From positions 148,615 to 212,614 of the IMG/VR virus record IMGVR_UViG_3300023184_004198: 64,000 bases of DNA. One strand, 5' to 3'. Position numbers and translations under genes: made by a program. Of this stretch, positions 1 through 64,000 are shown one piece after another. The first letter of the stretch is position 1. The number at the start of each line of letters is the position of its first letter. This DNA is from a virus. A model generated the notes under the pieces. That model saw only the letters and a program-made list of their open reading frames with translations. It was not told where the DNA came from and searched no databases.

Positions 1-206
1 AGAAGGACACTGAGTGGCAAGTGGCCACCACGTTTGATCAGTTCCTGGAACAATGCGACAACTGTGGTGCTGAATACTACTACATCATGAAAGATGGCGT
101 TTGGTATTGCGGTGACACTTACGAGTCTAGCCCGTTAAGCAAAAAGTTAACAGTTTTGGCTGAAGCTTTGGAACAGTTTGCAGACGCTGAAGAGGTTGAC
201 CAATAA
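1..206 (+). CDS. Hypothetical protein, 5' end outside window
   Basis: The frame is open from base 3, so the gene probably begins upstream; GTG at 21 is only an internal candidate start. The visible ~67 residues are acidic and carry a CxxC pair (CDNCG) followed by WYCG, which looks like part of a small zinc-ribbon or redox motif. The end (TAA at 204-206) overlaps the -35 box of the next promoter. I do not recognise the family. Confidence 0.5.
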   Translation, partial: KDTEWQVATTFDQFLEQCDNCGAEYYYIMKDGVWYCGDTYESSPLSKKLTVLAEALEQFADAEEVDQ

Positions 207-224
207 TTGCCAAAATGCTATAAT
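196..224 (+). promoter_or_regulatory. Early-type sigma70 promoter
   Basis: TTGACC (196-201), 17-bp spacer, TATAAT (219-224), with TGC before the -10 as in an extended -10. It is followed by AAAGGAG at 241-247 and the ATG at 255. The -35 lies inside the end of the preceding gene. Confidence 0.75.
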
Positions 225-254
225 ATGAACATATTGTAACAAAAGGAGCCCACA

Positions 255-479
255 ATGCAAGACACAAAAGAAATCTATTACGGCATGTTTTCAGATGCAG
301 GCAACCAGGCTGTGCATGCTATCGTTGAACAGGCTCGTGAGAGCAAAATGGCTTGGCTCGAAGTGTACCAAGAACTGTGTCGTCTTGCTGATGTCAAGGC
401 ATTTGGTGAAGCCACTGACACCATGGTGCGTGAGATTGTTTATGACGCCCTGGGTTTCAATTCTGATTTTTACGTTTAA
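255..479 (+). CDS. Small hypothetical early protein (74 aa)
   Basis: It starts at ATG 255 behind a clear AAAGGAG site and a strong sigma70-like promoter. The product is small, soluble, mildly acidic and probably helical, with no signal peptide or recognisable motif. First gene of a run of short, tightly spaced genes typical of phage early regions. Function unknown. Confidence 0.65.
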   Translation: MQDTKEIYYGMFSDAGNQAVHAIVEQARESKMAWLEVYQELCRLADVKAFGEATDTMVREIVYDALGFNSDFYV

Positions 480-489
480 GGAGATCACA

Positions 490-675
490 ATGCGTGAAGA
501 ATATTTTTGGCTTGCACTGTTGATAGTTGTTGTTGTTGCAGGTCCGCTGTTGAGTATTTGGGCCTTGAACACCTTGTTCCCAGTGTTGGCTATTCCCTAC
601 ACCATGGAAACTTGGGCCGCAATGGCCTTGGTTGGTGGCGTGTTTCAAGGTTTGAGAATTGGTAAGAAAGACTAA
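490..675 (+). CDS. Small two-TM membrane protein (61 aa)
   Basis: ATG 490 follows TAAGGAGATCACA, an excellent ribosome binding site that decides this start over the longer open frame upstream. The protein has a strongly hydrophobic helix at about residues 6-26 (with VVVV), a second at about 33-52, and a short basic tail. It is an integral inner-membrane protein of unknown role, cotranscribed with its neighbours; a lysis or superinfection role cannot be told from sequence. Confidence 0.6.
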   Translation: MREEYFWLALLIVVVVAGPLLSIWALNTLFPVLAIPYTMETWAAMALVGGVFQGLRIGKKD

Positions 676-676
676 T

Positions 677-1444
677 ATGTTTGTAGATGTTTCTAACATG
701 ACAGCCCGCGAAATACAACGCCTGGGCCACGAGGACGATGAAGGTCCTGTGCAACGCCGGTGGACTTCACGTACCACTGCCGGTAGTGGGCATCGCGGCT
801 ACAGTATCAGCGATGTGTGGGGTGCGGCATGCCATGCGCAACGCATCAACGGTGCCTACATCAAACAAGATGAATGGGAACTGCCTTCAGAGTCGGCCAC
901 TGCTGTGCAACTCAAACGCAAGAGCAATCGCAACATCATGATGGAAGCACTGGAAAATCCTTTCATGATCACAGATGAAGATCGAGTGGCAGGTGCGGAG
1001 TGCCTAAAGTTCTTGCAAAATGACTTAACTTTCCGCGCACTGCAAAACCGGCTCACAGACTTTGACCGCGGTGTGATCAAGATCACTGCTTGGTCAGACC
1101 AATTCTTTCCGCAGGCACACAAACTGGAATTGGCCACAGTGGCTTGTTTGCCCAACAGTCACCAACGTGCCCTGAAACGCATTGAAGAACAGGACAGACT
1201 CAATCAAACTGCTGGCTATATTGGCGCCATTAGTGACAAAGTCACAGTCACAGTGGACATTGTTCGTTGTGTTTTCAGTCAAAAGTGGAACACCTACTAC
1301 GCCACTGGTATCACCAGCAACAACGAAACAGTGTTCTTTTCCATCCGTGAACCACTAAACACCGGCACACTGCTGACCGTCCGTGGTACTGTGAAAGCAC
1401 ACAGGGACGGACAGACTCAACTCAACCGTGTAGCAGTGGTATGA
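677..1444 (+). CDS. Hypothetical protein with possible C-terminal OB-like domain (255 aa)
   Basis: I chose ATG 677, which abuts the stop of the previous gene; a TTG at 659 would add only six residues. The first ~110 residues are charged. The last ~70 read as alternating beta strands (VTVTVDIVRCVF, then ETVFFSI and LLTVRGTVKAH), compatible with an OB-fold-like or other small beta-barrel. That is a pattern impression, not a family match. ATGA overlap with the next gene suggests one operon. Confidence 0.6.
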   Translation: MFVDVSNMTAREIQRLGHEDDEGPVQRRWTSRTTAGSGHRGYSISDVWGAACHAQRINGAYIKQDEWELPSESATAVQLKRKSNRNIMMEALENPFMITDEDRVAGAECLKFLQNDLTFRALQNRLTDFDRGVIKITAWSDQFFPQAHKLELATVACLPNSHQRALKRIEEQDRLNQTAGYIGAISDKVTVTVDIVRCVFSQKWNTYYATGITSNNETVFFSIREPLNTGTLLTVRGTVKAHRDGQTQLNRVAVV

Positions 1445-1575
1445 GGGCTGTGCTGATTGCGTTTGTGTTAACCGGATGCAGTGTGTTTCACGATGCCCGT
1501 GATGAGCTCCGAAAAGACATCATAGGCGTTCAGGCAGAATTTGCTAGACTTTACAACAAGGAGAACTCGCAATGA
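1441..1575 (+). CDS. Small lipoprotein (44 aa)
   Basis: This short gene starts at ATG 1441, overlapping the previous stop (ATGAG) and ending in an ATGA overlap with the next gene. The first residues MRAVLIAFVLTGCSVF form a signal peptide with lipobox LTGC, so the mature protein would be a ~33-residue lipoprotein with a short amphipathic helix. Size and lipobox are like Rz1-type outer spanins, but there is no proline-rich region; spanin is only one possibility. Confidence 0.6.
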   Translation: MRAVLIAFVLTGCSVFHDARDELRKDIIGVQAEFARLYNKENSQ

Positions 1576-1700
1576 GAGGATACTTAATTGGTTTTGTATT
1601 GGGCTTGGTTGTGGCGTCAGTGGGTTTTTCGGGCATTGCTCGAATTGCCGACCGCGGTGTCCAAACCATCCAAACACAGAGCCGAGAATTGGCCCAGTAA
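1572..1700 (+). CDS. Small single-TM protein (42 aa)
   Basis: It begins at ATG 1572 inside the stop of the lipoprotein gene, preceded by AAGGAG. Residues 3-22 (GYLIGFVLGLVVASVGFSGI) are one membrane helix; the rest is a short polar tail. With the lipoprotein before it, this gives a paired lipoprotein and membrane protein, which could be a minimal two-component spanin or an exclusion pair. Function not known. Confidence 0.5.
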   Translation: MRGYLIGFVLGLVVASVGFSGIARIADRGVQTIQTQSRELAQ

Positions 1701-1736
1701 AACGGGCAACCAGAACCAAAATTATGCAAAAAGTAG

Positions 1737-1765
1737 TTGACCAATATATCATCTTTTGCTATAAT
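1737..1765 (+). promoter_or_regulatory. Early-type sigma70 promoter
   Basis: TTGACC (1737-1742), 17-bp spacer, TATAAT (1760-1765) with TGC before it. It drives the gene at 1834. Confidence 0.75.
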
Positions 1766-1833
1766 AATGGTATGTTGTGCAGTAGTGCAACATTTTTTAA
1801 ACGTGATAGGCAACTTTTTTGAAAGGCAACACC

Positions 1834-2187
1834 ATGTCAAATGACAAAACTTTTACCGTAGCAGGTACTGCAACTAACAAAGATGGCACCGTCAAGGTCC
1901 GCTTTGCAAACGACCTTGTGGCTCGTATCAAGATCCTGAACAAGGCAGGTTGTAGCAACATCAACTTGATCGAATTGCCCCGTGCAATGACCAAGTTGGA
2001 AGCTCTGCAACACCTGCAGGCACAAGGCATCACCGGTGGTGATGAAGGCTATGCTGTGGCCAATAAATTGGCTGAAAAGAGCAAGGTCGCTAAGAAAGGC
2101 GAAGTCAAGGTCTCTGCAAAGAGTGCCAAGGCCAAGAGTGCTCCTGCAACTGTTAAGTCAGATGCAGTTGAAAGCACCAACGCCTAA
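1834..2187 (+). CDS. Small basic protein with Ala/Lys-rich tail (117 aa)
   Basis: ATG 1834 follows GAAAGGCAAC; a TTG at 1819 is a weaker option. Residues ~1-80 look folded (alternating strands, then a helix around KLEALQHLQAQ). Residues ~80-117 are Ala/Lys/Ser-rich (KSAKAKSAPATVK), like the tails of nucleic-acid-binding proteins. The gene has its own promoter and its own terminator, so it forms a monocistronic unit and is probably made in quantity early. A DNA- or RNA-binding role is inferred from charge only. Confidence 0.6.
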   Translation: MSNDKTFTVAGTATNKDGTVKVRFANDLVARIKILNKAGCSNINLIELPRAMTKLEALQHLQAQGITGGDEGYAVANKLAEKSKVAKKGEVKVSAKSAKAKSAPATVKSDAVESTNA

Positions 2188-2203
2188 TCTACTAGGCTCC
2201 CAC

Positions 2204-2228
2204 AGCGCCGTTTAATACGGCGCTTTTT
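2204..2228 (+). terminator. Rho-independent terminator
   Basis: AGCGCCG (2204-2210), 7-nt loop, CGGCGCT (2218-2224), then TTTT. It sits directly after the stop at 2187 and closes the 1834 transcription unit. Confidence 0.85.
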
Positions 2229-2257
2229 ATTGGCCGCACAAAAGAGATAATTACTGT

Positions 2258-2518
2258 ATGCACGATTTTGAAGATGACCCCATTTACGAATATGCAAAAA
2301 CTGTGATGTTTCAAATCATGACAGTGCTGTACATGAACGGTCGCCGGGAAGCACATGTGGGTGCCATAATGCGCCTGTTGGGCGTGGATGAAGACCACGC
2401 CCGCCTGCACGATGATGAGCGCATAGAGTTGGATGAAAATTTTGCCAGGATGGCGGCAGAATTAAATATGCATGAGCTTGTGTCTGCTCAAATCCCCCTA
2501 GGAACCACAATCCATTAA
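2258..2518 (+). CDS. Hypothetical protein (86 aa)
   Basis: It starts at ATG 2258, about 30 bp after the terminator, and ends in a TAATG overlap with the next gene. The product is acidic and helical, with no signal or membrane segment. Helices followed by many D/E residues are common in small phage regulators, but no motif is diagnostic. Confidence 0.55.
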   Translation: MHDFEDDPIYEYAKTVMFQIMTVLYMNGRREAHVGAIMRLLGVDEDHARLHDDERIELDENFARMAAELNMHELVSAQIPLGTTIH

Positions 2519-2763
2519 TGTCCATACCCACGTACCGTGCAGTTGAACCGCTGTACATTGTAATGTTACGCAACACCCAAGCAGAACCCATGTTCAAGAC
2601 TTGGATACGTAAAAATCAAATCGAGCATGCCACGGTCGCCGGCAACAAGATGATGCTTCACCACCAGCAGGCATTTGATCGATTTCTTGTGACTTGGACC
2701 CATGAGTGGAATATGATCACTGTATGGGATACGTGGAACCGCAGACACATCTACGTTGACTAG
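2518..2763 (+). CDS. Hypothetical protein (81 aa)
   Basis: ATG 2518 overlaps the stop of the preceding gene (TAATG), so the two are translationally coupled. The protein is rich in W, H and M, soluble and slightly basic, with several beta-strand-like stretches (PLYIVML; HEWNMITVWD). Not recognised. Confidence 0.55.
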   Translation: MSIPTYRAVEPLYIVMLRNTQAEPMFKTWIRKNQIEHATVAGNKMMLHHQQAFDRFLVTWTHEWNMITVWDTWNRRHIYVD

Positions 2764-2791
2764 GCTGGAGTGCCAAAATCAATGATTTTTC

Positions 2792-2820
2792 TTGACATGC
2801 TCACACAAGGCATGTATAAT
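2792..2820 (+). promoter_or_regulatory. Consensus sigma70 promoter
   Basis: TTGACA (2792-2797), 17-bp spacer, TATAAT (2815-2820): a perfect consensus and the strongest early-type promoter in the window. It drives the histone H1-like gene. Confidence 0.85.
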
Positions 2821-2845
2821 TACTATTCACAACAAAGGAGTCTCG

Positions 2846-3037
2846 ATGACTAATCATGAACAAATCGTAGCCGCTTACGAAACATACATTGCGGAAAATG
2901 AAAAATTCACAGCCAAGGGTGTCAAAGCCGCGGCTGCCCGTGCCAGAAAAGCCTTGCAAGAAATGAGCAAAGGCATCAAAGAACGTCGCAAGGAAATCAC
3001 AGCGGAGAAGGAAGCTCTTGCGGCAGCACCCAAGTAA
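2846..3037 (+). CDS. Histone H1 (Hc1)-like small basic protein (63 aa)
   Basis: ATG 2846 follows AAAGGAGTCTCG and a perfect-consensus promoter. The protein is one long basic helix region. Residues ~18-35 (NEKFTAKGVKAAAARARK) resemble the core of bacterial Hc1/H1-like nucleoid proteins (EKFYxKGNKAAGTRxRK), whose usual length is about 60 residues. Family match is from memory and moderate. Inferred role: an abundant early DNA-compacting protein, acting on host or phage DNA. Alternative: an unrelated Lys/Ala-rich coiled coil. Confidence 0.55.
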   Translation: MTNHEQIVAAYETYIAENEKFTAKGVKAAAARARKALQEMSKGIKERRKEITAEKEALAAAPK

Positions 3038-3050
3038 CGCCCAGCCTGAG

Positions 3051-3230
3051 ATGCATGAACTACATTCATGGCCAGTGCATCTCACTGCCGACCTCAGGCA
3101 GAAACTGTTGGATGACAAACTGCGTCGAGCCCAGCATTACTGGCAGGCGCAACAAAAATCCGCAGTGCCAAAAATCGCAAATTCCCATGTCAATATCAGC
3201 AACACCAATTCCCACGCTAACATTAGATGA
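3051..3230 (+). CDS. Possible small hypothetical protein (59 aa)
   Basis: Open frame from ATG 3051, 14 bp after the previous stop. It overlaps the next gene by 44 bp in another frame. The N-terminal part (LTADLRQKLLDDKLRRAQHY) looks like an amphipathic helix and is reasonable protein; the C-terminal part is N/S-rich and may be only an out-of-frame reading of the next gene. There is no clear ribosome binding site. Confidence 0.35.
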   Translation: MHELHSWPVHLTADLRQKLLDDKLRRAQHYWQAQQKSAVPKIANSHVNISNTNSHANIR

Positions 3231-3675
3231 AGTTAATGAGTTGACCACTAGTATAACCAGTGGTATAGGAACCGACACTATCACCTACAGTCCAATCTGG
3301 AGCACAACAGGCACAGTGGTACCAGGTTATGGTGCTGCCATTGGTAATGGTGGAACTGGATACACCTACACAACCAATACAACCGGTCCTTGGATTGCCA
3401 CTGGTAGTAGCCCTGGTACTTTAAGTGTCGAACAAAGCGGTACCATTGATCTGCGAGGCGAAAACCCTGACATCAAGATCAACGGCAAAAGCATGGTGGC
3501 CTGGATGGAAAAGGTAGAGGAACGACTAAACATCCTCACACCTAATCCTGAGCTGGAAAAAGAATGGGACGATTTGCGCAGACTGGGTGAACGCTATAGA
3601 GCATTGGAAAAGAAGTGTAAGGAAAAAGCCCAGATGTGGGAAGCCTTGAAAAAAGTACAACCTAAACAACCATGA
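3187..3675 (+). CDS. Virion-type hypothetical protein with C-terminal coiled coil (162 aa)
   Basis: I chose ATG 3187 because from there on the sequence is low-complexity and T/G-rich like a virion protein; a further upstream ATG would overlap 3051-3230. Residues ~1-85 are T/G/S-rich beta-type. A conserved-looking segment (IDLRGENPDIKINGKSM) leads into a charged coiled coil (~100-160). The layout, with an 'IKINGKS...ERLNIL.PNPELE' core, resembles small hypothetical proteins I recall from marine phages. Ends in an ATGA overlap with nadE. Confidence 0.6.
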   Translation: MSISATPIPTLTLDEVNELTTSITSGIGTDTITYSPIWSTTGTVVPGYGAAIGNGGTGYTYTTNTTGPWIATGSSPGTLSVEQSGTIDLRGENPDIKINGKSMVAWMEKVEERLNILTPNPELEKEWDDLRRLGERYRALEKKCKEKAQMWEALKKVQPKQP

Positions 3676-4460
3676 TACCCAAGCAAATGACACCCAAACA
3701 ACGCATCAAACACATCTCCAAATGGATCCGAGACTATGCCCGCAAGGCCAAGGTAGATACTTTGGTAGTAGGCATTTCGGGCGGTATTGATTCATCAGTT
3801 GTCAGTGCCTTGTGTGCAGAAACTGGCCTAAAAACTGTTGTGGTACAAATGCCTATTCGGCAGAATCGCAAATTGGACAATCTAAGTTCAGCACAAGCAG
3901 GCTGGCTGTTGGAGCACTATCCCAACAACGTCACGCACATGAGCATGGATCTAACTCCAGTGTTCACTGCATTTGAGAAAAAAGTTTCTCCTTTTGGAGA
4001 CAGTGAATTAGCGTTTGCTAATAGCAGAGCCAGATTGCGCATGATGACCCTGTATCAAATTGCACAAAGTCATGGTGGTATTGTGGTGGGCACAGGCAAC
4101 CGAGTGGAAGACTTTGGCGTGGGATTCTTTACCAAGTATGGTGATGGCGGTGTGGATATTTCCCCCATTGGCGACTGCATGAAAACTGAAGTGTGGGACC
4201 TGGGCCGCGAACTGGGCCTGCTGAAAGAAATCATTGATGCACCACCCACAGACGGCTTGTGGGCTGATGGTCGCAACGACGAAGATCAGTTAGGCATGAC
4301 TTATCCTGAACTGGAAAAGGCCATGTTGCAAGACACTTACTCAGGCATTCGCGAGTATGCCACTGCGCCAGAAAAGAAGTTACTCAAACGTTATCGTGAG
4401 ATACGTGCAAGAAATCTGCACAAGATGACACCTATTCCTGTTTGCACAATACCTCATTAA
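3672..4460 (+). CDS. nadE: NH3-dependent NAD+ synthetase
   Basis: NadE makes NAD+ from deamido-NAD+, ATP and ammonia. The protein is 262 residues, the usual length for the ammonia-using form, with no glutaminase domain. The PP-loop ATP-binding motif SGGIDSS is at residues 36-42. VVGTGNRVED and KYGDGGVDISPIGD are the deamido-NAD and ATP/metal-binding segments typical of the family. It starts within the stop of the preceding gene. A phage copy would keep NAD high, or rebuild it after NAD-depleting host defences; the latter is inference. Confidence 0.92.
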   Translation: MIPKQMTPKQRIKHISKWIRDYARKAKVDTLVVGISGGIDSSVVSALCAETGLKTVVVQMPIRQNRKLDNLSSAQAGWLLEHYPNNVTHMSMDLTPVFTAFEKKVSPFGDSELAFANSRARLRMMTLYQIAQSHGGIVVGTGNRVEDFGVGFFTKYGDGGVDISPIGDCMKTEVWDLGRELGLLKEIIDAPPTDGLWADGRNDEDQLGMTYPELEKAMLQDTYSGIREYATAPEKKLLKRYREIRARNLHKMTPIPVCTIPH

Positions 4461-4855
4461 CTACAATGTTAATGACAAAAACACACCATTTTGACAGTTT
4501 TTTGACCGGCCTAGTGCCAAATAAAATAAGTAAAAGTGGTGGTAGAACAACACATTGCAATCAAATAGGATCTTCTACTGCTGATTGGTATCTTGTCCAA
4601 TTGAAAAAAACAAGTACCCGTAGCACTGGCAGAGGTTTGTCCAAGCCAACATCAGTGTTCGAAAGAGACTCTCGGAAAGTCTCTTCGTTGACAACTAGAA
4701 TTGGACAGGGTCATTTCTCAGGACGCGACCTTGTCCCAAACGAGTATGCCAAGGAGGCCCGAGGTCTATCTATGCTCATCTCAATCCCTAATCTGTCAAC
4801 GTGATTTACTCGGGTAACCGCGTACGGCCACGTATTGGCTTCTAAAGGAAATCTA
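4461..4855 (+). ncRNA. 395-bp gap with strong RNA secondary structure; candidate leader or ncRNA
   Basis: This is the longest gap in the window. Paired elements seen: AAGAGACT/AGTCTCTT hairpin with a 7-nt loop around 4663-4685; TGTCCAATT (4594-4602) pairing with AATTGGACA (4699-4707); GGACAGGGTC (4703-4712) pairing with GACCTTGTCC (4727-4736, one G-U); and a CGG-GTAA-CCG mini-hairpin at 4811-4820. The second and third pairings share 4703-4707, so they exclude each other. An ATG-started frame (4466-4804) exists but is S/T/R-rich, lacks an RBS and is not convincing. The region leads into the hydrolase gene at 4856. Confidence 0.4.
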
Positions 4856-5431
4856 ATGAAATTGAATGTTAATCGACCCAATGCTCTAGCAACTTGGGCA
4901 GGTAGAATTATCAAAACTGTGGCTCTGTTTGCAGTGGCATTTACAGTATGGTCAGTGTGTCAATCACGCATGGAAGACCTAAGACAGAATCAAAACAATT
5001 GGGACCAGTCACATGTGAGTGCCGCAGAACGACTGCGCCAGTTGAACTGCTTGACCCAAAACATCTACTGGGAGGCAGCCTCAGAACCATTTGAGGGCAA
5101 AGTAGCAGTGGCGCAGGTCACGTTAAATAGAGTGGAATCAGGTAGATTTGCACCCACAGTATGCGGTGTGGTTTACCAGAAGAATGTGTTTTACGAAAAG
5201 GTAGTTTGCCAATTCAGCTGGTTGTGTGAGAGCACACACAAAACACGCCCAGTTTATCAGCCCATGTGGCAAGAGAGCGAACTAGTGGCCAAGAAAGTGT
5301 TGTTGGAAAACTTCCGATTGCCCAGCATGAAAAATGCGTTATACTATCACGCTGACTACGTAAACCCCAACTGGCGCAAGCCAAAAATTGACCAAATTGG
5401 TCGTCACATCTTTTATGGAGAACGTTCATGA
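4856..5431 (+). CDS. SleB-type cell wall hydrolase, membrane anchored
   Basis: ATG 4856 follows AAAGGAAATCTA. Residues 18-34 are a single N-terminal membrane helix (signal anchor), then a short linker. From ~63 on it is a Hydrolase_2/SleB domain: NCLTQNIYWEAASEP with the likely catalytic Glu73, then GKVAVAQVTLNRV and CQFSW. SleB-family enzymes cut peptidoglycan (lytic transglycosylase). The anchor suggests export to the periplasm. It lies far from the GH19 endolysin, so it may serve another step, such as local wall remodelling or early lysis control. Confidence 0.85.
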   Translation: MKLNVNRPNALATWAGRIIKTVALFAVAFTVWSVCQSRMEDLRQNQNNWDQSHVSAAERLRQLNCLTQNIYWEAASEPFEGKVAVAQVTLNRVESGRFAPTVCGVVYQKNVFYEKVVCQFSWLCESTHKTRPVYQPMWQESELVAKKVLLENFRLPSMKNALYYHADYVNPNWRKPKIDQIGRHIFYGERS

Positions 5432-5739
5432 ACAACTGGCCCTTTAATCTGCAAACTATCCGTGATTTTTTGAACAACCATTTGCACAAAATTTCGGCAG
5501 ACACCCTGGGCTGGTTGGCAGCCATTGTGTTGCATTGTGCCACTGTGCCTACATTGCTGGCACTAATGACTGGACTTTCAGATCGAGTGCCCAGTTTGGA
5601 TGTGGTGGCATTTCTTTGGGCAGGACTGGTCATGCTGTTCCTGCGAGCCATTGTGTTAAAAGACACCCTAAACATCATCACAATTGGGGTGGGTTTTATA
5701 GTGCAAGCCGGGCTCATGGCCTTGATCCTGTTTAGGTAA
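5428..5739 (+). CDS. Three-helix membrane protein (103 aa)
   Basis: It overlaps the hydrolase stop by ATGA. Hydrophobic segments lie at about 28-48, 58-76 and 82-102, after a polar N-terminus. Directly downstream of a membrane-anchored wall hydrolase, this could be a holin-like or antiholin-like partner, but no family feature proves it. A separate, better supported holin is at 39268. Confidence 0.6.
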   Translation: MNNWPFNLQTIRDFLNNHLHKISADTLGWLAAIVLHCATVPTLLALMTGLSDRVPSLDVVAFLWAGLVMLFLRAIVLKDTLNIITIGVGFIVQAGLMALILFR

Positions 5740-5752
5740 TACTTCAGTAGTA

Positions 5753-5781
5753 TTGACCGGAAATTGCGATCATGCTATAAT
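5753..5781 (+). promoter_or_regulatory. Early-type sigma70 promoter
   Basis: TTGACC (5753-5758), 17-bp spacer, TATAAT (5776-5781), again with TGC before the -10. It drives the operon beginning at 5813. Confidence 0.75.
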
Positions 5782-5812
5782 ACAGCATGATTAGCAACTC
5801 TGGAGTACTGCA

Positions 5813-6205
5813 ATGACTATGCATCTTGAAGGTCCGTGGCTCAGCATGAGCGGTAAAAAGCGCGGCAAGGTCAAGTTCCGCAATGCCGAAGAGGCCCGGC
5901 GTGCCCGCGAACTAGAACAGTCGTGGCGAGAACTGCTGAAACGCCAAGGCGTTGAAGCAGAAGAAAAGAAACGTGCTAGAGCCATGAAGGCACCTGCACT
6001 GGATTACAAACTGAGTGCCCCTCCTGGGCGTACAACCAGCACACACATTCCCAGCCGCGACACAGGTGGCAACGCTACACTGGCCGCACCCAAGGTTTAC
6101 ACAGGCACCAAGGTCAAGGGCATTGCCACCATGCACAAGTCAAATGCTGTGCCAGTGTTCTCGGACGAGGAGGCAGTGGAGATTTCCAGGATGCGCCGTG
6201 GCTAA
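5813..6205 (+). CDS. Conserved phage hypothetical protein (130 aa)
   Basis: ATG 5813 follows CTGGAGTACTGCA. The N-terminal half is a very basic helix rich in K/R/E (about 15-60); the C-terminal half is extended, ending in KSNAVPVFSDEEAVEIS. That ending and the opening LxGPWL...GKK..GK.KFRNAEEA are familiar to me from hypothetical proteins of marine and freshwater podo- and myophages. The function is not known; charge pattern suggests nucleic-acid or RNA polymerase contact. Confidence 0.65.
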   Translation: MTMHLEGPWLSMSGKKRGKVKFRNAEEARRARELEQSWRELLKRQGVEAEEKKRARAMKAPALDYKLSAPPGRTTSTHIPSRDTGGNATLAAPKVYTGTKVKGIATMHKSNAVPVFSDEEAVEISRMRRG

Positions 6206-6479
6206 TACTTACTACGGGGTCGCTGGTGCTGTTGTATGGAAACTACAATGGCAACACGTATCGGGTTCCTTGGAACGAAACTGGTATCATCAACCCCGAC
6301 TCATACGTGAAAGTGAACAGGTGTGGTGTCAAGGCCCACGTGGTGGCGTCAAGTTGGTCAAAGACAGCAGTGAATCACTTCCCTGGAATGTATGGGCACC
6401 GTATCTGCGGCAGGATTCAGAAAAAATGAAACAGTTTGCCTGGATCAAACTACGAGCACGGGCGTTGAAGCAATCATGA
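6198..6479 (+). CDS. Small hypothetical protein (93 aa), GTG start
   Basis: I selected the frame starting at GTG 6198, which overlaps the previous stop and ends in an ATGA overlap with the next gene. An alternative frame (6226-6429) starts later, has poorer composition and ends short of the next gene. The protein is W/Q/R-rich and ends with SEKMKQFAWIKLRARALKQS, recalling the DEADRTWFLLRWS ending of the next protein, so both may belong to the same class of small phage proteins. Confidence 0.55.
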   Translation: MANTYYGVAGAVVWKLQWQHVSGSLERNWYHQPRLIRESEQVWCQGPRGGVKLVKDSSESLPWNVWAPYLRQDSEKMKQFAWIKLRARALKQS

Positions 6480-6718
6480 TGCTACTGGGACATGGCACAG
6501 TGTATGGCGCACAGTATTATACTGTGGCTCCGCCCATGGCAGGTGTGTCATGGAGTGATATGGAAGAATGGTGTACGGAAACTTTTGGGTCCAGCACTGG
6601 CAGTATTTGGTTCAAGGCCAATATACAGGCACCTAATGAACGTTGGTATCAAAACAACAGCAAGTTTTGGTTCCGTGATGAAGCAGATAGAACTTGGTTC
6701 TTGTTGAGGTGGTCATGA
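6476..6718 (+). CDS. Small hypothetical protein (80 aa)
   Basis: ATG 6476 overlaps the preceding stop. The protein ends with ERWYQNNSKFWFRDEADRTW, a hallmark of small single-domain alpha/beta phage proteins of unknown role that often occur in tandem in early operons. ATGA-coupled to the gene after it. Confidence 0.6.
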   Translation: MMLLGHGTVYGAQYYTVAPPMAGVSWSDMEEWCTETFGSSTGSIWFKANIQAPNERWYQNNSKFWFRDEADRTWFLLRWS

Positions 6719-6954
6719 AACGATATCACAGTGAAGGTGGCACACAAAATCCTGACTTCCTGTATCAGGTTCGAGTGCGCGATTTCACCACAGAAATGTA
6801 TGACTGGTGTGAGGCCTATGATGATCAAGGCGAAACATTTTGTAGATTTCATGTGAAATGGAATCTGTATGACGATCACAATGAATATGATCGTGTGACA
6901 TTTGAGCAGGAAGCACCGGCCATAATGTTTGCACTGAGATTTGGCAAGGCATGA
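6715..6954 (+). CDS. Small hypothetical protein (79 aa)
   Basis: It starts at ATG 6715 within the previous stop. It is rich in D/Y/F, likely alpha/beta, and ends FEQEAPAIMFALRFGKA, comparable with the endings of its two upstream neighbours. The three genes look like diverged members of one class of small folded proteins, produced together in the early operon. Confidence 0.6.
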   Translation: MKRYHSEGGTQNPDFLYQVRVRDFTTEMYDWCEAYDDQGETFCRFHVKWNLYDDHNEYDRVTFEQEAPAIMFALRFGKA

Positions 6955-7397
6955 AAAAGAAACGTTTATTAACCTATAGAGGAGAACCTATGTTTGAAGA
7001 ACCATTGAGCTGGGAACAGCAAGAAGTGTTTAGGTTGTTGAAAGCACAACCGGGCACCACTTACCAAGAAGCCGATGAAACAGGCCGGCACGTTTTTAGA
7101 GACTGGATGCGCGGCCTGCTGAATGTGGCAGAAATCACAGTGACGTTTGTCAAAGCAGATGGCACACTGCGTGACATGCGATGCACCCTGGACCAGGATC
7201 GTATTCCGCCCCAGCCACCACGTGCAGCCAAGCCTGCTAAGGAAGCACCAGTAGATGGTATTGTGCGTGAGAGCAAAGAAGTCACCAAGCCCGAAGAAAA
7301 CCACACCCAAAAAGTGTTTGATTTAGACGCAGGTGCTTGGCGCAGTTTTCGTTATGATCGGCTCAAAAAGGTCAGTGCCAGCATGAGTTTTGAATAA
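6951..7397 (+). CDS. WYL_2 / SH3-like barrel protein (148 aa)
   Basis: ATG 6951 overlaps the previous stop. The N-terminal ~45 residues are helical (LSWEQQEVFRLLKAQP). Then ITVTFVKADGTLRDMRCTLD, a variable P/K/E linker, and VFDLDAGAWRSFRYDRLKKV at the end match the split Sm/SH3-like fold of the WYL_2 (DUF2693-type) family common in T4-like phages. Members are small and of uncertain function; ligand or nucleic-acid sensing is assumed from the fold. Last gene of the 5813 operon. Confidence 0.65.
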   Translation: MKKKRLLTYRGEPMFEEPLSWEQQEVFRLLKAQPGTTYQEADETGRHVFRDWMRGLLNVAEITVTFVKADGTLRDMRCTLDQDRIPPQPPRAAKPAKEAPVDGIVRESKEVTKPEENHTQKVFDLDAGAWRSFRYDRLKKVSASMSFE

Positions 7398-7423
7398 GTA
7401 ATAGTATCACTTTAAGGAAACGC

Positions 7424-8419
7424 ATGGCCGCAGAATTAACTATCAAATATGTTGTAGACTCTATTGAAGGCAATTCATTGAGTACCACTGTCACTGGACC
7501 GGAACATGGTTGGGTAGAATATTGCAATCAACGAGGACAACTTGTTTATGCTGATGCGGTCAGTGAAGAGTTTTATAAAAAATGCCACCAACAAGTCATT
7601 GAACTCATTACCAAACATGCCATAGAAGATAACAAAAAAAATCTTGGATTTATAAATCACATAAGCAACATACTAGTCAATGATGATTTTGTATTTCCCA
7701 TGTTCGGATCAGTGCCCAACGGCGGCAGTGAACTTGAAATTACCACGGGGGTTACAAGATTAATTGCCAGCATAATGAATGGTCGTACCGCTCGAGAATT
7801 AAAGACTGTGGCATTTACACCTAAAGGACAATCAGCAACGCAATTAGAAAATTTAAAACCTTTGACCAGTACTGCTAATTTTGAAAAAATATACAATCTT
7901 GCAGATATTGATTACGAAATCAGCATGTCGGACTCCCCAGCTGGCGATATGAGTGAGTTTCGATTTGATCGAAGTGTGCTGAAATATTCAATCTATGACA
8001 AAAAAGATCAGGCACTGCCACATACTCAAATAGGAGCAAACGTTTCAAATTTTTGGAGTAGACATATTAAAAAAGATAAAATTCAATTGAACATAAGATG
8101 TACTCCTGAAGTAGAAAAATTAATTCAACCCAGTAAAATTTTTAACTGGAATGTAGTGCATGAAAAACACGAAGAATGGCAATGGAGTTATGGAAGAATT
8201 TTGGGTGCATATCGAAAAACAGAAGTACCTTTGTCCTTTGATGAGTCTCAAATTCATCTCTGGTTGTACGATGTGTCTGAACCTGTGTACTTGGAATTGT
8301 TATTGCCTTGGGTCACTGGACAATATACTTGTTGCCATACCAAAAATAAAAAAGCATTGTTTTTTGACACTTCCAGTGATGTGACCAGTATGCAAATTGT
8401 TGGAGACTGGGTCAAATAA
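7424..8419 (+). CDS. Hypothetical protein (331 aa), AT-rich gene
   Basis: ATG 7424 follows TTTAAGGAAACGC. It has no signal peptide, membrane helix or motif I can name. The sequence is a regular mix of helix ([20 protein letters not shown]) and beta strands, so probably one globular soluble protein. Codon use is clearly more A/T-rich than in the genes before it, as in the gene at 8634, suggesting later acquisition. Couples by TAATG to the IF-1 gene. Confidence 0.6.
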
Positions 8420-8637
8420 TGGCCAAGGAAGAAACAATTAATATGGAAGGCAAGGTGCAAGAAATTCTACCCAATGCCATGTTTAGAGTATTGCTGGATG
8501 ATGTCAACACAGAAGTTATAGGATACTTGTCGGGAAAAATGCGCACTCATAATATCAAGGTGTTGCTGGGTGATAGGGTTGCCATGGAATTTAGTCCTTA
8601 CGATTTGACACGTGGGCGTATTACAAGAAGAAGATGA
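8419..8637 (+). CDS. infA: Translation initiation factor IF-1
   Basis: The 72-residue protein aligns along its whole length with bacterial IF-1: [19 protein letters not shown] at the start, MFRVLL, then LSGKMR, GDRV and [15 protein letters not shown] at the end, where E. coli has ISGKMR, GDKV and LTPYDLSKGRI. IF-1 is an S1/OB-fold protein that binds the 30S A site and works with IF-2 and IF-3 in start-codon selection. A complete copy between two AT-rich genes of unknown function is uncommon in phages. It starts in a TAATG overlap. Confidence 0.95.
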
Positions 8638-9254
8638 TAACAGAGTACAGTGCAAAGAAACCCAATATACGAGGATTGATTTTATTAGATTGTTGGGAAC
8701 CGGAAGTTCGCGATCATTTTTATAAAGACAAGTATTATGTAAATCTCATTGAAAAACTCAAAGATAAAAATTTTGAGTACATAGTTCACAGCGCCCATGG
8801 ATTACAAATAGATTTAAATGATACTGTCATGTCCAACACCTTCAAAGTTTGCGACTACTCTGACAATCATTCAATCATGCGTAGTTTGTTGGAACACGCA
8901 GGGGATCTTAGAACATCAAATTTGTTGGAAAAATATCTTCTCAAGCAAAATGGAGCTTCAATTAACATCATAAACATCCACGACTTTGTTTGGTTCTCTA
9001 AGGATTATTTGTTAAACCGGATAAAAAACTGGTTGATTGTAGGACATACCTGGCAGATGTGTACGCATGACCATGCACTTGGGTTGCCTCGACTGGCCAA
9101 CTTATCAAAAACATATAATTTAAATTTTTATGCTACTGATTACAGTTTTTGCACTATGACCGAGCAAACAGCAGGATTAAAAGAGTTTGAACAAGACAGT
9201 CTGAATTGGTGTTTGATTGAAGATTTTGGATATCAATTACTGCCGCAGGACTAA
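8634..9254 (+). CDS. Hypothetical protein (206 aa), AT-rich gene
   Basis: ATG 8634 overlaps the IF-1 stop. Alternating strands and helices ([40 protein letters not shown]) suggest a Rossmann-like alpha/beta protein, perhaps an isochorismatase- or hydrolase-like shape, but catalytic residues are not clear. Base use is A/T-rich like the 7424 gene, so the two flanking IF-1 may have entered together. Not recognised. Confidence 0.55.
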
Positions 9255-9259
9255 CTAGA

Positions 9260-9265
9260 TAAATA
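9260..9265 (+). promoter_or_regulatory. T4-like late promoter motif (TAAATA) 5 nt before ATG
   Basis: GATAAATATC lies between the stop at 9254 and ATG 9271. Only 5 nt separate the motif from the start codon and no Shine-Dalgarno fits there. In T4 late promoters transcription starts about 6 nt after the last A, which here is the ATG itself. Confidence 0.6.
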
Positions 9266-9270
9266 TCTAC

Positions 9271-9819
9271 ATGGAACTGAGAGATCACATTAACCTAGTA
9301 GAGGCCAGTACTAGACCGGCCAAGTTGGAAACCACTCCCTTGCCTTATGGTCCCAAAGACTTGGCACCGGTGATGAGTGCTGACACAATTAATTATCATT
9401 TTGAACACTTGGCCAAGGGCTATGCAAAACGTTATAATGCTGGAGAAGGCAATGCAGATTTCAATCGTGCTGGCAGTTTTTTACACAATAAGTTTTTCCC
9501 TCAGCTTCGCGCTCCCAAAGGTGCCAACAGACCCCGTGGTGCTGTACTTGCCTTGATTGAAGAGCATTTCAAAACCTACGAAGACTTCAAAGAGGCTGTT
9601 AAAGAAAAGGCCATGAAGATACAGGGTTCAGGTTGGGTGTATTTGAGCACTGGTGGTGAAATCAAAACCATTGCCAACCATGCTGTGCGCACAGATATCT
9701 GTGTGCTCATTGACTGGTGGGAACACGCCTGGGCATTGGATTATCAAAGCGACAAAGAACGCTATCTAGATAACATCTGGAAAATAATAGATTGGGACGT
9801 CTGTAACGAACGTCTGTAA
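9271..9819 (+). CDS. Fe/Mn superoxide dismutase with head-targeting-like N-terminus
   Basis: The enzyme turns superoxide into peroxide and oxygen. All four metal ligands of the Fe/Mn-SOD family can be placed: His43 (NYHFEHL), His72 (SFLHNKFF), Asp148 and His152 (IDWWEHAWALDY); SGWVYL is also typical. SODs normally begin near the PLPYGPKDL segment (24 onward). Here ~20 extra residues precede it, beginning MELRDHINLVEAST, with LVE|A resembling the T4 gp21 cleavage site after a capsid-targeting sequence. I infer the enzyme may be packed in the head. It has its own late-type promoter. Confidence 0.9.
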   Translation: MELRDHINLVEASTRPAKLETTPLPYGPKDLAPVMSADTINYHFEHLAKGYAKRYNAGEGNADFNRAGSFLHNKFFPQLRAPKGANRPRGAVLALIEEHFKTYEDFKEAVKEKAMKIQGSGWVYLSTGGEIKTIANHAVRTDICVLIDWWEHAWALDYQSDKERYLDNIWKIIDWDVCNERL

Positions 9820-9828
9820 GGAGTCGGC

Positions 9829-10092
9829 ATGTGGCAACTACTGTGGGTACTACTGCCCGTTGTGGCACATGCGGACATGAATGATTGTGTGAGAGAACCC
9901 AACCAGGATAAAAAGAATTATTGTATGGCTACTTACAGCGGGAGTGCCGCTTTTTGCGATCGAATACGAGGCTACGAATATCGAACACAATGCATGCGAA
10001 TGGTCATTGCCAAGCAACGAGAAGTCGCATATCAAACACCCAAACCACCCACAAAGGAAAAAAAGAATGAACCTGCAACCAGCGGCCATTAG
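9829..10092 (+). CDS. Small secreted cysteine-containing protein (87 aa)
   Basis: ATG 9829 follows TAAGGAGTCGGC. Residues 1-15 ([12 protein letters not shown]) are a Sec signal peptide with cleavage after AHA. The mature part has four cysteines (CVR, NYCMA, FCDRI, QCMRM) spaced for two disulfides, then a P/K-rich tail. It would act in the periplasm; function unknown. It overlaps the start of the Fe-S carrier gene. Confidence 0.6.
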
Positions 10093-10387
10093 CAAACTAA
10101 AAGAACTTGTTGCTGAAGAAGGCAACCCTGAACTAAAACTACGAGTATTTGTACAAGGTGGAGGATGTTCAGGATTCAGTTATGGTTTTACATTTGATGA
10201 AGCTCGAAACGAAGATGATTTTGATTTCTCTTACGACACTGTGCAAGTTGTTGTAGATGCCATGAGCATGCAGTATCTACAAGGATCAGAGATTGATTAC
10301 AAAGAAGATATGATGGGCGCCAGCTTTGTGATCAACAATCCGCAAGCAGTCAGCACTTGCGGATGTGGATCAAGTTTTAGCATTTAA
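10067..10387 (+). CDS. A-type iron-sulfur cluster carrier (ErpA/IscA-like)
   Basis: Length 106, as in the family. The three cysteine ligands are present: Cys34 in [11 protein letters not shown] and Cys98/Cys100 in TCGCGSSF at the C-terminus. A-type carriers take 2Fe-2S or 4Fe-4S clusters from scaffolds and pass them to apo-enzymes. In this phage the two radical SAM proteins (26180, 61719) would be natural clients. I chose ATG 10067; upstream ATGs lie inside the previous gene. It ends overlapping the convergent adhesin gene by 4 bp. Confidence 0.9.
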
Positions 10388-13161
10388 ACTGTTTCACCAT
10401 TTTCGCGGATGAACTCAGTGTCTCCGCCTACAATATCAAACACACGCATCCAGAAGCGTTCCACTGGTCGGAATATCCAACCCCAGCGGTTTTCGCCGTA
10501 ATAGTATTTGCCATAGCATACCAAGGGATCTGCAAAAGTCTTTGTGACCAAGAACTTGAACACACGTGACTCACGCATGAGTGGCACCAGTACTTCTGCC
10601 AGTCGGTAGTAGCCTCTGCGGTTTCGACCAGTCATCTTCTCATCACGGTATCTGCGTACCACTGAATCCATGGTGCCATCACCGTAGCGAGCTTCAAGCA
10701 TGATGAAGCAGCAACCACCACCACCACCGCCGCCGCCACCTGCACTGCAACCACTGCCGGCTGAACTGCTGCAACTGCCTGCACTGCCGTCGCCACCAAA
10801 TCCTGTTTGTCCCTTGTTATGAACCACAAGGTTGTTGGCTATGTAAGTGTTGTTGCCATCTAGTTTGAAATTATAGATTACTTGTTGTTGATCTTGATCG
10901 CTGTATTCTTCAATTGAGTCGATTACAACCCCCACGCCGTCTTCAGTTTCGACTACATCGCCCACGGCATATTTGCCCACGGTCATTTTATACTTGGCGT
11001 AGGTCATTACAGGGTCAAAAGATCGCCAACCATGGCCACGTATCCATACTGGGTGATCGCTGGTCATAAATGGTGTGCTGCCGTTGAATGCCATCATGGT
11101 GGCACCGGTTTCGCCCAAAGTGGGTCGCAAAAACTCCAGCACGGTGTTGTGTGCGCCATCCATACCCAGCACAACTTCCCCTAGCGCAACATCTTCGATA
11201 TTTTTGCGTGAACCGTCGGCCATGGTAATTTGTGTACCAGCCACAAAGCAACAACAAATACGAACAGTGTCATACACTTTTGGTGGGGGAGGAGGCAACG
11301 CTCTCAAATCCGGGGGTCTAGATACTCTGGCCCAATCATCTGATTGAGATATAAAATAGGGCACAAAAGTTCCAACCACCGGTTCCCATACCCCAGCTTC
11401 GTTTACATACATGCCGTCAATTTGTTTCCACTCGCCATCTACATTAACAAAAATAGTTTTAACTTCTTGCCAACCGCCGGCAGTTCTCACTCTAGGACCA
11501 AAACTGTTGAATATGAACACAGCGCCACCGTTGCCACCTTGCACCGAACCTGGCAGTCCACCTTGTCCTACTCCGGGCAACAGGTTATGATATGGACCAG
11601 TAAAAGCCACACCCGCACCATTGGGACTTAATGCTGTGCCAGTGGCAATTGGATTTAGATAACTTACTCCTACACCACCGGCTTGTCCGTAAGCATCACC
11701 TTCGCTACTGTAACCATTTTTTCCAGCGCCGCCAGGACCGCCAGGACCGCCTGCCCCTCCACCGCCACCATCTTTGTAGAAATCGCCTTGATTTTGGCCA
11801 ACTTGTCCATTGGAAATTCCAGCGGCAGTCTGTCCACGTGGTCCTGGTGCATTGGATTCAGAAATACCAGTATCACTGTTGCCAGCACCACCGCCACCAG
11901 CGCCACCTACTGCAACTGCTATCAATGTTTCATTTGGTGTTTGTGGATTTAGTACCAATGTGGTACAACCGCCAGACCCACCACCACCACCTGAACTGCC
12001 CACAGGACCTGCCAGTCCACCAGTGGCGCCTGACCAACTTTTACTAATGACAATGGCCACACCTGCACTTGGCAAAGCTGTTTGACTAAATGAAGCAAAG
12101 AATGAAATTGTGTGATAGCCTTGACTTACTGTAACATTTGTAGTGTATGCTGTGCTGTATGAATCAGAACCCGGTGTGGTATACACCACAACACCATCAA
12201 TGCTGAGTGTGGCTGTGTTGGCAGCAGCCATCTCAACTTGATAAGACCCAGTGTAAGGAAAATACACATTGGCATAGGTTCTAGCGCATGAACTGGCTTT
12301 GAAATTTTGTTCCCACATACCAAAGTCCAACATCAAATTGCTGTAAATATTGTCAGGCTCTGTGTCAGGATTTGGCACGTATAAAGGCGGACTGGCTACA
12401 GCACTTCTAGTATCAAATACATTTCTCACCAAACCATATCCACCCAACCCTGCATTGCCAGTTGTGGCTATGGTAAGTCCTACTCCAAATACGCCGTATG
12501 TGGCTCCAACATTGGCATTGGCAAGAATACGTATGGTATGATTACCCGGAGTTATAGTGCGTACAAATTGCACACCGCCTGACTCTTGTGTCTTCCAACT
12601 GTCAACACCGGATTCCAACAATACTTCGCCGTCAAGAAAAACTGTGGCTTGGTAATACGCTGCTAATCTAAAAACATAAGTGATAGAAAAAGGAAAAAAT
12701 ACAGTAAATGATTGATCAAAGTTTAAAGTATTGGCTAAACTGGTGGTACTGCCATCCAATGCTGTGCCAGTGTTCCACACACCAGTGTCATTCAAAAATT
12801 TTGACCAGCGAGCAACCGTGGTAGCACTGGCACGAGGCAGTGCTGTGGTTCTTCCAATAGGAACAGCGGTGCGTGTGTTAAAAATACTGTCTTCGTAAGA
12901 ATTGGCTATGCTACTGTTTCGGCCACTGCCACCAGCAGCGCCCACTGCAATCTCAATCACATCACCAGGATTAACAGTAAACGACGCTGATACATATCCA
13001 CCACCAGAGCCTGAGCCACCTTGACGACTCCCGTCGCTGCCGCCGGAACCTCCGCCTGCACCCCAGAGATAAGCCTGTACAGTTTGTGAATATCCGGCAG
13101 CAGGCAAAGTCAGGGTTTGCCGAGCGTTGATCATGCTCAAAGGTCTAATTAGTGTGGTCAT
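10384..13161 (-). CDS. Glycine-rich fibre/adhesin with embedded Hint (intein-like) domain (925 aa)
   Basis: Order of parts: glycine-rich stretch (~30-65), a beta-sandwich module (~95-235) and a second (~265-380) reminiscent of PA14/carbohydrate-binding modules, poly-glycine tracts (~385-540) as in gp38-type tip adhesins, a short [15 protein letters not shown] block, a Hint domain (638-782), another Gly/Ser/Cys-rich tract, and a basic/aromatic C-terminal domain (~815-925, from [14 protein letters not shown]). Product is probably the receptor-binding tip. It follows the leftward fibre gene with a 3-bp gap, so they are cotranscribed. Confidence 0.75.
10816..11250 (-). other. Hint/bacterial intein-like domain inside the adhesin
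   Basis: Residues 638-782. Block [21 protein letters not shown] starts at Cys638; block B is [10 protein letters not shown]; the end is [12 protein letters not shown] with His781-Asn782. At ~145 residues there is no homing endonuclease. The residue after HN is Lys783, not the Cys/Ser/Thr needed for protein splicing, as in A-type bacterial intein-like (BIL) domains that cleave rather than ligate. Confidence 0.85.
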
Positions 13162-13164
13162 TGT

Positions 13165-14562
13165 TTACGCTACAATTTGATACCAAATATCTCCAGTGAC
13201 ACCAGCAATGTTGGGTCCTGTGGTTCCAATGTAACGTGTGCCGTATCCGTTACTGGTGGTGGCGATAGTAATAGTTCGATCGGCACTGAGATCGCCACCA
13301 CCAGTCAAACCACCTGTGCCTGTAATTGTTCTAGTGTTGGGTGGCACGCCAAGATTGGTTCTTGCCACTGCGGCAGTTGCACCACCGGTACCACCATCTG
13401 CCACAGCCAGTGGAGTGATACCACTTACAGCACCGCCAGTTATGACAACAGCATTGGCATTTTGCACTGCCATGGTGCCCACTGTTGTGATAGCACCTGT
13501 GGCTAGTCCAAGATTGGTTCTTGCATCAGCAGCATTGCTGGCGCCAGTGCCGCCATCTGCTACAGCCAGGTCTGTAATGCCTGAAATACTTCCGCCCAAA
13601 ATAGACACAGCAGTTCTATCTTGTGTGGACATCGTGCCCAGGCCGAGGTTGGTTCTTGCGCCGGCTGCGGTACTAGCACCTGTACCGCCATCTGCTACAG
13701 CCAGATCTGCAATACCTACAATGAACCCACCAGTGATAGCAACCACAGTGGAGTCTTGGAATGCCATGGTGCCTAGAGTGTTTATGTTGTTGATTACAAA
13801 CTCAGTACTGGCAATTTGTGTGGTGCTGGTTCCATTGGCAGCAGTGGGCGCTCTAGGTATTCCAGTAAAAACAGGACTGACTTTTTCATTTTGCACAAAA
13901 CTAGTTGTGGCAATTTGTGTGGTGTTAGTGCCATATGCCGCAGTGGGTGCAGTGGGTACACCGTTGAATGCTGGACTGTTGGACACAAACGCTGTGGTAG
14001 CAATTTGTGTGGTGTTGGTTCCTGCCACAGCAGTGGGTGCTGTGGGTGTGCCAGTAAATGCAGGTGAAACTTTTTCTCCTTGTACAAATGCTGTGGTAGC
14101 AATTTGTGTTGTTCCGGTTCCTGCTGTGGCTGTGGGTGCAGTAGGTGTGCCCGAAAATGCAGGAGATACTTTGTTGTTTTGTACAAATGCTGTAGTAGCA
14201 AGTTGTGTAGTACTGGTGCTGGTGCTGGCTGTGGGTGCAGTGGGTGTGCCTGAGAATGCAGGACTAATTTTTTGTAATTGCACATAATCTTGACTGGCCA
14301 GCGCAACCCAAACATTTGCTGTGCTGTAAGCACTGATGATATCATTGCCGGAATCATACCAAAGTTGACCCAAAATAGGCTGGGTAGGTGCAGTACCGTT
14401 GGCAAAATTTTCCAACAAATATACATAGTTTTCGTTTTGATAATCCCCGTAGTTGGTAACAGCACGACCCACTAGGGCAAGATCTGTGGCAGTGGTGTTA
14501 ACTGTGCCGTCTCCTACAACTGCTACAATTTGTCCACGAGTGTTATTGATGATATATGACAT
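13165..14562 (-). CDS. Tail fibre protein with two families of internal repeats (465 aa)
   Basis: The N-terminal ~100 residues (NNTRGQIVAVVGDGTVNTTA... ILGQLWYDS) are a baseplate/fibre attachment-type domain I associate with T4-like phages of aquatic bacteria. Then five ~32-residue repeats of the type SPAFSGTPTAPTA...TTQIATTAFVQ, and three ~45-residue repeats containing LAVADGGTGAS.AA.ARTNLG. Such repeats form trimeric beta shafts. The C-terminus (IGTTGPNIAGVTGDIWYQIV) would contact the adhesin encoded next. A late-type motif lies 20 bp upstream. Confidence 0.8.
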   Translation of the reverse strand: MSYIINNTRGQIVAVVGDGTVNTTATDLALVGRAVTNYGDYQNENYVYLLENFANGTAPTQPILGQLWYDSGNDIISAYSTANVWVALASQDYVQLQKISPAFSGTPTAPTASTSTSTTQLATTAFVQNNKVSPAFSGTPTAPTATAGTGTTQIATTAFVQGEKVSPAFTGTPTAPTAVAGTNTTQIATTAFVSNSPAFNGVPTAPTAAYGTNTTQIATTSFVQNEKVSPVFTGIPRAPTAANGTSTTQIASTEFVINNINTLGTMAFQDSTVVAITGGFIVGIADLAVADGGTGASTAAGARTNLGLGTMSTQDRTAVSILGGSISGITDLAVADGGTGASNAADARTNLGLATGAITTVGTMAVQNANAVVITGGAVSGITPLAVADGGTGGATAAVARTNLGVPPNTRTITGTGGLTGGGDLSADRTITIATTSNGYGTRYIGTTGPNIAGVTGDIWYQIVA

Positions 14563-14581
14563 TGACCGCTCCGATTGTCAG

Positions 14582-14612
14582 TATTTAGCGGCACGCAAAG
14601 TTTTGGTAAATA
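14582..14612. promoter_or_regulatory. Divergent pair of late promoter motifs
   Basis: TATTTA at 14582-14587 reads TAAATA on the minus strand toward the leftward fibre; TAAATA at 14607-14612 points right toward ATG 14631. The 68-bp gap thus drives fibre genes in both directions in the late phase. Confidence 0.6.
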
Positions 14613-14630
14613 CTCAACTGGAACACAAAC

Positions 14631-16820
14631 ATGGCACAAGAAATTATCAACATCGGAGCAGTGGCCAACGACGGCGCTGGAGATCCTTTACGCACTGCGT
14701 TTACCAAAACCAACAACAACTTCAGTCAGTTGTTTGCAGCAGGTGGCGTGTCAGGTATTTCAAACGGCACTAGTAATATCAACATATTAAACAGTGGTGC
14801 TATATTGATGAGCCCACAAGGCGTGGCCAATGTGATCACTGTCACTGCAACTGGCGCTACTGTTACAGGAACACTGATTGGAAACACCACAATCAGTGCC
14901 GTGGGCAACGTTTTAGCAGGTCAGTTTTTCATTGGCAATGGATCACAACTTACTGGTGTTGTGTCTGTGGCTGCTGCGGCTCTGATTACCGGAAACACAT
15001 TGAGTTCTAACGTTGTAACCAGCAGTTTGACCACAGTGGGCACATTGGGTACGCTCAGTGTCACTGGTAATATTCGCGGTGGCAATATCAATACTCCTGG
15101 TGCAGTAGTTGCATCAGGTGATGTTTCTGGCACAAATGTCAATGCAGGCAGCAATGTTAACGCTTCAGGCAATGTCACTGGTGGAAATGTAATAGTTGTA
15201 GCAGATGTATCAGCAGGTGGTGTTGTCAGTGCTGTGGGCAATGTCAGTGGCGCATATTTCATTGGCAATGGATCACAACTATCAGGTATTTCTGTAAGCT
15301 CTAATGCAGCATTATTGACTTATACCACATTGAGTAGTAATGTTACAGACAGTAGTCTGCGACAACTTGGTACATTGAATTATTTAAATGTTGGAAATGC
15401 ATTAGGTGGCAATGGTGCCATCAACTCCAACAGTATTTCTGCTGGAACAACCATTGTGGCCACCGGCAACATCACTGGTGGTAACATCAACACTGGAGGC
15501 ATAGTCACCGCCACAGGGAATATTAATTCAGGTGCAATTATTTCTGCATTTGGCAACATTGCCACAGCAGCCAATATCTCAGGAGGCAATTTAAATATTG
15601 CTACTCAAATTTTCAGTGCTGGAGACATCAACGCTGTTGGTAATATTACAGGCGGTAATGTCAACACCGGTGGCGAATTGTTTGCTGCTGGCAATGTTTA
15701 TGGCGCCAATATTCAAGGTGGTGCCAATGTATTTGCTACATTGCACACAGGAACCACAGTGTCAATGACTGGTAATATACGTGGTGGTAACCTGATCACA
15801 GCCGGTTTGGCCAATGTAGCAGGACGAGTAGAAGCTGGCAACATTTTAACTTATGGTACAGTTACTGCTATTGGCAACGTCACAGCACCAAACTTCATAG
15901 GCAATGTTGTTGGTAATATCACTGGTACATTGTCTGCACCAGGATCCAATACACAAGTGGTGTTTAACGATTCTGGTACAGCCAATGCCAATGCAAGTTT
16001 AACATTCAACAAGACCACTGGAGCACTCACAGCCAATGGTACTATAACAGGCGGCAATATTAACACAGCAGGCACACTCAGTGTTGGTGGTAGCACCATT
16101 ATTGCTGGCAACTTGACAGTGAGTGGCACAACTGAATATACCAACGTTTCCACTTTGGCCATACAAGATCCTATCATCAGCATAGGTCGTGGTGCCAACA
16201 ATGCTGCGCTGTTGAGCAGTGACGGCAAAGATCGCGGCGAACAATTGTATTATTTTAGTTCTGCTGAGCGATCGGCGTTTATTGGTTATCAAGCCAGCTC
16301 AGGCAAATTGATAGCAGCAGTACAAACTACCATTACCAACGAAGTTGTAACAGTCAACAGTTATGGAACCATTGTGGTTGGCACAGTAGAAGGCACAGCA
16401 CTCAATGTCACCGGCAATGTACAAGGTGGCAATGTGATATCCAATGCTCTGGTGCAAGGTGCAAGCCTCAGCGTTACTGGTAACACCGCCACAGTCACAA
16501 GTGCCAATTATCAAATTGGCTACAGAGACTTGCCGCAGATTACCACATTCAGCACTTTGGTTGCAGATGCCGGTGGCAAACATTACTACGGTTCGGGCAC
16601 TATTACTATCCCTGCCAGTGGTACACTGAATTTTGCTGTGGGCACTGCTATCTTGATTATTGCTAGTAACAGCACTACCATTGCTAATGCCGCTGGTGTC
16701 ACACTGATTCAAGCCGGCACTGGATCCACAGGATCAAGAACTTTGGCACAATACGGTGAGGCCAGCTTGGTCAAAGTGGCCACAGATACCTGGTACATAT
16801 CAGGCGTAGGAATAAGTTAA
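14631..16820 (+). CDS. Long repetitive tail fibre protein (729 aa)
   Basis: It opens with MAQEIINIGAVANDGAGDPL and a TAFTKTNNNFSQLF segment, a fibre N-terminal domain widespread in T4-like aquatic phages. Residues ~100-500 are a chain of short G/N/T-rich repeats (GNITGGNINTGGIVTATGN type) expected to form a triple beta-helix shaft. Residues ~520-729 form a non-repetitive knob (IQDPIISIGRGANNAALLSS; ending VATDTWYISGVGIS). Attachment to host or linkage of shorter fibres is the likely role. Confidence 0.8.
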   Translation: MAQEIINIGAVANDGAGDPLRTAFTKTNNNFSQLFAAGGVSGISNGTSNINILNSGAILMSPQGVANVITVTATGATVTGTLIGNTTISAVGNVLAGQFFIGNGSQLTGVVSVAAAALITGNTLSSNVVTSSLTTVGTLGTLSVTGNIRGGNINTPGAVVASGDVSGTNVNAGSNVNASGNVTGGNVIVVADVSAGGVVSAVGNVSGAYFIGNGSQLSGISVSSNAALLTYTTLSSNVTDSSLRQLGTLNYLNVGNALGGNGAINSNSISAGTTIVATGNITGGNINTGGIVTATGNINSGAIISAFGNIATAANISGGNLNIATQIFSAGDINAVGNITGGNVNTGGELFAAGNVYGANIQGGANVFATLHTGTTVSMTGNIRGGNLITAGLANVAGRVEAGNILTYGTVTAIGNVTAPNFIGNVVGNITGTLSAPGSNTQVVFNDSGTANANASLTFNKTTGALTANGTITGGNINTAGTLSVGGSTIIAGNLTVSGTTEYTNVSTLAIQDPIISIGRGANNAALLSSDGKDRGEQLYYFSSAERSAFIGYQASSGKLIAAVQTTITNEVVTVNSYGTIVVGTVEGTALNVTGNVQGGNVISNALVQGASLSVTGNTATVTSANYQIGYRDLPQITTFSTLVADAGGKHYYGSGTITIPASGTLNFAVGTAILIIASNSTTIANAAGVTLIQAGTGSTGSRTLAQYGEASLVKVATDTWYISGVGIS

Positions 16821-17359
16821 TGACTGGCATAATGACCGCTATCTCAGGATCAGTTGCTGGGAGAGTTTACGCCAGTGGCCTGTATCGAAGAACATATTCT
16901 GGATATTTCGCGGACAATGTAAACTATTTTGATGGTGCCTCACCCACTGCCTCGGCAGTGGACACATCACCTGTTGCTGTGCCAGGAACAATCCCCGCCG
17001 CAACCAGTTATCAATGGCTGGGCTACTGGTTGTCCACAGCAGACACACTGGTTGGTGGCACTAATACATTTTTTGGAATCACCTCAGATGATGCCAGTTA
17101 CATGTGGGTTGGCAATACTGCAATCACAGGATATACCACAGGCAATGCCTTGATCAACAACGGTGGCCTTCATTCACCGGCTAGCATTTATGCTGCATAC
17201 CCAATGACTGCAGGAGTGTATTATCCCATTAGAATACAATATGGCAATAGTGGCAGCGGTGGCGCATTTGAATTTGTTGTGTACAGCAATTCTCTAGGGC
17301 TCTATACCACCACAATGACCAGTAATATCTTTTATAATTTGGTGCTAAATGGCTTCTAA
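16820..17359 (+). CDS. PA14-like virion protein (179 aa)
   Basis: Starts in a TAATG overlap with the fibre gene. After a short N-terminus, RRTYSGYFADNVNYFDGA, then GYWLSTADTLVGGTNTFFGI and TSDDASYMWVGN with PIRIQYGNSG follow the order of a PA14/GLEYA-type beta-barrel (DDASYMW = ligand or Ca-binding DD motif). Such domains bind sugars. Probably a fibre accessory or tip protein binding surface polysaccharide. Confidence 0.65.
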   Translation: MTGIMTAISGSVAGRVYASGLYRRTYSGYFADNVNYFDGASPTASAVDTSPVAVPGTIPAATSYQWLGYWLSTADTLVGGTNTFFGITSDDASYMWVGNTAITGYTTGNALINNGGLHSPASIYAAYPMTAGVYYPIRIQYGNSGSGGAFEFVVYSNSLGLYTTTMTSNIFYNLVLNGF

Positions 17360-17367
17360 CGTCACAA

Positions 17368-17373
17368 TAAATA
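17368..17373 (+). promoter_or_regulatory. Late promoter motif (AATAAATA)
   Basis: AATAAATATG, 21 bp before ATG 17395. Positioned in the short gap after the PA14-like gene. Confidence 0.55.
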
Positions 17374-17394
17374 TGTCAAAGGCTTAATAACAAC

Positions 17395-20300
17395 ATGGCA
17401 CAACCTGTTTGGATCACCCCCGCTGGAAGCCTAGGCATCATACCTGAAGGCATATTTTATCAAAACAGCATGCGGGCCTACGATCCTGATCCTGCACCAG
17501 GCACAGATCTGTATTATCGAGTCATATCAGGTACCTTGCCAGCCGGAATTCAATGCAGTGTCACTGGTTTAATTGCCGGCGTACCTCAGGCTGTGGCCAG
17601 TTTGCAAGGTGTACCACAACCAGTTAATCGCAACGAAACCAGCAAATTTACTCTGCGTGCCTACACTGAAAATGAAGCCACTGGGCAAATTTTGCGCATT
17701 GCGGATCGTACATTTACTCTCACAGTCAGTGGCAATGACATACCTGAATTTACCACGCCTATTGGATCATTCACCGCTAGTAATACTGCACAGTTTGTGG
17801 GTGCAATTTCCGGCACAGAACTCACTGTAAGTTCTATTACATCAGGCACATTGAGCAATGGCATGGTTTTGCGCGGAACCAATATTGTTCCTGGAACAAC
17901 CATTGTTGACACAGGAACAGCCAATGGCGGCACAGGCAAATACACTGTAAATATCAGTCAAACCAATTTAGGTACAACAATCACCGGCTGGATAGGCACC
18001 TATTACGACGGAGACCTTGTTGATCTAACATTTGGGTATACCAGTTTGGATCCCGACGAAACTATCACAGTCAGGCTGGTGTCAGGTGAATTACCATTGG
18101 GGCTGACACTCAGTACTTCAGGGCGTTTGTATGGATACATAGAACCTGCTGCCAATGTAAACAAAACTCCAGGTTACGACGAAACACAAATTGACACAGT
18201 GCCTTATGACTTTGTAGTGTCTGCTATCAACAAAAATTATCAATTCACACTAGAAGTCACTGATGGGAAAAGCAGTAGTCTAAGAACATTTACAATTTAT
18301 GTTTACAACAAAAGTGATCTCACAGCAGACAATTCAATAGTAACAGGGGACAACACATTTGTCACAACTGATCAAATTGTGGATCGAAATCCATTCTTGG
18401 TCAATGCTGAGCCCAGTTATCTTGGTCGTGTGCGTTCTGACAACTATTTTGCCTATCAATTCAGGGCCAATGACTACGACACTGTGGATCTCACATATTC
18501 AATTGAAGTCAATCAAGGTGAGGGTCTTCCACCAGGATTAACACTGGATCCCACAACTGGTTGGTACTACGGATACATTCCAGATCAGGGACTGTTGGAA
18601 GTTACCTACAGTTTCAACATCACGGTAAGTCAAACTGACAATCCCACAATTACCAGTCAGCCATATCCTTTTACCTTGACCATTGTGGGCATTACCGACA
18701 GTGAATGTACTTGGATAACAGATTCAGATCTTGGTGTACTGGAAAATGGTGCCACAAGTTTGCTCAAAGTTGAAGCCATCAATCGTGGCAACAAACCACT
18801 GAGTTACAGATTAAAGAGTGGTGCATTCAATGAGTTACCACAGGGACTGACATTGTTGCCATCGGGAGAAATTGCCGGACGAGCAACATTCAACACGTTT
18901 TCAGTGGACTTGGGATTTACCACATTTGATAAATCACAAAGCAACATCACCGGTATTAGTGAAACCACGTTTGACAGCTCATACACGTTTACTGTAAACG
19001 CTTATGCTGAGGATCCCAGCCAAGATGTTTACAATGTGGCCAGTGTCACTGTGACCAATGGTGGTTCAGGCTACAGCGGCATCAATTTACCTACATTGGA
19101 ATTTTCAGCACCAATTGGTGCTGATGCAGAGCGAGCACAAGGAACGGCAGTGGTTTCAGGAGGTCAAATAGTTGCGGTTAATGTGACCAATCAAGGTGCT
19201 GGTTACTACAGTCAACCCACACTGACAGTGACTCAAGGATTTGGTGGATCAGGTGCTGTGCTTACGCCGGTGATACAACCCTATGGCGCCAGAGATGCTA
19301 TCTCAGTGTTCAAAACTTTCACTATCAGAGTATTCAGAGCTTACAACTATCCATATCAAAACTTGTATGTGGTGGCCATGCCGCCTGTAAATGACCGTGT
19401 ACTGTTGGATCAACTGCTGACTAATCAAGAAATTTTTGTACCTGAATACATTTATCGCCCAGACGATGCCAACTTTGGTGTCAGTACCGCGGTAAAATAC
19501 GAGCATGCATATGGATTAGCACCTGAAACAATCGACACTTACGTGGCTAGTTTGTATCTGAATCATTATTGGAAGAATTTGATCTTAGGATCAATTGAAA
19601 CAGCCCAGGCATTGGATGCCAATGGCAACGTGGTGTATGAAGTTGTTTACAGTAAAATTGTTGATGACCTTGTAAATTCAGCCGGAGAAAGTGTGAGCAA
19701 AATTGTAAATTTGCCATATTCCATAACTGATCCTGCAGATGGCAGCACAGAAATCACACAGGTGTATCCCAACAGTCTTGTGAACATGCGAGATCAAGTT
19801 ATTGACGTTGTGGGACAAATCAGCACAAAACTACCACTGTGGATGACTTCAAAACAAACCAATGGTCGTGTGTTGGGCTTTACCCCTGCTTGGGTGATAT
19901 GTTATGCCAATCCTGGGCGATCAAAACAGATTGCTTATTATATTTCTGAATATTTTGCTCAACAATTAAACAGTGTAGATTTCAAAGTTGATAGGTATGT
20001 GCTAGACCGTACATTGAGCAAAAATTGGAATACCGAAACACAACAATGGACTCCCACAGGAAGTCTTACCACATTTGACTACTATAATACCACTGGATAT
20101 GTTGACATTGGTCTAGTGGAATGTGCTACCAATCTAGCCTATGACGACATCAATTACAGAACCCTGGACGAAATAAATGCCTTGGGCGGCATAGATGGAC
20201 TGACCTGGATCGATGATGGTGGTGTAGCACCATTTGGCACCAAGGTAGTAATCAGAGATGGTACACGAATTATTTTTGTCAAACAAGAAGGATATTTCAA

Positions 20301-21225
20301 TTATAGCACACCAGACGATGCTTGGCAACAATACACTTCTTTGTATGATGAAACTTCATTTGACCCTGTGTTGATAAATGATGCTGTGGGCAGTTTTGAT
20401 AGTGCTTACACCATTCCCGGCGGATATCAAGTGCAATGTTCTGCCACTGTTGCTGCCACAGATCGAATCACTTGTTCAGATACCACAGACATGACTGTGG
20501 GGGACATTATTTGGTTCACTGGTTCAACATTTGGTGGAGTCGTAGGATTTGGCACCAACAATCAAATTTATTGTGTGTATGACAAACCCAATGCCACTCA
20601 ATTCCGTATTGCAGAAATTGATGGCACTTTTCGAGCATCAATTTCAGGAACCACACTTGTTGTGAGCACTGTGCTCACTGGTGTTTTACAAGTTGGTGAC
20701 GTTTTATTAGGAAGCGGAATTGCGGCTGGCACCCAGATCACTGCTTTTGCTAATGGCAGTGGGGGGACAGGAACATACACTGTTAGCATAAGTCAAACTG
20801 TGGCTCTTTCTACTGTGACTGCTACTGCCAGTCCGCCTTTGCAACTGACCACTGCCACAGGAGATATGACCGCTAGTTGGGGCAATTACCGCATGGACAT
20901 TTATAAGATTTCTATACAACCTGCCACAGCAACTGATCCAGCAATTGTTACGTTGAATCCATTACAACAAGTTGCACCCAATGACTTTGTCACAGTCACG
21001 CAAGGTACAACGTACGGTACAGCACAGTTGTACAGACCCACTGCACCAGGATCTGGGCTGAACTTAATAAATTGGCAGTCACTGATCACTGTGATCACTG
21101 TGATTGGCAATGAAACCACATTTGATGAAGCCAGTATGCAGTTCATTGAGCCTGTGGATATGTACGATACTAGCGATGCACTAGATAAATATCTGGTATT
21201 TCCCAAACAGAATATTTTGGTATAA
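17395..21225 (+). CDS. Giant virion protein with putative Ig-like (He_PIG) domains (1276 aa)
   Basis: Repeated motifs such as [60 protein letters not shown] and [18 protein letters not shown] are the classic 'putative Ig' (He_PIG/cadherin-like) signature, in at least four copies (residues ~30-510). A ~60-residue module ([19 protein letters not shown]... [13 protein letters not shown]) at ~140-200 recurs near 1080-1145. The C-terminal half has tyrosine-rich strands. Probably a long fibre or baseplate-associated protein contacting host surface; no catalytic motif seen. Confidence 0.75.
21186..21191 (+). promoter_or_regulatory. Late promoter motif (GATAAATATC)
   Basis: Lies within the end of the preceding coding region, 46 bp before ATG 21238, and has the same GATAAATATC context as the motif in front of the superoxide dismutase gene. 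Confidence 0.4.
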
Positions 21226-21237
21226 CAAGGATAACCA

Positions 21238-22740
21238 ATGTCAAGTAATATTAACCCAAACAACATTGACGGCACATACCCCATTGCTGGTCAAGACAAT
21301 AACTCACAAGGTTTTCGTGACAATTTCACGCAGACCAAAGTTAACTTTCAGTATGCAGCCGATGAAATCAATGACTTGCAGGCCAAGGGTATTTTCAAAG
21401 CAGCACTTACTGGTACCACACTTGACAACAACATGAATGATGCGCTGTTGTATGCTGCCTTGATTCAAGATTTTGCCGCGGTAAAAATTGCACCCAGTCC
21501 GATTTCAGGCACATTAACATTGAATTATGCATCAGCACACTATCAAAGTTATACCACTGCCTCAGCAGGCAGTGTAACTCTGGCATTTTCTAACTTTCCA
21601 CCGTCGGGTACATATGGTTACATGAAATTGCAATTTACTGTGACCAATGTGAGTTACACATTGACCTTGCCTGCCGCAGTGAGTTTGGGTATCACAGGTG
21701 TGCAAGGTATTAGTCCTGGCACAGCAGGTATTCCCAATACCATTACATTTGGAACTACTGGTGTATATGAATTTGGTTTTGGCAGTTATGATGGTGGTAG
21801 CACCATAACCGTGTTTGACTTGAATCGTCCGTTGACATCCTTAGGAGGTGGTGCAGTCACTGTAGGTAGCCTAACTGCCAGTAGTTTTGTCAGCGCAACA
21901 GGCAATGTGATTGGTGGCAACATCAACTCAGCAGGTCTAGCATCAATCACTGGCAATGTGATTGGTGGCAACATCAACTCAGCAGGTCTAGCATCAATCA
22001 CTGGCAACATTCAAGGTGGCAATCTTCGCACAGTTGGCTTGGTCAGTGCCACAGGCAATGTCACAGGTGGCAACATTAATGGATTTGTCAGACCCTCCGT
22101 AGGCACTGCAACAGTTCCTGCATTGTCATTTACCACAGGCCTCAATATGACCACTCCTACAGCAGGTGCTGTAGAGTATGACGGTGTTACATTCTATGGT
22201 ACTCCCAATGCCAGCAATCGCGGTGTTTTAAACACATCGCACTTCATGGTCCTGGCCAGCGATTACATTGGCAGCGATACAAGTTCTGCACAAAAAGTTT
22301 TTAACCTAGGCACAGGATCAGCAGGTGCAATCACACTGCCTGCCAGCACCGCTTATTTCATGGAAGCAGTGTACTACATCACACGAGGAGTGGGATCAAA
22401 TTCACACACATTGAGCACACTGTTTGCACTGAGTTCAGCATTGACCGGTATTACATACACTGCCGATACTACTAGTACCACTGGTAATACCCTGGGTGCT
22501 GTGAGTAGAATATATGGTACAGCGGCCACAGCAGTGGCAGTCACTGGTGCCAGTACCAGTACAACTGAAAACATCACTGTGGTAATTCGTGGCATTGTTC
22601 GTACCAATGCATCTACAACCTTTACACCACAAGTGCAATACAGTTCGGCACCAGGTGGCGCTCCCACATTCTTGACCAACAGTTATATTCGATTGACACC
22701 AATCGGTAGCGGTGCTGTGACTTATGTGGGCAACTGGTAA
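21238..22740 (+). CDS. Tail fibre protein (500 aa)
   Basis: ATG 21238 follows AAGGATAACCA. The N-terminus NNIDGTYPIAGQDNNSQGFR...NFTQTKVNF is a fibre domain I recall from T4-like cyano- and pelagiphages. The middle holds G/N repeats (GNVIGGNINSAGLASIT), including an exact 51-bp tandem duplication. The rest (~285-500) is a beta-rich head with T/A/S-rich strands ending IRLTPIGSGAVTYVGNW. It shares repeat type with the 14631 fibre, so the two can recombine. Confidence 0.8.
   Translation: MSSNINPNNIDGTYPIAGQDNNSQGFRDNFTQTKVNFQYAADEINDLQAKGIFKAALTGTTLDNNMNDALLYAALIQDFAAVKIAPSPISGTLTLNYASAHYQSYTTASAGSVTLAFSNFPPSGTYGYMKLQFTVTNVSYTLTLPAAVSLGITGVQGISPGTAGIPNTITFGTTGVYEFGFGSYDGGSTITVFDLNRPLTSLGGGAVTVGSLTASSFVSATGNVIGGNINSAGLASITGNVIGGNINSAGLASITGNIQGGNLRTVGLVSATGNVTGGNINGFVRPSVGTATVPALSFTTGLNMTTPTAGAVEYDGVTFYGTPNASNRGVLNTSHFMVLASDYIGSDTSSAQKVFNLGTGSAGAITLPASTAYFMEAVYYITRGVGSNSHTLSTLFALSSALTGITYTADTTSTTGNTLGAVSRIYGTAATAVAVTGASTSTTENITVVIRGIVRTNASTTFTPQVQYSSAPGGAPTFLTNSYIRLTPIGSGAVTYVGNW
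21901..22002 (+). repeat. Perfect 51-bp tandem duplication in fibre gene
   Basis: Bases 21901-21951 and 21952-22002 are identical and in frame, encoding 17 residues twice (GNVIGGNINSAGLASIT). Identity at every third position means the copy is recent or kept by gene conversion. Confidence 0.9.
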
Positions 22741-22750
22741 TCCAAACGCC

Positions 22751-22780
22751 TTGACTTTCATCAGCGGTCTGCTGTATAAT
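22751..22780 (+). promoter_or_regulatory. Sigma70 promoter abutting the start codon
   Basis: TTGACT (22751-22756), 18-bp spacer, TATAAT (22775-22780). The ATG at 22786 is only 5 nt past the -10, so the transcript would begin at or within the start codon. Confidence 0.65.
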
Positions 22781-22785
22781 ATACT

Positions 22786-23022
22786 ATGGAACATCCGCTG
22801 ATAGGCCCACTTGATGAATTAACGCTGGAAGAACTCGGCGCCAAAGTCAACGAACTGGGTAAAAAATTGGGCATTGCTGCCCGCACTGGAAATGGCCATT
22901 TGTGTAATCAAATACGCATGGCCATGGAAAACTATCAAAACATGTATCAAACCCGGTTGCAAGAGAGTTATAAAAAAGCTCAAGGTGACTCAAACTTCGA
23001 CGACAAAATAAACATCCAATGA
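22786..23022 (+). CDS. Hypothetical helical protein (78 aa)
   Basis: ATG 22786 lies 5 nt beyond a TATAAT box, with no room for a Shine-Dalgarno. The protein is helical (LDELTLEELGAKVNELGKKL; HLCNQIRMAMENYQNMYQTR) and acidic/basic mixed, like a small coiled-coil adaptor. First gene of an operon running to the clamp loader. Confidence 0.6.
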   Translation: MEHPLIGPLDELTLEELGAKVNELGKKLGIAARTGNGHLCNQIRMAMENYQNMYQTRLQESYKKAQGDSNFDDKINIQ

Positions 23023-23621
23023 ACGTTAGACTACAATACGACCTAGATTTCCTGGCAGGAATCTACTACGACGACCGATTGCAATTAAACAGTTACTCAG
23101 TGAGCATGAGTTTGTTGACCAAAACCATGGATGCTGCCAACACTAACATTGCCATGGATCGACTGAAAATGTTCATGCACGGTGAATTGGCCAATACTGT
23201 GTTCGTTAACCAAGCACACAGAGAACGTGCTGAAATGTTGCAGATCATGGGTGTGAATGTGACCACATTGCCCGAAGAACCAGTAGACCAGATTGTGGGC
23301 ATGATGCTATACTACAAGCTCAATGCCATCATGGAAGGACGCATGAGTGTGACCAGATTGGATCTCATGAGTGCATTAGGCGATTCAGTTTGGTATCAAC
23401 ATGACGCTGATGAAGACTCACCAGGTCCATTCAGAGCCGAAGGCTGGTGGCATGAACCCACTGTGCAACATGACACTGTGGCTCAGGGAGATGCTGGAGA
23501 CAACGTGGTCAAAGTCATACCCAATGCCTGGATTGAATACGGCTTGACCTGGCCCGAAAACACACCTGAACCCACTGCCAACACTGTGGTATTTGCCAAT
23601 TTCTCAAAAAATGAAGACTAA
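23019..23621 (+). CDS. Hypothetical protein (200 aa)
   Basis: ATG 23019 overlaps the previous stop. Mostly helical in the first 130 residues (AANTNIAMDRLKMFMHGELA; VDQIVGMMLYYKLNAIMEGR), then an acidic, W-rich stretch (WYQHDADEDSPGPFRAEGWW). It precedes and overlaps the DnaE-like gene, so it may belong to replication. I do not recognise it. Confidence 0.55.
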   Translation: MNVRLQYDLDFLAGIYYDDRLQLNSYSVSMSLLTKTMDAANTNIAMDRLKMFMHGELANTVFVNQAHRERAEMLQIMGVNVTTLPEEPVDQIVGMMLYYKLNAIMEGRMSVTRLDLMSALGDSVWYQHDADEDSPGPFRAEGWWHEPTVQHDTVAQGDAGDNVVKVIPNAWIEYGLTWPENTPEPTANTVVFANFSKNED

Positions 23622-24123
23622 TCAATACGGCGAAATTATATATAACGAAAGTGATCTTGTGAACATGATCATGAGTGGCGCTACTATAGATGGCTTGAAA
23701 GGCATGCTGGTTGAGTCAGGCGTGAATTTAGAAACAGCGTCAGCATATTTAGAGCAGGTGCCGGAACTAATTGAATACTCATTTACAGACATGACTGTGG
23801 AAGAGTTTGATGTAATGAAACAGAACTCCTGGCACATGCCTGAAGAGTACAAACAGTTGGACATTGCCGAATATGTGTTGAGCCTGTGCGACTCAGATGC
23901 TCGACTGCAACGCTGTGGTCAAGAACTGTTGTTGTTTCAAGAACGCAACTTGTTTGATTTGTTGCGTTATCTCAAATATCTTGTGGATACGTTGACAGCC
24001 AACCACATGATTTGGGGAGTAGGACGTGGGTCCAGTGTGGCCAGTTACGTGTTGTACTTGTTGGGTGTGCATAGAATTGACAGTATGTTCTATGATTTAG
24101 ATCCCACAGAGTTCTTGCGTTAA
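23611..24123 (+). CDS. DNA polymerase III alpha (DnaE)-like fragment (170 aa)
   Basis: I chose ATG 23611 (overlap with the gene before). The C-terminal part holds HMIWGVGRGSSVASYVLYLL (132-151) followed by DPTEFLR at the end. It matches the family C polymerase segment GRGSGAGSLVAY...LDPxxxxLxFERFL that holds phosphate-binding residues of the palm. Upstream, RNLFDLLRYLKYLVDTL fits the preceding alpha-subunit helices. The catalytic Asp motifs of the palm, fingers, PHP domain and beta-binding parts are all absent, so it cannot polymerise alone. Inferred: a binding module or decoy. Confidence 0.7.
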   Translation: MKTNQYGEIIYNESDLVNMIMSGATIDGLKGMLVESGVNLETASAYLEQVPELIEYSFTDMTVEEFDVMKQNSWHMPEEYKQLDIAEYVLSLCDSDARLQRCGQELLLFQERNLFDLLRYLKYLVDTLTANHMIWGVGRGSSVASYVLYLLGVHRIDSMFYDLDPTEFLR

Positions 24124-24126
24124 ATA
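24121..24126 (+). promoter_or_regulatory. Late promoter motif overlapping a stop codon
   Basis: TAAATA at 24121-24126 begins with the TAA of the DnaE-like gene, 18 bp before ATG 24145 which has its own AGGAGAAAG site. Confidence 0.45.
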
Positions 24127-24144
24127 GAGTTTTAGGAGAAAGAC

Positions 24145-24372
24145 ATGACCAAAGAAGTATACAAAAGTGCTCGTGGCAAACCTGTGGACATGGGAGCATT
24201 GCGTTTAAAAAATGAAAAAGAACGTGCAGTAGGCAATATGAAAGTGAATGCTCGTGGTGACGCTGTGGATGAAGGCAATCACCCAGTTCAAAGCCGACCA
24301 CAACAGGTGCATAAACAATATCAACAACAGATTCAAGCAAAAACTTCTTCACACAAATGGGATTTAGATTAA
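24145..24372 (+). CDS. Small basic phage protein (75 aa)
   Basis: ATG 24145 follows TTTAGGAGAAAGAC. It contains KSARGKPVDMGALRLKNEKE and VGNMKVNARGD, a pattern I recall from short hypothetical proteins of T4-like aquatic phages. Q-rich and basic, probably little ordered; a virion or DNA-binding role is possible. Ends in a TAATG overlap with the GroES-like gene. Confidence 0.6.
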   Translation: MTKEVYKSARGKPVDMGALRLKNEKERAVGNMKVNARGDAVDEGNHPVQSRPQQVHKQYQQQIQAKTSSHKWDLD

Positions 24373-24749
24373 TGAAAGCAGCATACAGCGCACATAGAGT
24401 TAGCAAGTTACAAGCATTAAATGATTCAGTGTTAGTAGAAGATATGGTATTTGATGAACGCCTTTCAAATGGCGGTATTGTGCTGTTAAACGACAATGGC
24501 AAGAGTTCAGGTATTCGTCCACGCTGGGGGCGAGTGTATGCCATTGGTCCTGAGCAGCAAGATGTGCGGGTAGGTGAGTGGATTTGTGTGGCACACGGAC
24601 GTTGGACACGTGGCCTGGACATTGAAGATGACAAAGGCAAACGTACCATTCGCAAAATTGACCCCAAAGATATCTTGATGTCAGCAGATGAAAAACCATC
24701 AGATGTCACATTCTCTGATGCTATTCACGTTGAACGCAAAGAACGATGA
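24372..24749 (+). CDS. GroES/gp31-like co-chaperonin (125 aa)
   Basis: LNDSVLVEDMVFDERLSNGG corresponds to the N-terminal strand and the start of the mobile loop of GroES (RVLVKR...KSAGGIVL), followed here by IVLLND, GRVYAIGPEQQDVRVGEWIC and a C-terminal extension (~85-125). T4 gp31 is a GroES replacement that lets GroEL fold the major capsid protein gp23; this gene likely does the same. It sits in the replication/chaperone operon, coupled by overlaps both sides. Confidence 0.8.
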   Translation: MKAAYSAHRVSKLQALNDSVLVEDMVFDERLSNGGIVLLNDNGKSSGIRPRWGRVYAIGPEQQDVRVGEWICVAHGRWTRGLDIEDDKGKRTIRKIDPKDILMSADEKPSDVTFSDAIHVERKER

Positions 24750-24979
24750 AAATTGACTGGAACGTTGACCAAGTGATTGGTGAATGTCAAAAAATGTATT
24801 ACGGGGCAACGGATCCATATGTCACAGGTTGGAACAATTGGCCTTGCAAACAAGACTTGTATCGTGTAAAATTTGCTGTGGACGAAATGTTAAAAAACAC
24901 CAGTACGTTCACTGGTGAAGAAAAGTGGTTGTTGGAACAAGAACAACAACAGATGTGGAAAATACTAAAATCAAGGTAA
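24746..24979 (+). CDS. Hypothetical protein (77 aa)
   Basis: ATG 24746 overlaps the preceding stop; 3 bp before the clamp-loader gene. Helical and W/Q-rich (VDEMLKNTSTFTGEEKWLLE). Position next to clamp loader and GroES-like genes suggests a replication-time function. Not recognised. Confidence 0.55.
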   Translation: MKIDWNVDQVIGECQKMYYGATDPYVTGWNNWPCKQDLYRVKFAVDEMLKNTSTFTGEEKWLLEQEQQQMWKILKSR

Positions 24980-24982
24980 AAC

Positions 24983-25906
24983 ATGAAACAGTTATGGACA
25001 GAAAAATATCGGCCCAACACTTTGGCGGATTATGTTTTTCGTGACCAAGCACAGCGAGAGCAGGTAGAGGGTTGGGTCAAATCTGGCGCTATCCCACACT
25101 TGCTGTTCTCTGGATCACCAGGTGTGGGCAAGACCACCTTGGCCAAGATCCTGATACATGAACTAGGCATTGATCCGTTTGATGTCATGGAAATCAATGC
25201 GTCAAGAGAAAACAACATTGATACTATTCGTGCCAAGATCACAGGCTTTGTGCAGACCATGCCGTTTGGTGATTTTAAAATTGTGTTGTTGGACGAAGCA
25301 GATTACATCACTCCCAACGGCCAAGCAGCCTTGCGTGGTGTAATGGAAACCTACTCCAGCACTGCCAGATTCATACTCACTTGCAATTATCCCAATCGTG
25401 TTATCCCGGCCTTGCACAGCAGATGTCAAGGATTCCACATTGAGAAAGTGGATGTCACAGAATTCACTGCTAGAATGGCCACCATCTTGGTAACAGAGAG
25501 TGTGGAGTTTGACCTGGATACCTTGGACAGTTATGTCAAGGCCACATATCCAGACCTGCGCAAGTGTATCAACTTGTGCCAAATGAACACAGTGGATGGC
25601 AGGTTGTCAGCCCCTCATGGGGACGAAGGTGGCGCAACATCTGACTATTTGTTGGCGGCTGTGGACATGTTCAAACGTGGCAAAATACGTGAAGCCAGAA
25701 CATTGTTGTGCCAAAATGTGCGCAGTGAGGACATGGAAGCCCTGTTCCGCTGGATGTACGACAACTTGGACTTGTGGGGCACAACACCCGAACGCCAGGA
25801 CCAAGCCATTATAATCATACGCAACAGTGCGGCCAATAACAGCCTTGTGGCGGATCACGAAATCAACTTGAGCGCAACCATTGTAGAACTGTGCAACATT
25901 CAATGA
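24983..25906 (+). CDS. Sliding clamp loader large subunit, gp44-like
   Basis: AAA+ ATPase of the RFC small-subunit/T4 gp44 type, 307 residues. It opens WTEKYRPNTLADYVF, the RFC signature; Walker A GSPGVGKT at 44-51; Walker B VLLDEAD (101-107); sensor 1 LTCNY; and SRC (arginine finger) in ALHSRCQ. It loads the ring clamp for the replicase; in T4 the clamp also activates late promoters. The usual partner gp62 was not identified in the next gene. Confidence 0.92.
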   Translation: MKQLWTEKYRPNTLADYVFRDQAQREQVEGWVKSGAIPHLLFSGSPGVGKTTLAKILIHELGIDPFDVMEINASRENNIDTIRAKITGFVQTMPFGDFKIVLLDEADYITPNGQAALRGVMETYSSTARFILTCNYPNRVIPALHSRCQGFHIEKVDVTEFTARMATILVTESVEFDLDTLDSYVKATYPDLRKCINLCQMNTVDGRLSAPHGDEGGATSDYLLAAVDMFKRGKIREARTLLCQNVRSEDMEALFRWMYDNLDLWGTTPERQDQAIIIIRNSAANNSLVADHEINLSATIVELCNIQ

Positions 25907-26193
25907 GATACTTACTTTTAACCTATTACAAAAAACCCGACGGCAAGATTGACGAAGTCATGGCCGTGGCCAAAAACTTGAAAAAACGCGACATTGCAAC
26001 TTGCAACGTCATACTTGACTTTAAAAAATTAGAAGTGATCAAAGCCAGTATGTCGGGCACAGATGTACCAAAAGATTTTGACCGCATTGCAGGGTATTAC
26101 CATCAACACTATGCTGCCACCATAGAGCGATTGTTCAACGAGAATGGCTACGAAGTTGAAGTCAACAAACCCCAACAAGATGCGGCTGGATGA
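25903..26193 (+). CDS. Conserved phage hypothetical protein (96 aa)
   Basis: ATG 25903 overlaps the clamp-loader stop. MRYLLLTYYKKPDGKIDEVM, then TCNVILDFKKLEVIKASM and GYYHQHYAATIERLFNENGY: a small alpha/beta protein often found next to replication genes in phages I know. Position is where T4 has gp62, but there is no visible similarity. Overlaps the start of the radical SAM gene. Confidence 0.6.
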   Translation: MRYLLLTYYKKPDGKIDEVMAVAKNLKKRDIATCNVILDFKKLEVIKASMSGTDVPKDFDRIAGYYHQHYAATIERLFNENGYEVEVNKPQQDAAG

Positions 26194-27118
26194 TTTAGAT
26201 GGTTTACACATTGAACTGACCAATCTGTGTACGTTGAAATGTCCAGGTTGCCTGAGAACACAGTTGATTAAAAAATGGCCTCGCCATTGGAAAAATTACA
26301 GTTTAGATTTGGATGTTGTTGCAAAATTCTTAGACGTTGATTTGCAGGGCAAAACCATTACCTTGTGTGGCAACACAGGCGATTCTATATATCATCCCAA
26401 GTTTCATGACTTTGTGGCATATTTTAAAAATCGCGGTGCCCAGCTTCGAGTGTTTACCAATGGTAGTTATCGCAATCAGTCTTGGTGGGACACCACTGTT
26501 TCTTATTTGGACAGCGCAGATACAGTGATTTTTAGCGTGGATGGTCTGCCAGAAAATTTTACACAATATCGAATCAATGCAGATTGGCAATCAATTTTGA
26601 TTGGCATGCAGGCTTGTATACAAGCATCTTGCAAAACTGTGTGGAAATACATTCCGTTCAATTTCAATGAAAATGACATTGCTGCCGCAGAACAACTCAG
26701 TCAAAACATGGGCTTTGATGTTTTTAAAATTGAACAAAGCAGCAGATTTGACGAACGCAATGGAGTAGATTATCAGTTGATGTCTTTCATGCCCAGCGGC
26801 AATCAACACATAGATGCAAGATATCAACATCAAGCAGAATGGAAAAACTCAAGGCTCACAATCCAGATTGATCCTGTTTGCAATGATCAAAGAAGTCATT
26901 ACATTTCGGCCAACGGGTTTTACAGTCCCTGTTGTTTTGTATCTGACTATGCATTTTATTACAAGACAGAATTTGGTAAAAACAAAAAAATGTACAACAT
27001 TGCAGACCGTACACTCACCGGGTTGTTTCAACAAACAGAATTCAATGAGTTTTACAATAATTTACACGATCACGCAGTTTGTCAATTTAGTTGTCCCGCT
27101 ACACAGGAAAGAAAATGA
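26180..27118 (+). CDS. Radical SAM protein (312 aa)
   Basis: Start at ATG 26180 (overlap of 14 bp). The CxxxCxxC motif for the 4Fe-4S cluster is at Cys17, Cys21 and Cys24 in LTNLCTLKCPGCLR. LCGNTGDSIYHP, VFTNGSY and VIFSVDGL follow the strands of the SAM barrel. Downstream cysteines (CNDQ, CCFVSD, CQFSC) fit a SPASM-like extra cluster. Such enzymes modify peptides, sugars or other metabolites; substrate unknown. The phage also has an A-type Fe-S carrier (10067) and a second member (61719). Confidence 0.85.
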   Translation: MRLDDLDGLHIELTNLCTLKCPGCLRTQLIKKWPRHWKNYSLDLDVVAKFLDVDLQGKTITLCGNTGDSIYHPKFHDFVAYFKNRGAQLRVFTNGSYRNQSWWDTTVSYLDSADTVIFSVDGLPENFTQYRINADWQSILIGMQACIQASCKTVWKYIPFNFNENDIAAAEQLSQNMGFDVFKIEQSSRFDERNGVDYQLMSFMPSGNQHIDARYQHQAEWKNSRLTIQIDPVCNDQRSHYISANGFYSPCCFVSDYAFYYKTEFGKNKKMYNIADRTLTGLFQQTEFNEFYNNLHDHAVCQFSCPATQERK

Positions 27119-27696
27119 AAAAGAAATTAATATTAGTTGATGCAGATGGTGTATTGTTAGACTGGGAGTTTGCGTTCTCAGTGTGGATGGAAGAACACGG
27201 GTTTGCCAAACAGGAAGGACATCAGTTTGAATACGATATTGGTGTTCGCTACGGCATTGATCGAGAGCAGAGTTTCAAACTGATCAAAATGTTCAACGAG
27301 TCGGCTGCAATTGGATTTTTGCCACCGCTGCGTGATGCCATGTACTATGTGAAACGCCTGCACGAAGAGCATGGCTATGTGTTTCACTGCATCACCAGTT
27401 TGAGTACAGACGTCAATGCTGGTAGATTGAGAGAAATGAACCTGCGTAAGTTGTTTGGCAAGACTGCATTTACAGGTGTCACATGTTTGGCCACTGGTGC
27501 AGATAAACACTCGGCACTGGAGCCTTATACCAATTCGGGTCTGTGGTGGATTGAAGACAAGCCCGAAAATGCTGACCTAGGCTATGATCTGGGTTTGCAG
27601 AGCATATTAATGGAACACGGGCACAACATGAATCATGAGTGCCCGTATCCTGTGGTTAAAAATTGGCGGGAAATCTACGCAATAATCACCTCCTAA
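27115..27696 (+). CDS. HAD-like phosphatase (193 aa)
   Basis: ATG 27115 overlaps the radical SAM stop (ATGA). Motif I is LVDADGVLLDWE with nucleophile Asp9 and acid/base Asp11; ITSLST is motif II; WWIEDKPENADLG is motif IV. A cap domain is inserted between I and II. Similar to 5'-nucleotidase (NT5C-like)/HAD proteins in phages. Substrate could be a nucleotide or the product of the adjoining radical SAM enzyme. Converges with phoH, overlapping 4 bp. Confidence 0.75.
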   Translation: MKKKLILVDADGVLLDWEFAFSVWMEEHGFAKQEGHQFEYDIGVRYGIDREQSFKLIKMFNESAAIGFLPPLRDAMYYVKRLHEEHGYVFHCITSLSTDVNAGRLREMNLRKLFGKTAFTGVTCLATGADKHSALEPYTNSGLWWIEDKPENADLGYDLGLQSILMEHGHNMNHECPYPVVKNWREIYAIITS

Positions 27697-28427
27697 GCGG
27701 CGTAGAGTTTCAACACTGACCCAATGATGCTGTGGCGTTGCACGTCACGAGTTTGCATTTCGCACACAGCAATTCCCGCCACTGGTGTTTGACCCAGTTT
27801 AGCGCATAGATCGTACAAGCCATTGTCCCCTCTAGCACGATCGGCTTGTTCCACATCTCCTGTAATCACTATCTTAGAGTTCTGTCCAATGCGTGTCATC
27901 AGCATTTTTACTTGTGCTGGTGTGGCATTTTGCATTTCGTCTGCGATGATCCACGAATTTTTGAAGGTTCGGCCTCTCATGTATGCCAGAGGAGATATTT
28001 CCAGAACTTGATCTTCAATCATGGCCACGATGTCTTGTGGCCTATAGTATTCACGCATGACATCCAATAAGGGACGAGTCCAAGGTTCCATTTTGGCAAC
28101 TAAATTGCCGGGCAAAAAGCCATGGCTTTCGCCCTCTACACCCACTGCGGGTCTTGTCAGCACTATTCGATCGCATACTCCTTCTCTTAGATTTTTAACA
28201 GCAGCCAGCATCGCCAGGTACGTTTTACCTGTTCCAGCGGGACCTGCTGTGACGACAATGTGTTGATCAGGGTCCTGTAGTGCCATGACCAGGCGCTCTT
28301 GATTTCGTGTTCGAGGGATCAAGTCTATGCGGCGAGGTTGTGCCCGCGGCGCTTGGTTAAAGTTAATGGTGTTTTCTACTGCCTGATTCATACGTTTTTG
28401 TGCTTTTGTTGCTCGTTGTCTACTCAA
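27693..28427 (-). CDS. phoH: PhoH-like P-loop ATPase (244 aa)
   Basis: Start TTG at 28427 preceded by TTAGGAGAATCACAC. Walker A GPAGTGKT at 62-69, Walker B IIADEMQNA, and MLMTRIGQNSKIVITGDVEQ of the PhoH family. The N-terminal ~45 residues are basic. PhoH-like genes are very common in aquatic phages; proposed roles are RNA metabolism or phosphate-starvation response, neither proven. Confidence 0.9.
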   Translation of the reverse strand: MSRQRATKAQKRMNQAVENTINFNQAPRAQPRRIDLIPRTRNQERLVMALQDPDQHIVVTAGPAGTGKTYLAMLAAVKNLREGVCDRIVLTRPAVGVEGESHGFLPGNLVAKMEPWTRPLLDVMREYYRPQDIVAMIEDQVLEISPLAYMRGRTFKNSWIIADEMQNATPAQVKMLMTRIGQNSKIVITGDVEQADRARGDNGLYDLCAKLGQTPVAGIAVCEMQTRDVQRHSIIGSVLKLYAA

Positions 28428-28458
28428 GTGTGATTCTCCTAAGCCCTGTAGGGCCAGG

Positions 28459-28586
28459 TATTTACGGTCAGCATTTTGATGATAACGGAGTGGTATTCTT
28501 TAATTCTTGGTCACTAAATACTGACCAGGCCGCAAAAAGCACACAGGCCTAAGTCTATTGTGCGCTCACAACAACTTTGGTAAATA
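28459..28586. promoter_or_regulatory. Cluster of three late promoter motifs in a divergent gap
   Basis: TATTTA at 28459-28464 (TAAATA on minus, toward phoH), TAAATA at 28515-28520 and TAAATA at 28581-28586 (both plus). The last is only 7 nt before ATG 28594, without a Shine-Dalgarno between. Confidence 0.5.
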
Positions 28587-28593
28587 ATGCATT

Positions 28594-29205
28594 ATGCAAA
28601 CAAAGAACATACACGGCACCAACGACAAAGAACTGTTCAAGAATCACGAAGATTATTGGCAGGTCGCTGACAACATTCGTGACATTTACATGAGCGATGG
28701 CAGTCTGACCACGCTGTTGGACTTTGAACGTGTGTTGGACGAGATGGATATTTACGCATTTCGTAACTGGGAAATTGGCGAATTAGTTGCTGGCCCAGAC
28801 ATTGGCAAATACACAGTGGGTGTGACATTTATGTGGCCAGAAAAAATGATGCCTGACCCACGCGGCGGCAAAAGGCTGCTGCCATTTGATTGCAAAGTCA
28901 CATACAAAAAACAAAAGATCAAAATCCCCATCAAAATTGATGATCCATCGGATTACATTCCTGGCACCAAGAAAGCCAAGATTGTTGAGAAGCCTGTGTG
29001 GCTGGTGGAGATTGTCATGCCCAAGCGCCTCATGAGCGAGATCCGTACAGGCTCAATTGAGATGGAAGATCAAGAAATTGACTTGGATGAACTAGACGCA
29101 GCCTACGAGCAGGATCTAGACAAAGAAGACACACAAAGTGATGCAAAGGCACAAAATGCACAACAAAACTTACAACAAGACCTCCAACCCGTCCCGGCTG
29201 CTTGA
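28594..29205 (+). CDS. Phage hypothetical protein with acidic/Q-rich tail (203 aa)
   Basis: Residues 1-150 form a compact region (DYWQVADNIRDIYMSDGSLT; VTFMWPEKMMPDP; KVTYKKQKIKIPIKIDDPSD) and 150-203 an acidic then Q-rich tail (EQDLDKEDTQSDAKAQNAQQ). Expressed from a late-type motif with almost no leader, so probably virion assembly. The acidic tail could be a scaffold-like or DNA-mimic part. Overlaps the next gene. Confidence 0.6.
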   Translation: MQTKNIHGTNDKELFKNHEDYWQVADNIRDIYMSDGSLTTLLDFERVLDEMDIYAFRNWEIGELVAGPDIGKYTVGVTFMWPEKMMPDPRGGKRLLPFDCKVTYKKQKIKIPIKIDDPSDYIPGTKKAKIVEKPVWLVEIVMPKRLMSEIRTGSIEMEDQEIDLDELDAAYEQDLDKEDTQSDAKAQNAQQNLQQDLQPVPAA

Positions 29206-29725
29206 AGGGTTGCAATATCGTGACCTAGAAGGCATGATGAAGCCTACCATTCATGTGGATGAATTTAGTGGCAAAATGGGCGATGATGAGGATATCATTG
29301 TGTTGAGTTTCTTTGTGCGTGACAAACAAGCAGCCAAAGACCTAGTGGCCTGGTTTGAAAAAGGCTATGATTTTGTACTGGATGCTGACCGCAGCCCAGG
29401 TGAAATCAAACCCAGCCGCTATTTGGTGTATGTGGAAATGCGTCGCCGCAGTGCTGCACCACAGTATGTGGCCGAATTGATTAATGATTTAACTACACTC
29501 ACAGAACATGAACCTGAAGATTGGATAATGCGATATAATAATCAAACACAGCCTTGGAGTGAAGAAGCATTTGCAAGCACTGTGCCGCTGACTCCAGATG
29601 AGTATCGTAGAACACACGAATCAGATTTGAATGAGTGGCGCACTGCCGCTGGGTTGCCTGTAAAACAGATTCACGAAACCCGGCCTGACATGCGGGCACT
29701 ACAGGCTGCTGCTGGACTTATCTAA
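29156..29725 (+). CDS. Phage hypothetical protein (189 aa)
   Basis: Start taken as ATG 29156 (alternatives 29138, 29235). The core from MKPTIHVDEFSGKMGDDEDI through VLSFFVRDKQAAKDLVAWFE, DADRSPGEIKPSRYLVYVEM to LTTLTEHEPEDW is a ferredoxin-like alpha/beta pattern that I recall as a conserved hypothetical of T4-like aquatic phages, usually beside the gene that precedes it here. Likely virion- or head-related. It converges with the methyltransferase gene (8-bp overlap). Confidence 0.6.
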   Translation: MHNKTYNKTSNPSRLLEGLQYRDLEGMMKPTIHVDEFSGKMGDDEDIIVLSFFVRDKQAAKDLVAWFEKGYDFVLDADRSPGEIKPSRYLVYVEMRRRSAAPQYVAELINDLTTLTEHEPEDWIMRYNNQTQPWSEEAFASTVPLTPDEYRRTHESDLNEWRTAAGLPVKQIHETRPDMRALQAAAGLI

Positions 29726-30233
29726 TCCATTCACAGTAGATTCTATTGTTGCTGTCCTGCTGTAAATCAGCAACACGGAATCCAAACTGGTCAGCATATT
29801 GATGCAACCGTTCAGGAGTCCAGTCAAAAAAATCAATAGACTTGCATTGTTCATTGCCGTGGTCTTGACGTCCAGGATTGCAACGCCAGTATATTCTAGC
29901 ATGCGGAGTCAGCAATTGAACCACATGATCAATTTGCTTTAATATTGTTTCCTCACTACCAAAATTGATACTGCCCAGGCAAAATGCCACATTAAATTGT
30001 ATATTGCTTTCAAACTCTTCAATGGTGCATTTGTAGTCAGCCTGATCAAACGCAGGATCTATGCCGGTTAGATTGGCAATGCGTCCTCGAAACGGATTGG
30101 TGCCGCAGCCTACATCCAGCACTGATTCGCCTAGTTTTATTTTTTGGAGAAGTGCCCATCCAGAATATTCATATTGATCAATGTTTGAGTGCCAATGAGT
30201 GCTGAAATATTTGTCTAAGGTGTGTTGGTCCAT
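29718..30233 (-). CDS. SAM-dependent methyltransferase-like protein (171 aa)
   Basis: I chose ATG 30233, next to a palindromic promoter; longer forms would run into the divergent gene. Motif I VLDVGCGTNPF and the acidic end of strand 2 (TGIDPAF), with FNVAFCLGSINFG as motif IV, are class I methyltransferase features. The C-terminal FDWTPERLHQYADQFGF is typical of small-molecule/sugar methylases. Part of an accessory cluster with sulfotransferase-like and kinase genes. Confidence 0.75.
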   Translation of the reverse strand: MDQHTLDKYFSTHWHSNIDQYEYSGWALLQKIKLGESVLDVGCGTNPFRGRIANLTGIDPAFDQADYKCTIEEFESNIQFNVAFCLGSINFGSEETILKQIDHVVQLLTPHARIYWRCNPGRQDHGNEQCKSIDFFDWTPERLHQYADQFGFRVADLQQDSNNRIYCEWIR

Positions 30234-30246
30234 ATAATTAATTATA
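30233..30246. promoter_or_regulatory. 14-bp palindromic bidirectional promoter
   Basis: TATAATTAATTATA is a perfect palindrome carrying a TATAAT box on each strand, in the only 16 bp between two divergent start codons (30233 minus, 30250 plus). Gaps are 7 nt (minus) and 11 nt (plus) to the ATGs. Could also be a late-promoter variant (TATAATTA). Confidence 0.5.
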
Positions 30247-30249
30247 CAC

Positions 30250-30825
30250 ATGCTTCCCAACAGAATATTTCTAACAGGCGTGCCCGGCTCACGCTGGTCA
30301 GGTATTGCACAAACACTAGAAACCATTCCAGGTTTTAATACCACAGACCGCACACCAGCACGTACATACAGTCATCATAGTTACACAGGACACCAAGGTG
30401 CTTACTTTGGTCCAGGTATGGAACTGGAATGTAGATTAAATGACCAGTATATTGATGCGGCCTGGACTGAGCCTGGTGGCACACGATTGATTAAAAGTCA
30501 TGACTGGGCATATGTGTTGCCTCAAGTACAACATTATTTTCCCAAAGACTGGATCATGTTGGTGTATCGTCCAGACATGGCGTCATATGCATGGTGGCAC
30601 GAAGCAGGCGGGTTTCAAATCAAATACCCTTGCTATAATGCTTACCAGGACAGTACAGGCATGTTGGCAGCCATAACAAGACAGAATCAGTGCATACTTG
30701 AATATGCACACAGTCGTAATGCCACTTGGCATCACTTTACACCTGAATGGGTTGAAAGTACATTTGGACATAAGGTTGAAATTAAGAAGACTTTTCCAGA
30801 TATTTTAGTAACGGTGCTCAAATGA
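30250..30825 (+). CDS. Sulfotransferase-like P-loop protein (191 aa)
   Basis: FLTGVPGSRWSGIAQTLE at the N-terminus resembles the 5'-PAPS loop of sulfotransferases (GxxRSGTTxL type), and GTRLIKSHDWAYVLPQ and IMLVYRPDMASYAWW follow the second and third signature regions. Family assignment is tentative. The next-but-one gene is an APS-kinase-like P-loop protein, which could supply PAPS. Predicted to transfer sulfate to a surface sugar or other acceptor. Confidence 0.55.
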   Translation: MLPNRIFLTGVPGSRWSGIAQTLETIPGFNTTDRTPARTYSHHSYTGHQGAYFGPGMELECRLNDQYIDAAWTEPGGTRLIKSHDWAYVLPQVQHYFPKDWIMLVYRPDMASYAWWHEAGGFQIKYPCYNAYQDSTGMLAAITRQNQCILEYAHSRNATWHHFTPEWVESTFGHKVEIKKTFPDILVTVLK

Positions 30826-31052
30826 GAGATCATGTTTGGTATATCAAATACGCCAGTGCCATAACCATATTATGTGCAATGGTGTTACACGTTTTGGGCA
30901 TCACGCCCTGGAACAGTTTTGTGCAAATGATCGGAGCCGCTGGCTGGATCTATGTGGGCTATCGCTGGAATGAGCGAGCTCTGATGTTGAATTTCTTGCC
31001 CCAGTTCTTCATTATTATCCCGGGGCTGGTGTACATGTATTTTTTGCGATGA
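30822..31052 (+). CDS. Small three-helix membrane protein (76 aa)
   Basis: ATGA overlap with the gene before and after. Helices at about 8-28, 32-48 and 54-75 cover nearly the whole chain. It resembles small phage membrane proteins of unknown role, or half of a transporter fold. Its operon place between the sulfotransferase-like and kinase genes is the only functional hint. Confidence 0.6.
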   Translation: MRDHVWYIKYASAITILCAMVLHVLGITPWNSFVQMIGAAGWIYVGYRWNERALMLNFLPQFFIIIPGLVYMYFLR

Positions 31053-31450
31053 AACGCATACTGATCATGGGTTTGAGTGGTACAGGCAAGACCACACTGG
31101 CTAAGTCACTGCAAACCAAATTGAACTCTGTACATTTTAATGCAGATCAAGTTAGAGGTATGTTCAATGACTGGGACTTCAGTGCAGAAGGACGCATACG
31201 TCAAAGTCAACGCATGCGAGATCTTGCTGATGCAGCCCAGGCTGACTATGTGATTGCTGATTTTATTGCACCATTGAATCGCATGCGAGTAATATTTGAC
31301 GCTGATTTTACCATATGGATGGACACTGTACAGCGCAGTCGGTTTGCAGACACTGACCAAATGTTTGTACCTCCTACTAGTTGGGAATATGACATGAGGA
31401 TCACCTCATTTGACTACAATATAGATAATATCTTAAAGGAACTACCATGA
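31049..31450 (+). CDS. Adenylylsulfate-kinase-like P-loop kinase (133 aa)
   Basis: Walker A GLSGTGKTT at 8-16 and FNADQVRGMFNDWDFSAEGR, which lines up with the CysC segment LDGDNVRxGLxxDLGFSxxDR, then RQSQRMRDLADAAQADYVIADFIAP split as in CysC (A..G.IVI.S.I.P). CysC is ~200 residues; this copy lacks ~60 and its lid is short, as in other phage small-molecule kinases. It may phosphorylate APS or another small hydroxyl substrate. Confidence 0.65.
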   Translation: MKRILIMGLSGTGKTTLAKSLQTKLNSVHFNADQVRGMFNDWDFSAEGRIRQSQRMRDLADAAQADYVIADFIAPLNRMRVIFDADFTIWMDTVQRSRFADTDQMFVPPTSWEYDMRITSFDYNIDNILKELP

Positions 31451-32412
31451 AACGATTACTCTTACTGTTATTAATGATTCCCATGATGGCCCTGGCCTGG
31501 GAACCCAGCCGCCCAGTTACTGTGGTGATAGGCAATGCACCTGGTGCAGGCAATGAACTAGCATTTAGAAAACTGTCACAGATCATCAATCGCACCAACA
31601 AAAAAATTACGTTTGTTGTTGAAAACCGTGCAGGCGCAGACAGCGTGATTGCAATGAATCACATGATGCAAGTATTGCCAGATGGGCATACCATTGCTGC
31701 TTTTAATCACATGAGCCAATATGTTACCCAGGACATTTGGCAGCGCGACATCAAAAAGTATGACTACAACACATTTGAGGATGTGCTTACCATAGGCAAA
31801 AGTCCCTTAGTGCTTGTTGCTATTTCCACCAGCGCAGTCAACACTCCAGATGAATTTGCTACACTGTTGCGTACCACACAACAACCCGTGTTTGTGGCTG
31901 TGGGGTCAGGCGCACATAGAATCACATTTGAGTATTTGATGCTGAAGACCGGGGGCAATAAAAACTTGGTTCGGCACATTGCTTTTAATGGGCCGGCACA
32001 GGCATTGCAAAGTGTTGCTAGTAGTGCAGGTGGCACAGAGTTTGGTATCATGCCCTTGACTGTGGCCCGTCCCTTGATCGAAGCAGGCCGGGTCAAAGCC
32101 ATTGGCATCACTGGTGATCGAAAAATAGCGCAAATGCCAAATATCCCACTATTACGAAAGATCGCCCCGGGCATCAACATATTTGCTGCCTGGAACATTG
32201 TGTTGCCGCCACGCACTGATCGTGTGATTGTGGACTATTATGCGGATTTATTTGCTCGGGCTATAAATACTACAGAATACCAAGAATGGATGGATCAAAA
32301 CTTGGTATTTGTGGAAAGCCGAGAGTTAGATCCAGATGGTTTACGGCAACATGCCCAAGAACTACGCCGAACATTCCTACCCCTAGCAAACCAAATCAAC
32401 CCCACCGAATAA
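31447..32412 (+). CDS. Bug/TctC-family periplasmic solute-binding protein (321 aa)
   Basis: The N-terminus is a Sec signal peptide (LLLLLLMIPMMALA, cleavage before WEPSRP). RPVTVVIGNAPGAGNELAFR, ENRAGADSVIAMNHMMQVLP, DGHTIAAFNHM and AGRVKAIGITGDRKIAQMPN are the standard landmarks of the tripartite tricarboxylate transporter receptor (TctC/Bug) family. Length ~320 is normal, so it appears intact. These proteins bind carboxylates in the periplasm and are massively expanded in Burkholderiales; none is expected in a phage, so host origin is likely. Confidence 0.88.
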   Translation: MKRLLLLLLMIPMMALAWEPSRPVTVVIGNAPGAGNELAFRKLSQIINRTNKKITFVVENRAGADSVIAMNHMMQVLPDGHTIAAFNHMSQYVTQDIWQRDIKKYDYNTFEDVLTIGKSPLVLVAISTSAVNTPDEFATLLRTTQQPVFVAVGSGAHRITFEYLMLKTGGNKNLVRHIAFNGPAQALQSVASSAGGTEFGIMPLTVARPLIEAGRVKAIGITGDRKIAQMPNIPLLRKIAPGINIFAAWNIVLPPRTDRVIVDYYADLFARAINTTEYQEWMDQNLVFVESRELDPDGLRQHAQELRRTFLPLANQINPTE

Positions 32413-32414
32413 CA

Positions 32415-32420
32415 TAAATA
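32415..32420 (+). promoter_or_regulatory. Late promoter motif (CATAAATATTC)
   Basis: TAAATA 31 bp before ATG 32452, followed by TTAAGGAGAATTCC. One of the late-type units here that does have a normal Shine-Dalgarno leader. Confidence 0.55.
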
Positions 32421-32451
32421 TTCGTGTATCGATACACTTAAGGAGAATTCC

Positions 32452-33147
32452 ATGGATGCAAAACAATTTGTTAAAAAACTAGTTGAGGACAATCAAGCAT
32501 TGTTCAAGGCCAGCCAGTATAACGTTAAAGAATACTTCGACAGCAAACCTGCTCAAGAAGAATTAGTCGAGCACTTTGTTGGCCGCATGGTCAACGAGCG
32601 CATGAACATGGTGGAAATTGCCAATGCAGTTGCTGCCATGCCTGCTGACACCCCAACAGAAGAACTAGAACTGTTGACACGTCAGGCACAAGACGAAGCC
32701 CGTCACTTCCGCATGGTCAAAGAAGTCATTGAGCACATGACTGGTCAGCCGCTAGACGTAGCCGCTGCCATCGCTGCTGAGGCTGCCAAACCCACTGCCA
32801 AAGGTGCTGGCTTGTTGGCCAAGTACGAAGCAGAAACTGATCCTGTTGCCCTGGCAGCATATCAGTTGGTTGCTGAAGGCCGCGCTGAGGCTGTATGGAA
32901 CCAAATGGCTGACTGCATTGAAGACGAGTTCATCTCTACTAGTTACGCCAAGATTGCCAAAGACGAAGGTTTCCACGCCAACATTGGTGGTTGGAAACTG
33001 GAAAAATTGGTTCAAGACGAAGCCACACAACAACGTGTTGAAGTGTTGGTCGCTAAAATGCGCCGGGACTTGTATGACATTTCATGCCGGAACACCACTG
33101 CTGCTGCGGCAGGCAAGCAACTAGTGGCCGAAGCCTACGGTTGGTAA
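32452..33147 (+). CDS. Ferritin-like diiron protein (231 aa)
   Basis: Two ExxH iron-binding pairs lie on long helices: DEARHFRM (about 83-90) and EDEFIST...KDEGFHANIG, with further Glu residues in between. This is the four-helix-bundle fold of the ferritin-like superfamily (compare MiaE and heme-oxygenase-like or aldehyde-deformylating oxygenase types). Its substrate is unknown: it may be an oxygenase acting on a small molecule or an iron-handling protein. Strong RBS and late promoter; followed by an overlapping amidotransferase gene, which suggests a joint pathway. Confidence 0.7.
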   Translation: MDAKQFVKKLVEDNQALFKASQYNVKEYFDSKPAQEELVEHFVGRMVNERMNMVEIANAVAAMPADTPTEELELLTRQAQDEARHFRMVKEVIEHMTGQPLDVAAAIAAEAAKPTAKGAGLLAKYEAETDPVALAAYQLVAEGRAEAVWNQMADCIEDEFISTSYAKIAKDEGFHANIGGWKLEKLVQDEATQQRVEVLVAKMRRDLYDISCRNTTAAAAGKQLVAEAYGW

Positions 33148-33680
33148 TGAAGATAGGACTCACACAACGAGTCCTGTTTCACCAAGATCGGGCGTATGAT
33201 TCCTTGGAGCACTCGTGGTACGAGTTTTTGCAAGGACATACGCTCATTCCAATTGCAAACAGACTTCCTGTAAACATCACAGATCTAGACGCACTAATCA
33301 TCACAGGTGGCGATGATCATGTCATACGCAACCAAGTAGAACATGAACTAGCAGATTGGATGTTTTTGCTCAATCTTCCTGTGTTAGGTATTTGTCATGG
33401 ATGCCAATTCCTAACACAGAAACTGGGTGGCACAGTTGTGCCCGTTGACGATCACATGGACAGTTATCATGAAGTTGATTATCACGGTGAATCGCACCTG
33501 GTCAACAGTTATCATTCTCTGCGTATAGAACACCCACCCCCAGGCGCCACAGTGCTGGCACGTGACCCCGATGGCTATGTAGAATCCTGGATCCAGGGAC
33601 GCACCGCTGGCATCATGTGGCATCCTGAGCGCATGTCACAACCTTGGATACCCCAAGAAATACAAAACTTACTAAATTGA
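33147..33680 (+). CDS. Class I glutamine amidotransferase / peptidase C26-like (177 aa)
   Basis: TAATG overlap with the diiron gene. Catalytic triad is complete: Cys83 in LGICHGCQ, His159 and Glu161 in MWHPERM; the oxyanion strand is ALIITGGDD. Single-domain enzymes of this class hydrolyse gamma-glutamyl bonds (PuuD type) or feed ammonia to a synthase; no synthase partner is nearby, and NadE of this phage is the ammonia-using form. Could also act in sugar aminotransfer. Confidence 0.82.
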   Translation: MKIGLTQRVLFHQDRAYDSLEHSWYEFLQGHTLIPIANRLPVNITDLDALIITGGDDHVIRNQVEHELADWMFLLNLPVLGICHGCQFLTQKLGGTVVPVDDHMDSYHEVDYHGESHLVNSYHSLRIEHPPPGATVLARDPDGYVESWIQGRTAGIMWHPERMSQPWIPQEIQNLLN

Positions 33681-34678
33681 ATCGACTGGTTTATTATCCC
33701 ACAGGCAGTTACGGTACATTTATGCAGTGGCTGTGCAATACTCCCAATATTTCTTCAGCAGAAGATTTACCATTCCATGTTGATGGCAACAGTCATCAAT
33801 ATGTGCTGAGTGATCAATTCAAATTATTAGTGTCAGATCAAGACACTGAAGAATTTGTTTTGACTAAAAATTCTACTGTGGTATCCTGTATTCCTCCAGT
33901 AGACCACAACAGCAAACTTTACAACAAACATGAACAACAAGATTTTTATTACCAGACCACTTTACAACACATAGAATATTTTGATAAACGATTGGTAAAA
34001 ATATTGGTACTTTATCCAACTGAAACTAGTAAAATATGGTGGTGGCATAACAACTGCAAAAAAGTATTTTACACCGAAGAAATGTTTGATAGAAAAATCA
34101 AACATGCTCATCCTGATATCCCTTGGTTGACCACAATAGATCCTGTACAACGTGCTAGGGTGCAAATGAATTATTATCAAAGTCGTGCATGGTATCAAAC
34201 ATTGTTAGAAAATTTTAACTGCGTAAATGCACATCAACTCAGGCCTGGGCAACTGCGCACAGTGATGGCGCAAGCAATACATTACGAAACATTTGACAGT
34301 TTGAGTCATTGGGCGCAATTGCCCCCACAATTGCCCAATGTTAAATTTGTGTCTTTAGATCAACTACGAGATTGCACAAAGCAAACAGTACAAAACATAT
34401 TTGAATATTTCAAAGTGCAATCTAATTTGCCATTGGATTTTGTTTTGGATCAGTGGACTATGCGACAAACAACTCGCAATAGAGACGTCGAACACAGTAA
34501 AATTATAAACTGCATAGTTAACAATCAAACCTGTGATTGGAGCAATTTGAATTTTGATTTGTTTGACGAAGTGTACCTTTATTATGCATTAAAATATCAA
34601 CACAATATCTTATTAGACACAGACAGCATAGATTGTTTGCCAACCAACTCACAGGATCTACTGCGCCTGGCCCGCTAA
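33677..34678 (+). CDS. Hypothetical protein (333 aa), AT-rich, TTG start
   Basis: TTG 33677 overlaps the previous TGA; MNRLVYYPTGSYGTFMQWLC at the N-terminus looks like the P-loop-like start of phage sulfotransferase-like proteins (compare 30250), followed by KILVLYPTETSKIWWWHNN. Low GC and unusual codons mark it as recent. Otherwise unrecognised; sulfotransferase-like fold is a guess. Confidence 0.5.
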   Translation: MNRLVYYPTGSYGTFMQWLCNTPNISSAEDLPFHVDGNSHQYVLSDQFKLLVSDQDTEEFVLTKNSTVVSCIPPVDHNSKLYNKHEQQDFYYQTTLQHIEYFDKRLVKILVLYPTETSKIWWWHNNCKKVFYTEEMFDRKIKHAHPDIPWLTTIDPVQRARVQMNYYQSRAWYQTLLENFNCVNAHQLRPGQLRTVMAQAIHYETFDSLSHWAQLPPQLPNVKFVSLDQLRDCTKQTVQNIFEYFKVQSNLPLDFVLDQWTMRQTTRNRDVEHSKIINCIVNNQTCDWSNLNFDLFDEVYLYYALKYQHNILLDTDSIDCLPTNSQDLLRLAR

Positions 34679-34681
34679 ATA
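34676..34681 (+). promoter_or_regulatory. Late promoter motif overlapping stop, 5 nt before ATG
   Basis: GCTAAATAATCACATG: TAAATA starts with the preceding stop codon and is 5 nt from ATG 34687; there is no Shine-Dalgarno. Confidence 0.6.
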
Positions 34682-34686
34682 ATCAC

Positions 34687-35145
34687 ATGTGGATTTTACA
34701 CTTCTTACCGGACACACTCATACTTTGGATCTGCAACACGGTGTTGTTGGCAGGCATCTTGCTGACTGTGACAGCATTTTTTATCAAACGCATACCTGTC
34801 ATAAACCAATACCGGATACCCGCACAAGTTCTGGGCATCGCACTGCTGGTGATAGGCGTATACTGGCGCGGTGGCTATGCTATCGAAATGGAATGGCGAG
34901 AACGTGTGGCCGAAGTAGAAGCCAAGGTAGCGGCTGCTGAAGCACAGAGCCGAGAAGCCAACACAAAAATTGTAACCAAAGTTGTTACAAAAACACAGGT
35001 TATACGAACTCGTGGCGAAACTATCACCAAATACATTGACCGGGAAATTGTACAGTATGATACAAAGTTTGCCCCAGGTGGCCAGTGTGAAATACCACAA
35101 GAATTTATCAAAGCACACAACAGTGCAGCAGAGGCACCCAAATGA
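34687..35145 (+). CDS. Inner-membrane spanin-like (Rz-like) protein (152 aa)
   Basis: Two membrane helices (about 8-30 and 40-60) are followed by a long charged coiled coil (ERVAEVEAKVAAAEAQ...). The ending EIVQYDTKFAPGGQCEIPQE leads to FIKAHNSAA, a pattern I know from i-spanin/Rz-like proteins of T4-like aquatic phages ('CxIPxExIxxHNxAA'). With the lipoprotein at 35678 it would join inner and outer membranes in the last step of lysis. Confidence 0.65.
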   Translation: MWILHFLPDTLILWICNTVLLAGILLTVTAFFIKRIPVINQYRIPAQVLGIALLVIGVYWRGGYAIEMEWRERVAEVEAKVAAAEAQSREANTKIVTKVVTKTQVIRTRGETITKYIDREIVQYDTKFAPGGQCEIPQEFIKAHNSAAEAPK

Positions 35146-35678
35146 AAATTAACGACATTATTACAGAAGCCAAATCGGCACATCCACGACAGGCTGCAAA
35201 AGCCATAGCCATGAGAAATGCGGGCATAAAACCCAAGCACATGGGCGAGAGTGCAGAGTTGGCTGAAGAGTTTGATCTCATTGAATCAATCATTGAACGC
35301 CTGGCCGAACACAACGGTGTGGATTCTGAAGTGATCTGGGAAGATTTAGAAACACTGTCAGAAGATGAACTGTATGTGTTTGCTGTGACATCAGAGCCCA
35401 TCATGGAAAGTGAAGCCTGGCAAAAAGCCAACAACCGTGACAAAACAGATGGCATGAGTCGCAAAGCAGTGAAAACTTATCGCAGAGAACATCCAGGCAG
35501 TAAACTACAAACAGCAGTTACTACCAAGCCTAGTAAACTCAAGCGTGGTAGCAAGGCCAGCAAGCGTAGATCAAGTTATTGCAGTCGCAGTCGTGGACAG
35601 ATGAAGATGCACAGCATTTCGTGTTCCAAGACTCCAGACAAAGCAATATGCAAAGCACGTCGTCGTTGGAACTGCTGA
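35142..35678 (+). CDS. Basic internal-head-protein candidate with targeting-like N-terminus (178 aa)
   Basis: Starts MKINDIITEAKS, with ITE|A like the T4 prohead-protease site after a capsid-targeting sequence. An acidic helical middle (~40-105) is followed by a very basic C-terminus (SKLKRGSKASKRRSSYC, ending CKARRRWNC) similar to a small cysteine/arginine module (DUF6321-like) I recall on phage proteins. Probably packed with DNA. Its location between the two spanin genes is odd and may be only operon packing. Confidence 0.6.
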   Translation: MKINDIITEAKSAHPRQAAKAIAMRNAGIKPKHMGESAELAEEFDLIESIIERLAEHNGVDSEVIWEDLETLSEDELYVFAVTSEPIMESEAWQKANNRDKTDGMSRKAVKTYRREHPGSKLQTAVTTKPSKLKRGSKASKRRSSYCSRSRGQMKMHSISCSKTPDKAICKARRRWNC

Positions 35679-35938
35679 TGCGAGTACTACTGTTATCATT
35701 GCTACTCACCGGTTGCAGTACTGTGGTACCTGTCACTGCCAAGTTTCCTGAAGCACCGGGTAACATAGCAATGACCCCTTGTCCACAACTGCAAAAATTA
35801 GCAGAAGATGCCAAGTTAAGTGACATCACAAAAACTGTCACAGTAAACTATGGCACGTATTATGAATGTGCTGTGAAAACAGATGCCTGGATTGAGTGGT
35901 ATCAAAAACAACAACAAATATTCAACAACATAAAATAA
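35678..35938 (+). CDS. Outer-membrane spanin-like lipoprotein (86 aa)
   Basis: ATG 35678 overlaps the stop of the gene before. LLLSLLLTGCSTVV is a lipoprotein signal with lipobox LTGC. The mature chain contains KFPEAPGNIAMTPCPQL and VNYGTYYECAVKTDAWIEWY, the standard pattern of Rz1-like proteins in T4-like aquatic phages. Works with the 34687 product. Followed directly by the endolysin. Confidence 0.72.
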   Translation: MRVLLLSLLLTGCSTVVPVTAKFPEAPGNIAMTPCPQLQKLAEDAKLSDITKTVTVNYGTYYECAVKTDAWIEWYQKQQQIFNNIK

Positions 35939-35948
35939 GGAGCCACAA

Positions 35949-36563
35949 ATGGAACTAACAATCGGTCAACTAAAACAAATGGTGCCCGGCATACCCTATG
36001 CTGAACACTGGTATGAAGCATTAGACCAATTATTACCCGACTATGAGATCAACACACCCGAACGCATTGCTGCCTTTATAGCACAGTGCGCACATGAGTC
36101 AGGCGGATTCCGGTTCATCAAAGAAAACTTGAACTACAAAGCAGAAAGTCTGCGTAAAATTTTTAGCAAGTATTTTCCCACAGATGAACTAGCACAGGCC
36201 TATGCTAAAAAGCCTGAAATGATTGCCAACAGAGTTTACGCTAATCGCATGGGCAACGGTGACGAGCACTCCGGTGACGGGTATCGCTACTGCGGACGTG
36301 GGCTGATCCAACTTACTGGCAAAAGCAATTACGAAAACTTTGCTGCCAGTTTGGAAATTTCCCCAGAAGAAGCCGCAGAGTACCTGGGCACATTTGAAGG
36401 TGCCGCACAAAGTGCCTGCTGGTTCTGGGAAAGCAACAACTTGAATGTGGAAGCCGACGCCGGCGACATCAAGAAAATGACCAAGAAGATCAATGGTGGT
36501 TACATTGGTTTGGAAGATCGTATCAAGCACTACGAACACGCATTACACATCATGGGAGCATAA
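35949..36563 (+). CDS. GH19 endolysin (chitinase-like, 204 aa)
   Basis: ATG 35949 follows TAAGGAGCCACAA. The catalytic Glu50 lies in CAHESGGF; NRMGNGDEHSGDGYRYCGRG and LIQLTGKSNYENF are hallmark GH19 segments. Phage GH19 enzymes cut the glycan strands of peptidoglycan. No signal peptide, so release depends on the holin (39268). A second, unrelated wall enzyme is at 4856. Confidence 0.9.
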   Translation: MELTIGQLKQMVPGIPYAEHWYEALDQLLPDYEINTPERIAAFIAQCAHESGGFRFIKENLNYKAESLRKIFSKYFPTDELAQAYAKKPEMIANRVYANRMGNGDEHSGDGYRYCGRGLIQLTGKSNYENFAASLEISPEEAAEYLGTFEGAAQSACWFWESNNLNVEADAGDIKKMTKKINGGYIGLEDRIKHYEHALHIMGA

Positions 36564-36564
36564 C

Positions 36565-37278
36565 ATGCCAATACAAATTGGCGGCGGCATTAGTATAGGT
36601 GGTGGGATTACTATAGATCAGGGATTTGCACCAAGTGTGACCTTGTCGTATGATTTAGATGCTGCCAACTATTCAGCAGTGCCCACAAACGGTTCATTGG
36701 ATGCCACAGGTACCTATGCTATCACTGTGGCCAATGCTGGTGCTAGTATTTCTTGGCAGGCTGACAATGGTGGATTATTTAGAAAAAGCAACGCTACAGG
36801 CACAGATGTAATCTACGGTGGACCCAACTGGGTTACTGGGCAAAGTTATTCAGTATTCATGGCCTACAGACGCATAGCCACATCCAGTGGACGACTGCTG
36901 AACACACAAAGCGAAGCATCAAAAGACTGGCTCATGGGATTGTACAACGGCAACCCCAACACATTCTATCCCAACTTCTCAGTGAACTTGCCTGCCACTG
37001 GTGCTGACCTTGTGTGGCGCTTTGGCTGGGCCACATGGAATACCTCTACCAGCACAGGACAGATATGGGGCGCCACTAATACTTTGCCCACAAATTACTT
37101 GTTCACAGGTACCAATGGTGCTGGCGGCGGCTTCAATCAACTGCGAATGTTCAGCAGATCCGCAGGCAGCGAAGTGCAAACCGCTGACATAGGCTTTGTC
37201 AAAGCCTACAGTGGTATACTGACATTGGCAGACATACAAGGTCTATACAATCAATACCGAACAAGATTTGGATACTAA
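36565..37278 (+). CDS. Virion protein with LamG-like/concanavalin-type domain (237 aa)
   Basis: Starts MPIQIGGGISIGGGITI, a glycine-rich lead typical of phage fibre or collar proteins. The body (SLDATGTYAITVANAGASIS, SYSVFMAYRRIATSSGRLLN, GFVKAYSGILTLADIQGLYN) fits a jelly-roll lectin-like fold with the closing 'YSGxLTxxDIxxLYN' helix often seen in LamG-like phage proteins. Probably binds sugars on the surface. Confidence 0.65.
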   Translation: MPIQIGGGISIGGGITIDQGFAPSVTLSYDLDAANYSAVPTNGSLDATGTYAITVANAGASISWQADNGGLFRKSNATGTDVIYGGPNWVTGQSYSVFMAYRRIATSSGRLLNTQSEASKDWLMGLYNGNPNTFYPNFSVNLPATGADLVWRFGWATWNTSTSTGQIWGATNTLPTNYLFTGTNGAGGGFNQLRMFSRSAGSEVQTADIGFVKAYSGILTLADIQGLYNQYRTRFGY

Positions 37279-37289
37279 AGGAGAATACC

Positions 37290-37835
37290 ATGGCTGAAGA
37301 GCAAACACAACCCAAACCACTGTCACGTAGCGAACGTGAAGCAGCAATCAAAGACAAAGCAGGCCTAGTGATTGTGATCATGGCCCTGTTCATGGCTGTG
37401 ACCACTTACTTTAGCAACAGTTACTCAGGTGCTGTGTTAAAGAACATGCTCAAGGCCACAGACACCTATGCTTTCTATCAGAGCAAAAGTATCAAGCAAA
37501 GCATTGCCGAAGGACAGTTAGAACAAACTCAAAATCCTCAGCGTCGAGCAGAACTCGAAGCCAAAATTGCACGTTACGAAAGTGACCCTGCCAAGGGCGA
37601 AGGCAAACGTGAACTGTTGCAAAAGGCACAGGCCTATGAAGCAGCACGTGATGAAGCCACCCGACACTCGCCATGGTTGACATTTGCGTCCCTGGCATTT
37701 CAACTGGCCATTGTGCTGTTGAGTGCCAGCATTTTGAGTGTGAACAACACCATGTACAGAATAAGTGAAGTTGTGGCTGTGATTGGCACAGTGCTGTTGA
37801 GCCAGGGTATCTGGCTGTGGATTCCGTTCATCTAA
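37290..37835 (+). CDS. DUF4337-like membrane protein (181 aa)
   Basis: ATG 37290 follows AAAGGAGAATACC. Layout: charged N-terminus, helix at ~27-45, a soluble coiled coil (~60-125; YAFYQSKSIKQSIAEGQLEQ), and two C-terminal helices (~130-180). This TM-coil-TM-TM order with YQxKSIKQ is that of the DUF4337 family found in bacteria and phages. Function unknown, perhaps membrane organisation during lysis. Confidence 0.65.
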   Translation: MAEEQTQPKPLSRSEREAAIKDKAGLVIVIMALFMAVTTYFSNSYSGAVLKNMLKATDTYAFYQSKSIKQSIAEGQLEQTQNPQRRAELEAKIARYESDPAKGEGKRELLQKAQAYEAARDEATRHSPWLTFASLAFQLAIVLLSASILSVNNTMYRISEVVAVIGTVLLSQGIWLWIPFI

Positions 37836-37863
37836 CACGCACTTAATCTAGCACAAGATCCGT

Positions 37864-37869
37864 TAAATA
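37864..37869 (+). promoter_or_regulatory. Late promoter motif (GTTAAATAC)
   Basis: TAAATA 23 bp before ATG 37893 in the 57-bp gap after the DUF4337-like gene. Confidence 0.5.
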
Positions 37870-37892
37870 CTCATAGCCACCATCGAAGTGGC

Positions 37893-38726
37893 ATGAGTTA
37901 TAATAAGATGGATCCACTAACACTATTTGCATTAGCCAACGGTGCAGTTCAGGCTGTGAAAAAAGGATGTCAACTGTACAAGGACATCAAATCCGCTGCG
38001 GGCGATGTAAAAGGCGTACTTAAAGATCTTGACAATCAGTTTCACAAAAAGTACGATGGCAAGCCTGTGCCTGACGCTGCTGTCAAACAACTCAACGAAG
38101 AAAAAGCCCGGGTCAAAGACCTAAACAAACGCAGTGAAGAAAGCACCAATATCTACACAGAGATTGGAGATGCCTTGGGACAGTACTACGACAACTATTT
38201 CAAATGTTTAGCAGTGCTGGAAGATGAAGAAAAACGTAGCAAAACTGAAGTATACAGTGGTGGTGACAGTCTGGCCAAACGTGCGTTGAAACGTGTGTTG
38301 ATGAAAAAGCAACTGGAACAAATGGGCACTGAACTGCGTGAACTCATGATTTATCAAAGCCCACCTGAACTGGGTGCGCTGTTCACTGAAGTAGAGGCCA
38401 TGACCAAAGAACTAGGCAAAGAACAACGAGTTCTCATGGCACGTGAACTAGAAAAAGCACATCGTCGCCGGCAACGCATGGCCAAGTATCAATTTGAATT
38501 TGCATTAGGCATTGCTATTCTTGTGTTGATTCTCATCATGGGCGGATTTTTCATGTGGGTAGCCTATGATGCGCAACGTCGTTGGGGTAACCCCACTCAA
38601 TACCGAGACACCTTGGCTGCGGTACAAAAACAAGAATGGTTTGAGCAACAGAAAAAACTCAAAGACTACGAACAATTTTTAGAACAACGTCGGCGTGAGG
38701 CGGAACAAAATGAATCCAGTCGCTAA
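37893..38726 (+). CDS. Coiled-coil membrane protein (277 aa)
   Basis: Long charged helices (~10-200) including KLYKDIKSAAGDVKGVLKDL-like stretches, one membrane helix at ~208-230 (IAILVLILIMGGFFMW), then a short charged tail rich in Q/E/R. ATG 37908 is an alternative start. This pattern, and an HKKYDGKPVP segment, is seen in phage proteins near lysis genes; role not known. Confidence 0.6.
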   Translation: MSYNKMDPLTLFALANGAVQAVKKGCQLYKDIKSAAGDVKGVLKDLDNQFHKKYDGKPVPDAAVKQLNEEKARVKDLNKRSEESTNIYTEIGDALGQYYDNYFKCLAVLEDEEKRSKTEVYSGGDSLAKRALKRVLMKKQLEQMGTELRELMIYQSPPELGALFTEVEAMTKELGKEQRVLMARELEKAHRRRQRMAKYQFEFALGIAILVLILIMGGFFMWVAYDAQRRWGNPTQYRDTLAAVQKQEWFEQQKKLKDYEQFLEQRRREAEQNESSR

Positions 38727-39045
38727 AACTCTGTTGTTGGTCATGGGCACAATACTTGCTGTGTTTGCAATACCTGCTGTATTAATCATATTTCATGAGT
38801 ACTTGAATGCGTTTTTTGCCATTGTGCTGGTGCTGGCCTGTTTTGTGTTGTTTGCCTATTACACCTATCAAGAGTTCTTGCCAGAGTTTCAGCGAGCACA
38901 ATTAGAAGAAGAGCAAATTGTAGCCGGCTTTGACGGTGACCCTGAAAAAATACGTTTTTACCGGGGATTCAAAAAACACTTTGATGGTGATTTAAACTTA
39001 GATGAGTTAAAGCAGTGGTTAATTGATCATCCAAGAAAATATTAA
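38710..39045 (+). CDS. Two-helix membrane protein (111 aa)
   Basis: ATG 38710 lies inside the end of the preceding gene. Two helices at ~5-27 and ~32-52, then a soluble acidic domain (ending LDELKQWLIDHPRKY). Paired with the coiled-coil membrane protein upstream; function unknown. Its stop overlaps that of a small convergent gene. Confidence 0.6.
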   Translation: MNPVAKTLLLVMGTILAVFAIPAVLIIFHEYLNAFFAIVLVLACFVLFAYYTYQEFLPEFQRAQLEEEQIVAGFDGDPEKIRFYRGFKKHFDGDLNLDELKQWLIDHPRKY

Positions 39046-39182
39046 TGTCGGGTGTATACCCATACAAAGGTCAAAGTCACTGCGCCGGCCACAATAAAAA
39101 TCAAACCCACGGTCAGCATGAATGACCATACAGCAACATTTTCTAAGTATTTTATAAGACGATCAACAAAGGATTTACGCAT
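39042..39182 (-). CDS. Small single-TM protein (46 aa), minus strand
   Basis: Reads MRKSFVDRLIKYLENVAVWS and then MLTVGLIFIVAGAVTLTFVW, ending VYTRH: a textbook small membrane protein with a basic amphipathic N-terminus and one helix. It starts 5 nt after TAAATA on its own strand. A plus-strand frame in the same place (39052-39246) has poor composition. Possible holin regulator, by its position between membrane and holin genes. Confidence 0.6.
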   Translation of the reverse strand: MRKSFVDRLIKYLENVAVWSFMLTVGLIFIVAGAVTLTFVWVYTRH

Positions 39183-39187
39183 TTTAT

Positions 39188-39197
39188 TATTTAAATA
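39188..39197. promoter_or_regulatory. Palindromic double late motif TATTTAAATA
   Basis: The 10-bp palindrome gives TAAATA on both strands. On minus it lies 5 nt before ATG 39182; on plus it points to the holin gene at 39268. Confidence 0.5.
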
Positions 39198-39243
39198 CAA
39201 GTTGTTTAAAGAATACACAGCAGTTATCTGTATGCAAAAACCA

Positions 39244-39249
39244 TAAATA
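39244..39249 (+). promoter_or_regulatory. Late promoter motif (CATAAATATTC)
   Basis: TAAATA 18 bp before ATG 39268, with AAAAGGAGCCTGAC in between. Same CATAAATATTC context as the motif at 32415. Confidence 0.55.
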
Positions 39250-39267
39250 TTCTAAAAGGAGCCTGAC

Positions 39268-39702
39268 ATGGCAGAAGAACAAAAACCAGAAAAGAAAGAC
39301 GAAGACTGGATGCAGAAAAAATGGCGTCCAGCCATGGGATGGATGTACATGTTGGTATGTACCCTGGACATGGCAGTATTCCCTGTGCTGTGGTCAGTGT
39401 TGCAGATGTTTCAACACACTACCATCACTCAATGGCAACCACTGACCTTGCAAGGCGCAGGACTATTCCACTTGGCCATGGGTGCTGTGCTAGGTATTGC
39501 TGCCTTTGGTCGCACACAAGAAAAGATTGCAGGCGCTGCAGTCAATCCTGCCCCCACAGCATCTGGTGTACCACTACCAGCACCTGCTCCGGTGGTAGCA
39601 TCAGCACCTCCACCTGCTCCACCAGTGGACACACCCCCAGCAGTTACCACAGGCTTTGGCGGAAAGAAAGCGCCACCTGAACCTGCTTTCCCAGAAATCT
39701 AA
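39268..39702 (+). CDS. Holin of the 3-TM family (144 aa)
   Basis: KKWRPAMGWMYMLVCTLDMA, then VFPVLWSVLQ, WQPLTLQGAGLFHLAMGAVL and GIAAFGRTQEK are the signature of the 3TMs phage holin family, first described in gene-transfer-agent release. The C-terminal ~55 residues are a Pro/Ala-rich tail. It would open the inner membrane for the GH19 endolysin. Good RBS and late promoter, consistent with late action. Confidence 0.85.
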   Translation: MAEEQKPEKKDEDWMQKKWRPAMGWMYMLVCTLDMAVFPVLWSVLQMFQHTTITQWQPLTLQGAGLFHLAMGAVLGIAAFGRTQEKIAGAAVNPAPTASGVPLPAPAPVVASAPPPAPPVDTPPAVTTGFGGKKAPPEPAFPEI

Positions 39703-39714
39703 AAGGAAAACATC

Positions 39715-39939
39715 ATGCAAAATCGTTTATATTCAATATTACCCATCCTAGTTGGCATTGGCCTGTTGTTCCTGGCTAACCTTGCTCACGCCGAAGCACA
39801 AATCAAAGAAGTATGTAAAGATAAATTAGACAAAACTGGCAAGGTCGTAATGGATAAATCAGGCAAACCCAAACAAGACTGTAAAAAAATCAAAGTACAC
39901 AAGAAACTTGAAGGCACCAAAGTACCTGAAAAGAAATAA
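39715..39939 (+). CDS. Small secreted basic protein (74 aa)
   Basis: ATG 39715 follows AAAAGGAAAACATC. Residues 1-26 are a Sec signal peptide ending AHAEA. The mature part is very Lys-rich with two cysteines (EVCKDK, QDCKKI). Cotranscribed with the holin; may affect the periplasm or cell wall in lysis. Not recognised. Confidence 0.6.
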   Translation: MQNRLYSILPILVGIGLLFLANLAHAEAQIKEVCKDKLDKTGKVVMDKSGKPKQDCKKIKVHKKLEGTKVPEKK

Positions 39940-39968
39940 TTGACCTCCACACCAGGGTCCTGTATAAT
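39940..39968 (+). promoter_or_regulatory. Early-type sigma70 promoter for dnaJ
   Basis: TTGACC (39940-39945), 17-bp spacer, TATAAT (39963-39968). The -35 begins right after the stop of the secreted protein. Confidence 0.75.
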
Positions 39969-39983
39969 TAAACATACAGGACC
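39956..39983. promoter_or_regulatory. 10-bp inverted repeat across the -10 and start site
   Basis: GGTCCTGTAT (39956-39965), 8-bp centre, ATACAGGACC (39974-39983), then TTTCTT and ATG 39990. It covers the -10 box and the expected start point, so it could be a repressor operator; as RNA read from upstream it could act as a terminator for the holin unit. Confidence 0.55.
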
Positions 39984-39989
39984 TTTCTT

Positions 39990-40775
39990 ATGACCGACTA
40001 CTACGCCACACTGGGCGTCTCTCGAACTGCCACTGCTGACGAAATTAAACGAGCCTTTCGTCGGCTGGCCAGTCAACATCATCCCGATAAAGGTGGCGAC
40101 ACACAGAAGTTTCAGGCCATACAAGCAGCCTACGCTGTGTTAGGCGAAGAGCAGAAACGTGCTGAGTATGACAATCCCAGACCACAGTTTTCGGGATTCA
40201 ACGGCGGTGTAAACATCAATGATATTTTTAACATGTTTGGACAAGGTGGCTTTCCAAGTGGGGGATTTGCACAACAACATCCCAGACGCAGTCATGTAAG
40301 AATGACACTTTGGATTACTTTGTTGGATGTAGCCACTGGTGGTCGACGCACCGTGAGTCTAGGCACACAAGCCGGAGTCAGTGCAGTAGAAATTGACATA
40401 CCCTTGGGCATTAACGACGGCGACAATGTGCAATATGAAGGAATTGGACCTGGTGGCTCAGATCTTGTGGTGCAATTCAAAATAAATCCTGATCGCAAAT
40501 GGCAGAGAGATGGGTTGAACTTGATACAAGAAGTTCGAATTGATATCTGGAATCTAATTCTAGGCGGCGAACTTACCATTGACACTTTAACTGGAAAAAC
40601 ACTCAGCACTCGTGTGCCAGAACGCACACAGCCCGGTACTGTATTACGACTCAAAGCACAAGGCTTGCGGGATCGAGCAGGGCATATAGGAGACATTTTG
40701 ATTCGAATACAGACTTTTTTGCCTGATCAAATTGCACCCGAAATCATTGATGCCATCCAAAAGCACCAAGAATAA
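39990..40775 (+). CDS. DnaJ/CbpA-type co-chaperone (261 aa)
   Basis: J domain at 1-65 with HPD at 31-33 (HHPDKGG) and [20 protein letters not shown]; a G/F region ([14 protein letters not shown]); then two beta-sandwich substrate domains with [18 protein letters not shown]. There is no CxxCxGxG zinc finger, so it is class B (CbpA-like). It would recruit host DnaK. It has a private early promoter with an operator-like repeat and lies just before a ClpA-like gene. Confidence 0.9.
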
Positions 40776-40824
40776 ATATTTTGGCACAGCCCAGGTTGCA
40801 CCAAATATGAAAATAGCATATAAT
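40773..40824 (+). promoter_or_regulatory. Combined late motif and sigma70-like promoter for clpA
   Basis: TAAATA at 40773-40778 overlaps the dnaJ stop. TTGCAC (40796-40801), 17 bp, TATAAT (40819-40824) follows. The gene could be read both early and late. CAAGGACCC before ATG 40852 is the RBS. Confidence 0.5.
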
Positions 40825-40851
40825 AACCCATAGGACAACTCAAGGACCCAC

Positions 40852-43107
40852 ATGCAAAATAATCCCGAAATTGAACATATTGTTGAACAAGCAGTGAAAA
40901 TTGCGCGAGACAAACATCATGAATATGTGATCACCGAACACTTGTTGTTGAGCCTGATCAGGCATACACCTTTTCGTAAAACACTGGATCGTTTTGGTGT
41001 AGAAATTACACAAATGGATCAAGAAATTGAGGCCTATCTTGATGGATTGAAACACTTGGTCAAGACTGATGCAGATTTGCAACCACGCAAAACACAGACA
41101 CTAGAACGACTGTTCAATCGTGCCAATGTGCAGGTTATGTTCACTGGTCGTAGAACACTAACAACTTTGGACCTGTACTTGAGCATCATGGCCGAAACCA
41201 ACAGCCATGCACACTACTTCTTGCTGAAATATGGTGTGAAGAAAACTGAATTTGCTGATTTCTACAGCAAAAATTACACAGCCGCCGAAACAGCCCGGAT
41301 GAATACCAATCAGGCCAACGACATTTTGAACGAGTACTGCACCAATTTAACAGCACAGGCACAAGCAGATCAGTTGGAACCACTTATTGGTCGCCAAACC
41401 GAACTGCACGAAATGATCACAGTAATGGCACGACGTTTCAAAGCCAACGTGCTCATGGTGGGTGATCCTGGTGTGGGCAAGACCTGCATTGTGGACGGCC
41501 TTGCACAGGAAATTGTTGCTGGCCGTGTGCCCAAATTCATTCAGGACCACGAAGTATGGGGTTTGGAAATTGGTAGTCTGTTGGCAGGATCAAAGTATCG
41601 TGGTGAATTTGAAGAAAAATTCAAGGCTGTGATTGCTGCCTTGGAAACCAAGAAAAAATGTATCCTGTTTATTGACGAAGCACACACTATGAAAGGTGCT
41701 GGTTCAGGTTCACAAAGCAGTCTAGACTTTGCCAACATGTTGAAACCTGCAATCACCAAAGGCCACTTGAAAGTAATTGCTAGTACAACCTGGGAAGAAT
41801 ACTACGAATCATTTGAAAAGGATCGCGCACTCATGCGTAGATTCTACAGACTCAGCATTGACGAACCCGATCAGGACACCACAGAAAAGATTTTGATTGG
41901 GTTAAGCCCCAGATTGGAAAAATTTCATGACGTCATGATTGACACAGATGCTATCATGGCCTCTGTTGAACTGGCCAATCGATACATTCATGATCGTAAG
42001 AATCCTGACAAAGCCATTGATTTGTTGGATGCGTCATGTGCTAGAGAGCGTGTAAAGGATGCGGGCACAGTCACAGTCACCAAAGAAATGATTCAAGCAC
42101 AAGTAAGCCGTGTGGCAGGTGTACCTGTGGATCGCTTACAGAATGAACGCAGTGCAAAGATTGTGGATCTCGAAAGCAATATCAAGCAGAAGTTGTATGG
42201 ACAAGACTCAGCAGTGGATTCAGTGCTGGAACGTGTGTACATCAACTTTGCTGGTATTGGCAATGCCCGGCGTCCTATTAGCAGTTTCCTGTTCCTAGGC
42301 CCCACAGGTACAGGCAAAACTGAGTTAGCCAAACTGCTCGGCGAACACTTGGAAATGAAACTGTTGCGTTATGACATGAGTGAGTATCAGGAAAAACACA
42401 CAGTGTCAAGCCTGATTGGTGCGCCTCCTGGCTATGTGGGCTTTGAAGATGGCAACGTGGGCGGCGGCAAGTTAATTTCAGACATCAGCAAGAATCCCTA
42501 TGCTATTATCTTGTTTGACGAGATTGAAAAAGCACACAGTGATGTCACCAACATCTTGTTGCAGATGCTGGACGAGGGGCACATTACTAGTGCAAATGGC
42601 AAAAGAGTTGATGTGAAAAACTGTATCATTATTATGACATCAAACTTGGGTGCTCAAGCCAATGACACCAACAACATTGGTTTTGGATCATTGGAGAAGT
42701 CAGGAGAAGAAGACCGTGCAATGAAAGACTTCTTCCGTCCTGAACTGCGCAATCGCATTGACAAGATTTGCAAGTTCAACAAACTGAACACCTTGGCCAT
42801 CAAGAAGATTGTGGTCAAGTTCGTGGACGAACTCAAAGCCAGTATGACACACAAAAACATCAGACTGGTGCTGACTGAACCGGTGATTGACTACTTGGCT
42901 GACAAAGGCTACGACTCCAAGATGGGCGCACGTCCACTGAGTCGTAAGATTGATGAACTGATTCGTGTGCCACTGAGTAAGAAGATCCTGTTTGATCGAC
43001 TGGAAAATTGCACCATCACTGCTGTGATGACTGAAGATACAGTAGAGTTCAACATTGAGCAAGATGCTGTGACCATTGTGAACTCTGAGGGGATTATTAT
43101 TGTATAA
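40852..43107 (+). CDS. ClpA-like AAA+ unfoldase (751 aa)
   Basis: Nearly the length of E. coli ClpA (758). N domain ~1-150 (HHEYVITEHLLLSLI); NBD1 Walker A GDPGVGKT (204-211) and ILFIDEAH; NBD2 Walker A GPTGTGKT (483-490) and IILFDEIEKAH; MGARPLSRKI sensor 2. The IGF tripeptide at 609-611 matches the ClpP-docking loop, so it can be expected to dock on host ClpP; that is inference. No ClpP gene is in the window. A phage copy could redirect host proteolysis. Confidence 0.92.
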   Translation: MQNNPEIEHIVEQAVKIARDKHHEYVITEHLLLSLIRHTPFRKTLDRFGVEITQMDQEIEAYLDGLKHLVKTDADLQPRKTQTLERLFNRANVQVMFTGRRTLTTLDLYLSIMAETNSHAHYFLLKYGVKKTEFADFYSKNYTAAETARMNTNQANDILNEYCTNLTAQAQADQLEPLIGRQTELHEMITVMARRFKANVLMVGDPGVGKTCIVDGLAQEIVAGRVPKFIQDHEVWGLEIGSLLAGSKYRGEFEEKFKAVIAALETKKKCILFIDEAHTMKGAGSGSQSSLDFANMLKPAITKGHLKVIASTTWEEYYESFEKDRALMRRFYRLSIDEPDQDTTEKILIGLSPRLEKFHDVMIDTDAIMASVELANRYIHDRKNPDKAIDLLDASCARERVKDAGTVTVTKEMIQAQVSRVAGVPVDRLQNERSAKIVDLESNIKQKLYGQDSAVDSVLERVYINFAGIGNARRPISSFLFLGPTGTGKTELAKLLGEHLEMKLLRYDMSEYQEKHTVSSLIGAPPGYVGFEDGNVGGGKLISDISKNPYAIILFDEIEKAHSDVTNILLQMLDEGHITSANGKRVDVKNCIIIMTSNLGAQANDTNNIGFGSLEKSGEEDRAMKDFFRPELRNRIDKICKFNKLNTLAIKKIVVKFVDELKASMTHKNIRLVLTEPVIDYLADKGYDSKMGARPLSRKIDELIRVPLSKKILFDRLENCTITAVMTEDTVEFNIEQDAVTIVNSEGIIIV

Positions 43108-43798
43108 AGTTGAAAAAGACGATCGTAGCAGTCTGTACTATAACCAGTACGAATATTGTGTGACCCTCAACATCTCAGATGCTAGTTGCTTACGCGATCT
43201 GCAGCCTGTGAGATTTGAGGCATCCATTCGCAATGCCAAGTACTGGGCCGAAATGGACCGTGGTGGCGCCTATCAAAATCGTGGCCGAGATGTTTGGGAA
43301 GGTACAGCCAAAGAACTTGCCTTGCGTGAAACTCGCGATATCTTGTTGGAACAAGCCGGCACATACAAAGCAGTGATCAGTTTCAATGTGTTGAGCCTGT
43401 ACACCAACAATCGCCGGTTGGCTGATCAGTTTGTCGAACTGGACAATCCCGGTGTTCGACTACATCTAGTGCGTCAAGCCATGATCACCAAACCCTCAGG
43501 TGTCGTACAGTTGCAAGAATCCAAACACGGTTACAGAACTTATCTGCGAGAACGCAAATACAGTCTGGATCAACGAAACTTGTTGCTGGATTTTTTGCGA
43601 GCACGTGAGGGAACCCTGCGTCCCTGCGGTGCATTGATGGCGTGGTTAGAGGCTCGACCCAAGTACTATATGGCCAATCTCAACTACAGCCGAAGCCACT
43701 ACTTTGTGGACCATGATCACCCCAACGAAGGCACCATGATCAGCCTGGTGATGCCGGGCATTGTAAGAAAGACTCTGCCCATTGAAACGACTAAATAA
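43100..43798 (+). CDS. Phage hypothetical protein (232 aa), TTG start
   Basis: Overlaps the clpA stop by 8 bp with a TTG start, so translation is coupled. Mixed alpha/beta with many Arg residues (DVWEGTAKELALRETRDILL; HLVRQAMITKPSGV; HGYRTYLRERKYSLDQRNLL). I recall similar conserved hypotheticals in T4-like aquatic phages. Could be an adaptor for ClpA by position only. Confidence 0.6.
   Translation: MYKVEKDDRSSLYYNQYEYCVTLNISDASCLRDLQPVRFEASIRNAKYWAEMDRGGAYQNRGRDVWEGTAKELALRETRDILLEQAGTYKAVISFNVLSLYTNNRRLADQFVELDNPGVRLHLVRQAMITKPSGVVQLQESKHGYRTYLRERKYSLDQRNLLLDFLRAREGTLRPCGALMAWLEARPKYYMANLNYSRSHYFVDHDHPNEGTMISLVMPGIVRKTLPIETTK
43792..43797 (+). promoter_or_regulatory. Late promoter motif 7 nt before ATG
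   Basis: ACTAAATAATATACTATGG: TAAATA overlaps the TAA region of the previous gene, with 7 nt to ATG 43805 and no Shine-Dalgarno. Confidence 0.55.
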
Positions 43799-43804
43799 TA
43801 TACT

Positions 43805-43969
43805 ATGGCTAAAATACACGAAGAAGTAGTTGTGATCAAACTCTCAAAATTGGTCAAAGATACCGATGCTGGCAGCGAAATTGCTACCACAGACATCGTT
43901 GCTGCCTTGCAATCAGTGGCTGAAGAGCTGGTAGGTGCAGGTGTTGTTGTAGAAGCGGACAAAGCCTAA
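43805..43969 (+). CDS. Small conserved phage protein (54 aa)
   Basis: Reads MAKIHEEVVVIKLSKLVKD, then IATTDIVAALQSVAEELVGA and GVVVEADKA. A beta-helix-beta mini-domain with a pattern I know from very short conserved proteins of T4-like phages. ATG lies 7 nt after TAAATA; stop overlaps the next start (TAATG). Function unknown. Confidence 0.65.
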   Translation: MAKIHEEVVVIKLSKLVKDTDAGSEIATTDIVAALQSVAEELVGAGVVVEADKA

Positions 43970-44331
43970 TGACCACAAAGACCATTCTTGCGACCACTGA
44001 GTATGGTGTGCCTTCGGGCAACTATGATGGGTCAAGTCAAGACTGGTCAAGTGATCCTGTCACTGCTGCCAACTACTATCGCGGACGCGGTGGCGTGCAG
44101 ACTATTACGTTCTCAGTCACAGATTTTGAAGGCGACATGTACCTTGATGCTTGTTTGGACGAAAATCCTGCTGAAGCCAATTGGTTTAACACATACATTT
44201 ATGGCGACGGAAGTACCATCCCACTCACTGACTATCATCCTGCTACCATCACTGGCAACTTTACATGGATGCGAGTGCGTGTTGAAGGGTTTTCAGGCGG
44301 CACTATCAACTCAGTTACTATCACTTACTAA
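43969..44331 (+). CDS. Virion-type hypothetical protein (120 aa)
   Basis: TAATG overlap with the gene before. An all-beta protein (QTITFSVTDFEGDMYLDACL; ITGNFTWMRVRVEGFSGGTI) like a single jelly-roll domain of a fibre, tail or capsid decoration protein. G/T/S-rich composition fits extracellular virion proteins. Confidence 0.55.
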   Translation: MTTKTILATTEYGVPSGNYDGSSQDWSSDPVTAANYYRGRGGVQTITFSVTDFEGDMYLDACLDENPAEANWFNTYIYGDGSTIPLTDYHPATITGNFTWMRVRVEGFSGGTINSVTITY

Positions 44332-44349
44332 ACTCAATTTGAGGTAAAA

Positions 44350-44784
44350 TTGGAAACTATAAACATATCATTTGATATAGATACATCAGACTCTGAATGT
44401 CCATTGGGTGTGGAAATTTTACTAGACAACATTGTGCTGTTAAAAATTGATCATGTTCAAGAAAAAATCAAATTTTCACACGCTATAAACGACGATGACG
44501 GTGAACATAAACTGAGTGTGATTATTTGTGGGAAAACGCACGAGCACACCAAAATTGACGAATTAGGTAACATTGTCAAAGACGCCACATTGCAGTTATC
44601 AAATGTTGTCATTGATGATATTGATGTAAATCAATTGTTTTTAGACAAGTGCGTGTATACACATGATTTCAATGGTACACAGTCTGAAATCGCAGACACA
44701 TTTCATGGTGTTGCAGGCTGTAATGGTACAATCAGTTTTGAATTTTCCACTCCCATTTACCTATGGTTGCTGGAAAACATGTGA
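44350..44784 (+). CDS. Virion-type hypothetical protein (144 aa), TTG start
   Basis: TTG 44350 follows TTGAGGTAAAA. An acidic all-beta protein (ISFDIDTSDSECPLGVEILL; GTISFEFSTPIYLWLLENM). The closing 'F.TPIYLWLLEN' motif is familiar from beta proteins in T4-like aquatic phages. AT-rich base use differs from neighbours. Confidence 0.5.
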   Translation: METINISFDIDTSDSECPLGVEILLDNIVLLKIDHVQEKIKFSHAINDDDGEHKLSVIICGKTHEHTKIDELGNIVKDATLQLSNVVIDDIDVNQLFLDKCVYTHDFNGTQSEIADTFHGVAGCNGTISFEFSTPIYLWLLENM

Positions 44785-44787
44785 CGC

Positions 44788-44793
44788 TAAATA
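44788..44793 (+). promoter_or_regulatory. Late promoter motif 6 nt before ATG
   Basis: GCTAAATACAGTTTATG: 6 nt between TAAATA and ATG 44800; no Shine-Dalgarno. Confidence 0.6.
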
Positions 44794-44799
44794 CAGTTT

Positions 44800-46128
44800 A
44801 TGACAACTGTAGTAATCATGCCCGGTGGGTTTCACCCTTTTCATGCAGGACATTTGGCCCTGTATCAATCAGCGCAACGAGCCTTCCCTGGCGCCGACGT
44901 GTATGTTGCTGCCACTGATGATACCAGCACACGCCCGTTTCCCTTTCAAGTCAAAGAAAAACTAGCACAGTTGGCCGGGGTTGACCGTGGCAGATTCATG
45001 CGTGTCAAAAGCCCATTCCAGGCTGCAGAAATCACAGCACCATACAATCCCCAAAAAGATCAGTTGATATTTGTTCGCAGTGAAAAAGACGCAGACAAAC
45101 CACCACGAGCCGGTGGAGTTAAAAAGAACAGCGAGCCATCATACTTGCAACCATTGCTGGGTGCAAAAAAACTAGAACCATTTGCAAAACATGCTTACAT
45201 GGCCTACTTGCCCACAGTGGAGTTTGGTCCAGGTATGACTTCGGCCACAGAGATACGTGCTGCTTGGCCTAAATTGGATGAGCGTAGAAAAACTGCATTG
45301 GTAATGAGCTTGTATCCAAAAACACAGGCCAATCCTAAATTGGCCGCTAATGTGGTCAAAATGTTAGACAACGCTATTGGCACAGAAGTTGCTGAAAATC
45401 AAGGCTGGGCAGCCACTTACGAGTCGGACGGCATCACTGCTGGTACCGGCGTGACTGGTGGCATGCACGCCACATATCAAGATAGATACAACCAACCTGT
45501 GGACGAAGCCAAGTTGCATTTTACTGATCCCACAATCCGAGTCAACTTGTACTATGTTCCGCCAAAACTACAGCATCAAGGCAAAGTGCAGAATGTAGCT
45601 CACAATATTCCTTACTCAACTGTGCAACCATTGATTGATAGACTGATGCAAAAATATCCCAACATGCATCCTGAATATCTAGTTGTGGGACCAACAGACA
45701 AAAATCAGTATGGTCAACGACTAAAAGAACAAGAGCAGTTGTCTGGAACAATTAAAGCAATACCCAAAGACGACTCAGAATATGATTGGGACTATTACTA
45801 CAAAGATCAACAGATTCAACCGGGCACAGACATACATTCAAAGATAAAAGATTTGCACATGAGTCAAAAATATCCTGAGTATAATGCTCTGAAATCAGCA
45901 TTTGAAAAACCTTATACCTCAGGCAAAGTAATACCGCCTGAACAGTGGCCAGAAAATCAACCATCGCAGGATCGTGTTGTGCCAAACTTTTCGGATGTTG
46001 GAGGCCCTGATTATACCATTCCCAAGCAGTTTATTAAAGATCCAGAAGGTAAACCCATCAGGCTCAAAGACTTTTTACCGCATGATCCAGACATGAACGA
46101 AGACTACATTGAAGAATGTCGGTCGTAA
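44800..46128 (+). CDS. Nucleotidyltransferase-like protein with long C-terminal region (442 aa)
   Basis: Residues 1-180 are a cytidylyltransferase-like (HxGH) Rossmann domain: MPGGFHPFHAGHLALYQSAQ with His15/His18, and SATEIRAAW as the ISSTxIR-type motif. Such domains adenylate or cytidylate small substrates. After ~195 come VAENQGWAATYESDG and VDEAKLHFTDPTIR, V-x-E sites like prohead-protease sites, then ~200 residues of unknown fold (YYVPPKLQHQGKVQNVAHNI). Late, leaderless-type start. Possibly a virion enzyme; substrate unknown. Confidence 0.7.
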   Translation: MTTVVIMPGGFHPFHAGHLALYQSAQRAFPGADVYVAATDDTSTRPFPFQVKEKLAQLAGVDRGRFMRVKSPFQAAEITAPYNPQKDQLIFVRSEKDADKPPRAGGVKKNSEPSYLQPLLGAKKLEPFAKHAYMAYLPTVEFGPGMTSATEIRAAWPKLDERRKTALVMSLYPKTQANPKLAANVVKMLDNAIGTEVAENQGWAATYESDGITAGTGVTGGMHATYQDRYNQPVDEAKLHFTDPTIRVNLYYVPPKLQHQGKVQNVAHNIPYSTVQPLIDRLMQKYPNMHPEYLVVGPTDKNQYGQRLKEQEQLSGTIKAIPKDDSEYDWDYYYKDQQIQPGTDIHSKIKDLHMSQKYPEYNALKSAFEKPYTSGKVIPPEQWPENQPSQDRVVPNFSDVGGPDYTIPKQFIKDPEGKPIRLKDFLPHDPDMNEDYIEECRS

Positions 46129-46154
46129 AAAATAACACCCGCTGTTATAATCTT

Positions 46155-46160
46155 TAAATA
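46155..46160 (+). promoter_or_regulatory. Late promoter motif (TTTAAATAC)
   Basis: TAAATA 26 bp before ATG 46187, with ACGGAGAACCC as RBS. Confidence 0.5.
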
Positions 46161-46186
46161 CTAACATAATTTTTAACGGAGAACCC

Positions 46187-47125
46187 ATGTCAGACCAAGC
46201 ACCGGTGACTACCACGCCACCAACCGATCCTGCCCAAACCAATCAGCAAAACATTCAAGTAAACATTGACTATTTGCGTACCACACGAGTGCATATTTGT
46301 ATGCCTTGTTATGGTGGACAACTAACAGAACAAACTTTTATGAGTTTTGTGAAATGGGCCAACCTATGTCGTCAACTCAACATTGACTGGACAGTGGAAA
46401 CCATGACCAATGAAAGTCTGATCAGCCGAGCACGTAATACACTTACCGCTAAATTTTTATACACCAAAGAGTCAACACATTTGATGTTTATTGACGCTGA
46501 CATTGGTTGGGAACCTTGGCACCTGTTGGTCATGCTGGATGCACAAAAAGATGTAATCGGCGGATTGTACCCTATGAAGAGCTTGCCGGTCAAATGGTGT
46601 GTGAATGGCATTCCTGGACAAGTGGAAGAGCCTGGTGCTAACTTGATCGAAGTTACCAAAACCGGCACAGGTTTCTTGTTGATCAAGCGTGATGTGTTTG
46701 AAAAGTTAAATGCACACCCTGCCACCAAGCCGTTCAACAACGACATTGGCTTGCCTGTGGAACTCAACCCTTATATGAAAACCTACTTTGACACTGCTGT
46801 GCGTGAGAACCGCTACTACAGTGAAGATTGGACTTTCTGCGAAAACTGGCGCGACATTGGTGGACAAGTATGGGTGGACAAACGTATCCTGTTGCGTCAC
46901 GTGGGCACTTACACATTTGACTATGCCACACACGAACAACTGTACAAGGACCTTAAACAGATGTTTGAACCCAGTGCAGTAACAGTTACACCTGTGTCAC
47001 AGCCAGAACAAATCACTGGCAAACCTGCTGAAGGACACGATCTAGCCAAAGAACCGCCGCCTGTGCCTGAACCCACAGTGATGGCATCCAGCAAAAAGAG
47101 CAAGAAACCAGCAACTGTTGAGTAA
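46187..47125 (+). CDS. GT-A-type glycosyltransferase-like protein (312 aa)
   Basis: VHICMPCYGGQLTEQTFMSF, then TNESLISRARNTLTAKFL and LMFIDADIGWEPW with the DxD-type metal site, and GGLYPMK; GTGFLLIKRDVFEKL and YSEDWTFCENWRDIG complete a nucleotide-sugar GT-A fold frequent in T4-like aquatic phages. N-terminal 25 and C-terminal ~50 residues are P/T/K-rich linkers. May glycosylate virion proteins, DNA or host surface. Confidence 0.72.
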   Translation: MSDQAPVTTTPPTDPAQTNQQNIQVNIDYLRTTRVHICMPCYGGQLTEQTFMSFVKWANLCRQLNIDWTVETMTNESLISRARNTLTAKFLYTKESTHLMFIDADIGWEPWHLLVMLDAQKDVIGGLYPMKSLPVKWCVNGIPGQVEEPGANLIEVTKTGTGFLLIKRDVFEKLNAHPATKPFNNDIGLPVELNPYMKTYFDTAVRENRYYSEDWTFCENWRDIGGQVWVDKRILLRHVGTYTFDYATHEQLYKDLKQMFEPSAVTVTPVSQPEQITGKPAEGHDLAKEPPPVPEPTVMASSKKSKKPATVE

Positions 47126-47128
47126 CGG

Positions 47129-47134
47129 TAAATA
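47129..47134 (+). promoter_or_regulatory. Late promoter motif 8 nt before ATG
   Basis: GGTAAATATAGTTCGTATG: TAAATA, 8 nt, ATG 47143. No Shine-Dalgarno precedes this 4.9-kb gene. Confidence 0.55.
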
Positions 47135-47142
47135 TAGTTCGT

Positions 47143-50100
47143 ATGAACATCAACGAACTAGACTCCTATAATCTTGCAGACGCAGTAAAATTTCACCGCC
47201 GTCTCAATCCCAGAATCTGGGGGCGAGACGAGCACTTGCTGCCTGAAGTGCGTGAAAAATTACTGGCCATTGCTGCGGATTTTCAAGAATTCCTGGGCGT
47301 GGATGATCTCAACGTTCAAGACATCACTATATCAGGCTCAAATGCAGCCTATTCATATACAAAAAATTCAGACATTGACCTGCATCTTGTGGTTGAGATG
47401 CCTGATGATCCTGTGTATCAGGAACTGTTCAACGCTAAAAAATATCAATACAACGACGAGCACAATATAAAGATTGGTGGTGCGGATGTAGAGTTATATG
47501 TACAGCCTAGTGATCAAGCACATCACAGCCAAGGCATTTATTCAATTCAAGACAACCAATGGTTGCAGGTACCTCAACGCAAACGTGCTCAAATAGATGA
47601 TGCGTGTGTGCGTGACAAGGTTGCAGACCTGGATGCCAGAATTCACGCTGCCGTCAAAAGCAAAAATATCGACGCTGTGACCACATTGTGGAACAAGATC
47701 AAAACCATGCGTCAAGCGGGACTCGAACAACATGGTGAGTTTGGCTGTGAAAACATTGCTTTCAAAATGTTGCGCAACAGCGGCTGCATTGGTGCGTTGA
47801 AAGATGCTAAAACAGCACTGCAAGATCGTGAACTCAGTCTGCATGAAGAGCCACGAAAGAGATTTCGTTATGGGTATGGTTCGACAATGGTTGAAGCATC
47901 TACTCCTGATGGAGTCAGTCCTACCACTCAAATGTTTTTGAATGAAGATGACGAGATTGAAACCAAAGTACGTGACTTCATCCAACATGTGACCACAGAA
48001 CTGGGTATTGACCCCATGCCAGAAATTCACTTGCACACTGATCCCGAATGGAGTGTACACAATCACAGTTTTGGTCGTTACGACCCTGACAGTCATACTT
48101 TGAATGTCAGCATGCCCAACCGCCACATCCTGGATGTGTTGCGTACAGTGGCACATGAACTGGTGCATTGCAGTCAAAACCAACAACATGGGCACTTGCC
48201 CGACGATGCAGGTGAAACTGGCAGTCGCTGGGAAAATGATGCCAATGCTCGTGCAGGTATCATCATGCGCGACTGGGCCAACGCACACCCAGAAGATTTT
48301 GAACAAGCACCCTTGGCAGAAAATGCTTCGGGCTATATTCCCAAGAACAAACGAGAAGCAGCCCGGCCACAGTATGCCATGGCACTGAGTGTGGATATCA
48401 AACCTGGGCAGGTGGGCAAAGAAGCCAACAAGTTGGCATTGAAAACTGGACGCAATGGTGAGCCAGGCTTGCTACAACCTGATGCACAAAACTTGTTGCG
48501 TGAGTTTGCAGAATTCGCAGAAGAACAAGAAAACTTGTTTGAAATAACCATGAGCCCCTCAAGTCTGCGCAAATTGAGTGCGCAAACTGGTGCCTTGGCC
48601 GGCATGGAATTTGAAATGTGTGTGCCCAACGTCGAAGGCAACGACGACGGTGATCAAGAACCTGACTATGACTATGATGAACGCTGCCGTAGCATTGAAG
48701 ATGCTGTGCAATTTTTCTATGATGGTGATTGGAACGGTCGTAGAGACGTAGAACGCATGCGTGAAAGAATGCAGAGTGATTTCAGTGATTGGCTGATGGA
48801 CAAGGTCTATCAAGACTGGGAACGCCATGGCGAGGAATATCTGGAAGAATGGGTGCCCAACAACGTGGACGAATCTGAGTGGAATCCTGAAGGCCTGGAA
48901 GGTGAGGCTCGTCAAGAAGCACTAGAAGAATACATCGCTGCTATGCATGCCGATGCCGGCAGCAGTGGTGATGCGTTTGATGAGTACAGAGAAGAAAATC
49001 AAGAGTCATATGACGAAAGTGACTGGTTGGATGACGAAGACCTAGACCGCATGAGTAGTATTGAAAATGCCTACTCAATGAACTGGCCGCACTGGACCAA
49101 CCCCGGCCGTGGCGAAACCAGCATTGAAGATATTGCTGACAGTTTTAGAGACGCAGTGGGCCGCCCAATACTAGCCAGCACCAGTTATCACAGCAGCCGA
49201 GTTGAACGACCCAGCACCAAAAACTTGGAATACATTGTAGAACCTGACAGCAGTATTGATGTTGATGACAACGACGATCGAGGCCTGGAGTTTGTAAGCC
49301 CGCCCTTGCCTATAGAAGAACTGCTGAGTGATTTGAACAAGGTCAAAGCCTGGGCTGATCGTACTGGTTGTTATACCAACGATTCAACCGGCCTGCATAT
49401 CAACGTGTCAGTACCTGGCTGGTCCGGCGACCTCAGTCAATTGGACTATGTAAAACTGGCCCTGTTGCTGGGCGATGAGCATGTGTTGGAATCTTTTGGA
49501 CGTGCTGGCAATACCTATTGCAAGTCAGCCATGGGCAAGATACAAAAAGCAGTGAAACAAAATCCTGACAAGGCAGAAGAACTGTTGGAACGCATGCGAC
49601 AGGGCATGGATCAACTGGCCAGCAAGGCCATACACTCAGGCGTCACAGACAAATACACATCAATCAACCCCAAAAATGGCTACATTGAATTCCGTTCACC
49701 CGGGGGCGATTGGTTGAATGATAACTTCAAAGAAATCGACAACACCCTGCGTAGATTCACAGTGGCCCTGAGTGCAGCCGTGGATCCTAAAGCGTATCGC
49801 CAAGAATATCTAAAGAAACTGTACAAATTGTTGGATGTTCACAGTGAAAAAGATCCCTTATCATACTTTGCAAAATTTGCCGCAGGCGAGTTGCCCAAGG
49901 CAGCACTGAAAAGTTTTGTGCGTCAAGCACAGTTAGAACGTGGTGTCAAGCGTGGCAAAGAAACAGGCCCAATGTGGTGGCGGGTGTACAAAGAAGGCAA
50001 AAATGCTGCCAACGGTGCCGTAATCGAAGTTGTGGCTTCTAGCCGAGAAGAAGCATTAGACAAAGCCGCCGAAGAATGGGGTGTGTTTAGCAACGAATAC

Positions 50101-52059
50101 CGACGTGCCATGTATGCCGAACCTGTACGTCCTTATGACGGAGTTGATACCAGCAGAGAGTATGAATTTTACGACCGACGGTCTGGTGCAGTGGTAGCCA
50201 CATTCCGTGCCAGTGATGATGATGCAGCCATAGCAAAACTGGATCAGTTCCGCGCAGCCCAAGTGCGAACACAGGGAATAACAGTGCCTCAAGCCAATGA
50301 GATATACGGTGTTCGTTCATCAGGAGTGGTCACTGCGCCGCCCAGAGATAGACCATCCACTGCTCCTATTCCAGGAAGCACCTTGGATCTACAACGTCAA
50401 CGACTGGCACAGGCACAATCGGGCGGCAACTGGGGTATTCTAATCACATCAAATGGTCGATTTGTTCGCATGTCTGGCACAGGTGATCCAACTGATAGAG
50501 CCCTGCGCAGATTTCCAAGTCGTGAGGCTGCTGAAGAATTTCTAGCACAAACTCGTGCAGAAAATCCCAACATGAGAACTGACATTGAGATTCGTGAGAT
50601 TCCTGCAGATTATCAATCACCCGGCCAACCTGCAGCAGCAATTCCCACCATTGACATTGATGTTGAACCTGCACCAGCACCACAGCCAGCGGGCATGGGA
50701 CAATGGAACGGACAATGGCGGGTCTTGGTTGGCGGTCAAGAAGTATACCGTTTTGGTGGTGTGGGCAACAGTCAAGCAGACGCCAATAGAATAGCAGCCG
50801 CTTGGTTGCGTGACAACGGACAAGGTGTATCTGGCGAAGGCTTTGAAGTATATCCGGTGATGAACGAAAGTTTGACTGAATCCAATCAACTGCAATTAAA
50901 AGATTTTGTGGTTACAATAAGTCCACATGCCCTGAGCCAAGCATATAACAAGGGTGTGGATGTTGACATTGTAGATGACATTTTGCGCAACATCAGTACA
51001 GTCAAAGATCGTATCATGAGCCTAGAACCTGGCAGAGCCCTGATCCTTCACAACGGACAAGGTACTGGCTTAGGCGTTCGTCGACAACAAGGCAACCGAT
51101 TGACCTTGGCCACAGTGTTTCCCACCAGTCCAGGATTTACTAAAGGCAAACATCCAACTTTTCGAGTTGAAGCAAACACTGTAGATGAAGGTGTAACGTC
51201 TGCCATGGATGCTGACCAAGTATTACACTATGTAAAAAAAACACATGGCGCCGACAAATTCAACATTGAATACAGCATAACTGATCATCCCCAGTGGGAA
51301 TTAAAAAATATTCCGTTGTCACAGTTGCACTTGGATCCTGATGGTGAACAACAGGATCCTTACAATAGAACCAACTGGGTTGACTACGATGTTGTGCGTG
51401 ATTTGATACCTAAGATCAAAAGCGTTCTGAAAAATACACCTATTGTGGTAGACGCCGACGGTTGGATCATTGACGGAAATCATCGTGCCATGGCAGCACT
51501 AGATGCAGGATTAACAAGTGTGCCTGCACTTGTACCTGTTATAGTTAAAGAAGATCTGACAGAAGCCAAAACAACCCGAGAAGATTTTGAGGGTATGACC
51601 ATTGAGATGATTAAAAATGGTCATGTATTAGTGATCAATGCGATTGATGATTGGGGCAATAATATCCTGGGTTCTGTTGCTTTCAATATTGGTGATGACA
51701 ATGATTTAGATCCACAAGACTTAAAGGTCGATGAAAGATATCAAGGTCAAGGTATTGCTCGAGTCATGTATGATTATGCAAAAAGCAAGGGCTACGAGAT
51801 TCATCGTAGTTATGACCAAACTGATGCCGGTCGAGGCTTTTGGGACAAGCATCGCGGAGCGGATGTGCGTGTATGGGAAAACTTTGCGGATGGCAAGAAT
51901 CCCGGACGCAAGGGTTTGAGCAAGCGTGTAGGAGTCAACACCAAAGCGTCAGTGAGTGATTTACGTAAGACTGCTAAAAATTCATCAGGTGAGAAACAAC
52001 GCATGGCCCACTGGCTGGCCAACATGAAAGCCGGCAGAGCCAAGGCCAAGAAGAAATGA
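47143..52059 (+). CDS. Giant multi-enzyme (polyvalent-type) protein, 1638 aa
   Basis: Domains in order: nucleotidyltransferase (GS at 65-66, DIDLHL 77-82, Glu117); zincin-type metallopeptidase (HELVH 338-342, Glu364); amidoligase/ATP-grasp-like region (~485-905: GMEFEM, TGLHINV with His752, EFRSPGGDW); four short strand-strand-helix modules (~945-1240: WRVYKEGK, YEFYDRRSG, WGILITSNG, WRVLVGGQ); a RelE/BrnT-like beta domain (~1250-1345); ParB-like domain with DGNHR (1444-1448); GNAT acetyltransferase (YQGQGIA ~1533-1539); basic C-terminus. Junctions carry LxE sites (LAE|N 393, LTE|S 1246, LTE|A 1474). Resembles polyvalent proteins injected with DNA, such as T4 Alt in principle. Confidence 0.8.
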   Translation: MNINELDSYNLADAVKFHRRLNPRIWGRDEHLLPEVREKLLAIAADFQEFLGVDDLNVQDITISGSNAAYSYTKNSDIDLHLVVEMPDDPVYQELFNAKKYQYNDEHNIKIGGADVELYVQPSDQAHHSQGIYSIQDNQWLQVPQRKRAQIDDACVRDKVADLDARIHAAVKSKNIDAVTTLWNKIKTMRQAGLEQHGEFGCENIAFKMLRNSGCIGALKDAKTALQDRELSLHEEPRKRFRYGYGSTMVEASTPDGVSPTTQMFLNEDDEIETKVRDFIQHVTTELGIDPMPEIHLHTDPEWSVHNHSFGRYDPDSHTLNVSMPNRHILDVLRTVAHELVHCSQNQQHGHLPDDAGETGSRWENDANARAGIIMRDWANAHPEDFEQAPLAENASGYIPKNKREAARPQYAMALSVDIKPGQVGKEANKLALKTGRNGEPGLLQPDAQNLLREFAEFAEEQENLFEITMSPSSLRKLSAQTGALAGMEFEMCVPNVEGNDDGDQEPDYDYDERCRSIEDAVQFFYDGDWNGRRDVERMRERMQSDFSDWLMDKVYQDWERHGEEYLEEWVPNNVDESEWNPEGLEGEARQEALEEYIAAMHADAGSSGDAFDEYREENQESYDESDWLDDEDLDRMSSIENAYSMNWPHWTNPGRGETSIEDIADSFRDAVGRPILASTSYHSSRVERPSTKNLEYIVEPDSSIDVDDNDDRGLEFVSPPLPIEELLSDLNKVKAWADRTGCYTNDSTGLHINVSVPGWSGDLSQLDYVKLALLLGDEHVLESFGRAGNTYCKSAMGKIQKAVKQNPDKAEELLERMRQGMDQLASKAIHSGVTDKYTSINPKNGYIEFRSPGGDWLNDNFKEIDNTLRRFTVALSAAVDPKAYRQEYLKKLYKLLDVHSEKDPLSYFAKFAAGELPKAALKSFVRQAQLERGVKRGKETGPMWWRVYKEGKNAANGAVIEVVASSREEALDKAAEEWGVFSNEYRRAMYAEPVRPYDGVDTSREYEFYDRRSGAVVATFRASDDDAAIAKLDQFRAAQVRTQGITVPQANEIYGVRSSGVVTAPPRDRPSTAPIPGSTLDLQRQRLAQAQSGGNWGILITSNGRFVRMSGTGDPTDRALRRFPSREAAEEFLAQTRAENPNMRTDIEIREIPADYQSPGQPAAAIPTIDIDVEPAPAPQPAGMGQWNGQWRVLVGGQEVYRFGGVGNSQADANRIAAAWLRDNGQGVSGEGFEVYPVMNESLTESNQLQLKDFVVTISPHALSQAYNKGVDVDIVDDILRNISTVKDRIMSLEPGRALILHNGQGTGLGVRRQQGNRLTLATVFPTSPGFTKGKHPTFRVEANTVDEGVTSAMDADQVLHYVKKTHGADKFNIEYSITDHPQWELKNIPLSQLHLDPDGEQQDPYNRTNWVDYDVVRDLIPKIKSVLKNTPIVVDADGWIIDGNHRAMAALDAGLTSVPALVPVIVKEDLTEAKTTREDFEGMTIEMIKNGHVLVINAIDDWGNNILGSVAFNIGDDNDLDPQDLKVDERYQGQGIARVMYDYAKSKGYEIHRSYDQTDAGRGFWDKHRGADVRVWENFADGKNPGRKGLSKRVGVNTKASVSDLRKTAKNSSGEKQRMAHWLANMKAGRAKAKKK

Positions 52060-52592
52060 AGATGTTAAAAAAATTTCCGCAGTTGGCTACATCTGCTATG
52101 TTGTTTGCTCCCTCGTTGGATGAGCATTACAAAATATTTGCTACGTTTTTCAATGACAAAGATACAGTATTGGATGTAGGGTATGGTGATGGCAGTTTTG
52201 CTAGATACATAGGTGCAGTTGGAGTAGACGAAAATACTGATCTCAGCACAATCAATTTGCAACAATTCGATACATTATTATTTTCTGAATCAATAGGGTA
52301 TTTGAGTTATTATGAATTTTTAACATACTTCAATCAAGTTCAACCTAAAAAAATAGTGATCAAAGATTTTTTGTGTACCCAACCCGTTGCTGTTCCATAT
52401 TTTAATTACAACTTTGAATTTTTTCATTCAACAATTTTGCCTTTTTTATTGAAACAAGGATATCACGCAAATGTTTCGATGTTTGATCCACACGTTGGCC
52501 GTTGGATCTCGTTGTTAGAACAATGCGGACTAGAATTTGTACCTGCACTGGACATTAAAAATATAATTGCAGTGTTTGAAAGATCATTATGA
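52056..52592 (+). CDS. Methyltransferase-like protein (178 aa), AT-rich
   Basis: ATGA overlap with the giant gene. VLDVGYGDGSFARYIGAVGV is motif I of class I methyltransferases, though Gly-Tyr-Gly replaces GCG; TLLFSESIGYL is motif IV; then KKIVIKDFLC. Its chain is short and AT-rich relative to flanking genes. Could methylate a glycan or small molecule, or be degenerate. Confidence 0.6.
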   Translation: MKMLKKFPQLATSAMLFAPSLDEHYKIFATFFNDKDTVLDVGYGDGSFARYIGAVGVDENTDLSTINLQQFDTLLFSESIGYLSYYEFLTYFNQVQPKKIVIKDFLCTQPVAVPYFNYNFEFFHSTILPFLLKQGYHANVSMFDPHVGRWISLLEQCGLEFVPALDIKNIIAVFERSL

Positions 52593-53017
52593 GAAACTAC
52601 ATCAACCTAATCGAAGCAGTACAACGGGGTTGTCCCTTGGCCACACATGACATTGATGAGAACTTGAAGAATCGTCAAACAGCCATAGATGAATATCACT
52701 ATGGTCCTGCCAATCCTGCCCGTGCTGAAGACTACTGGAAAAAGAGTGCCAAGATTTTTGGTGTCAGTGAGGCCACTGCAAAGACCATGCAATGTGGCAA
52801 CTGTGCGGCATTTGATGTCAGTGACAGCATGAGAGAATGTATTGCTGCGGGCATACGTGGTGATGCCACCGGAGTTGATGCCAACGCCAGCATCAACTTG
52901 GCTGACCTGGGCTACTGTAACTTTTTACACTTCAAGTGTGCAGGCACACGTAGTTGCAAGGCCTGGATCACTGGTGGGCCCATCACCGAAAAAGACAAAA
53001 ATAAAAGCGCGGACTGA
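52589..53017 (+). CDS. Cysteine-rich head-cargo candidate (142 aa)
   Basis: Starts MRNYINLIEAVQRG, with LIE|A like a T4 prohead-protease site. A basic helical part (~10-65) precedes a cysteine module: MQCGNCAAFDVSD, ECIAAG, GYCNFLHFKCAGTRSCKAW, with six or seven Cys that could bind zinc or an Fe-S cluster. The GNCAAF...GYC..xxFKC pattern is one I recall from phage proteins. First of five consecutive genes with this N-terminal tag. Confidence 0.6.
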   Translation: MRNYINLIEAVQRGCPLATHDIDENLKNRQTAIDEYHYGPANPARAEDYWKKSAKIFGVSEATAKTMQCGNCAAFDVSDSMRECIAAGIRGDATGVDANASINLADLGYCNFLHFKCAGTRSCKAWITGGPITEKDKNKSAD

Positions 53018-53020
53018 ACT

Positions 53021-53596
53021 GTGCAACAACATGAATTCACTGCTGAAGCCAGCCCGGACACATTGTCAGGTAGTTTTACTCCAGATCTTGTGAGCAGCAA
53101 GACTTGGTTGTGTAATCAACTCAAAAAACAACTGGGCGATACCAGTGCTGGCGACATCTATATCTTGGGCTCATGGTACGGCAACCTGGGCATATTTTTA
53201 CAGCAGGCCAACATTGACTTTGATCGCTTGATCATGGTAGAAACTCGTCCACGCTTGTTGGCCACAGCACGCCGACTGCTAGAACCACTATATCAAGCGG
53301 GGCAACTAAAGTTGGTGCTGGGTCGTGCTGAACAAATTGAGTATCCACGCAAAAACTTCACAGTGATCAACACCAGCGCCAACGACATGAGTCGTAGTTG
53401 GATAACTAGAGTACCCCTGGGCACTCTTACTGTGATACAATCACGTGACAATGTCAAAGACGTCAAGGTCATTACAGACACAGCAGCACAGTTTTATGCC
53501 AAGTTTCCCCTGGAAAACACTGTGTATTGGGGGCAACGCAGACTGCGTGATCCAGAAACACGCTACACACGCTTCATGAAGATTGGCTATAAATAA
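53021..53596 (+). CDS. Methyltransferase-like head-cargo candidate (191 aa), GTG start
   Basis: GTG 53021. Opens MQQHEFTAEASPD, close to the T4 IPI/IPIII leader (…QEFIAEA) with TAE|A. Then a Rossmann-like domain: GDIYILGSWYGNLGIFLQQ, DRLIMVETRPRLLATARRLL and FTVINTSANDMSRSW, like class I methyltransferases with SWYG in the motif-I place. It fits the 'injected enzyme' idea. Ends where a perfect TATAAATA lies. Confidence 0.6.
   Translation: MQQHEFTAEASPDTLSGSFTPDLVSSKTWLCNQLKKQLGDTSAGDIYILGSWYGNLGIFLQQANIDFDRLIMVETRPRLLATARRLLEPLYQAGQLKLVLGRAEQIEYPRKNFTVINTSANDMSRSWITRVPLGTLTVIQSRDNVKDVKVITDTAAQFYAKFPLENTVYWGQRRLRDPETRYTRFMKIGYK
53588..53595 (+). promoter_or_regulatory. Perfect TATAAATA late promoter, 7 nt before ATG
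   Basis: The full T4 late consensus TATAAATA, overlapping the stop of the gene before; 7 nt to ATG 53603. Confidence 0.7.
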
Positions 53597-53602
53597 ACAA
53601 TC

Positions 53603-53956
53603 ATGAAGTACAGAGAAATTCTTGAAGCCTGCTGGACTGGTTATCGCCAAGCAGGCATGAAAAACAAAGGTGGTCGCCAGGTGCCCAATTGTGTACCAGT
53701 GCATGAAGCTGAACTGGAAGAAAATCTCCGTGACTGGTTCAAAGAAAAATGGGTGCGTTTTGGGCCTGATGGCAAAATTCGCGGCGATTGTGCCAGAGGA
53801 TCAGAATCGGAGGGCAAGCCCAAGTGTTTGCCCCAGGCCAAAGCACATGCCTTGGGCAAAAAAGGTCGTGCAAGTGCAGCGGCTCGCAAGCGCAGAGAAG
53901 ATCCCAACCCCAACCGTACAGGAAAGGCCATCAACGTGGCCACTAAAAAGAAATGA
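53603..53956 (+). CDS. Basic DNA-binding-type head-cargo candidate (117 aa)
   Basis: Starts MKYREILEACWTG (ILE|A). Next GYRQAGMKNKGGRQVPNCVP, then WVRFGPDGKIRGDC, then a strongly basic tail (HALGKKGRASAAARKRRED). The tail matches DUF5872-like modules that I recall from phage proteins ('…PKCxPxxKA…KKxxAxRRKR'). Highly basic and likely to coat packaged DNA. Confidence 0.65.
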   Translation: MKYREILEACWTGYRQAGMKNKGGRQVPNCVPVHEAELEENLRDWFKEKWVRFGPDGKIRGDCARGSESEGKPKCLPQAKAHALGKKGRASAAARKRREDPNPNRTGKAINVATKKK

Positions 53957-55464
53957 TCATAGACGAACTATTTGAAGCCCCACAACAGTGTCCCGAATGC
54001 GGTGGCATCAGTTTCTCAGACTTGATCTTGGCTGAAAAGAAAGACGCCTGCTACTACAAAGTCAAAGCGTCAGCCAAAGTATGGCCGTCGGCGTATGCGT
54101 CAGGACGCTTGGTACAGTGCCGCAAAAAAGGTGCTGCCAACTATGGCAACAAGTCGGAAGGTGTGGCGGAAGTATACAATGCAATTACTGGTGCATTACT
54201 AGCATACGATGAGCATGAAAAAAACAAGGGTGTGGCGGAAGGCTCCGGCAACGTTGGCAATGCTATTAAATCTTTATACCAAAAGATCTATGCTGCTGGC
54301 GACGATGAAATAGAATATTTCTACAACGACAGTCCCATTTTTGCACAATACTGGGACGAATACGAAGGTGATCTAAACTCAATCATTGCCGAAGTTGATC
54401 CCGGCGAATTACAAGTAATGCTAGACGAATTAGAATCCTATGCTCAACAGGCAGGGTTGGCGGAAGAACAAGAGTTAGACGAAAAGTGGAGCCAAAAATA
54501 CAAGAGTTCAATCAACTGTGCCAACCCCAAGGGCTTCTCACAAAAGGCACACTGTGCTGGTCGTAAGAAAAATGAATCAATAGCAGAAGCACCACTACCT
54601 GGACAACGTCGTGACCCATTGGATCTTCAACCGTTGGAAGGTGGGTCAGCCGGTGGAGGATCTCTTGGCAGCGGCATTGGCCCACGTCCTGTTGAGCCTT
54701 TGCCTAAGTGGACTCCAACACGAATACCCGGAGTTGATGTTCACACTGGTCCACCTCCTGTGGTAACAAAACCCCCAAACATCAATTCAAAAATAGATCC
54801 AGCTGCAGAAGTACCTGCTTATGTAAGACAAGGTAAACCAGATCCTGTTACTACACCTGTTGGCAAACCCAAAATTCAAATCAAGCCTGGCGAGACCATG
54901 GATCAGGCCATACAACGCACCCGGGCCGAACAAGAATTCAGCAATTTTCTCAAGGGCCAAGGCGGTCAGTCATTTGGCACTGCAGGTGGCGGGCGTGGAG
55001 GTCAAGGTGGGCCAACAGCCTCTCAAGCAACATCTGGCTCTGACCAAGTACCAACAATAAGACTTCCCGGTGGGAAATTAAGCGTGGATCCCGATCGTTT
55101 GTCTCCAAGTGGCAATTATAAAACACCGGCAACATCATCAGATCATGTCGGGGACAAAGAAGCCTATAATGCAGCCTTGAAGATACGAAAAGATCAGTGG
55201 AATCAACTGAAGACTGGCAAAGAAAAAGAAGGCGAGAAACGTCGAAGTGCATGGAAAAATCCCGAAACTGACGTAGACCTAGAAGAAACACGTAAAAAAC
55301 GTGAGCAGCCTGAAGCCAACTACGACGACGAATACGATGCCATGGTTGCTAGAGTTAAAAAATTAGCCGGATTGGGTCCCATGAAAACTGTGTATGATCC
55401 CAACAAGCGACAATATCGCAACATGCCCACAGCAGTACAACCCAAAGTACAGCCTAAAAAATGA
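53953..55464 (+). CDS. Multi-module head-cargo candidate (503 aa)
   Basis: Starts MIIDELFEAPQQCPECG (LFE|A). Modules: Cys-containing start; a basic module DACYYKVKASAKVWPSAYAS then CRKKGAANYG; an acidic helical module (~90-175); another basic piece with KSSINCANPKGFSQKAHCAG; a P/G-rich linker (~200-390); acidic/basic C-terminus. Between modules lie LAE|K, VAE|V, VAE|G, IAE|V, LAE|E and IAE|A, all like gp21-type sites, so the head protease may cut it into several products. Confidence 0.6.
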   Translation: MIIDELFEAPQQCPECGGISFSDLILAEKKDACYYKVKASAKVWPSAYASGRLVQCRKKGAANYGNKSEGVAEVYNAITGALLAYDEHEKNKGVAEGSGNVGNAIKSLYQKIYAAGDDEIEYFYNDSPIFAQYWDEYEGDLNSIIAEVDPGELQVMLDELESYAQQAGLAEEQELDEKWSQKYKSSINCANPKGFSQKAHCAGRKKNESIAEAPLPGQRRDPLDLQPLEGGSAGGGSLGSGIGPRPVEPLPKWTPTRIPGVDVHTGPPPVVTKPPNINSKIDPAAEVPAYVRQGKPDPVTTPVGKPKIQIKPGETMDQAIQRTRAEQEFSNFLKGQGGQSFGTAGGGRGGQGGPTASQATSGSDQVPTIRLPGGKLSVDPDRLSPSGNYKTPATSSDHVGDKEAYNAALKIRKDQWNQLKTGKEKEGEKRRSAWKNPETDVDLEETRKKREQPEANYDDEYDAMVARVKKLAGLGPMKTVYDPNKRQYRNMPTAVQPKVQPKK

Positions 55465-56285
55465 GAGCCCAAGAATTCATCAATGAGGCAACTGATATAA
55501 ATGCACCGCCACCTAATGTCAGGTGGAGCATGGATACAGACGTAGAAGATGGTAAACCAGTGCATGTAGCCACCTGGAAAGATCCCAAAGGCAACAATGT
55601 AAGAAGTTTTTTCAAACCAAATGATGAAGGTACATCTGCCAGGGTATTGTTTGATCGGCCAGACAAAGAAGGCAATCCTTCATACAGTAGAACTGGTCAA
55701 GGTAACGCACCACAAGTTTTTACTGGAGCATTAAGCAATACTAAAACTTTTTTAGATAATAATCCCAATATCCAATCAGTAAATTTTGACAGTCAGGCGC
55801 CTACCCGTAGTAGTCTCTATGCCAGGATGATCGACAAACACGCACCACAAGCAGGCTTGGTTGGCTCAGCAAATGTGAAAACACCTGCTTATGGCGAAGT
55901 AGAGTTTGCACTAAATCGCGCCACAAACGATCAACAACATCAGCCCATTTACAAGCAAGTACGTGATAGTATACCAGCGTTGCAGAAGGATTTTAGAAAT
56001 CCTCCTGGTACACGTTTAGGAGCACCTGTTCCGCAAACTGATTCCCCAACTGGTCCAAAAACTGGTCCGGGTGTTAGCCTAGAGAGACCGCCAGGCTATA
56101 AACAAAACACTGGTAGTTCTACCGCTGCTGCAACAAAATTACCACCGTCCGGAAAGGCTATTCCTCCCTCTGTGACGGGCCAACCGTTTACTCCTAGTTT
56201 TGCTGGTTCCCACAGCAACTCTCCTGGTGCCCAGGCCTTCCAGGACTATCAAGATTGGTTCAAACGGAAGATGCCCCGCATTTAA
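55461..56285 (+). CDS. Head-cargo candidate (274 aa)
   Basis: Starts MRAQEFINEATDINAPPP; EFINE|A is the closest match in the window to the T4 leader EFIAE|A. Residues 10-170 are a folded alpha/beta domain (VRWSMDTDVEDGKPVHVATW; ALSNTKTFLDNNPNIQSVNF); the rest (~190-274) is P/G/T-rich and unstructured. ATGA overlap with gene before. Function unknown. Confidence 0.6.
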   Translation: MRAQEFINEATDINAPPPNVRWSMDTDVEDGKPVHVATWKDPKGNNVRSFFKPNDEGTSARVLFDRPDKEGNPSYSRTGQGNAPQVFTGALSNTKTFLDNNPNIQSVNFDSQAPTRSSLYARMIDKHAPQAGLVGSANVKTPAYGEVEFALNRATNDQQHQPIYKQVRDSIPALQKDFRNPPGTRLGAPVPQTDSPTGPKTGPGVSLERPPGYKQNTGSSTAAATKLPPSGKAIPPSVTGQPFTPSFAGSHSNSPGAQAFQDYQDWFKRKMPRI

Positions 56286-56290
56286 TTAAT

Positions 56291-56932
56291 ATGAGAGCAC
56301 GAGAATTCATCAGAGAACTGGACGTAAATCCCATAGCAGGTCAAGAGTTTGATCGGTATGGCCGTCAAGATATTGCAGGACTCGATGCAAGTGAAAAACT
56401 AGGACCGGGTACGGCATCAGTGCAGGGAATTGCAAGGTCGTCTCCAGATTTTGATCCAACACATATTGACAGCAATATTTCTGCAAATTATAGATTGCCA
56501 TTGGGCAAAGGCGACGTTAGTGCTGGTGTTGTAAAAAATTACAATTCTCCTGACAACCAATACAATGTTCAAGGAAATCTTCCTGTGGCAGGTGGTAATT
56601 TCTCTGCTGGAGTTTCTGCTGCCAAAGGCCAACCCAACAATTTTAACTTGGGATATTCTCGTACAGTGGGCCCGGGGCAACTTGATCTTGGCGTCAACAA
56701 GCAAGCCCAAGGCGGACCAAGCAACGTGCAAGCCCGCTACACCATGCCTTTTGAAGAAGAATTAGATGAACAGCAACTGGACGAACTCAACTTCTTGGGA
56801 AGTGAATGCACCAAAGACTGTTCAGGACATCGTGCCGGATATGAGTGGTCAAAGCGCAAAGGTCTGCGCCAAGCCAATTCATGGTCGCCCAGTTTCAACA
56901 AAGGTGCTGGCCTGGCAGTAGCAGGAAAATAA
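56291..56932 (+). CDS. Head-cargo candidate with C-terminal Cys/basic module (213 aa)
   Basis: Starts MRAREFIRELDVN; EFIRE|L follows the same tag as its neighbour. The centre is a G/N-rich beta-repeat region (NYRLPLGKGDVSAGVVKNYN; GNFSAGVSAAKG) resembling a beta-barrel or antifreeze-like solenoid. The C-terminus CTKDCSGHRAGYEWSKRKG is a small module I have seen at the ends of other phage head or internal proteins. LDE|Q and LDE|L sites precede it. Confidence 0.6.
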   Translation: MRAREFIRELDVNPIAGQEFDRYGRQDIAGLDASEKLGPGTASVQGIARSSPDFDPTHIDSNISANYRLPLGKGDVSAGVVKNYNSPDNQYNVQGNLPVAGGNFSAGVSAAKGQPNNFNLGYSRTVGPGQLDLGVNKQAQGGPSNVQARYTMPFEEELDEQQLDELNFLGSECTKDCSGHRAGYEWSKRKGLRQANSWSPSFNKGAGLAVAGK

Positions 56933-56964
56933 CACCCTAGCCATCAATTGCAAATACATAATGC

Positions 56965-57807
56965 ATGATTGATATTGTCACAGTTGTTTTTGAACCCGAA
57001 ATCCCCATTTTAAGAGCACAAGCACAAAGTATTGCACTAAACTGCCAACGCATTGGCATACGCAACATCTATGTGGTGTTGAATGATGTAGAAACCGTTG
57101 CGGCACAAATTGACCCATCCTGGTGGGGACCGCTAGCCAACGCAGTGTTGGTGATCCCACGCACAGCATTCTCTACACCTTTTGTGGCGAATGGCTGGGT
57201 TAGTCAGCAGGTACTAAAAATGTTGACCGCTGCAATGAGTTACAACACTTATTCAATGATCTTGGATGCCAAGACTATATTTGTGCGTGAACTAGATCCT
57301 GACACAGTAGTAGATGCCACAGGTCGAATACTCACCGGTCGGTGCCCTATATACCCTGTGTTTGAGCCCAGTAAAAAAATAGTAGAGCAGTTGTTTGAAG
57401 TTGAACTGCCAGAGCAACTGGGCCCAGGTGGAGTTCCGTTTATTGTACACAATGACACAGTACGAATGATGATTGCTGAAACCACCTTGCGCACACGCAC
57501 ATCATTTCCTGCGTGGTTCCAACAACAAGGTATGGTAACAGAATTTATCTTGTACGCAGGATTTGTAAAATTCTTGTGTGGTGATTTATCAGTGTTGTAT
57601 GATGAACAAAACAAACTTGGGCACGTGGTCAATGTCAGTCACGACGAAACTGATTCTTGGTTGATCAAAATCAGTCAAATGGCAAATAAAAAAGCCATCA
57701 CAGTGAGTGTGCATAGAGGTGCGTGGGCCAGACTCACCACGCAACAACGCCAAGAGTATCGCGACTTGCTGATACAACGTGGTATAGAAGCAGCAGGCGA
57801 CTTATGA
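56965..57807 (+). CDS. Glycosyltransferase-like protein, DUF6492 type (280 aa)
   Basis: A CAAATA variant of the late motif lies 8 nt before ATG 56965. IDIVTVVFEPEIPILRAQAQ, MILDAKTIFVRELDP (DxxT in the DxD place) and GRCPIYPVFE are DUF6492 GT-like features; the second such protein is at 60827. Begins the glycan-modification cluster, followed directly by a deacetylase. Confidence 0.65.
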   Translation: MIDIVTVVFEPEIPILRAQAQSIALNCQRIGIRNIYVVLNDVETVAAQIDPSWWGPLANAVLVIPRTAFSTPFVANGWVSQQVLKMLTAAMSYNTYSMILDAKTIFVRELDPDTVVDATGRILTGRCPIYPVFEPSKKIVEQLFEVELPEQLGPGGVPFIVHNDTVRMMIAETTLRTRTSFPAWFQQQGMVTEFILYAGFVKFLCGDLSVLYDEQNKLGHVVNVSHDETDSWLIKISQMANKKAITVSVHRGAWARLTTQQRQEYRDLLIQRGIEAAGDL

Positions 57808-58316
57808 AAGCACTTTGTTTGGTAGCACATCCTGATGACTGTGTGATATTTGCGTACAGTTACATCTACAATCATTCTGAGCATGACTGGACCATTGGGT
57901 ATCTGACCTACACCGCGGAAGAACCACGTGCTGCAGAACTTGCAGCCTTTTGGCAACGTCGTGGTATACCTTGTGTGTTTTTGGGATTTGAGGATCACTG
58001 GCATGACAATGAACTAAAACAATTTACTCGATGGACAGAAGAACGTGCTGAGCGAGCCTGTTGGGAATTGGCCCGGCAGTTTGACCTGGTGCTCACACAT
58101 GATGAGCATGGAGACTATGGACACATACATCATGCATTGGTACACCGTGCAGTACAATGGCATCCGTGCCTGGTAACATTTGCTCCGCCTGGACAAGGCA
58201 CAACATACACTGTGCCTAATACTGCATACAGCCTGGATGAGTTGCCACGGCACGCCAACATCATTGCTGGTTTTCACACTATACAACATCAAAATAGTTA
58301 CAAAGAACCCGTATGA
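57804..58316 (+). CDS. PIG-L/LmbE-type N-acetylglucosaminyl deacetylase (170 aa)
   Basis: ATGA overlap. The zinc and catalytic motif AHPDD is at residues 8-12 (His9, Asp12), and the second zinc motif THDEHGDYGHIHH supplies the other His. PIG-L enzymes remove acetyl groups from GlcNAc-containing sugars. At 170 residues it is a compact version. It fits with neighbouring GT and esterase genes for remodelling a glycan. Confidence 0.85.
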   Translation: MKALCLVAHPDDCVIFAYSYIYNHSEHDWTIGYLTYTAEEPRAAELAAFWQRRGIPCVFLGFEDHWHDNELKQFTRWTEERAERACWELARQFDLVLTHDEHGDYGHIHHALVHRAVQWHPCLVTFAPPGQGTTYTVPNTAYSLDELPRHANIIAGFHTIQHQNSYKEPV

Positions 58317-58984
58317 ACTTAGTAATTTGCGGCGACAGTTTTATGAGCGCTGATACTGGTCGCCCAGGCACACACTTCAGTGAACTTTTAACAACATATG
58401 GTCATTCAGTTATTAATTTAGCACGTGGAGGTATTAGCAATATTGGCATTGCATTTCAACTTGAAACAGCAGTAAACCTTAAGCCAGACATGGTTATATT
58501 TTCATCAACAGGGCCAGATAGAATTGATATTGTTGTAAAAAATAGAAAATTTAATCCTAAATTAGGATTGAAAAATTTTATATATCCTTATAAATCTGAT
58601 TCAAGCACAGGAAGCAAACATGTTGGAGGATTAGATTCATCAGTGCTGTCTGACGTGATTCCTGCGTTTTTATCTCCGCGACCCGACTTGCCTGTTGAAT
58701 TAAATGATCCTGATAGAATTGAATCAATTAAACAGTATCTGGCATTGTACCATGATGCTAGTTTTAAAAACGTTACAGATAATTGGATAATAGGATATTG
58801 GAAATATAAATTAATTGAAAAACAAATACCGTTTATATACCTGCATCATGGCAGCAAATTAGGAAAATTAATGTACGAATACGTAAAACAAAATCCAGAT
58901 AAAATAACGCAATCTGTATATCACACTGATGAACAGACACAAATTTTGATAGCATTAGAATTAAAAAATGAATTAGAAAGATAA
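58313..58984 (+). CDS. SGNH/GDSL-like hydrolase (223 aa), AT-rich
   Basis: ATGA overlap. Block I is ICGDSFMSADTG with nucleophile Ser8; NLARGGISNIGIAFQLE carries the Gly block; IFSSTGPDR is in block III position; YHTDEQTQ may hold the Asp-x-x-His-like end. Predicted esterase, perhaps O-acetyl sugar. Lower GC than the next paralogue. Confidence 0.7.
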   Translation: MNLVICGDSFMSADTGRPGTHFSELLTTYGHSVINLARGGISNIGIAFQLETAVNLKPDMVIFSSTGPDRIDIVVKNRKFNPKLGLKNFIYPYKSDSSTGSKHVGGLDSSVLSDVIPAFLSPRPDLPVELNDPDRIESIKQYLALYHDASFKNVTDNWIIGYWKYKLIEKQIPFIYLHHGSKLGKLMYEYVKQNPDKITQSVYHTDEQTQILIALELKNELER

Positions 58985-58990
58985 CAAGTT

Positions 58991-59803
58991 ATGAAGAAAT
59001 TAATGATAGCAGGATGCAGCTTCAGTGCTGTGAGCAAAACGTTGCCAGGTACATCATGGAGTGAAGTGTTGGCCTCTAAACTTGGCGATTGGGAATTGAT
59101 CAATTTAGCACGTCAAGGCTGTAGCAATGGCGGCATTAGAATTCAAATAGAAGAAATACGCAAACAGCGTCCAGACTTTGCTGTGATAACTCCCACGTTT
59201 TGGGACAGAATGGAAATACCCGCCAAGTCAGTACCTTACGATTGGAATCAAAAACCCAGTTCAGGAGAGAATCCTCCACTAGAACAACACCTGCAGAACA
59301 GAGCCTTGGGCAATGGCTATCGCAGAGAAGATGGCATACGCAATGTCAACTATGGTCGAGAACCGTCAAACATGATCTGCGAAACTATCTTTACACTGGC
59401 AGAAAACTTTGATCATCCTTACAGAATGGGACGCATCACCCGACAATCACAAACAGGTGTGCGGCATTGGATTGACAGCATCTATGACAATGCTTGGAAA
59501 AAACAGTGTGATGAATGGATCATGCGAGATGGCATTACAATGATGTACCTGGATGGAATAAAATTTATTGTGTGTCCCAACTTGCTGTGGCCATTTGATC
59601 CTGACAATCAAACACAATGGCGTGATTCATTTCCAGCATTGATTCCTGATCACTATATCAATCTGGATCCTGCACAGTCACCGCAGGCCATATGTGGCAA
59701 TAATCCATTTAGTGGAGAAGATCCTGGCTATCACTCAAATCCAGTAGGACAAGAAATCATTGCAGAACATTTTTATCAAACGTGGAACGCTTACTTCAAG
59801 TGA
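58991..59803 (+). CDS. SGNH/GDSL-like hydrolase (270 aa)
   Basis: Paralogue of the preceding gene: IAGCSFSAVSKTLPGTSWSE with nucleophile Ser, NLARQGCSNGGIRIQ, VITPTFWDRMEIP, and DPGYHSNPVGQEIIAEHFY with the catalytic D-x-x-H-type end. The two differ much in GC, so they probably came in separately rather than by recent duplication. Its end overlaps the convergent gene by 13 bp. Confidence 0.72.
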   Translation: MKKLMIAGCSFSAVSKTLPGTSWSEVLASKLGDWELINLARQGCSNGGIRIQIEEIRKQRPDFAVITPTFWDRMEIPAKSVPYDWNQKPSSGENPPLEQHLQNRALGNGYRREDGIRNVNYGREPSNMICETIFTLAENFDHPYRMGRITRQSQTGVRHWIDSIYDNAWKKQCDEWIMRDGITMMYLDGIKFIVCPNLLWPFDPDNQTQWRDSFPALIPDHYINLDPAQSPQAICGNNPFSGEDPGYHSNPVGQEIIAEHFYQTWNAYFK

Positions 59804-60876
59804 CTGATTACAAACTGCTGTAGTTCTTGAGTCTTTTCTTGTTCAAATTCATACAGTCTGTTGTGATTGTGATCCAGTTTAGGCCGTAGTTTTTGCAATA
59901 GTGCTGGCAAGTCTTGATTGCACAACCACTCAACTTGTTCAAATGCACCACTCCAACGACGTACATCATCTATCTCAGTGTCATACGTTTCGTCTATGAC
60001 ATCACCAAAGGTTTCAAATCCCCAGTCCCGGTATTGCTGTAAGAAGTTTTGTATGGCAAACACCACAAACAGTCTACGAGCTTGAAAACACTTGGCAGTT
60101 TTTTCAGCAGACAAAAAAATACGATCCTTGCCCAGGGTTTCACATACCACACTGAACCAAGAGCGATTGTAAATTTCCCAAGGCACTAGACCACTCACAG
60201 AGTTGTCCATGTCTTTTTTGACTTCCCACTCAGGATTTAAATGCGGACTCACATAGGGATATTGTAAAGTAGTGTTGTTGAATAACTTGGCCACACGTTC
60301 AGGCGTCGAATCAATCCAGTGTCCCACAAACAAGTCTCTGTAGGTCACAATACCACGATCCAGCAAGTCTGATTGTTGCATGTTCAACATCACAAAATCT
60401 CTGTGCTCACGCCTAGCACCCAGCAAACATTCAAATGCATAAGGACGTTGTAGTGGAAAATCTTCACGTGGTTGATTCCAACGCAGGAAATTGAAACTCC
60501 AGGCTGGTCTGTAAATTACTCGTGGATCAGCAGGTTCATCTAGCCACACACCTGCTGTGTGCAACAACCAGTTTTCTACACCTGTGGTTTCAATCCACGC
60601 AATGAGTTCTTTTTTACTGTGCCACTCAATGTCTGTGAACAACACTAAATCAAATTGGTGCAAGGGCAACTGCATGAATTGTTCATTGTATTCATGCTTG
60701 TTGGGCAGGCTGTAAAACACAGGCATCACTGCTATCTTATGAGGTTGTGTCAATGCAGTATCCATGTCCACAATCTGATCGTAACCAAAGCCCCATTCAG
60801 TGGCCTGATAGCCTGGAGAAAATACTTTAAGAGAGGCGTGCAAGTCGTTCACGTATCTTGTCCATGTAGTAATCAA
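59791..60876 (-). CDS. Glycosyltransferase-like protein (361 aa), possibly fucosyltransferase type
   Basis: Ends with a basic helical tail. WFSVVCETLGKDRIFLSAEK, then TAKCFQARRLFVVF near 240-275 has the 'ET...F.SEK..KP...R.P.V' order of GT10-type fucosyltransferases and related phage proteins. The N-terminal half (FDLVLFTDIEWHSKKELIAW) is a Rossmann-like domain. Overlaps the next leftward-gene end by 50 bp, so the three minus-strand genes form one operon. Confidence 0.55.
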   Translation of the reverse strand: MITTWTRYVNDLHASLKVFSPGYQATEWGFGYDQIVDMDTALTQPHKIAVMPVFYSLPNKHEYNEQFMQLPLHQFDLVLFTDIEWHSKKELIAWIETTGVENWLLHTAGVWLDEPADPRVIYRPAWSFNFLRWNQPREDFPLQRPYAFECLLGARREHRDFVMLNMQQSDLLDRGIVTYRDLFVGHWIDSTPERVAKLFNNTTLQYPYVSPHLNPEWEVKKDMDNSVSGLVPWEIYNRSWFSVVCETLGKDRIFLSAEKTAKCFQARRLFVVFAIQNFLQQYRDWGFETFGDVIDETYDTEIDDVRRWSGAFEQVEWLCNQDLPALLQKLRPKLDHNHNRLYEFEQEKTQELQQFVISHLK

Positions 60877-61711
60877 ATCGTACCACTTCTTGTTTGTCCC
60901 AGTCCATTTGCAAACTGAATCTTAGATCTGGCACAGCATCACACACAGCAGTGTGATAGTCAGGATCAAAGTCGCCAATGGCTTCCATGTTGTCGTAGTG
61001 ATATCTGCGTTGGAACTCCATGGTTATGGGTCTGCGACTCATGGTCCAGTTGCCAATGAATTCGTACTCTGAGAACCAGCGTATGAGTTCACCATTGCCC
61101 CAGGGTGGTACAGTTGGCTCAGGTGGACATGAATCAATCATGGCATCCAGCCATTTCTTTTGATGTCGCTCCTCTAAGAATTTTACTAAATCATTAAAGT
61201 CTTGTTTGAGCACAGGCACGTTTTCTGAAATAAAGCAGTGTGGAGTGAGTCGTTCAAAGCCCAGGCCGTTCTTGATACTTTCATAATAACCCCAACTGTG
61301 GCGTTCATTTTCCAACACTTGGAAATTCAACACACCATCTTTCATGGGCTCGTAAGGTTTAATCAGCAAACAATCACAGTCGTGCATGATCATCAAGTCA
61401 TAGTTGAGATAGTCTAGAAAAGCAAACTTGATGGCTTGTTGTCGCAACCAGTATGTTCTGTAGTCACCATCGAACACCCAGTTGTTGACTTCGGGATAGA
61501 TACGATATATTTCACTATCAGGTGCATAGTCTAGTTTGGAGGTATCAATGCCATACTTTTCAAACACTGGCCACAGTTCTTCTTTGGGCACCGGGCTGGC
61601 AATACAGGTGCGATCAATGCCAATGAGATTGTTGGCAAACTCAGGTTGAAGGCTCATGATGGCATGTGGCACACGATATCGTGCTAGGTATAAAATTCTT
61701 GCTGAAGTCAT
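60827..61711 (-). CDS. Glycosyltransferase-like protein, DUF6492 type (294 aa)
   Basis: I chose ATG 61711, preceded on its strand by CTAAGGAACGT. LMIMHDCDCLLIKPYEPMKD carries the DxD-like DCD motif; GNGELIRWFSEYEFIGNW and RHSWGYYESIKNGLG are further landmarks. Similar class to 56965. Middle gene of the leftward operon, after radical SAM. Confidence 0.65.
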   Translation of the reverse strand: MTSARILYLARYRVPHAIMSLQPEFANNLIGIDRTCIASPVPKEELWPVFEKYGIDTSKLDYAPDSEIYRIYPEVNNWVFDGDYRTYWLRQQAIKFAFLDYLNYDLMIMHDCDCLLIKPYEPMKDGVLNFQVLENERHSWGYYESIKNGLGFERLTPHCFISENVPVLKQDFNDLVKFLEERHQKKWLDAMIDSCPPEPTVPPWGNGELIRWFSEYEFIGNWTMSRRPITMEFQRRYHYDNMEAIGDFDPDYHTAVCDAVPDLRFSLQMDWDKQEVVRFDYYMDKIRERLARLS

Positions 61712-61718
61712 ACGTTCC

Positions 61719-62708
61719 TTAGGTAATTGAGCAACTGTTGACACATTGATACAGCCTGCCGTCAGCAATGCTGCTTCTGGACCAGGTCTGTTCCACACGA
61801 TCAAACCACTCCAAGCAATGCGCCAAATCATATTTAAGTGCGTTGTTTTCTTGCACCAATTCTTTTGTCTGTGAATTGCCAGCATGATTCATAGTGTCAG
61901 GATAAAAACCCAGGTAACAACAAGGATATACTGAACCGTCAGCGGCTAGGTATATTTCCTTTTTGAGCTTGTGTTGACAACGTAGTTTTAACTCTGGTGT
62001 GTCTTTGTGCGACTGTACAGTGTGCGGATCAAACCATGTGATGTGACTTTGTAATAGGTCTTTTATGAGTGGCACATGTCCGCTGGGGTCTGTGCCAATC
62101 CTGTGACTGTATTCTCCTGACCTAGTGAACACTGGTCCAGAATCTCTGCCATCGTAGATGTTTTCAAACGCCGCAAATCCCATGTCCTGGGCCAGTTGTT
62201 GACATTGTTGTTCTTGATGCCTGTTATGATCAAACGGAACAAAACGCCATACTGCACGGCCACCTGCGCCAATAAACGCCTGTGCATTGGCTGTGACTCG
62301 GTTCCAATCAGTGTCTTGTCTGTACAAGGCATGAGTATCTGCCAGTCCATCCAAGGCAAATCCCACTGTAACTCCAGGCAAGGCCAGTCTGCGCCACCAG
62401 TCTTGATTGCGTAAACTACCATTGGTGTTGATGTTTATTTTGATACTGTGCGCAACAAGGTACTCGACTATTTCCACAGCGTCACGAGCACTTGCAAAGT
62501 CTCCCAGGTTGCCGTTGAAATTGGCATGTGTTAATTGTGAAATTACGGGACCGACAATGTGTTGAAATTGTGCCAAACTCAGTTCTACATCAGGGTAACC
62601 AGAGTTGTAGTCCATGCCACGATAGTTGCGCATGCACATAGGGCAGCGAGCATTGCACCGGGTAGTGAGTTCCACGTGCACCTGGCGTATTTGATCTAAC
62701 TTTAGCAT
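61719..62708 (-). CDS. Radical SAM / SPASM protein (329 aa)
   Basis: ATG 62708 lies 4 nt after a perfect TATAAATA on its strand; a further upstream start would read through this promoter. CxxxCxxC is at Cys18, 22 and 25 ([13 protein letters not shown]). [18 protein letters not shown] and VGFALDGL fit the barrel; [20 protein letters not shown] with CCYLGFYP and later CVNSC are SPASM cluster ligands. Similar architecture to 26180. Leads an operon with two glycosyltransferase-like genes, so sugar or peptide modification is likely. Confidence 0.85.
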
Positions 62709-62712
62709 GGGA

Positions 62713-62740
62713 TATTTATAGGCTGCTATTTTGCTAAATA
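62713..62740. promoter_or_regulatory. Divergent late promoters, each 4 nt from an ATG
   Basis: TATTTATA (62713-62720) is TATAAATA on minus, 4 nt before ATG 62708. TAAATA (62735-62740) on plus is 4 nt before ATG 62745. The whole gap is 36 bp, with no Shine-Dalgarno on either side. Confidence 0.7.
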
Positions 62741-62744
62741 CAAT

Positions 62745-63050
62745 ATGCAAACACATTTTGTCCGAGTTGAATGCGATGTCACAGCCAAGGTACATGGTCA
62801 GCCACTGCGTTACCGAGCTTATGTAAACAATGAACTGTTTGTTGAACGCACCTGGATCTGGACTGACTGCTATTTGGAAGAGTCATTTCAAATCCAAGCC
62901 GGACCGGGAGTGTATCCCATACGATTTGAAACTGTGGACGAAGCCAATGGTCGCATCAAAGTGCGCAATCACAGAATTGTAACAGGCCCAGGCAGAATAA
63001 TAGAGTATCAAGGCGAACCAAGTTTGGAGATATCAGATGCAAGTACGTGA
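62745..63050 (+). CDS. Virion-type hypothetical protein (101 aa)
   Basis: All-beta protein: [53 protein letters not shown], then [19 protein letters not shown]. This strand pattern resembles a small immunoglobulin-like or CBM fold in T4-like phage virions. Overlaps the tagged gene after it by 14 bp. Confidence 0.6.
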
Positions 63051-63255
63051 AATTGTAGAATCAGCGTCAGCAGGCGCCAGCAGTGCAGGCGGTATTGCAC
63101 CTGTGTCCATGCCCATGGGTACGTTATCAAGATCTGGCGGTTCCCTGCTGACAGGTAAATATACAACAGGTTCGGATCCAACACCGAATACACCTAAAGA
63201 ATACAAGAGGAATAATGATGCTCGCGGACAGTTTAAAAACTCTATTAGCAACTGA
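63037..63255 (+). CDS. Small tagged protein (72 aa)
   Basis: ATG 63037 follows TTTGGAGATATCAG. Starts [19 protein letters not shown], with IVE|S as in the head-targeted group, then IAPVSMPMGTLSRSGGSLLT, an element known to me from short T4-like phage proteins of aquatic bacteria. The rest is disordered and basic. Overlaps the Dps-like gene by 41 bp. Confidence 0.6.
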   Translation: MQVREIVESASAGASSAGGIAPVSMPMGTLSRSGGSLLTGKYTTGSDPTPNTPKEYKRNNDARGQFKNSISN

Positions 63256-63661
63256 ATATGCTTTCAGTATCAAGGCCCAGTTGTTTCACTGGAATGTGGA
63301 AGGCCCTGATTTTGCACAACTGCACGAGTTTTTTGGCAACTTGTACGAAGAAGTCTACAACGGCAGCATAGATAAAACTGCCGAATACATTCGTGCCATG
63401 GGCGACTATGCACCAGGCAGTTTTGAACGCTTTGGTGAACTCAGTATCATACAGGGTCAAACAAAGATTCCACGTGCCCGACTCATGATTGAAGAATTGT
63501 TGGCCAACAATGGTCAATTGCTAGAACTACTCAACGAGAATTTTGCCATTGCTGAACAAGAAAATCAACAAGGCATTGCTAACTTTATTGCAGAACGCAT
63601 TGATGCACATCAGAAACATGCATGGATGCTGAGAAGTTTCTTGAAAGACCAACGAGCATGA
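63215..63661 (+). CDS. Dps-like ferritin-family protein (148 aa)
   Basis: ACAAGAGGAATA precedes ATG 63215 (or 63218). LLATEYAFSIKAQLFHWNVE with the HWN of Dps, then FAQLHEFFGNLYEEVYNGSI and DKTAEYIRAMGDYAPGSFE give the ferroxidase His/Asp/Glu set; the C-terminal helix is AERIDAHQKHAWMLRSFLK. Dps oligomers bind iron and protect DNA from peroxide. With SOD it forms an oxidative-defence pair. ATGA overlap with the next gene. Confidence 0.8.
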   Translation: MMLADSLKTLLATEYAFSIKAQLFHWNVEGPDFAQLHEFFGNLYEEVYNGSIDKTAEYIRAMGDYAPGSFERFGELSIIQGQTKIPRARLMIEELLANNGQLLELLNENFAIAEQENQQGIANFIAERIDAHQKHAWMLRSFLKDQRA

Positions 63662-64000
63662 GCAACGACATCCGTGATATAATACGACGCCTGGACATGG
63701 TGGAGGGACGACTGAGCCCTGCTCAGCAAAAGGTACCACAACTGCCTGCGCTGTTCAAACCACACGGTATTCGAGCACTAGGCAGCAAAACAGATCCTGC
63801 TCATCCAATGGACGGATACATGGTTGGTGACTCAGTAGAGCCAAAGCGTACTGCTCTTGAAGAAGCCATGGCTGAGATTGAAGAAGACATGCTCAGCAAG
63901 GTCAAGAAAGACTTGACACACTATCTGGACCGACTAGAAAAGAAAGTGCGTGTTGATCGCGCATTAAAAGACAAGGCCTTGGATGCTGTGGAAAAACGTC
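63658..64000 (+). CDS. Phage hypothetical protein, 3' end outside window
   Basis: Starts MSNDIRDIIRRLDMVEGRLS; PAQQKVPQLPALFKPHGIRA, LGSKTDPAHPMDGYMVGD and an acidic helical stretch with EEDMLSKVKKDLTHYLDRL follow. At least 114 residues are visible. This arrangement is known to me from T4-like aquatic phage proteins of unknown function that often go with head-associated genes. Confidence 0.6.
   Translation, partial: MSNDIRDIIRRLDMVEGRLSPAQQKVPQLPALFKPHGIRALGSKTDPAHPMDGYMVGDSVEPKRTALEEAMAEIEEDMLSKVKKDLTHYLDRLEKKVRVDRALKDKALDAVEKR

Follow-up and report, generated by a model that had tools for sequence, protein, structure and literature searches.

Which peptidase does a phage-encoded ClpA serve, the ClpP of its host or one made by the phage itself? 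We addressed this question at a locus in which clpA follows dnaJ. The window, meaning the whole 64-kb stretch of DNA that was analyzed, comprises bases 148615-212614 and is the final part of a 212,614-b virus record (G000:C1). Elsewhere in the record, named families and selected stretches were examined. The record is possibly incomplete, so absences from it weigh little. Table 1 lists the features.

Table 1. Positions of the features discussed, in the window or in the virus record named.
Feature	Sequence	Coordinates	Strand	Basis or remark
gp31/GroES-like co-chaperonin	window	24357..24749	+	PF00166, 22.7 bits vs cut-off 21.1; phrog_931
dnaJ, class B J-domain protein, 261 aa	window	39990..40775	+	PF00226 and PF01556 above cut-offs
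clpA, 751-aa two-ring AAA+ unfoldase with N domain	window	40852..43107	+	TIGR02639, 797 bits; motifs invariant in relatives
IGF, putative ClpP-docking tripeptide, clpA codons 609-611	window	42676..42684	+	aligned with E. coli IGL; invariant in 81/81
232-aa neighbor, no known family	window	43100..43798	+	TTG start overlapping clpA stop; found in related loci
ClpX, full-length with zinc domain	G000:C1	109876-111087		
Hsp20	G000:C1	111415-111873		
ClpS	G000:C1	111933-112244		PF02617, E 5.5e-25
ClpP2	G000:C1	129323-129895		PF00574, E 3e-27
ClpP1	G000:C1	132204-132836		PF00574, E 4e-80
DnaK of relative (L141-L143)	G005:C1	223318-225111		PF00012
DnaK of relative (L141-L143)	G026:C1	142268-144061		PF00012
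DnaK of relative (L141-L143)	G009:C1	149624-151414		PF00012

Judged by its sequence, the gene adjoining dnaJ encodes a genuine ClpA unfoldase. The protein has the domain plan Clp_N, two AAA domains and D2-small, and it aligns with E. coli ClpA at an E value of 7e-174. Its match to TIGR02639 covers residues 6-724, and the score of 797 bits is below the equivalog cut-off of 993, which marks it as a divergent member of that family. Two Walker A motifs (204-211, GDPGVGKT; 483-490, GPTGTGKT), two Walker B motifs (271-276 and 552-557) and two pore loops (246-251 and 527-530) were assigned. The full-length protein, both Walker A motifs and the IGF tripeptide named in a preliminary description of this DNA were all confirmed, the tripeptide at exactly the stated residues. 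No variation was seen among the 81 ClpAs of the clade in the two Walker A motifs, the pore loops of D1 and D2, or the IGF tripeptide. In E. coli ClpA, the IGL tripeptide fits into clefts on ClpP (PMC9663308).

Recent capture of clpA from a host was considered as its origin and was set back by two observations. Bacterial ClpAs are 37-44% identical to the phage protein, and in the tree the clade ClpAs group with other jumbo-phage ClpAs (SH-aLRT 97), apart from 45 bacterial ClpAs, a placement obtained by a quick search and with long branches. The 232-aa neighbor lies directly 3' of clpA in 71 of 80 related loci. It evolves fast, being 21-65% identical while ClpA is 70-92% identical. It could be a partner of ClpA or an unrelated neighbor, the link between the two being one of position only. 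The window also contains a 1638-aa ORF (47143-52059) that has a ParB-like stretch (phrog_930) toward its C-terminal end and matches phrog_36119 in its N-terminal part.

A family search of the 64-kb window yielded no ClpP gene, in agreement with the preliminary description. That description had proposed that ClpA depends on host ClpP unless a phage ClpP lies elsewhere in the genome, which was to be checked for ClpP or ClpS. When this check was run, two ClpPs and a ClpS were found outside the window, and ClpX is encoded in the same record. The proposed dependence on the host is therefore not supported, and a model in which host ClpP is the only peptidase was set back with it. The Clp genes of the record are 57-80 kb apart and form no single operon, which we counted against a self-contained system. 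Adjacent ORFs in another stretch of the record (L085:58-1023 and 980-2176, at about 124057-126175 of G000:C1) were noted by eye as candidates for a UV-damage endonuclease and an amidinotransferase.

Both ClpPs look catalytically competent. The predicted Ser-His-Asp triad is complete in 19/19 ClpP1 and 13/13 ClpP2 sequences, and the Gly-Gly of ClpP is found as well; the ClpP fold is assigned from sequence (PF00574). The two paralogues differ at the positions that we take, from E. coli ClpP, to line the hydrophobic docking pocket (Y60, Y62, F82 and L114). ClpP1 retains most of the pocket positions, with Ser, Leu or Asn at that of Y60. In ClpP2, several have changed, with mostly Met, Ser and Thr where E. 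coli ClpP has Y62, F82 and L114, and the canonical N-terminal segment is missing. Because its pocket is changed, ClpP2 would more likely be a partner of ClpP1 or a separate peptidase than a docking face for ClpA. The phage ClpS aligns with E. coli ClpS (E 5e-15), and its Asn-Asp and His, presumably the residues that grip the N-terminal amino group of an N-degron, are invariant in 18 clade members. ClpS, ClpA and ClpP are thus encoded together, as the N-degron pathway (ClpAPS) requires at the level of genes. No leucyl/phenylalanyl (Aat-type) transferase was found in the possibly incomplete record, and this was also counted against self-containment. The Clp genes are under purifying selection, with dN/dS values against relatives of 0.03-0.19, where dS is partly near saturation.

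Next, we followed the linkage across freshwater relatives. ClpA relatives with 70-92% identity came from 80 IMG/VR loci, and 29 relative records of at least 95 kb (30 counting our own) were searched for ClpP, ClpS, ClpX and DnaK. In 18 of the 30, the sequence upstream of clpA is 88 kb or longer, and each of these 18 has ClpX and ClpS together with one or more ClpPs. The order in these records is ClpX, ClpS, (ClpP2), ClpP1, then 40-72 kb, then DnaJ-ClpA; ClpP1 was found in 17 of them, ClpP2 in 14. The remaining 12 records, in which ClpX and ClpS were not found, have under 74 kb of sequence upstream of clpA; two of these (G008 and G015) extend far enough to reveal a ClpP. In one relative (G029; L077, L278), ClpA, ClpS, ClpX and ClpP2 are present, with no ClpP1 in the searched record.

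The same combination was seen in named jumbo phages. All 13 that carry ClpA (Atu_ph07, Phosso, PA5oct, Vibrio 2.275, XaC1, SCTP-2, SE_PL, RaK2, CBB, Kaldavass, pEa_SNUABM_47, 121Q and fENko-Kae01) also have a ClpP above cut-off and a ClpS match, the latter above cut-off in 12 and below it in XaC1. A comparison set of 11 jumbo phages, which we chose ourselves, had ClpS in 0/11 and ClpP in 3/11; none of these phages (0/11) is among the ClpA matches listed, 165 records having matched. Fisher p values were 4e-7 (ClpS) and 2e-4 (ClpP); when relatives were collapsed by hand, they became 1.6e-4 and 0.026, respectively. Chance co-occurrence of the Clp genes was set back by this comparison and by the record-length analysis above. 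There were two exceptions: VnaP (129 kb), with a ClpA-like match, has a weak ClpP and no ClpS, and LR756501 (L158), a 735-kb uncultured phage with a very long-branched ClpA relative, has no ClpP or ClpS match.

The docking tripeptide of ClpA varies among these phages. In RaK2-like and related ClpP-encoding jumbo phages (L150-L156) it reads MNM, LGM, MGM, VGM, IGV or IGM, which possibly reflects a private docking code or a loss of docking.

These observations are best explained by a self-contained, phage-encoded ClpAPS protease, to which ClpX adds a second unfoldase, a reading that we consider probable. Phage ClpS would bind proteins whose N-degron residue is exposed and pass them to the ClpA hexamer. 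The IGF loops of ClpA would dock on a ring of the canonical ClpP1, and the docked ClpA would unfold the substrate and thread it into ClpP1, on which phage ClpX would serve as a second machine. The active-looking paralogue ClpP2 probably forms a mixed core with ClpP1 or acts as a separate peptidase. DnaJ would work beside the Clp machine with host DnaK. We infer this assembly, the cognate docking, the use of N-degrons and a role in removing or recycling host and phage proteins during infection. Degradation of defense proteins, suggested in the preliminary description, is a possible role.

The main rival places these proteins in virion assembly: ClpP1 or ClpP2 would act as the protease of head maturation, and ClpA would translocate structural proteins or serve as their chaperone. 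The top PHROG for both ClpPs is labeled 'head maturation protease', and in other jumbo phages clpA adjoins virion genes, such as that of a tail sheath stabilizer. On the other hand, ClpP1 scores higher against housekeeping ClpP (265 bits, PF00574) than against the phage family (173 bits, phrog_94), no scaffold fusion was seen on the ClpPs, and ClpS and ClpX are conserved alongside, neither of which head maturation needs; the scores of ClpP2 are ambiguous (93 and 80 bits, respectively). Moreover, the prohead protease is listed as a protein of its own in moraphages (PMC12619734). Proteomic data from fENko-Kae01 have a bearing on both readings. There, ClpA was flagged by LC-MS/MS in a study of material >300 kDa, from which its authors infer nothing on the virion, and ClpP and ClpS were not flagged (PMC11218385). 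The support that these data lend to a self-contained protease is mixed. Since the docking loop of this phage is diverged (MNM), its ClpA may work differently. Overall, a virion assembly role appears unlikely.

According to a second alternative, no phage peptidase is used: ClpA from the phage would dock on the ClpP of the host and redirect the host protease. Host ClpP is conserved and cross-docking is hence plausible, the IGF tripeptide is near those of bacterial ClpX and ClpA, and the G029 relative is without a canonical ClpP1. This alternative has to contend with the ClpS and the two ClpPs with intact catalytic residues that the record itself encodes, and with the presence of ClpS and one or more ClpPs in all relatives whose records extend far enough; we regard it as quite improbable. 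Docking on host ClpP in addition to phage ClpP could still occur.

The dnaJ gene bears on the remaining alternative. Its product has an HPD motif at 31-33, a glycine/phenylalanine stretch and C-terminal domains; the J domain spans residues 3-61 (PF00226, E 1.6e-21) and DnaJ_C residues 103-245 (PF01556, E 2.2e-25). The 261-aa sequence contains zero cysteines and thus no zinc finger, which places the protein in class B. The closest solved structure is T. thermophilus DnaJ2 (E 5e-33). The class B DnaJ adjoining ClpA was therefore described correctly in advance, except for its start, which had been put at 39940, 50 b upstream of the ATG. The gp31-like co-chaperonin reported alongside also proved to be a real ORF, with a PF00166 score just above the cut-off. 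Family searches found no GroEL or DnaK in the 212,614-b record. As far as this possibly incomplete record goes, the claim that host partners are required is supported for DnaJ and the gp31-like protein, which would still need host DnaK and GroEL, and is not supported for ClpA, since phage ClpPs are present. Three close relatives have a full-length DnaK (ORFs of 632-637 aa; PF00012, E <1e-250) between clpX and clpS, and phage DnaK has been reported for moraphages, in eight cases (PMC12619734).

DnaJ and ClpA might then form a chaperone/disaggregase pair with DnaK, ClpA replacing ClpB and not serving as a protease motor; dnaJ precedes clpA in 79/79 testable relatives (within 400 b in 75, at about 400-440 b in four), adjoins it in Atu_ph07 and PA5oct and is separated from it by one gene in Phosso, and DnaK occurs in the three relatives, but the ClpA model aligns end to end while ClpB models align only in separate pieces, a pattern consistent with the lack of the ClpB middle domain (the DnaK-binding one), and the IGF loop is invariant, so that we consider this pair very improbable. 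In Sinorhizobium phage Phosso (L145, 2454-2972), the intervening gene encodes a peptide deformylase. This enzyme acts on protein N-termini and may be relevant if ClpS reads N-degrons.

Several known systems resemble the one proposed here. Agrobacterium phage Atu_ph07, already reported with ClpX, ClpA, ClpB, ClpP, ClpS and DnaJ (PMC6102473), shares the four Clp proteins X, A, P and S with our phage, and its DnaJ gene, too, immediately precedes clpA. It differs in that its ClpA is ~39% identical, ClpB is present and one ClpP is above cut-off in place of two. Moraphages are likewise freshwater phages of >200 kb, in which ClpA belongs to the core genes, DnaJ is common and Hsp20 occurs in some; ClpP and ClpS, both encoded here, are not discussed for them (PMC12619734). 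RaK2, 121Q, CBB, SE_PL and fENko-Kae01 have the same ClpA, ClpP and ClpS matches, but their tripeptide is MNM, LGM or MGM, and no annotated DnaJ adjoins ClpA. E. coli ClpAPS (PMC9663308) agrees with the phage proteins in domain plan and docking loop, in the catalytic triad and in the residues of the N-degron pocket, whereas the phage has two ClpP paralogues, unlinked genes, 37-44% identity and a separate tree branch. Going by its description in the moraphage paper (PMC12619734), the J-domain protein of RB43 is comparable in being phage-encoded and expected to act on host DnaK; the one found here is, in contrast, paired with ClpA.

In a 2021 review (PMC7824862), ClpP and ClpS figure as alternatives found in different jumbo phages, and ClpS is assigned to host ClpAP, whereas all 13 ClpA-carrying named phages examined above have the three proteins together. 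Clp is not mentioned in a 2026 jumbo-phage review (PMC13282480). The systematic ClpA-ClpP-ClpS linkage and the second, divergent ClpP appear to be new, being undescribed in the open-licence papers searched. A broader proposal, which we put forward tentatively and think doubtful as a whole, is that ClpA-bearing large phages maintain an N-degron pathway of their own. In it, ClpS and ClpA would work with a core made of both paralogues (ClpP1P2), one face of which docks the ATPase; phage-made N-degrons would feed the system, which would be insulated from host Clp and would serve a programmed removal of host or phage proteins during infection. The finding of phage ClpPs and ClpS shifts the question from how a phage ClpA hijacks host ClpP to how the phage uses a whole AAA+ protease of its own, with its adaptor. 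Because ClpS is a specific reader of N-degrons, the substrates would be findable by N-terminomics, if the phage system works.

What the first reader, a model, noticed from the sequence alone, without database searches (positions are those of the whole stretch)
47143..52059. 1638-residue protein with at least six enzyme-like domains and protease-like sites between them
Nucleotidyltransferase, HELVH metallopeptidase, amidoligase-like, RelE/BrnT-like, ParB-like and GNAT domains are chained in one late gene, with a basic tail. Domain junctions have LAE|N (393), LTE|S (1246), VDE|G (near 1348), LTE|A (1474), like the head-protease site. This fits a polyvalent protein injected with DNA, possibly cut in the head into separate effectors. 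The metallopeptidase or the head protease could release them. It lies directly before the tagged run.
Basis: partly seen in the sequence, partly recalled or inferred. Interest (0 to 1): 0.9.

Follow-up and report, generated by a model that had tools for sequence, protein, structure and literature searches.

The report
Shuffled phage-head effector polyprotein
A T4-like lake phage carries a 1638-residue chain of interchangeable enzyme modules that are joined, here and in many related chains, by copies of the site at which T4-type phages cut their head proteins, so the phage probably packs one long chain into its head, cuts it there into separate effectors and injects them.

Summary
The 1638-aa ORF is real. 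Relatives (39 IMG/VR loci, then hundreds of contigs) show a chain of interchangeable modules. Every junction in the window chain reads [LIVMF]xE|, the cut motif of T4 gp21-type head proteases. The GNAT module that follows KEDLTE| here starts behind a T4-like capsid-targeting tag in relatives (MRAHEFITE|). The C-terminal basic module has E at P1 in 37 of 37 unrelated contexts and V/I/L/M at P3 in 89%.

(2) Tat export signals sit 2-4 residues behind such a site in 74 of 82 cases, some on transglycosylase or TonB domains; a cut would expose them.

Cleavage, packaging and injection are inferred. The metallopeptidase is unlikely to be the general processor (0 of 28 multi-site chains). Motif number in this one protein is not above chance; position and conservation carry the case. 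Simpler chains in cultured cyanophages make it testable.

The parts
47143..47895 (+). Module 1 (residues 1-251): Pol-beta-type nucleotidyltransferase, GS...SDIDLHLV signature
   Evidence: phrog_36119 2.5e-42; Pfam NTP_transf_2 0.032 here, over cut-off in L013/L016; similar stretch in cyanophages, Maribacter and Lak phages
47887..47898 (+). Predicted cut site MVE|A (251)
   Evidence: position
47938..47949 (+). Predicted cut site LNE|D (268)
47947..48321 (+). Module 2 (269-393): HELVH zincin-like metallopeptidase
   Evidence: HExxH...E invariant in 36 homologues; AF2 model pLDDT 84, best PDB hits abylysin/jannalysin/selecase minigluzincins, prob 0.91-1.00, best E 5e-3
48313..48324 (+). Predicted cut site LAE|N (393)
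   Evidence: hxE retained before (N/S)ASGYIP in many unrelated contexts
48322..48543 (+). Module 3 (394-467): SGYIP module, unknown function
   Evidence: no match in cultured phages
48535..48546 (+). Predicted cut site LFE|I (467)
   Evidence: separate gene in L039 begins MRYKQIKPVVEQTLTE|VNMSPTSL
48544..50880 (+). Module 4 (468-1246): amidoligase-like enzyme (Pfam core 659-857) plus C-terminal repeats (about 940-1240)
   Evidence: PF12224 3e-8, over cut-off; separate 716-aa gene in L039
50872..50883 (+). Predicted cut site LTE|S (1246)
   Evidence: homology ends here in 11 relatives
50881..51189 (+). Module 5 (1247-1349): small domain, possibly RelE/ParE-like
   Evidence: AF2 pLDDT 85.5; Foldseek HigB2/ParE at prob 0.47-0.82, E about 0.1: suggestive only
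51181..51192 (+). Predicted cut site VDE|G (1349)
   Evidence: L025 has DDLTE|SQHS at the same module start
51190..51564 (+). Module 6 (1350-1474): ParB-like domain, DGNHR motif
   Evidence: phrog_930 1.3e-7; invariant DGNHR in 6 homologues
51556..51567 (+). Predicted cut site LTE|A (1474)
   Evidence: the 87-92% identical module begins right behind an N-terminal tag in L135, L136, L139
51565..51879 (+). Module 7 (1475-1579): GNAT acetyltransferase-like
   Evidence: PF13508 1e-4; profile finds GNATs in PDB, 4e-4
51871..51882 (+). Predicted cut site VWE|N (1579)
   Evidence: E at P1 in 37/37 independent unbiased contexts, V/I/L/M at P3 in 89%
51880..52056 (+). Module 8 (1580-1638): basic NFADG module
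   Evidence: separate 69-aa ORF in L030, directly behind a tag in L014
52589..53017 (+). Tagged neighbour MRNYINLIE|A
   Evidence: sequence
53021..53596 (+). Tagged neighbour MQQHEFTAE|A (GTG start)
   Evidence: sequence
53603..53956 (+). Tagged neighbour MKYREILE|A; phrog_727 module
53953..55464 (+). Tagged chain MIIDELFE|A with two internal GVAE sites; modules shared with cultured cyanophages
55461..56285 (+). Tagged neighbour MRAQEFINE|A
56291..56932 (+). Tagged neighbour MRAREFIRE|L (Met at residue 13 of the listed ORF)

Best explanation
The gene encodes a head-cargo polyprotein of a T4-like phage. The chain is made late, enters the prohead core with the tagged proteins encoded beside it, and is cut C-terminal to Glu at [LIVMF]xE| sites by the gp21/S77-type prohead protease. 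The predicted products are a nucleotidyltransferase, a zincin, the SGYIP module, an amidoligase, a small toxin-like domain, a ParB-like domain, a GNAT and a basic DNA-binding-like peptide, which then enter the next host with the DNA. Chaining modules saves a separate gene and tag for each. Shown by sequence: modules, sites, tags, their interchange, and protease and gp23 genes in relatives. Inferred: packaging, cutting and injection.
For: Same module behind a tag or inside a chain: GNAT MRAHEFITE|AKTTREDFEG, MRAYEFITE|AKTT, MRAQEFVTE|RKKS against window KEDLTE|AKTTREDFEG; NFADG MRAREFITE|NFADG against VWE|NFADG; metallopeptidase behind tag-like N-termini in L101, L129, L130. P1/P3 kept while everything upstream changes: 37/37 E and 89% V/I/L/M at P3; other upstream positions 0-27% V/I/L/M. 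Homology borders coincide with sites across cargo proteins. 153 tagged ORFs share the specificity: P3 I/L/V, P1' mostly A/N/G/S. T4 reference read here: ipII/ipIII MKTYQEFIAE|A, gp23 FLTE|A; T4 tag biology and cutting after Glu: PMC9026906. S77 protease beside gp22/gp23 in relatives; gp23 and S77 both in 10 of 16 seam- or Tat-bearing contigs. Tat signals lie 2-4 residues behind hxE in 74 of 82 (about 8% expected), 53 of 58 internal ones; internal signal peptides make sense only if a cut exposes them.
Against: No virion proteomics. The protein's own N-terminus (MNINELDSYN) is not a clear cleavable tag, so its packaging signal is unproven. Motif count is not above chance in this protein, two similar motifs (577, 783) lie inside the amidoligase module, and a blind border test on it alone is weak. 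The own record ends just upstream of gp23, so its own protease gene was not seen.
Confidence: 0.8

Rival explanations
1. An ordinary polyvalent protein that acts as an intact chain; the LxE motifs are relics of fused tagged genes or plain linkers and are not cut.
For: Motif number not above chance. Intact polyvalent proteins are known, such as N4 virion RNA polymerase packaged unprocessed (PMC5512222). Gene fusion of tagged ORFs would leave such relics.
Against: Relics should decay, but P1 = E is kept in 37/37 contexts and P3 hydrophobic in 89% after complete upstream replacement. Internal Tat signals need exposure.
Confidence: 0.12
2. The HELVH metallopeptidase processes the chain itself, as proposed for polyvalent proteins by Iyer et al. 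2017.
For: A zincin-like domain is present; zincin processing is the published proposal (PMC5512222).
Against: 0 of 28 chains with two or more GVAE sites carry the metallopeptidase motif, and only 6 of 74 with any GVAE. The sites match the T4 tag and gp23 sites, which gp21 cuts.
Confidence: 0.05
3. The chain is a non-virion cytoplasmic late protein, and its neighbourhood with tagged genes is coincidental.
For: No clear cleavable N-terminal tag on this protein; no direct proof of packaging.
Against: Its modules occur as tagged single genes, and it lies next to a run of tagged genes.
Confidence: 0.03

Closest known systems
T4 internal proteins IPI/II/III and Alt with capsid-targeting sequence and gp21 cleavage
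   Same: Short N-terminal tag (QEFIxE|A) and cut after Glu; variable injected cargo; S77 protease
   Different: T4 cargo are single proteins with removable propeptides; here many unrelated modules are joined in one chain with a site at every junction
Polyvalent proteins of phages and conjugative elements (Iyer et al. 2017, PMC5512222)
   Same: Chains of unrelated enzymatic domains (nucleotidyltransferase, GNAT, ParB, zincin) thought to be injected
   Different: That paper proposes processing mainly by the built-in zincin; the passages read gave no tags or head-protease sites between modules and no fixed DNA seam
Giant-phage (SPN3US, phiKZ) prohead proteolysis
   Same: Cut after Glu behind a short motif; several cuts in one propeptide (PMC10052503, PMC9026906)
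   Different: There the cuts remove propeptides; here they would separate functional modules
phrog_727 / phrog_3477 chains of Kyanoviridae cyanophages (Bellamy gp123, S-SRM01 QPX48171, S-CAM9 AOV60463)
   Same: Modules shared with the neighbouring chain 53953-55464 in varied order, one also alone behind a tag (Bellamy gp122 MKSFKQFQE|SWSNKYKKSI)
   Different: Annotated as hypothetical; sites less regular; no GVAE seam

Membership tests
T4-type tagged, gp21-cut internal head proteins | N-terminal capsid-targeting sequence ending in hxE| | tested here: inconclusive
   Own N-terminus MNINELDSYN is not a clear tag; modules have clear tags as single genes
T4-type tagged, gp21-cut internal head proteins | gp21/S77 protease encoded by the phage | tested here: inconclusive
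   Not in own record, which ends just upstream of gp23; present in relatives next to gp22 and gp23
T4-type tagged, gp21-cut internal head proteins | Presence in virion and actual cleavage | not testable with these tools
   needs proteomics
Polyvalent proteins (Iyer et al. 2017) | Several domains of unrelated activity in one phage polypeptide | tested here: met
Polyvalent proteins (Iyer et al. 2017) | Delivered with DNA into the host | not testable with these tools
   inferred from tags and neighbourhood only
Zincin-like metallopeptidase | HExxH plus downstream Glu and zincin fold | tested here: met
   invariant residues; predicted fold nearest to minigluzincins, E 5e-3
Amidoligase_2 (PF12224) | Score over Pfam gathering cut-off | tested here: met
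   34.3 against 22 bits; also in homologues
RelE/ParE/BrnT toxins | Fold match to a solved member | tested here: inconclusive
   HigB2/ParE best hits but E about 0.1 and TM about 0.4
GNAT acetyltransferases | Profile match to GNAT families | tested here: met
   PF13508 1e-4, below the Pfam cut-off; profile finds PDB GNATs
Tat export signals (in related chains, not in the window protein) | RRxFLK motif and hydrophobic stretch, Pfam TAT_signal | tested here: met
   24.3 against 22.7 bits in L118; several others below the cut-off

The most novel reading that the evidence does not exclude
These phages run a combinatorial effector system. A fixed 17-18 bp DNA word that spells the head-protease site QGVAE|G is a universal in-frame recombination seam, so any exchange at it yields a new chain that can still be packaged and cut. 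Cutting in the head also unmasks N-terminal addresses, notably Tat signals, so that injected modules (transglycosylase, TonB-like domain) are exported into the periplasm of the new host but stay hidden in the producing cell.
Probability: 0.5. Interest if true: 0.95.

Novelty: new variant of a known kind. Interest (0 to 1): 0.87.

Why it matters
It would extend capsid-packaged cargo from single tagged proteins to cut-and-release polyproteins, explain many long 'hypothetical' late proteins of aquatic T4-like phages, and show a DNA word that is at once a protease site and a shuffling joint. Head-protease cutting as a switch that exposes Tat signals would be, as far as I found, a new way for a phage to send injected proteins to the periplasm. 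Cultured cyanophages carry simpler chains, so it can be tested.

Tried and rejected
S77 family not found in the own record because the contig ends just upstream of gp23. Amidoligase-segment scan of IMG/VR confirmed no relatives, although relatives came through other queries. NFADG, SGYIP and the L024 Tat protein have no match in 50,697 phage records. PDB sequence searches with nucleotidyltransferase, ParB, metallopeptidase and RelE-like profiles gave nothing usable. Motif counting in the single protein: not above chance. P1 = E was partly forced by the search pattern, so it was redone on loci fetched otherwise. Assembly chimeras as source of shuffled junctions: unlikely, since identical junctions recur in contigs of different IMG samples, such as L126/L187, L195/L236 and L184/L340, but not excluded for every junction. 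Literature searches found no description of such chains or of the seam; only open-licence papers are held.

Full report
Observation. The ORF at 47143-52059 is intact, 1638 aa, ATG start. Pfam and PHROG scans support amidoligase (over cut-off), GNAT, nucleotidyltransferase and ParB-like domains. The HELVH domain has an invariant HExxH with a downstream Glu in 36 homologues, and its AlphaFold model (pLDDT 84) is nearest to the minigluzincins abylysin, jannalysin and selecase (E 5e-3, modest TM-scores). The RelE/BrnT call is only suggestive.

Relatives. IMG/VR holds 39 loci with the chain or parts of it. Its modules are rearranged, split or replaced in them. Single genes for one module exist: GNAT in L038/L039, the basic tail in L030, the amidoligase in L039, the nucleotidyltransferase in L038 and, as a similar stretch, in cultured cyanophages.

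Tags and sites. Many single genes start with MRAxEF[IVL]xE|. T4 ipII and ipIII, read from the T4 record, start MKTYQEFIAE|A, and T4 gp23 has FLTE|A at residue 65. In T4 the tag targets proteins to the prohead and is cut off by gp21 (PMC9026906). 153 distinct tagged ORFs in the relatives have I/L/V at P3 and mostly A/N/G/S at P1'. The decisive comparison is the GNAT module: MRAHEFITE|AKTTREDFEG in L135 and MRAYEFITE|AKTT in L136 against KEDLTE|AKTTREDFEG inside the window chain. The internal site takes the place of the tag cleavage site.

Conservation under replacement. The basic NFADG module follows 37 unrelated upstream sequences in loci not fetched through that motif. P1 is E in all, P3 is V/I/L/M in 89%, while the other upstream positions show 0-27%. 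Across cargo proteins, borders of homology coincide with hxE| sites: starts 87 of 471 against 40 expected (at most 56 in 200 trials), ends 94 of 402 against 33 (at most 48). In the window protein alone the motif count is not above chance and the blind border test is weak. I claim the site reading from comparison, not from the single sequence.

Who cuts. Relatives with long contigs carry a T4-like block of S77 protease, scaffold and gp23. The protease keeps the His-Pro and GVSSRG segments of T4 gp21, and the gp23 N-termini share LKE|NA, which I take as an inferred cut site. The own record starts with gp23, so its protease gene would lie just off the contig end. The metallopeptidase cannot be the general processor: none of 28 chains with two or more GVAE sites carries it.

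The seam. In related chains the commonest junction is QGVAE|G, and GVAE is the most frequent 4-mer of the non-redundant ORF set: 99 GVAE[GNSAQ] against 2.8 in shuffles, up to 8 per protein. Its codons are nearly fixed. At the site A is GCG in 96% against 9% elsewhere in the same proteins, V is GTG in 89% against 32%, and G is GGT in 96% against 43% (loci not fetched by the word). Other conserved motifs of these proteins are less uniform over their whole length (QGVAEG counts there include loci fetched by the word). Of 154 distinct exact copies of CAAGGTGTGGCGGAAGG in IMG/VR stretches, all 154 are in frame. Around such words, pairs of chains share one side only: 146 same downstream and 136 same upstream against 1 with both. 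A repeat with inner controls gave 114 and 102 against 2 at the seam, and 12 and 1 against 68 at 105 bases upstream; downstream controls are less clear, because modules are short and the comparison ungapped. Mean DNA identity falls from 0.95-1.0 to about 0.3 within one or two codons of the word. This fits in-frame recombination at a short shared word. Whether that is general homologous recombination, template switching or a dedicated enzyme is open. The own genome has two copies with two mismatches each, in window 53953-55464, none in the 1638-aa gene.

Tat signals. A DNA scan for RRGFLxGxGAA that contains no Glu gave 82 distinct cases; 74 have hxE exactly 2-4 residues before RR (about 8% expected), as do 53 of 58 that are internal. 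Typical forms are E|IDRRGFLKG and E|DLSRRGFLRG. Others sit directly behind the tag, such as MRAQEFVNE|DLTRRGFLRG. Attached domains include LysM plus SLT transglycosylase (L148, L151) and a TonB C-terminal domain (L195), which are at home in the periplasm. These cases are partly related to one another and are not independent trials. The window protein has no Tat module.

How widespread. Ten of 16 contigs that carry the seam or such a Tat signal hold both gp23 and S77, on records up to 525 kb. Marine MAG bins contain contigs with tags and the basic module, probably misbinned phage. Cultured Kyanoviridae have shorter chains built from modules shared with window 53953-55464, including one module alone behind a tag (Bellamy gp122) next to the chain gp123. 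They lack the GVAE seam.

Verdict. Packaging, cutting, injection and Tat export remain inferences that need virion proteomics and reporter tests.

Noticed in passing
G000 record, start (gp23 at 57-1253): The record begins with the major capsid gene; gp20/67/68/21/22 are missing, presumably cut off by the contig end.
   Followed up: yes
window 35142-35678: Another tagged gene (MKINDIITE|A) with a C-terminal DUF6321 domain that in cyanophages ends multi-module chains.
   Followed up: partly
window 9271-9819 and 63037-63255; G000 36763-37134 and 37628-38014: Further tag-like N-termini ([41 protein letters not shown]) outside the run.
   Followed up: no
window 31447-32412: ORF that reads like a secreted tripartite-tricarboxylate (Bug/TctC) binding protein, unusual in a phage; by eye only.
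   Followed up: no
window 63215-63661: Small ORF resembling a Dps/ferritin-like protein by eye.
   Followed up: no
L148, L151: Tat-signal lytic transglycosylases (LysM plus SLT) directly behind an hxE site or tag.
   Followed up: yes
L195:444-1067: Module with Tat signal and TonB C-terminal domain, bounded on both sides by QGVAE seams inside a long chain.
   Followed up: partly
L015 and L029 (2560 and 2547 aa): Even longer relatives of the window chain, with an added cytidine/deoxycytidylate deaminase domain.
   Followed up: partly
L377, L378, L379: Contigs with tagged phage genes or the basic module binned as Neomarinimicrobiota, Nitrosopelagicus and Pelagibacter; likely misbinned phage.
   Followed up: partly
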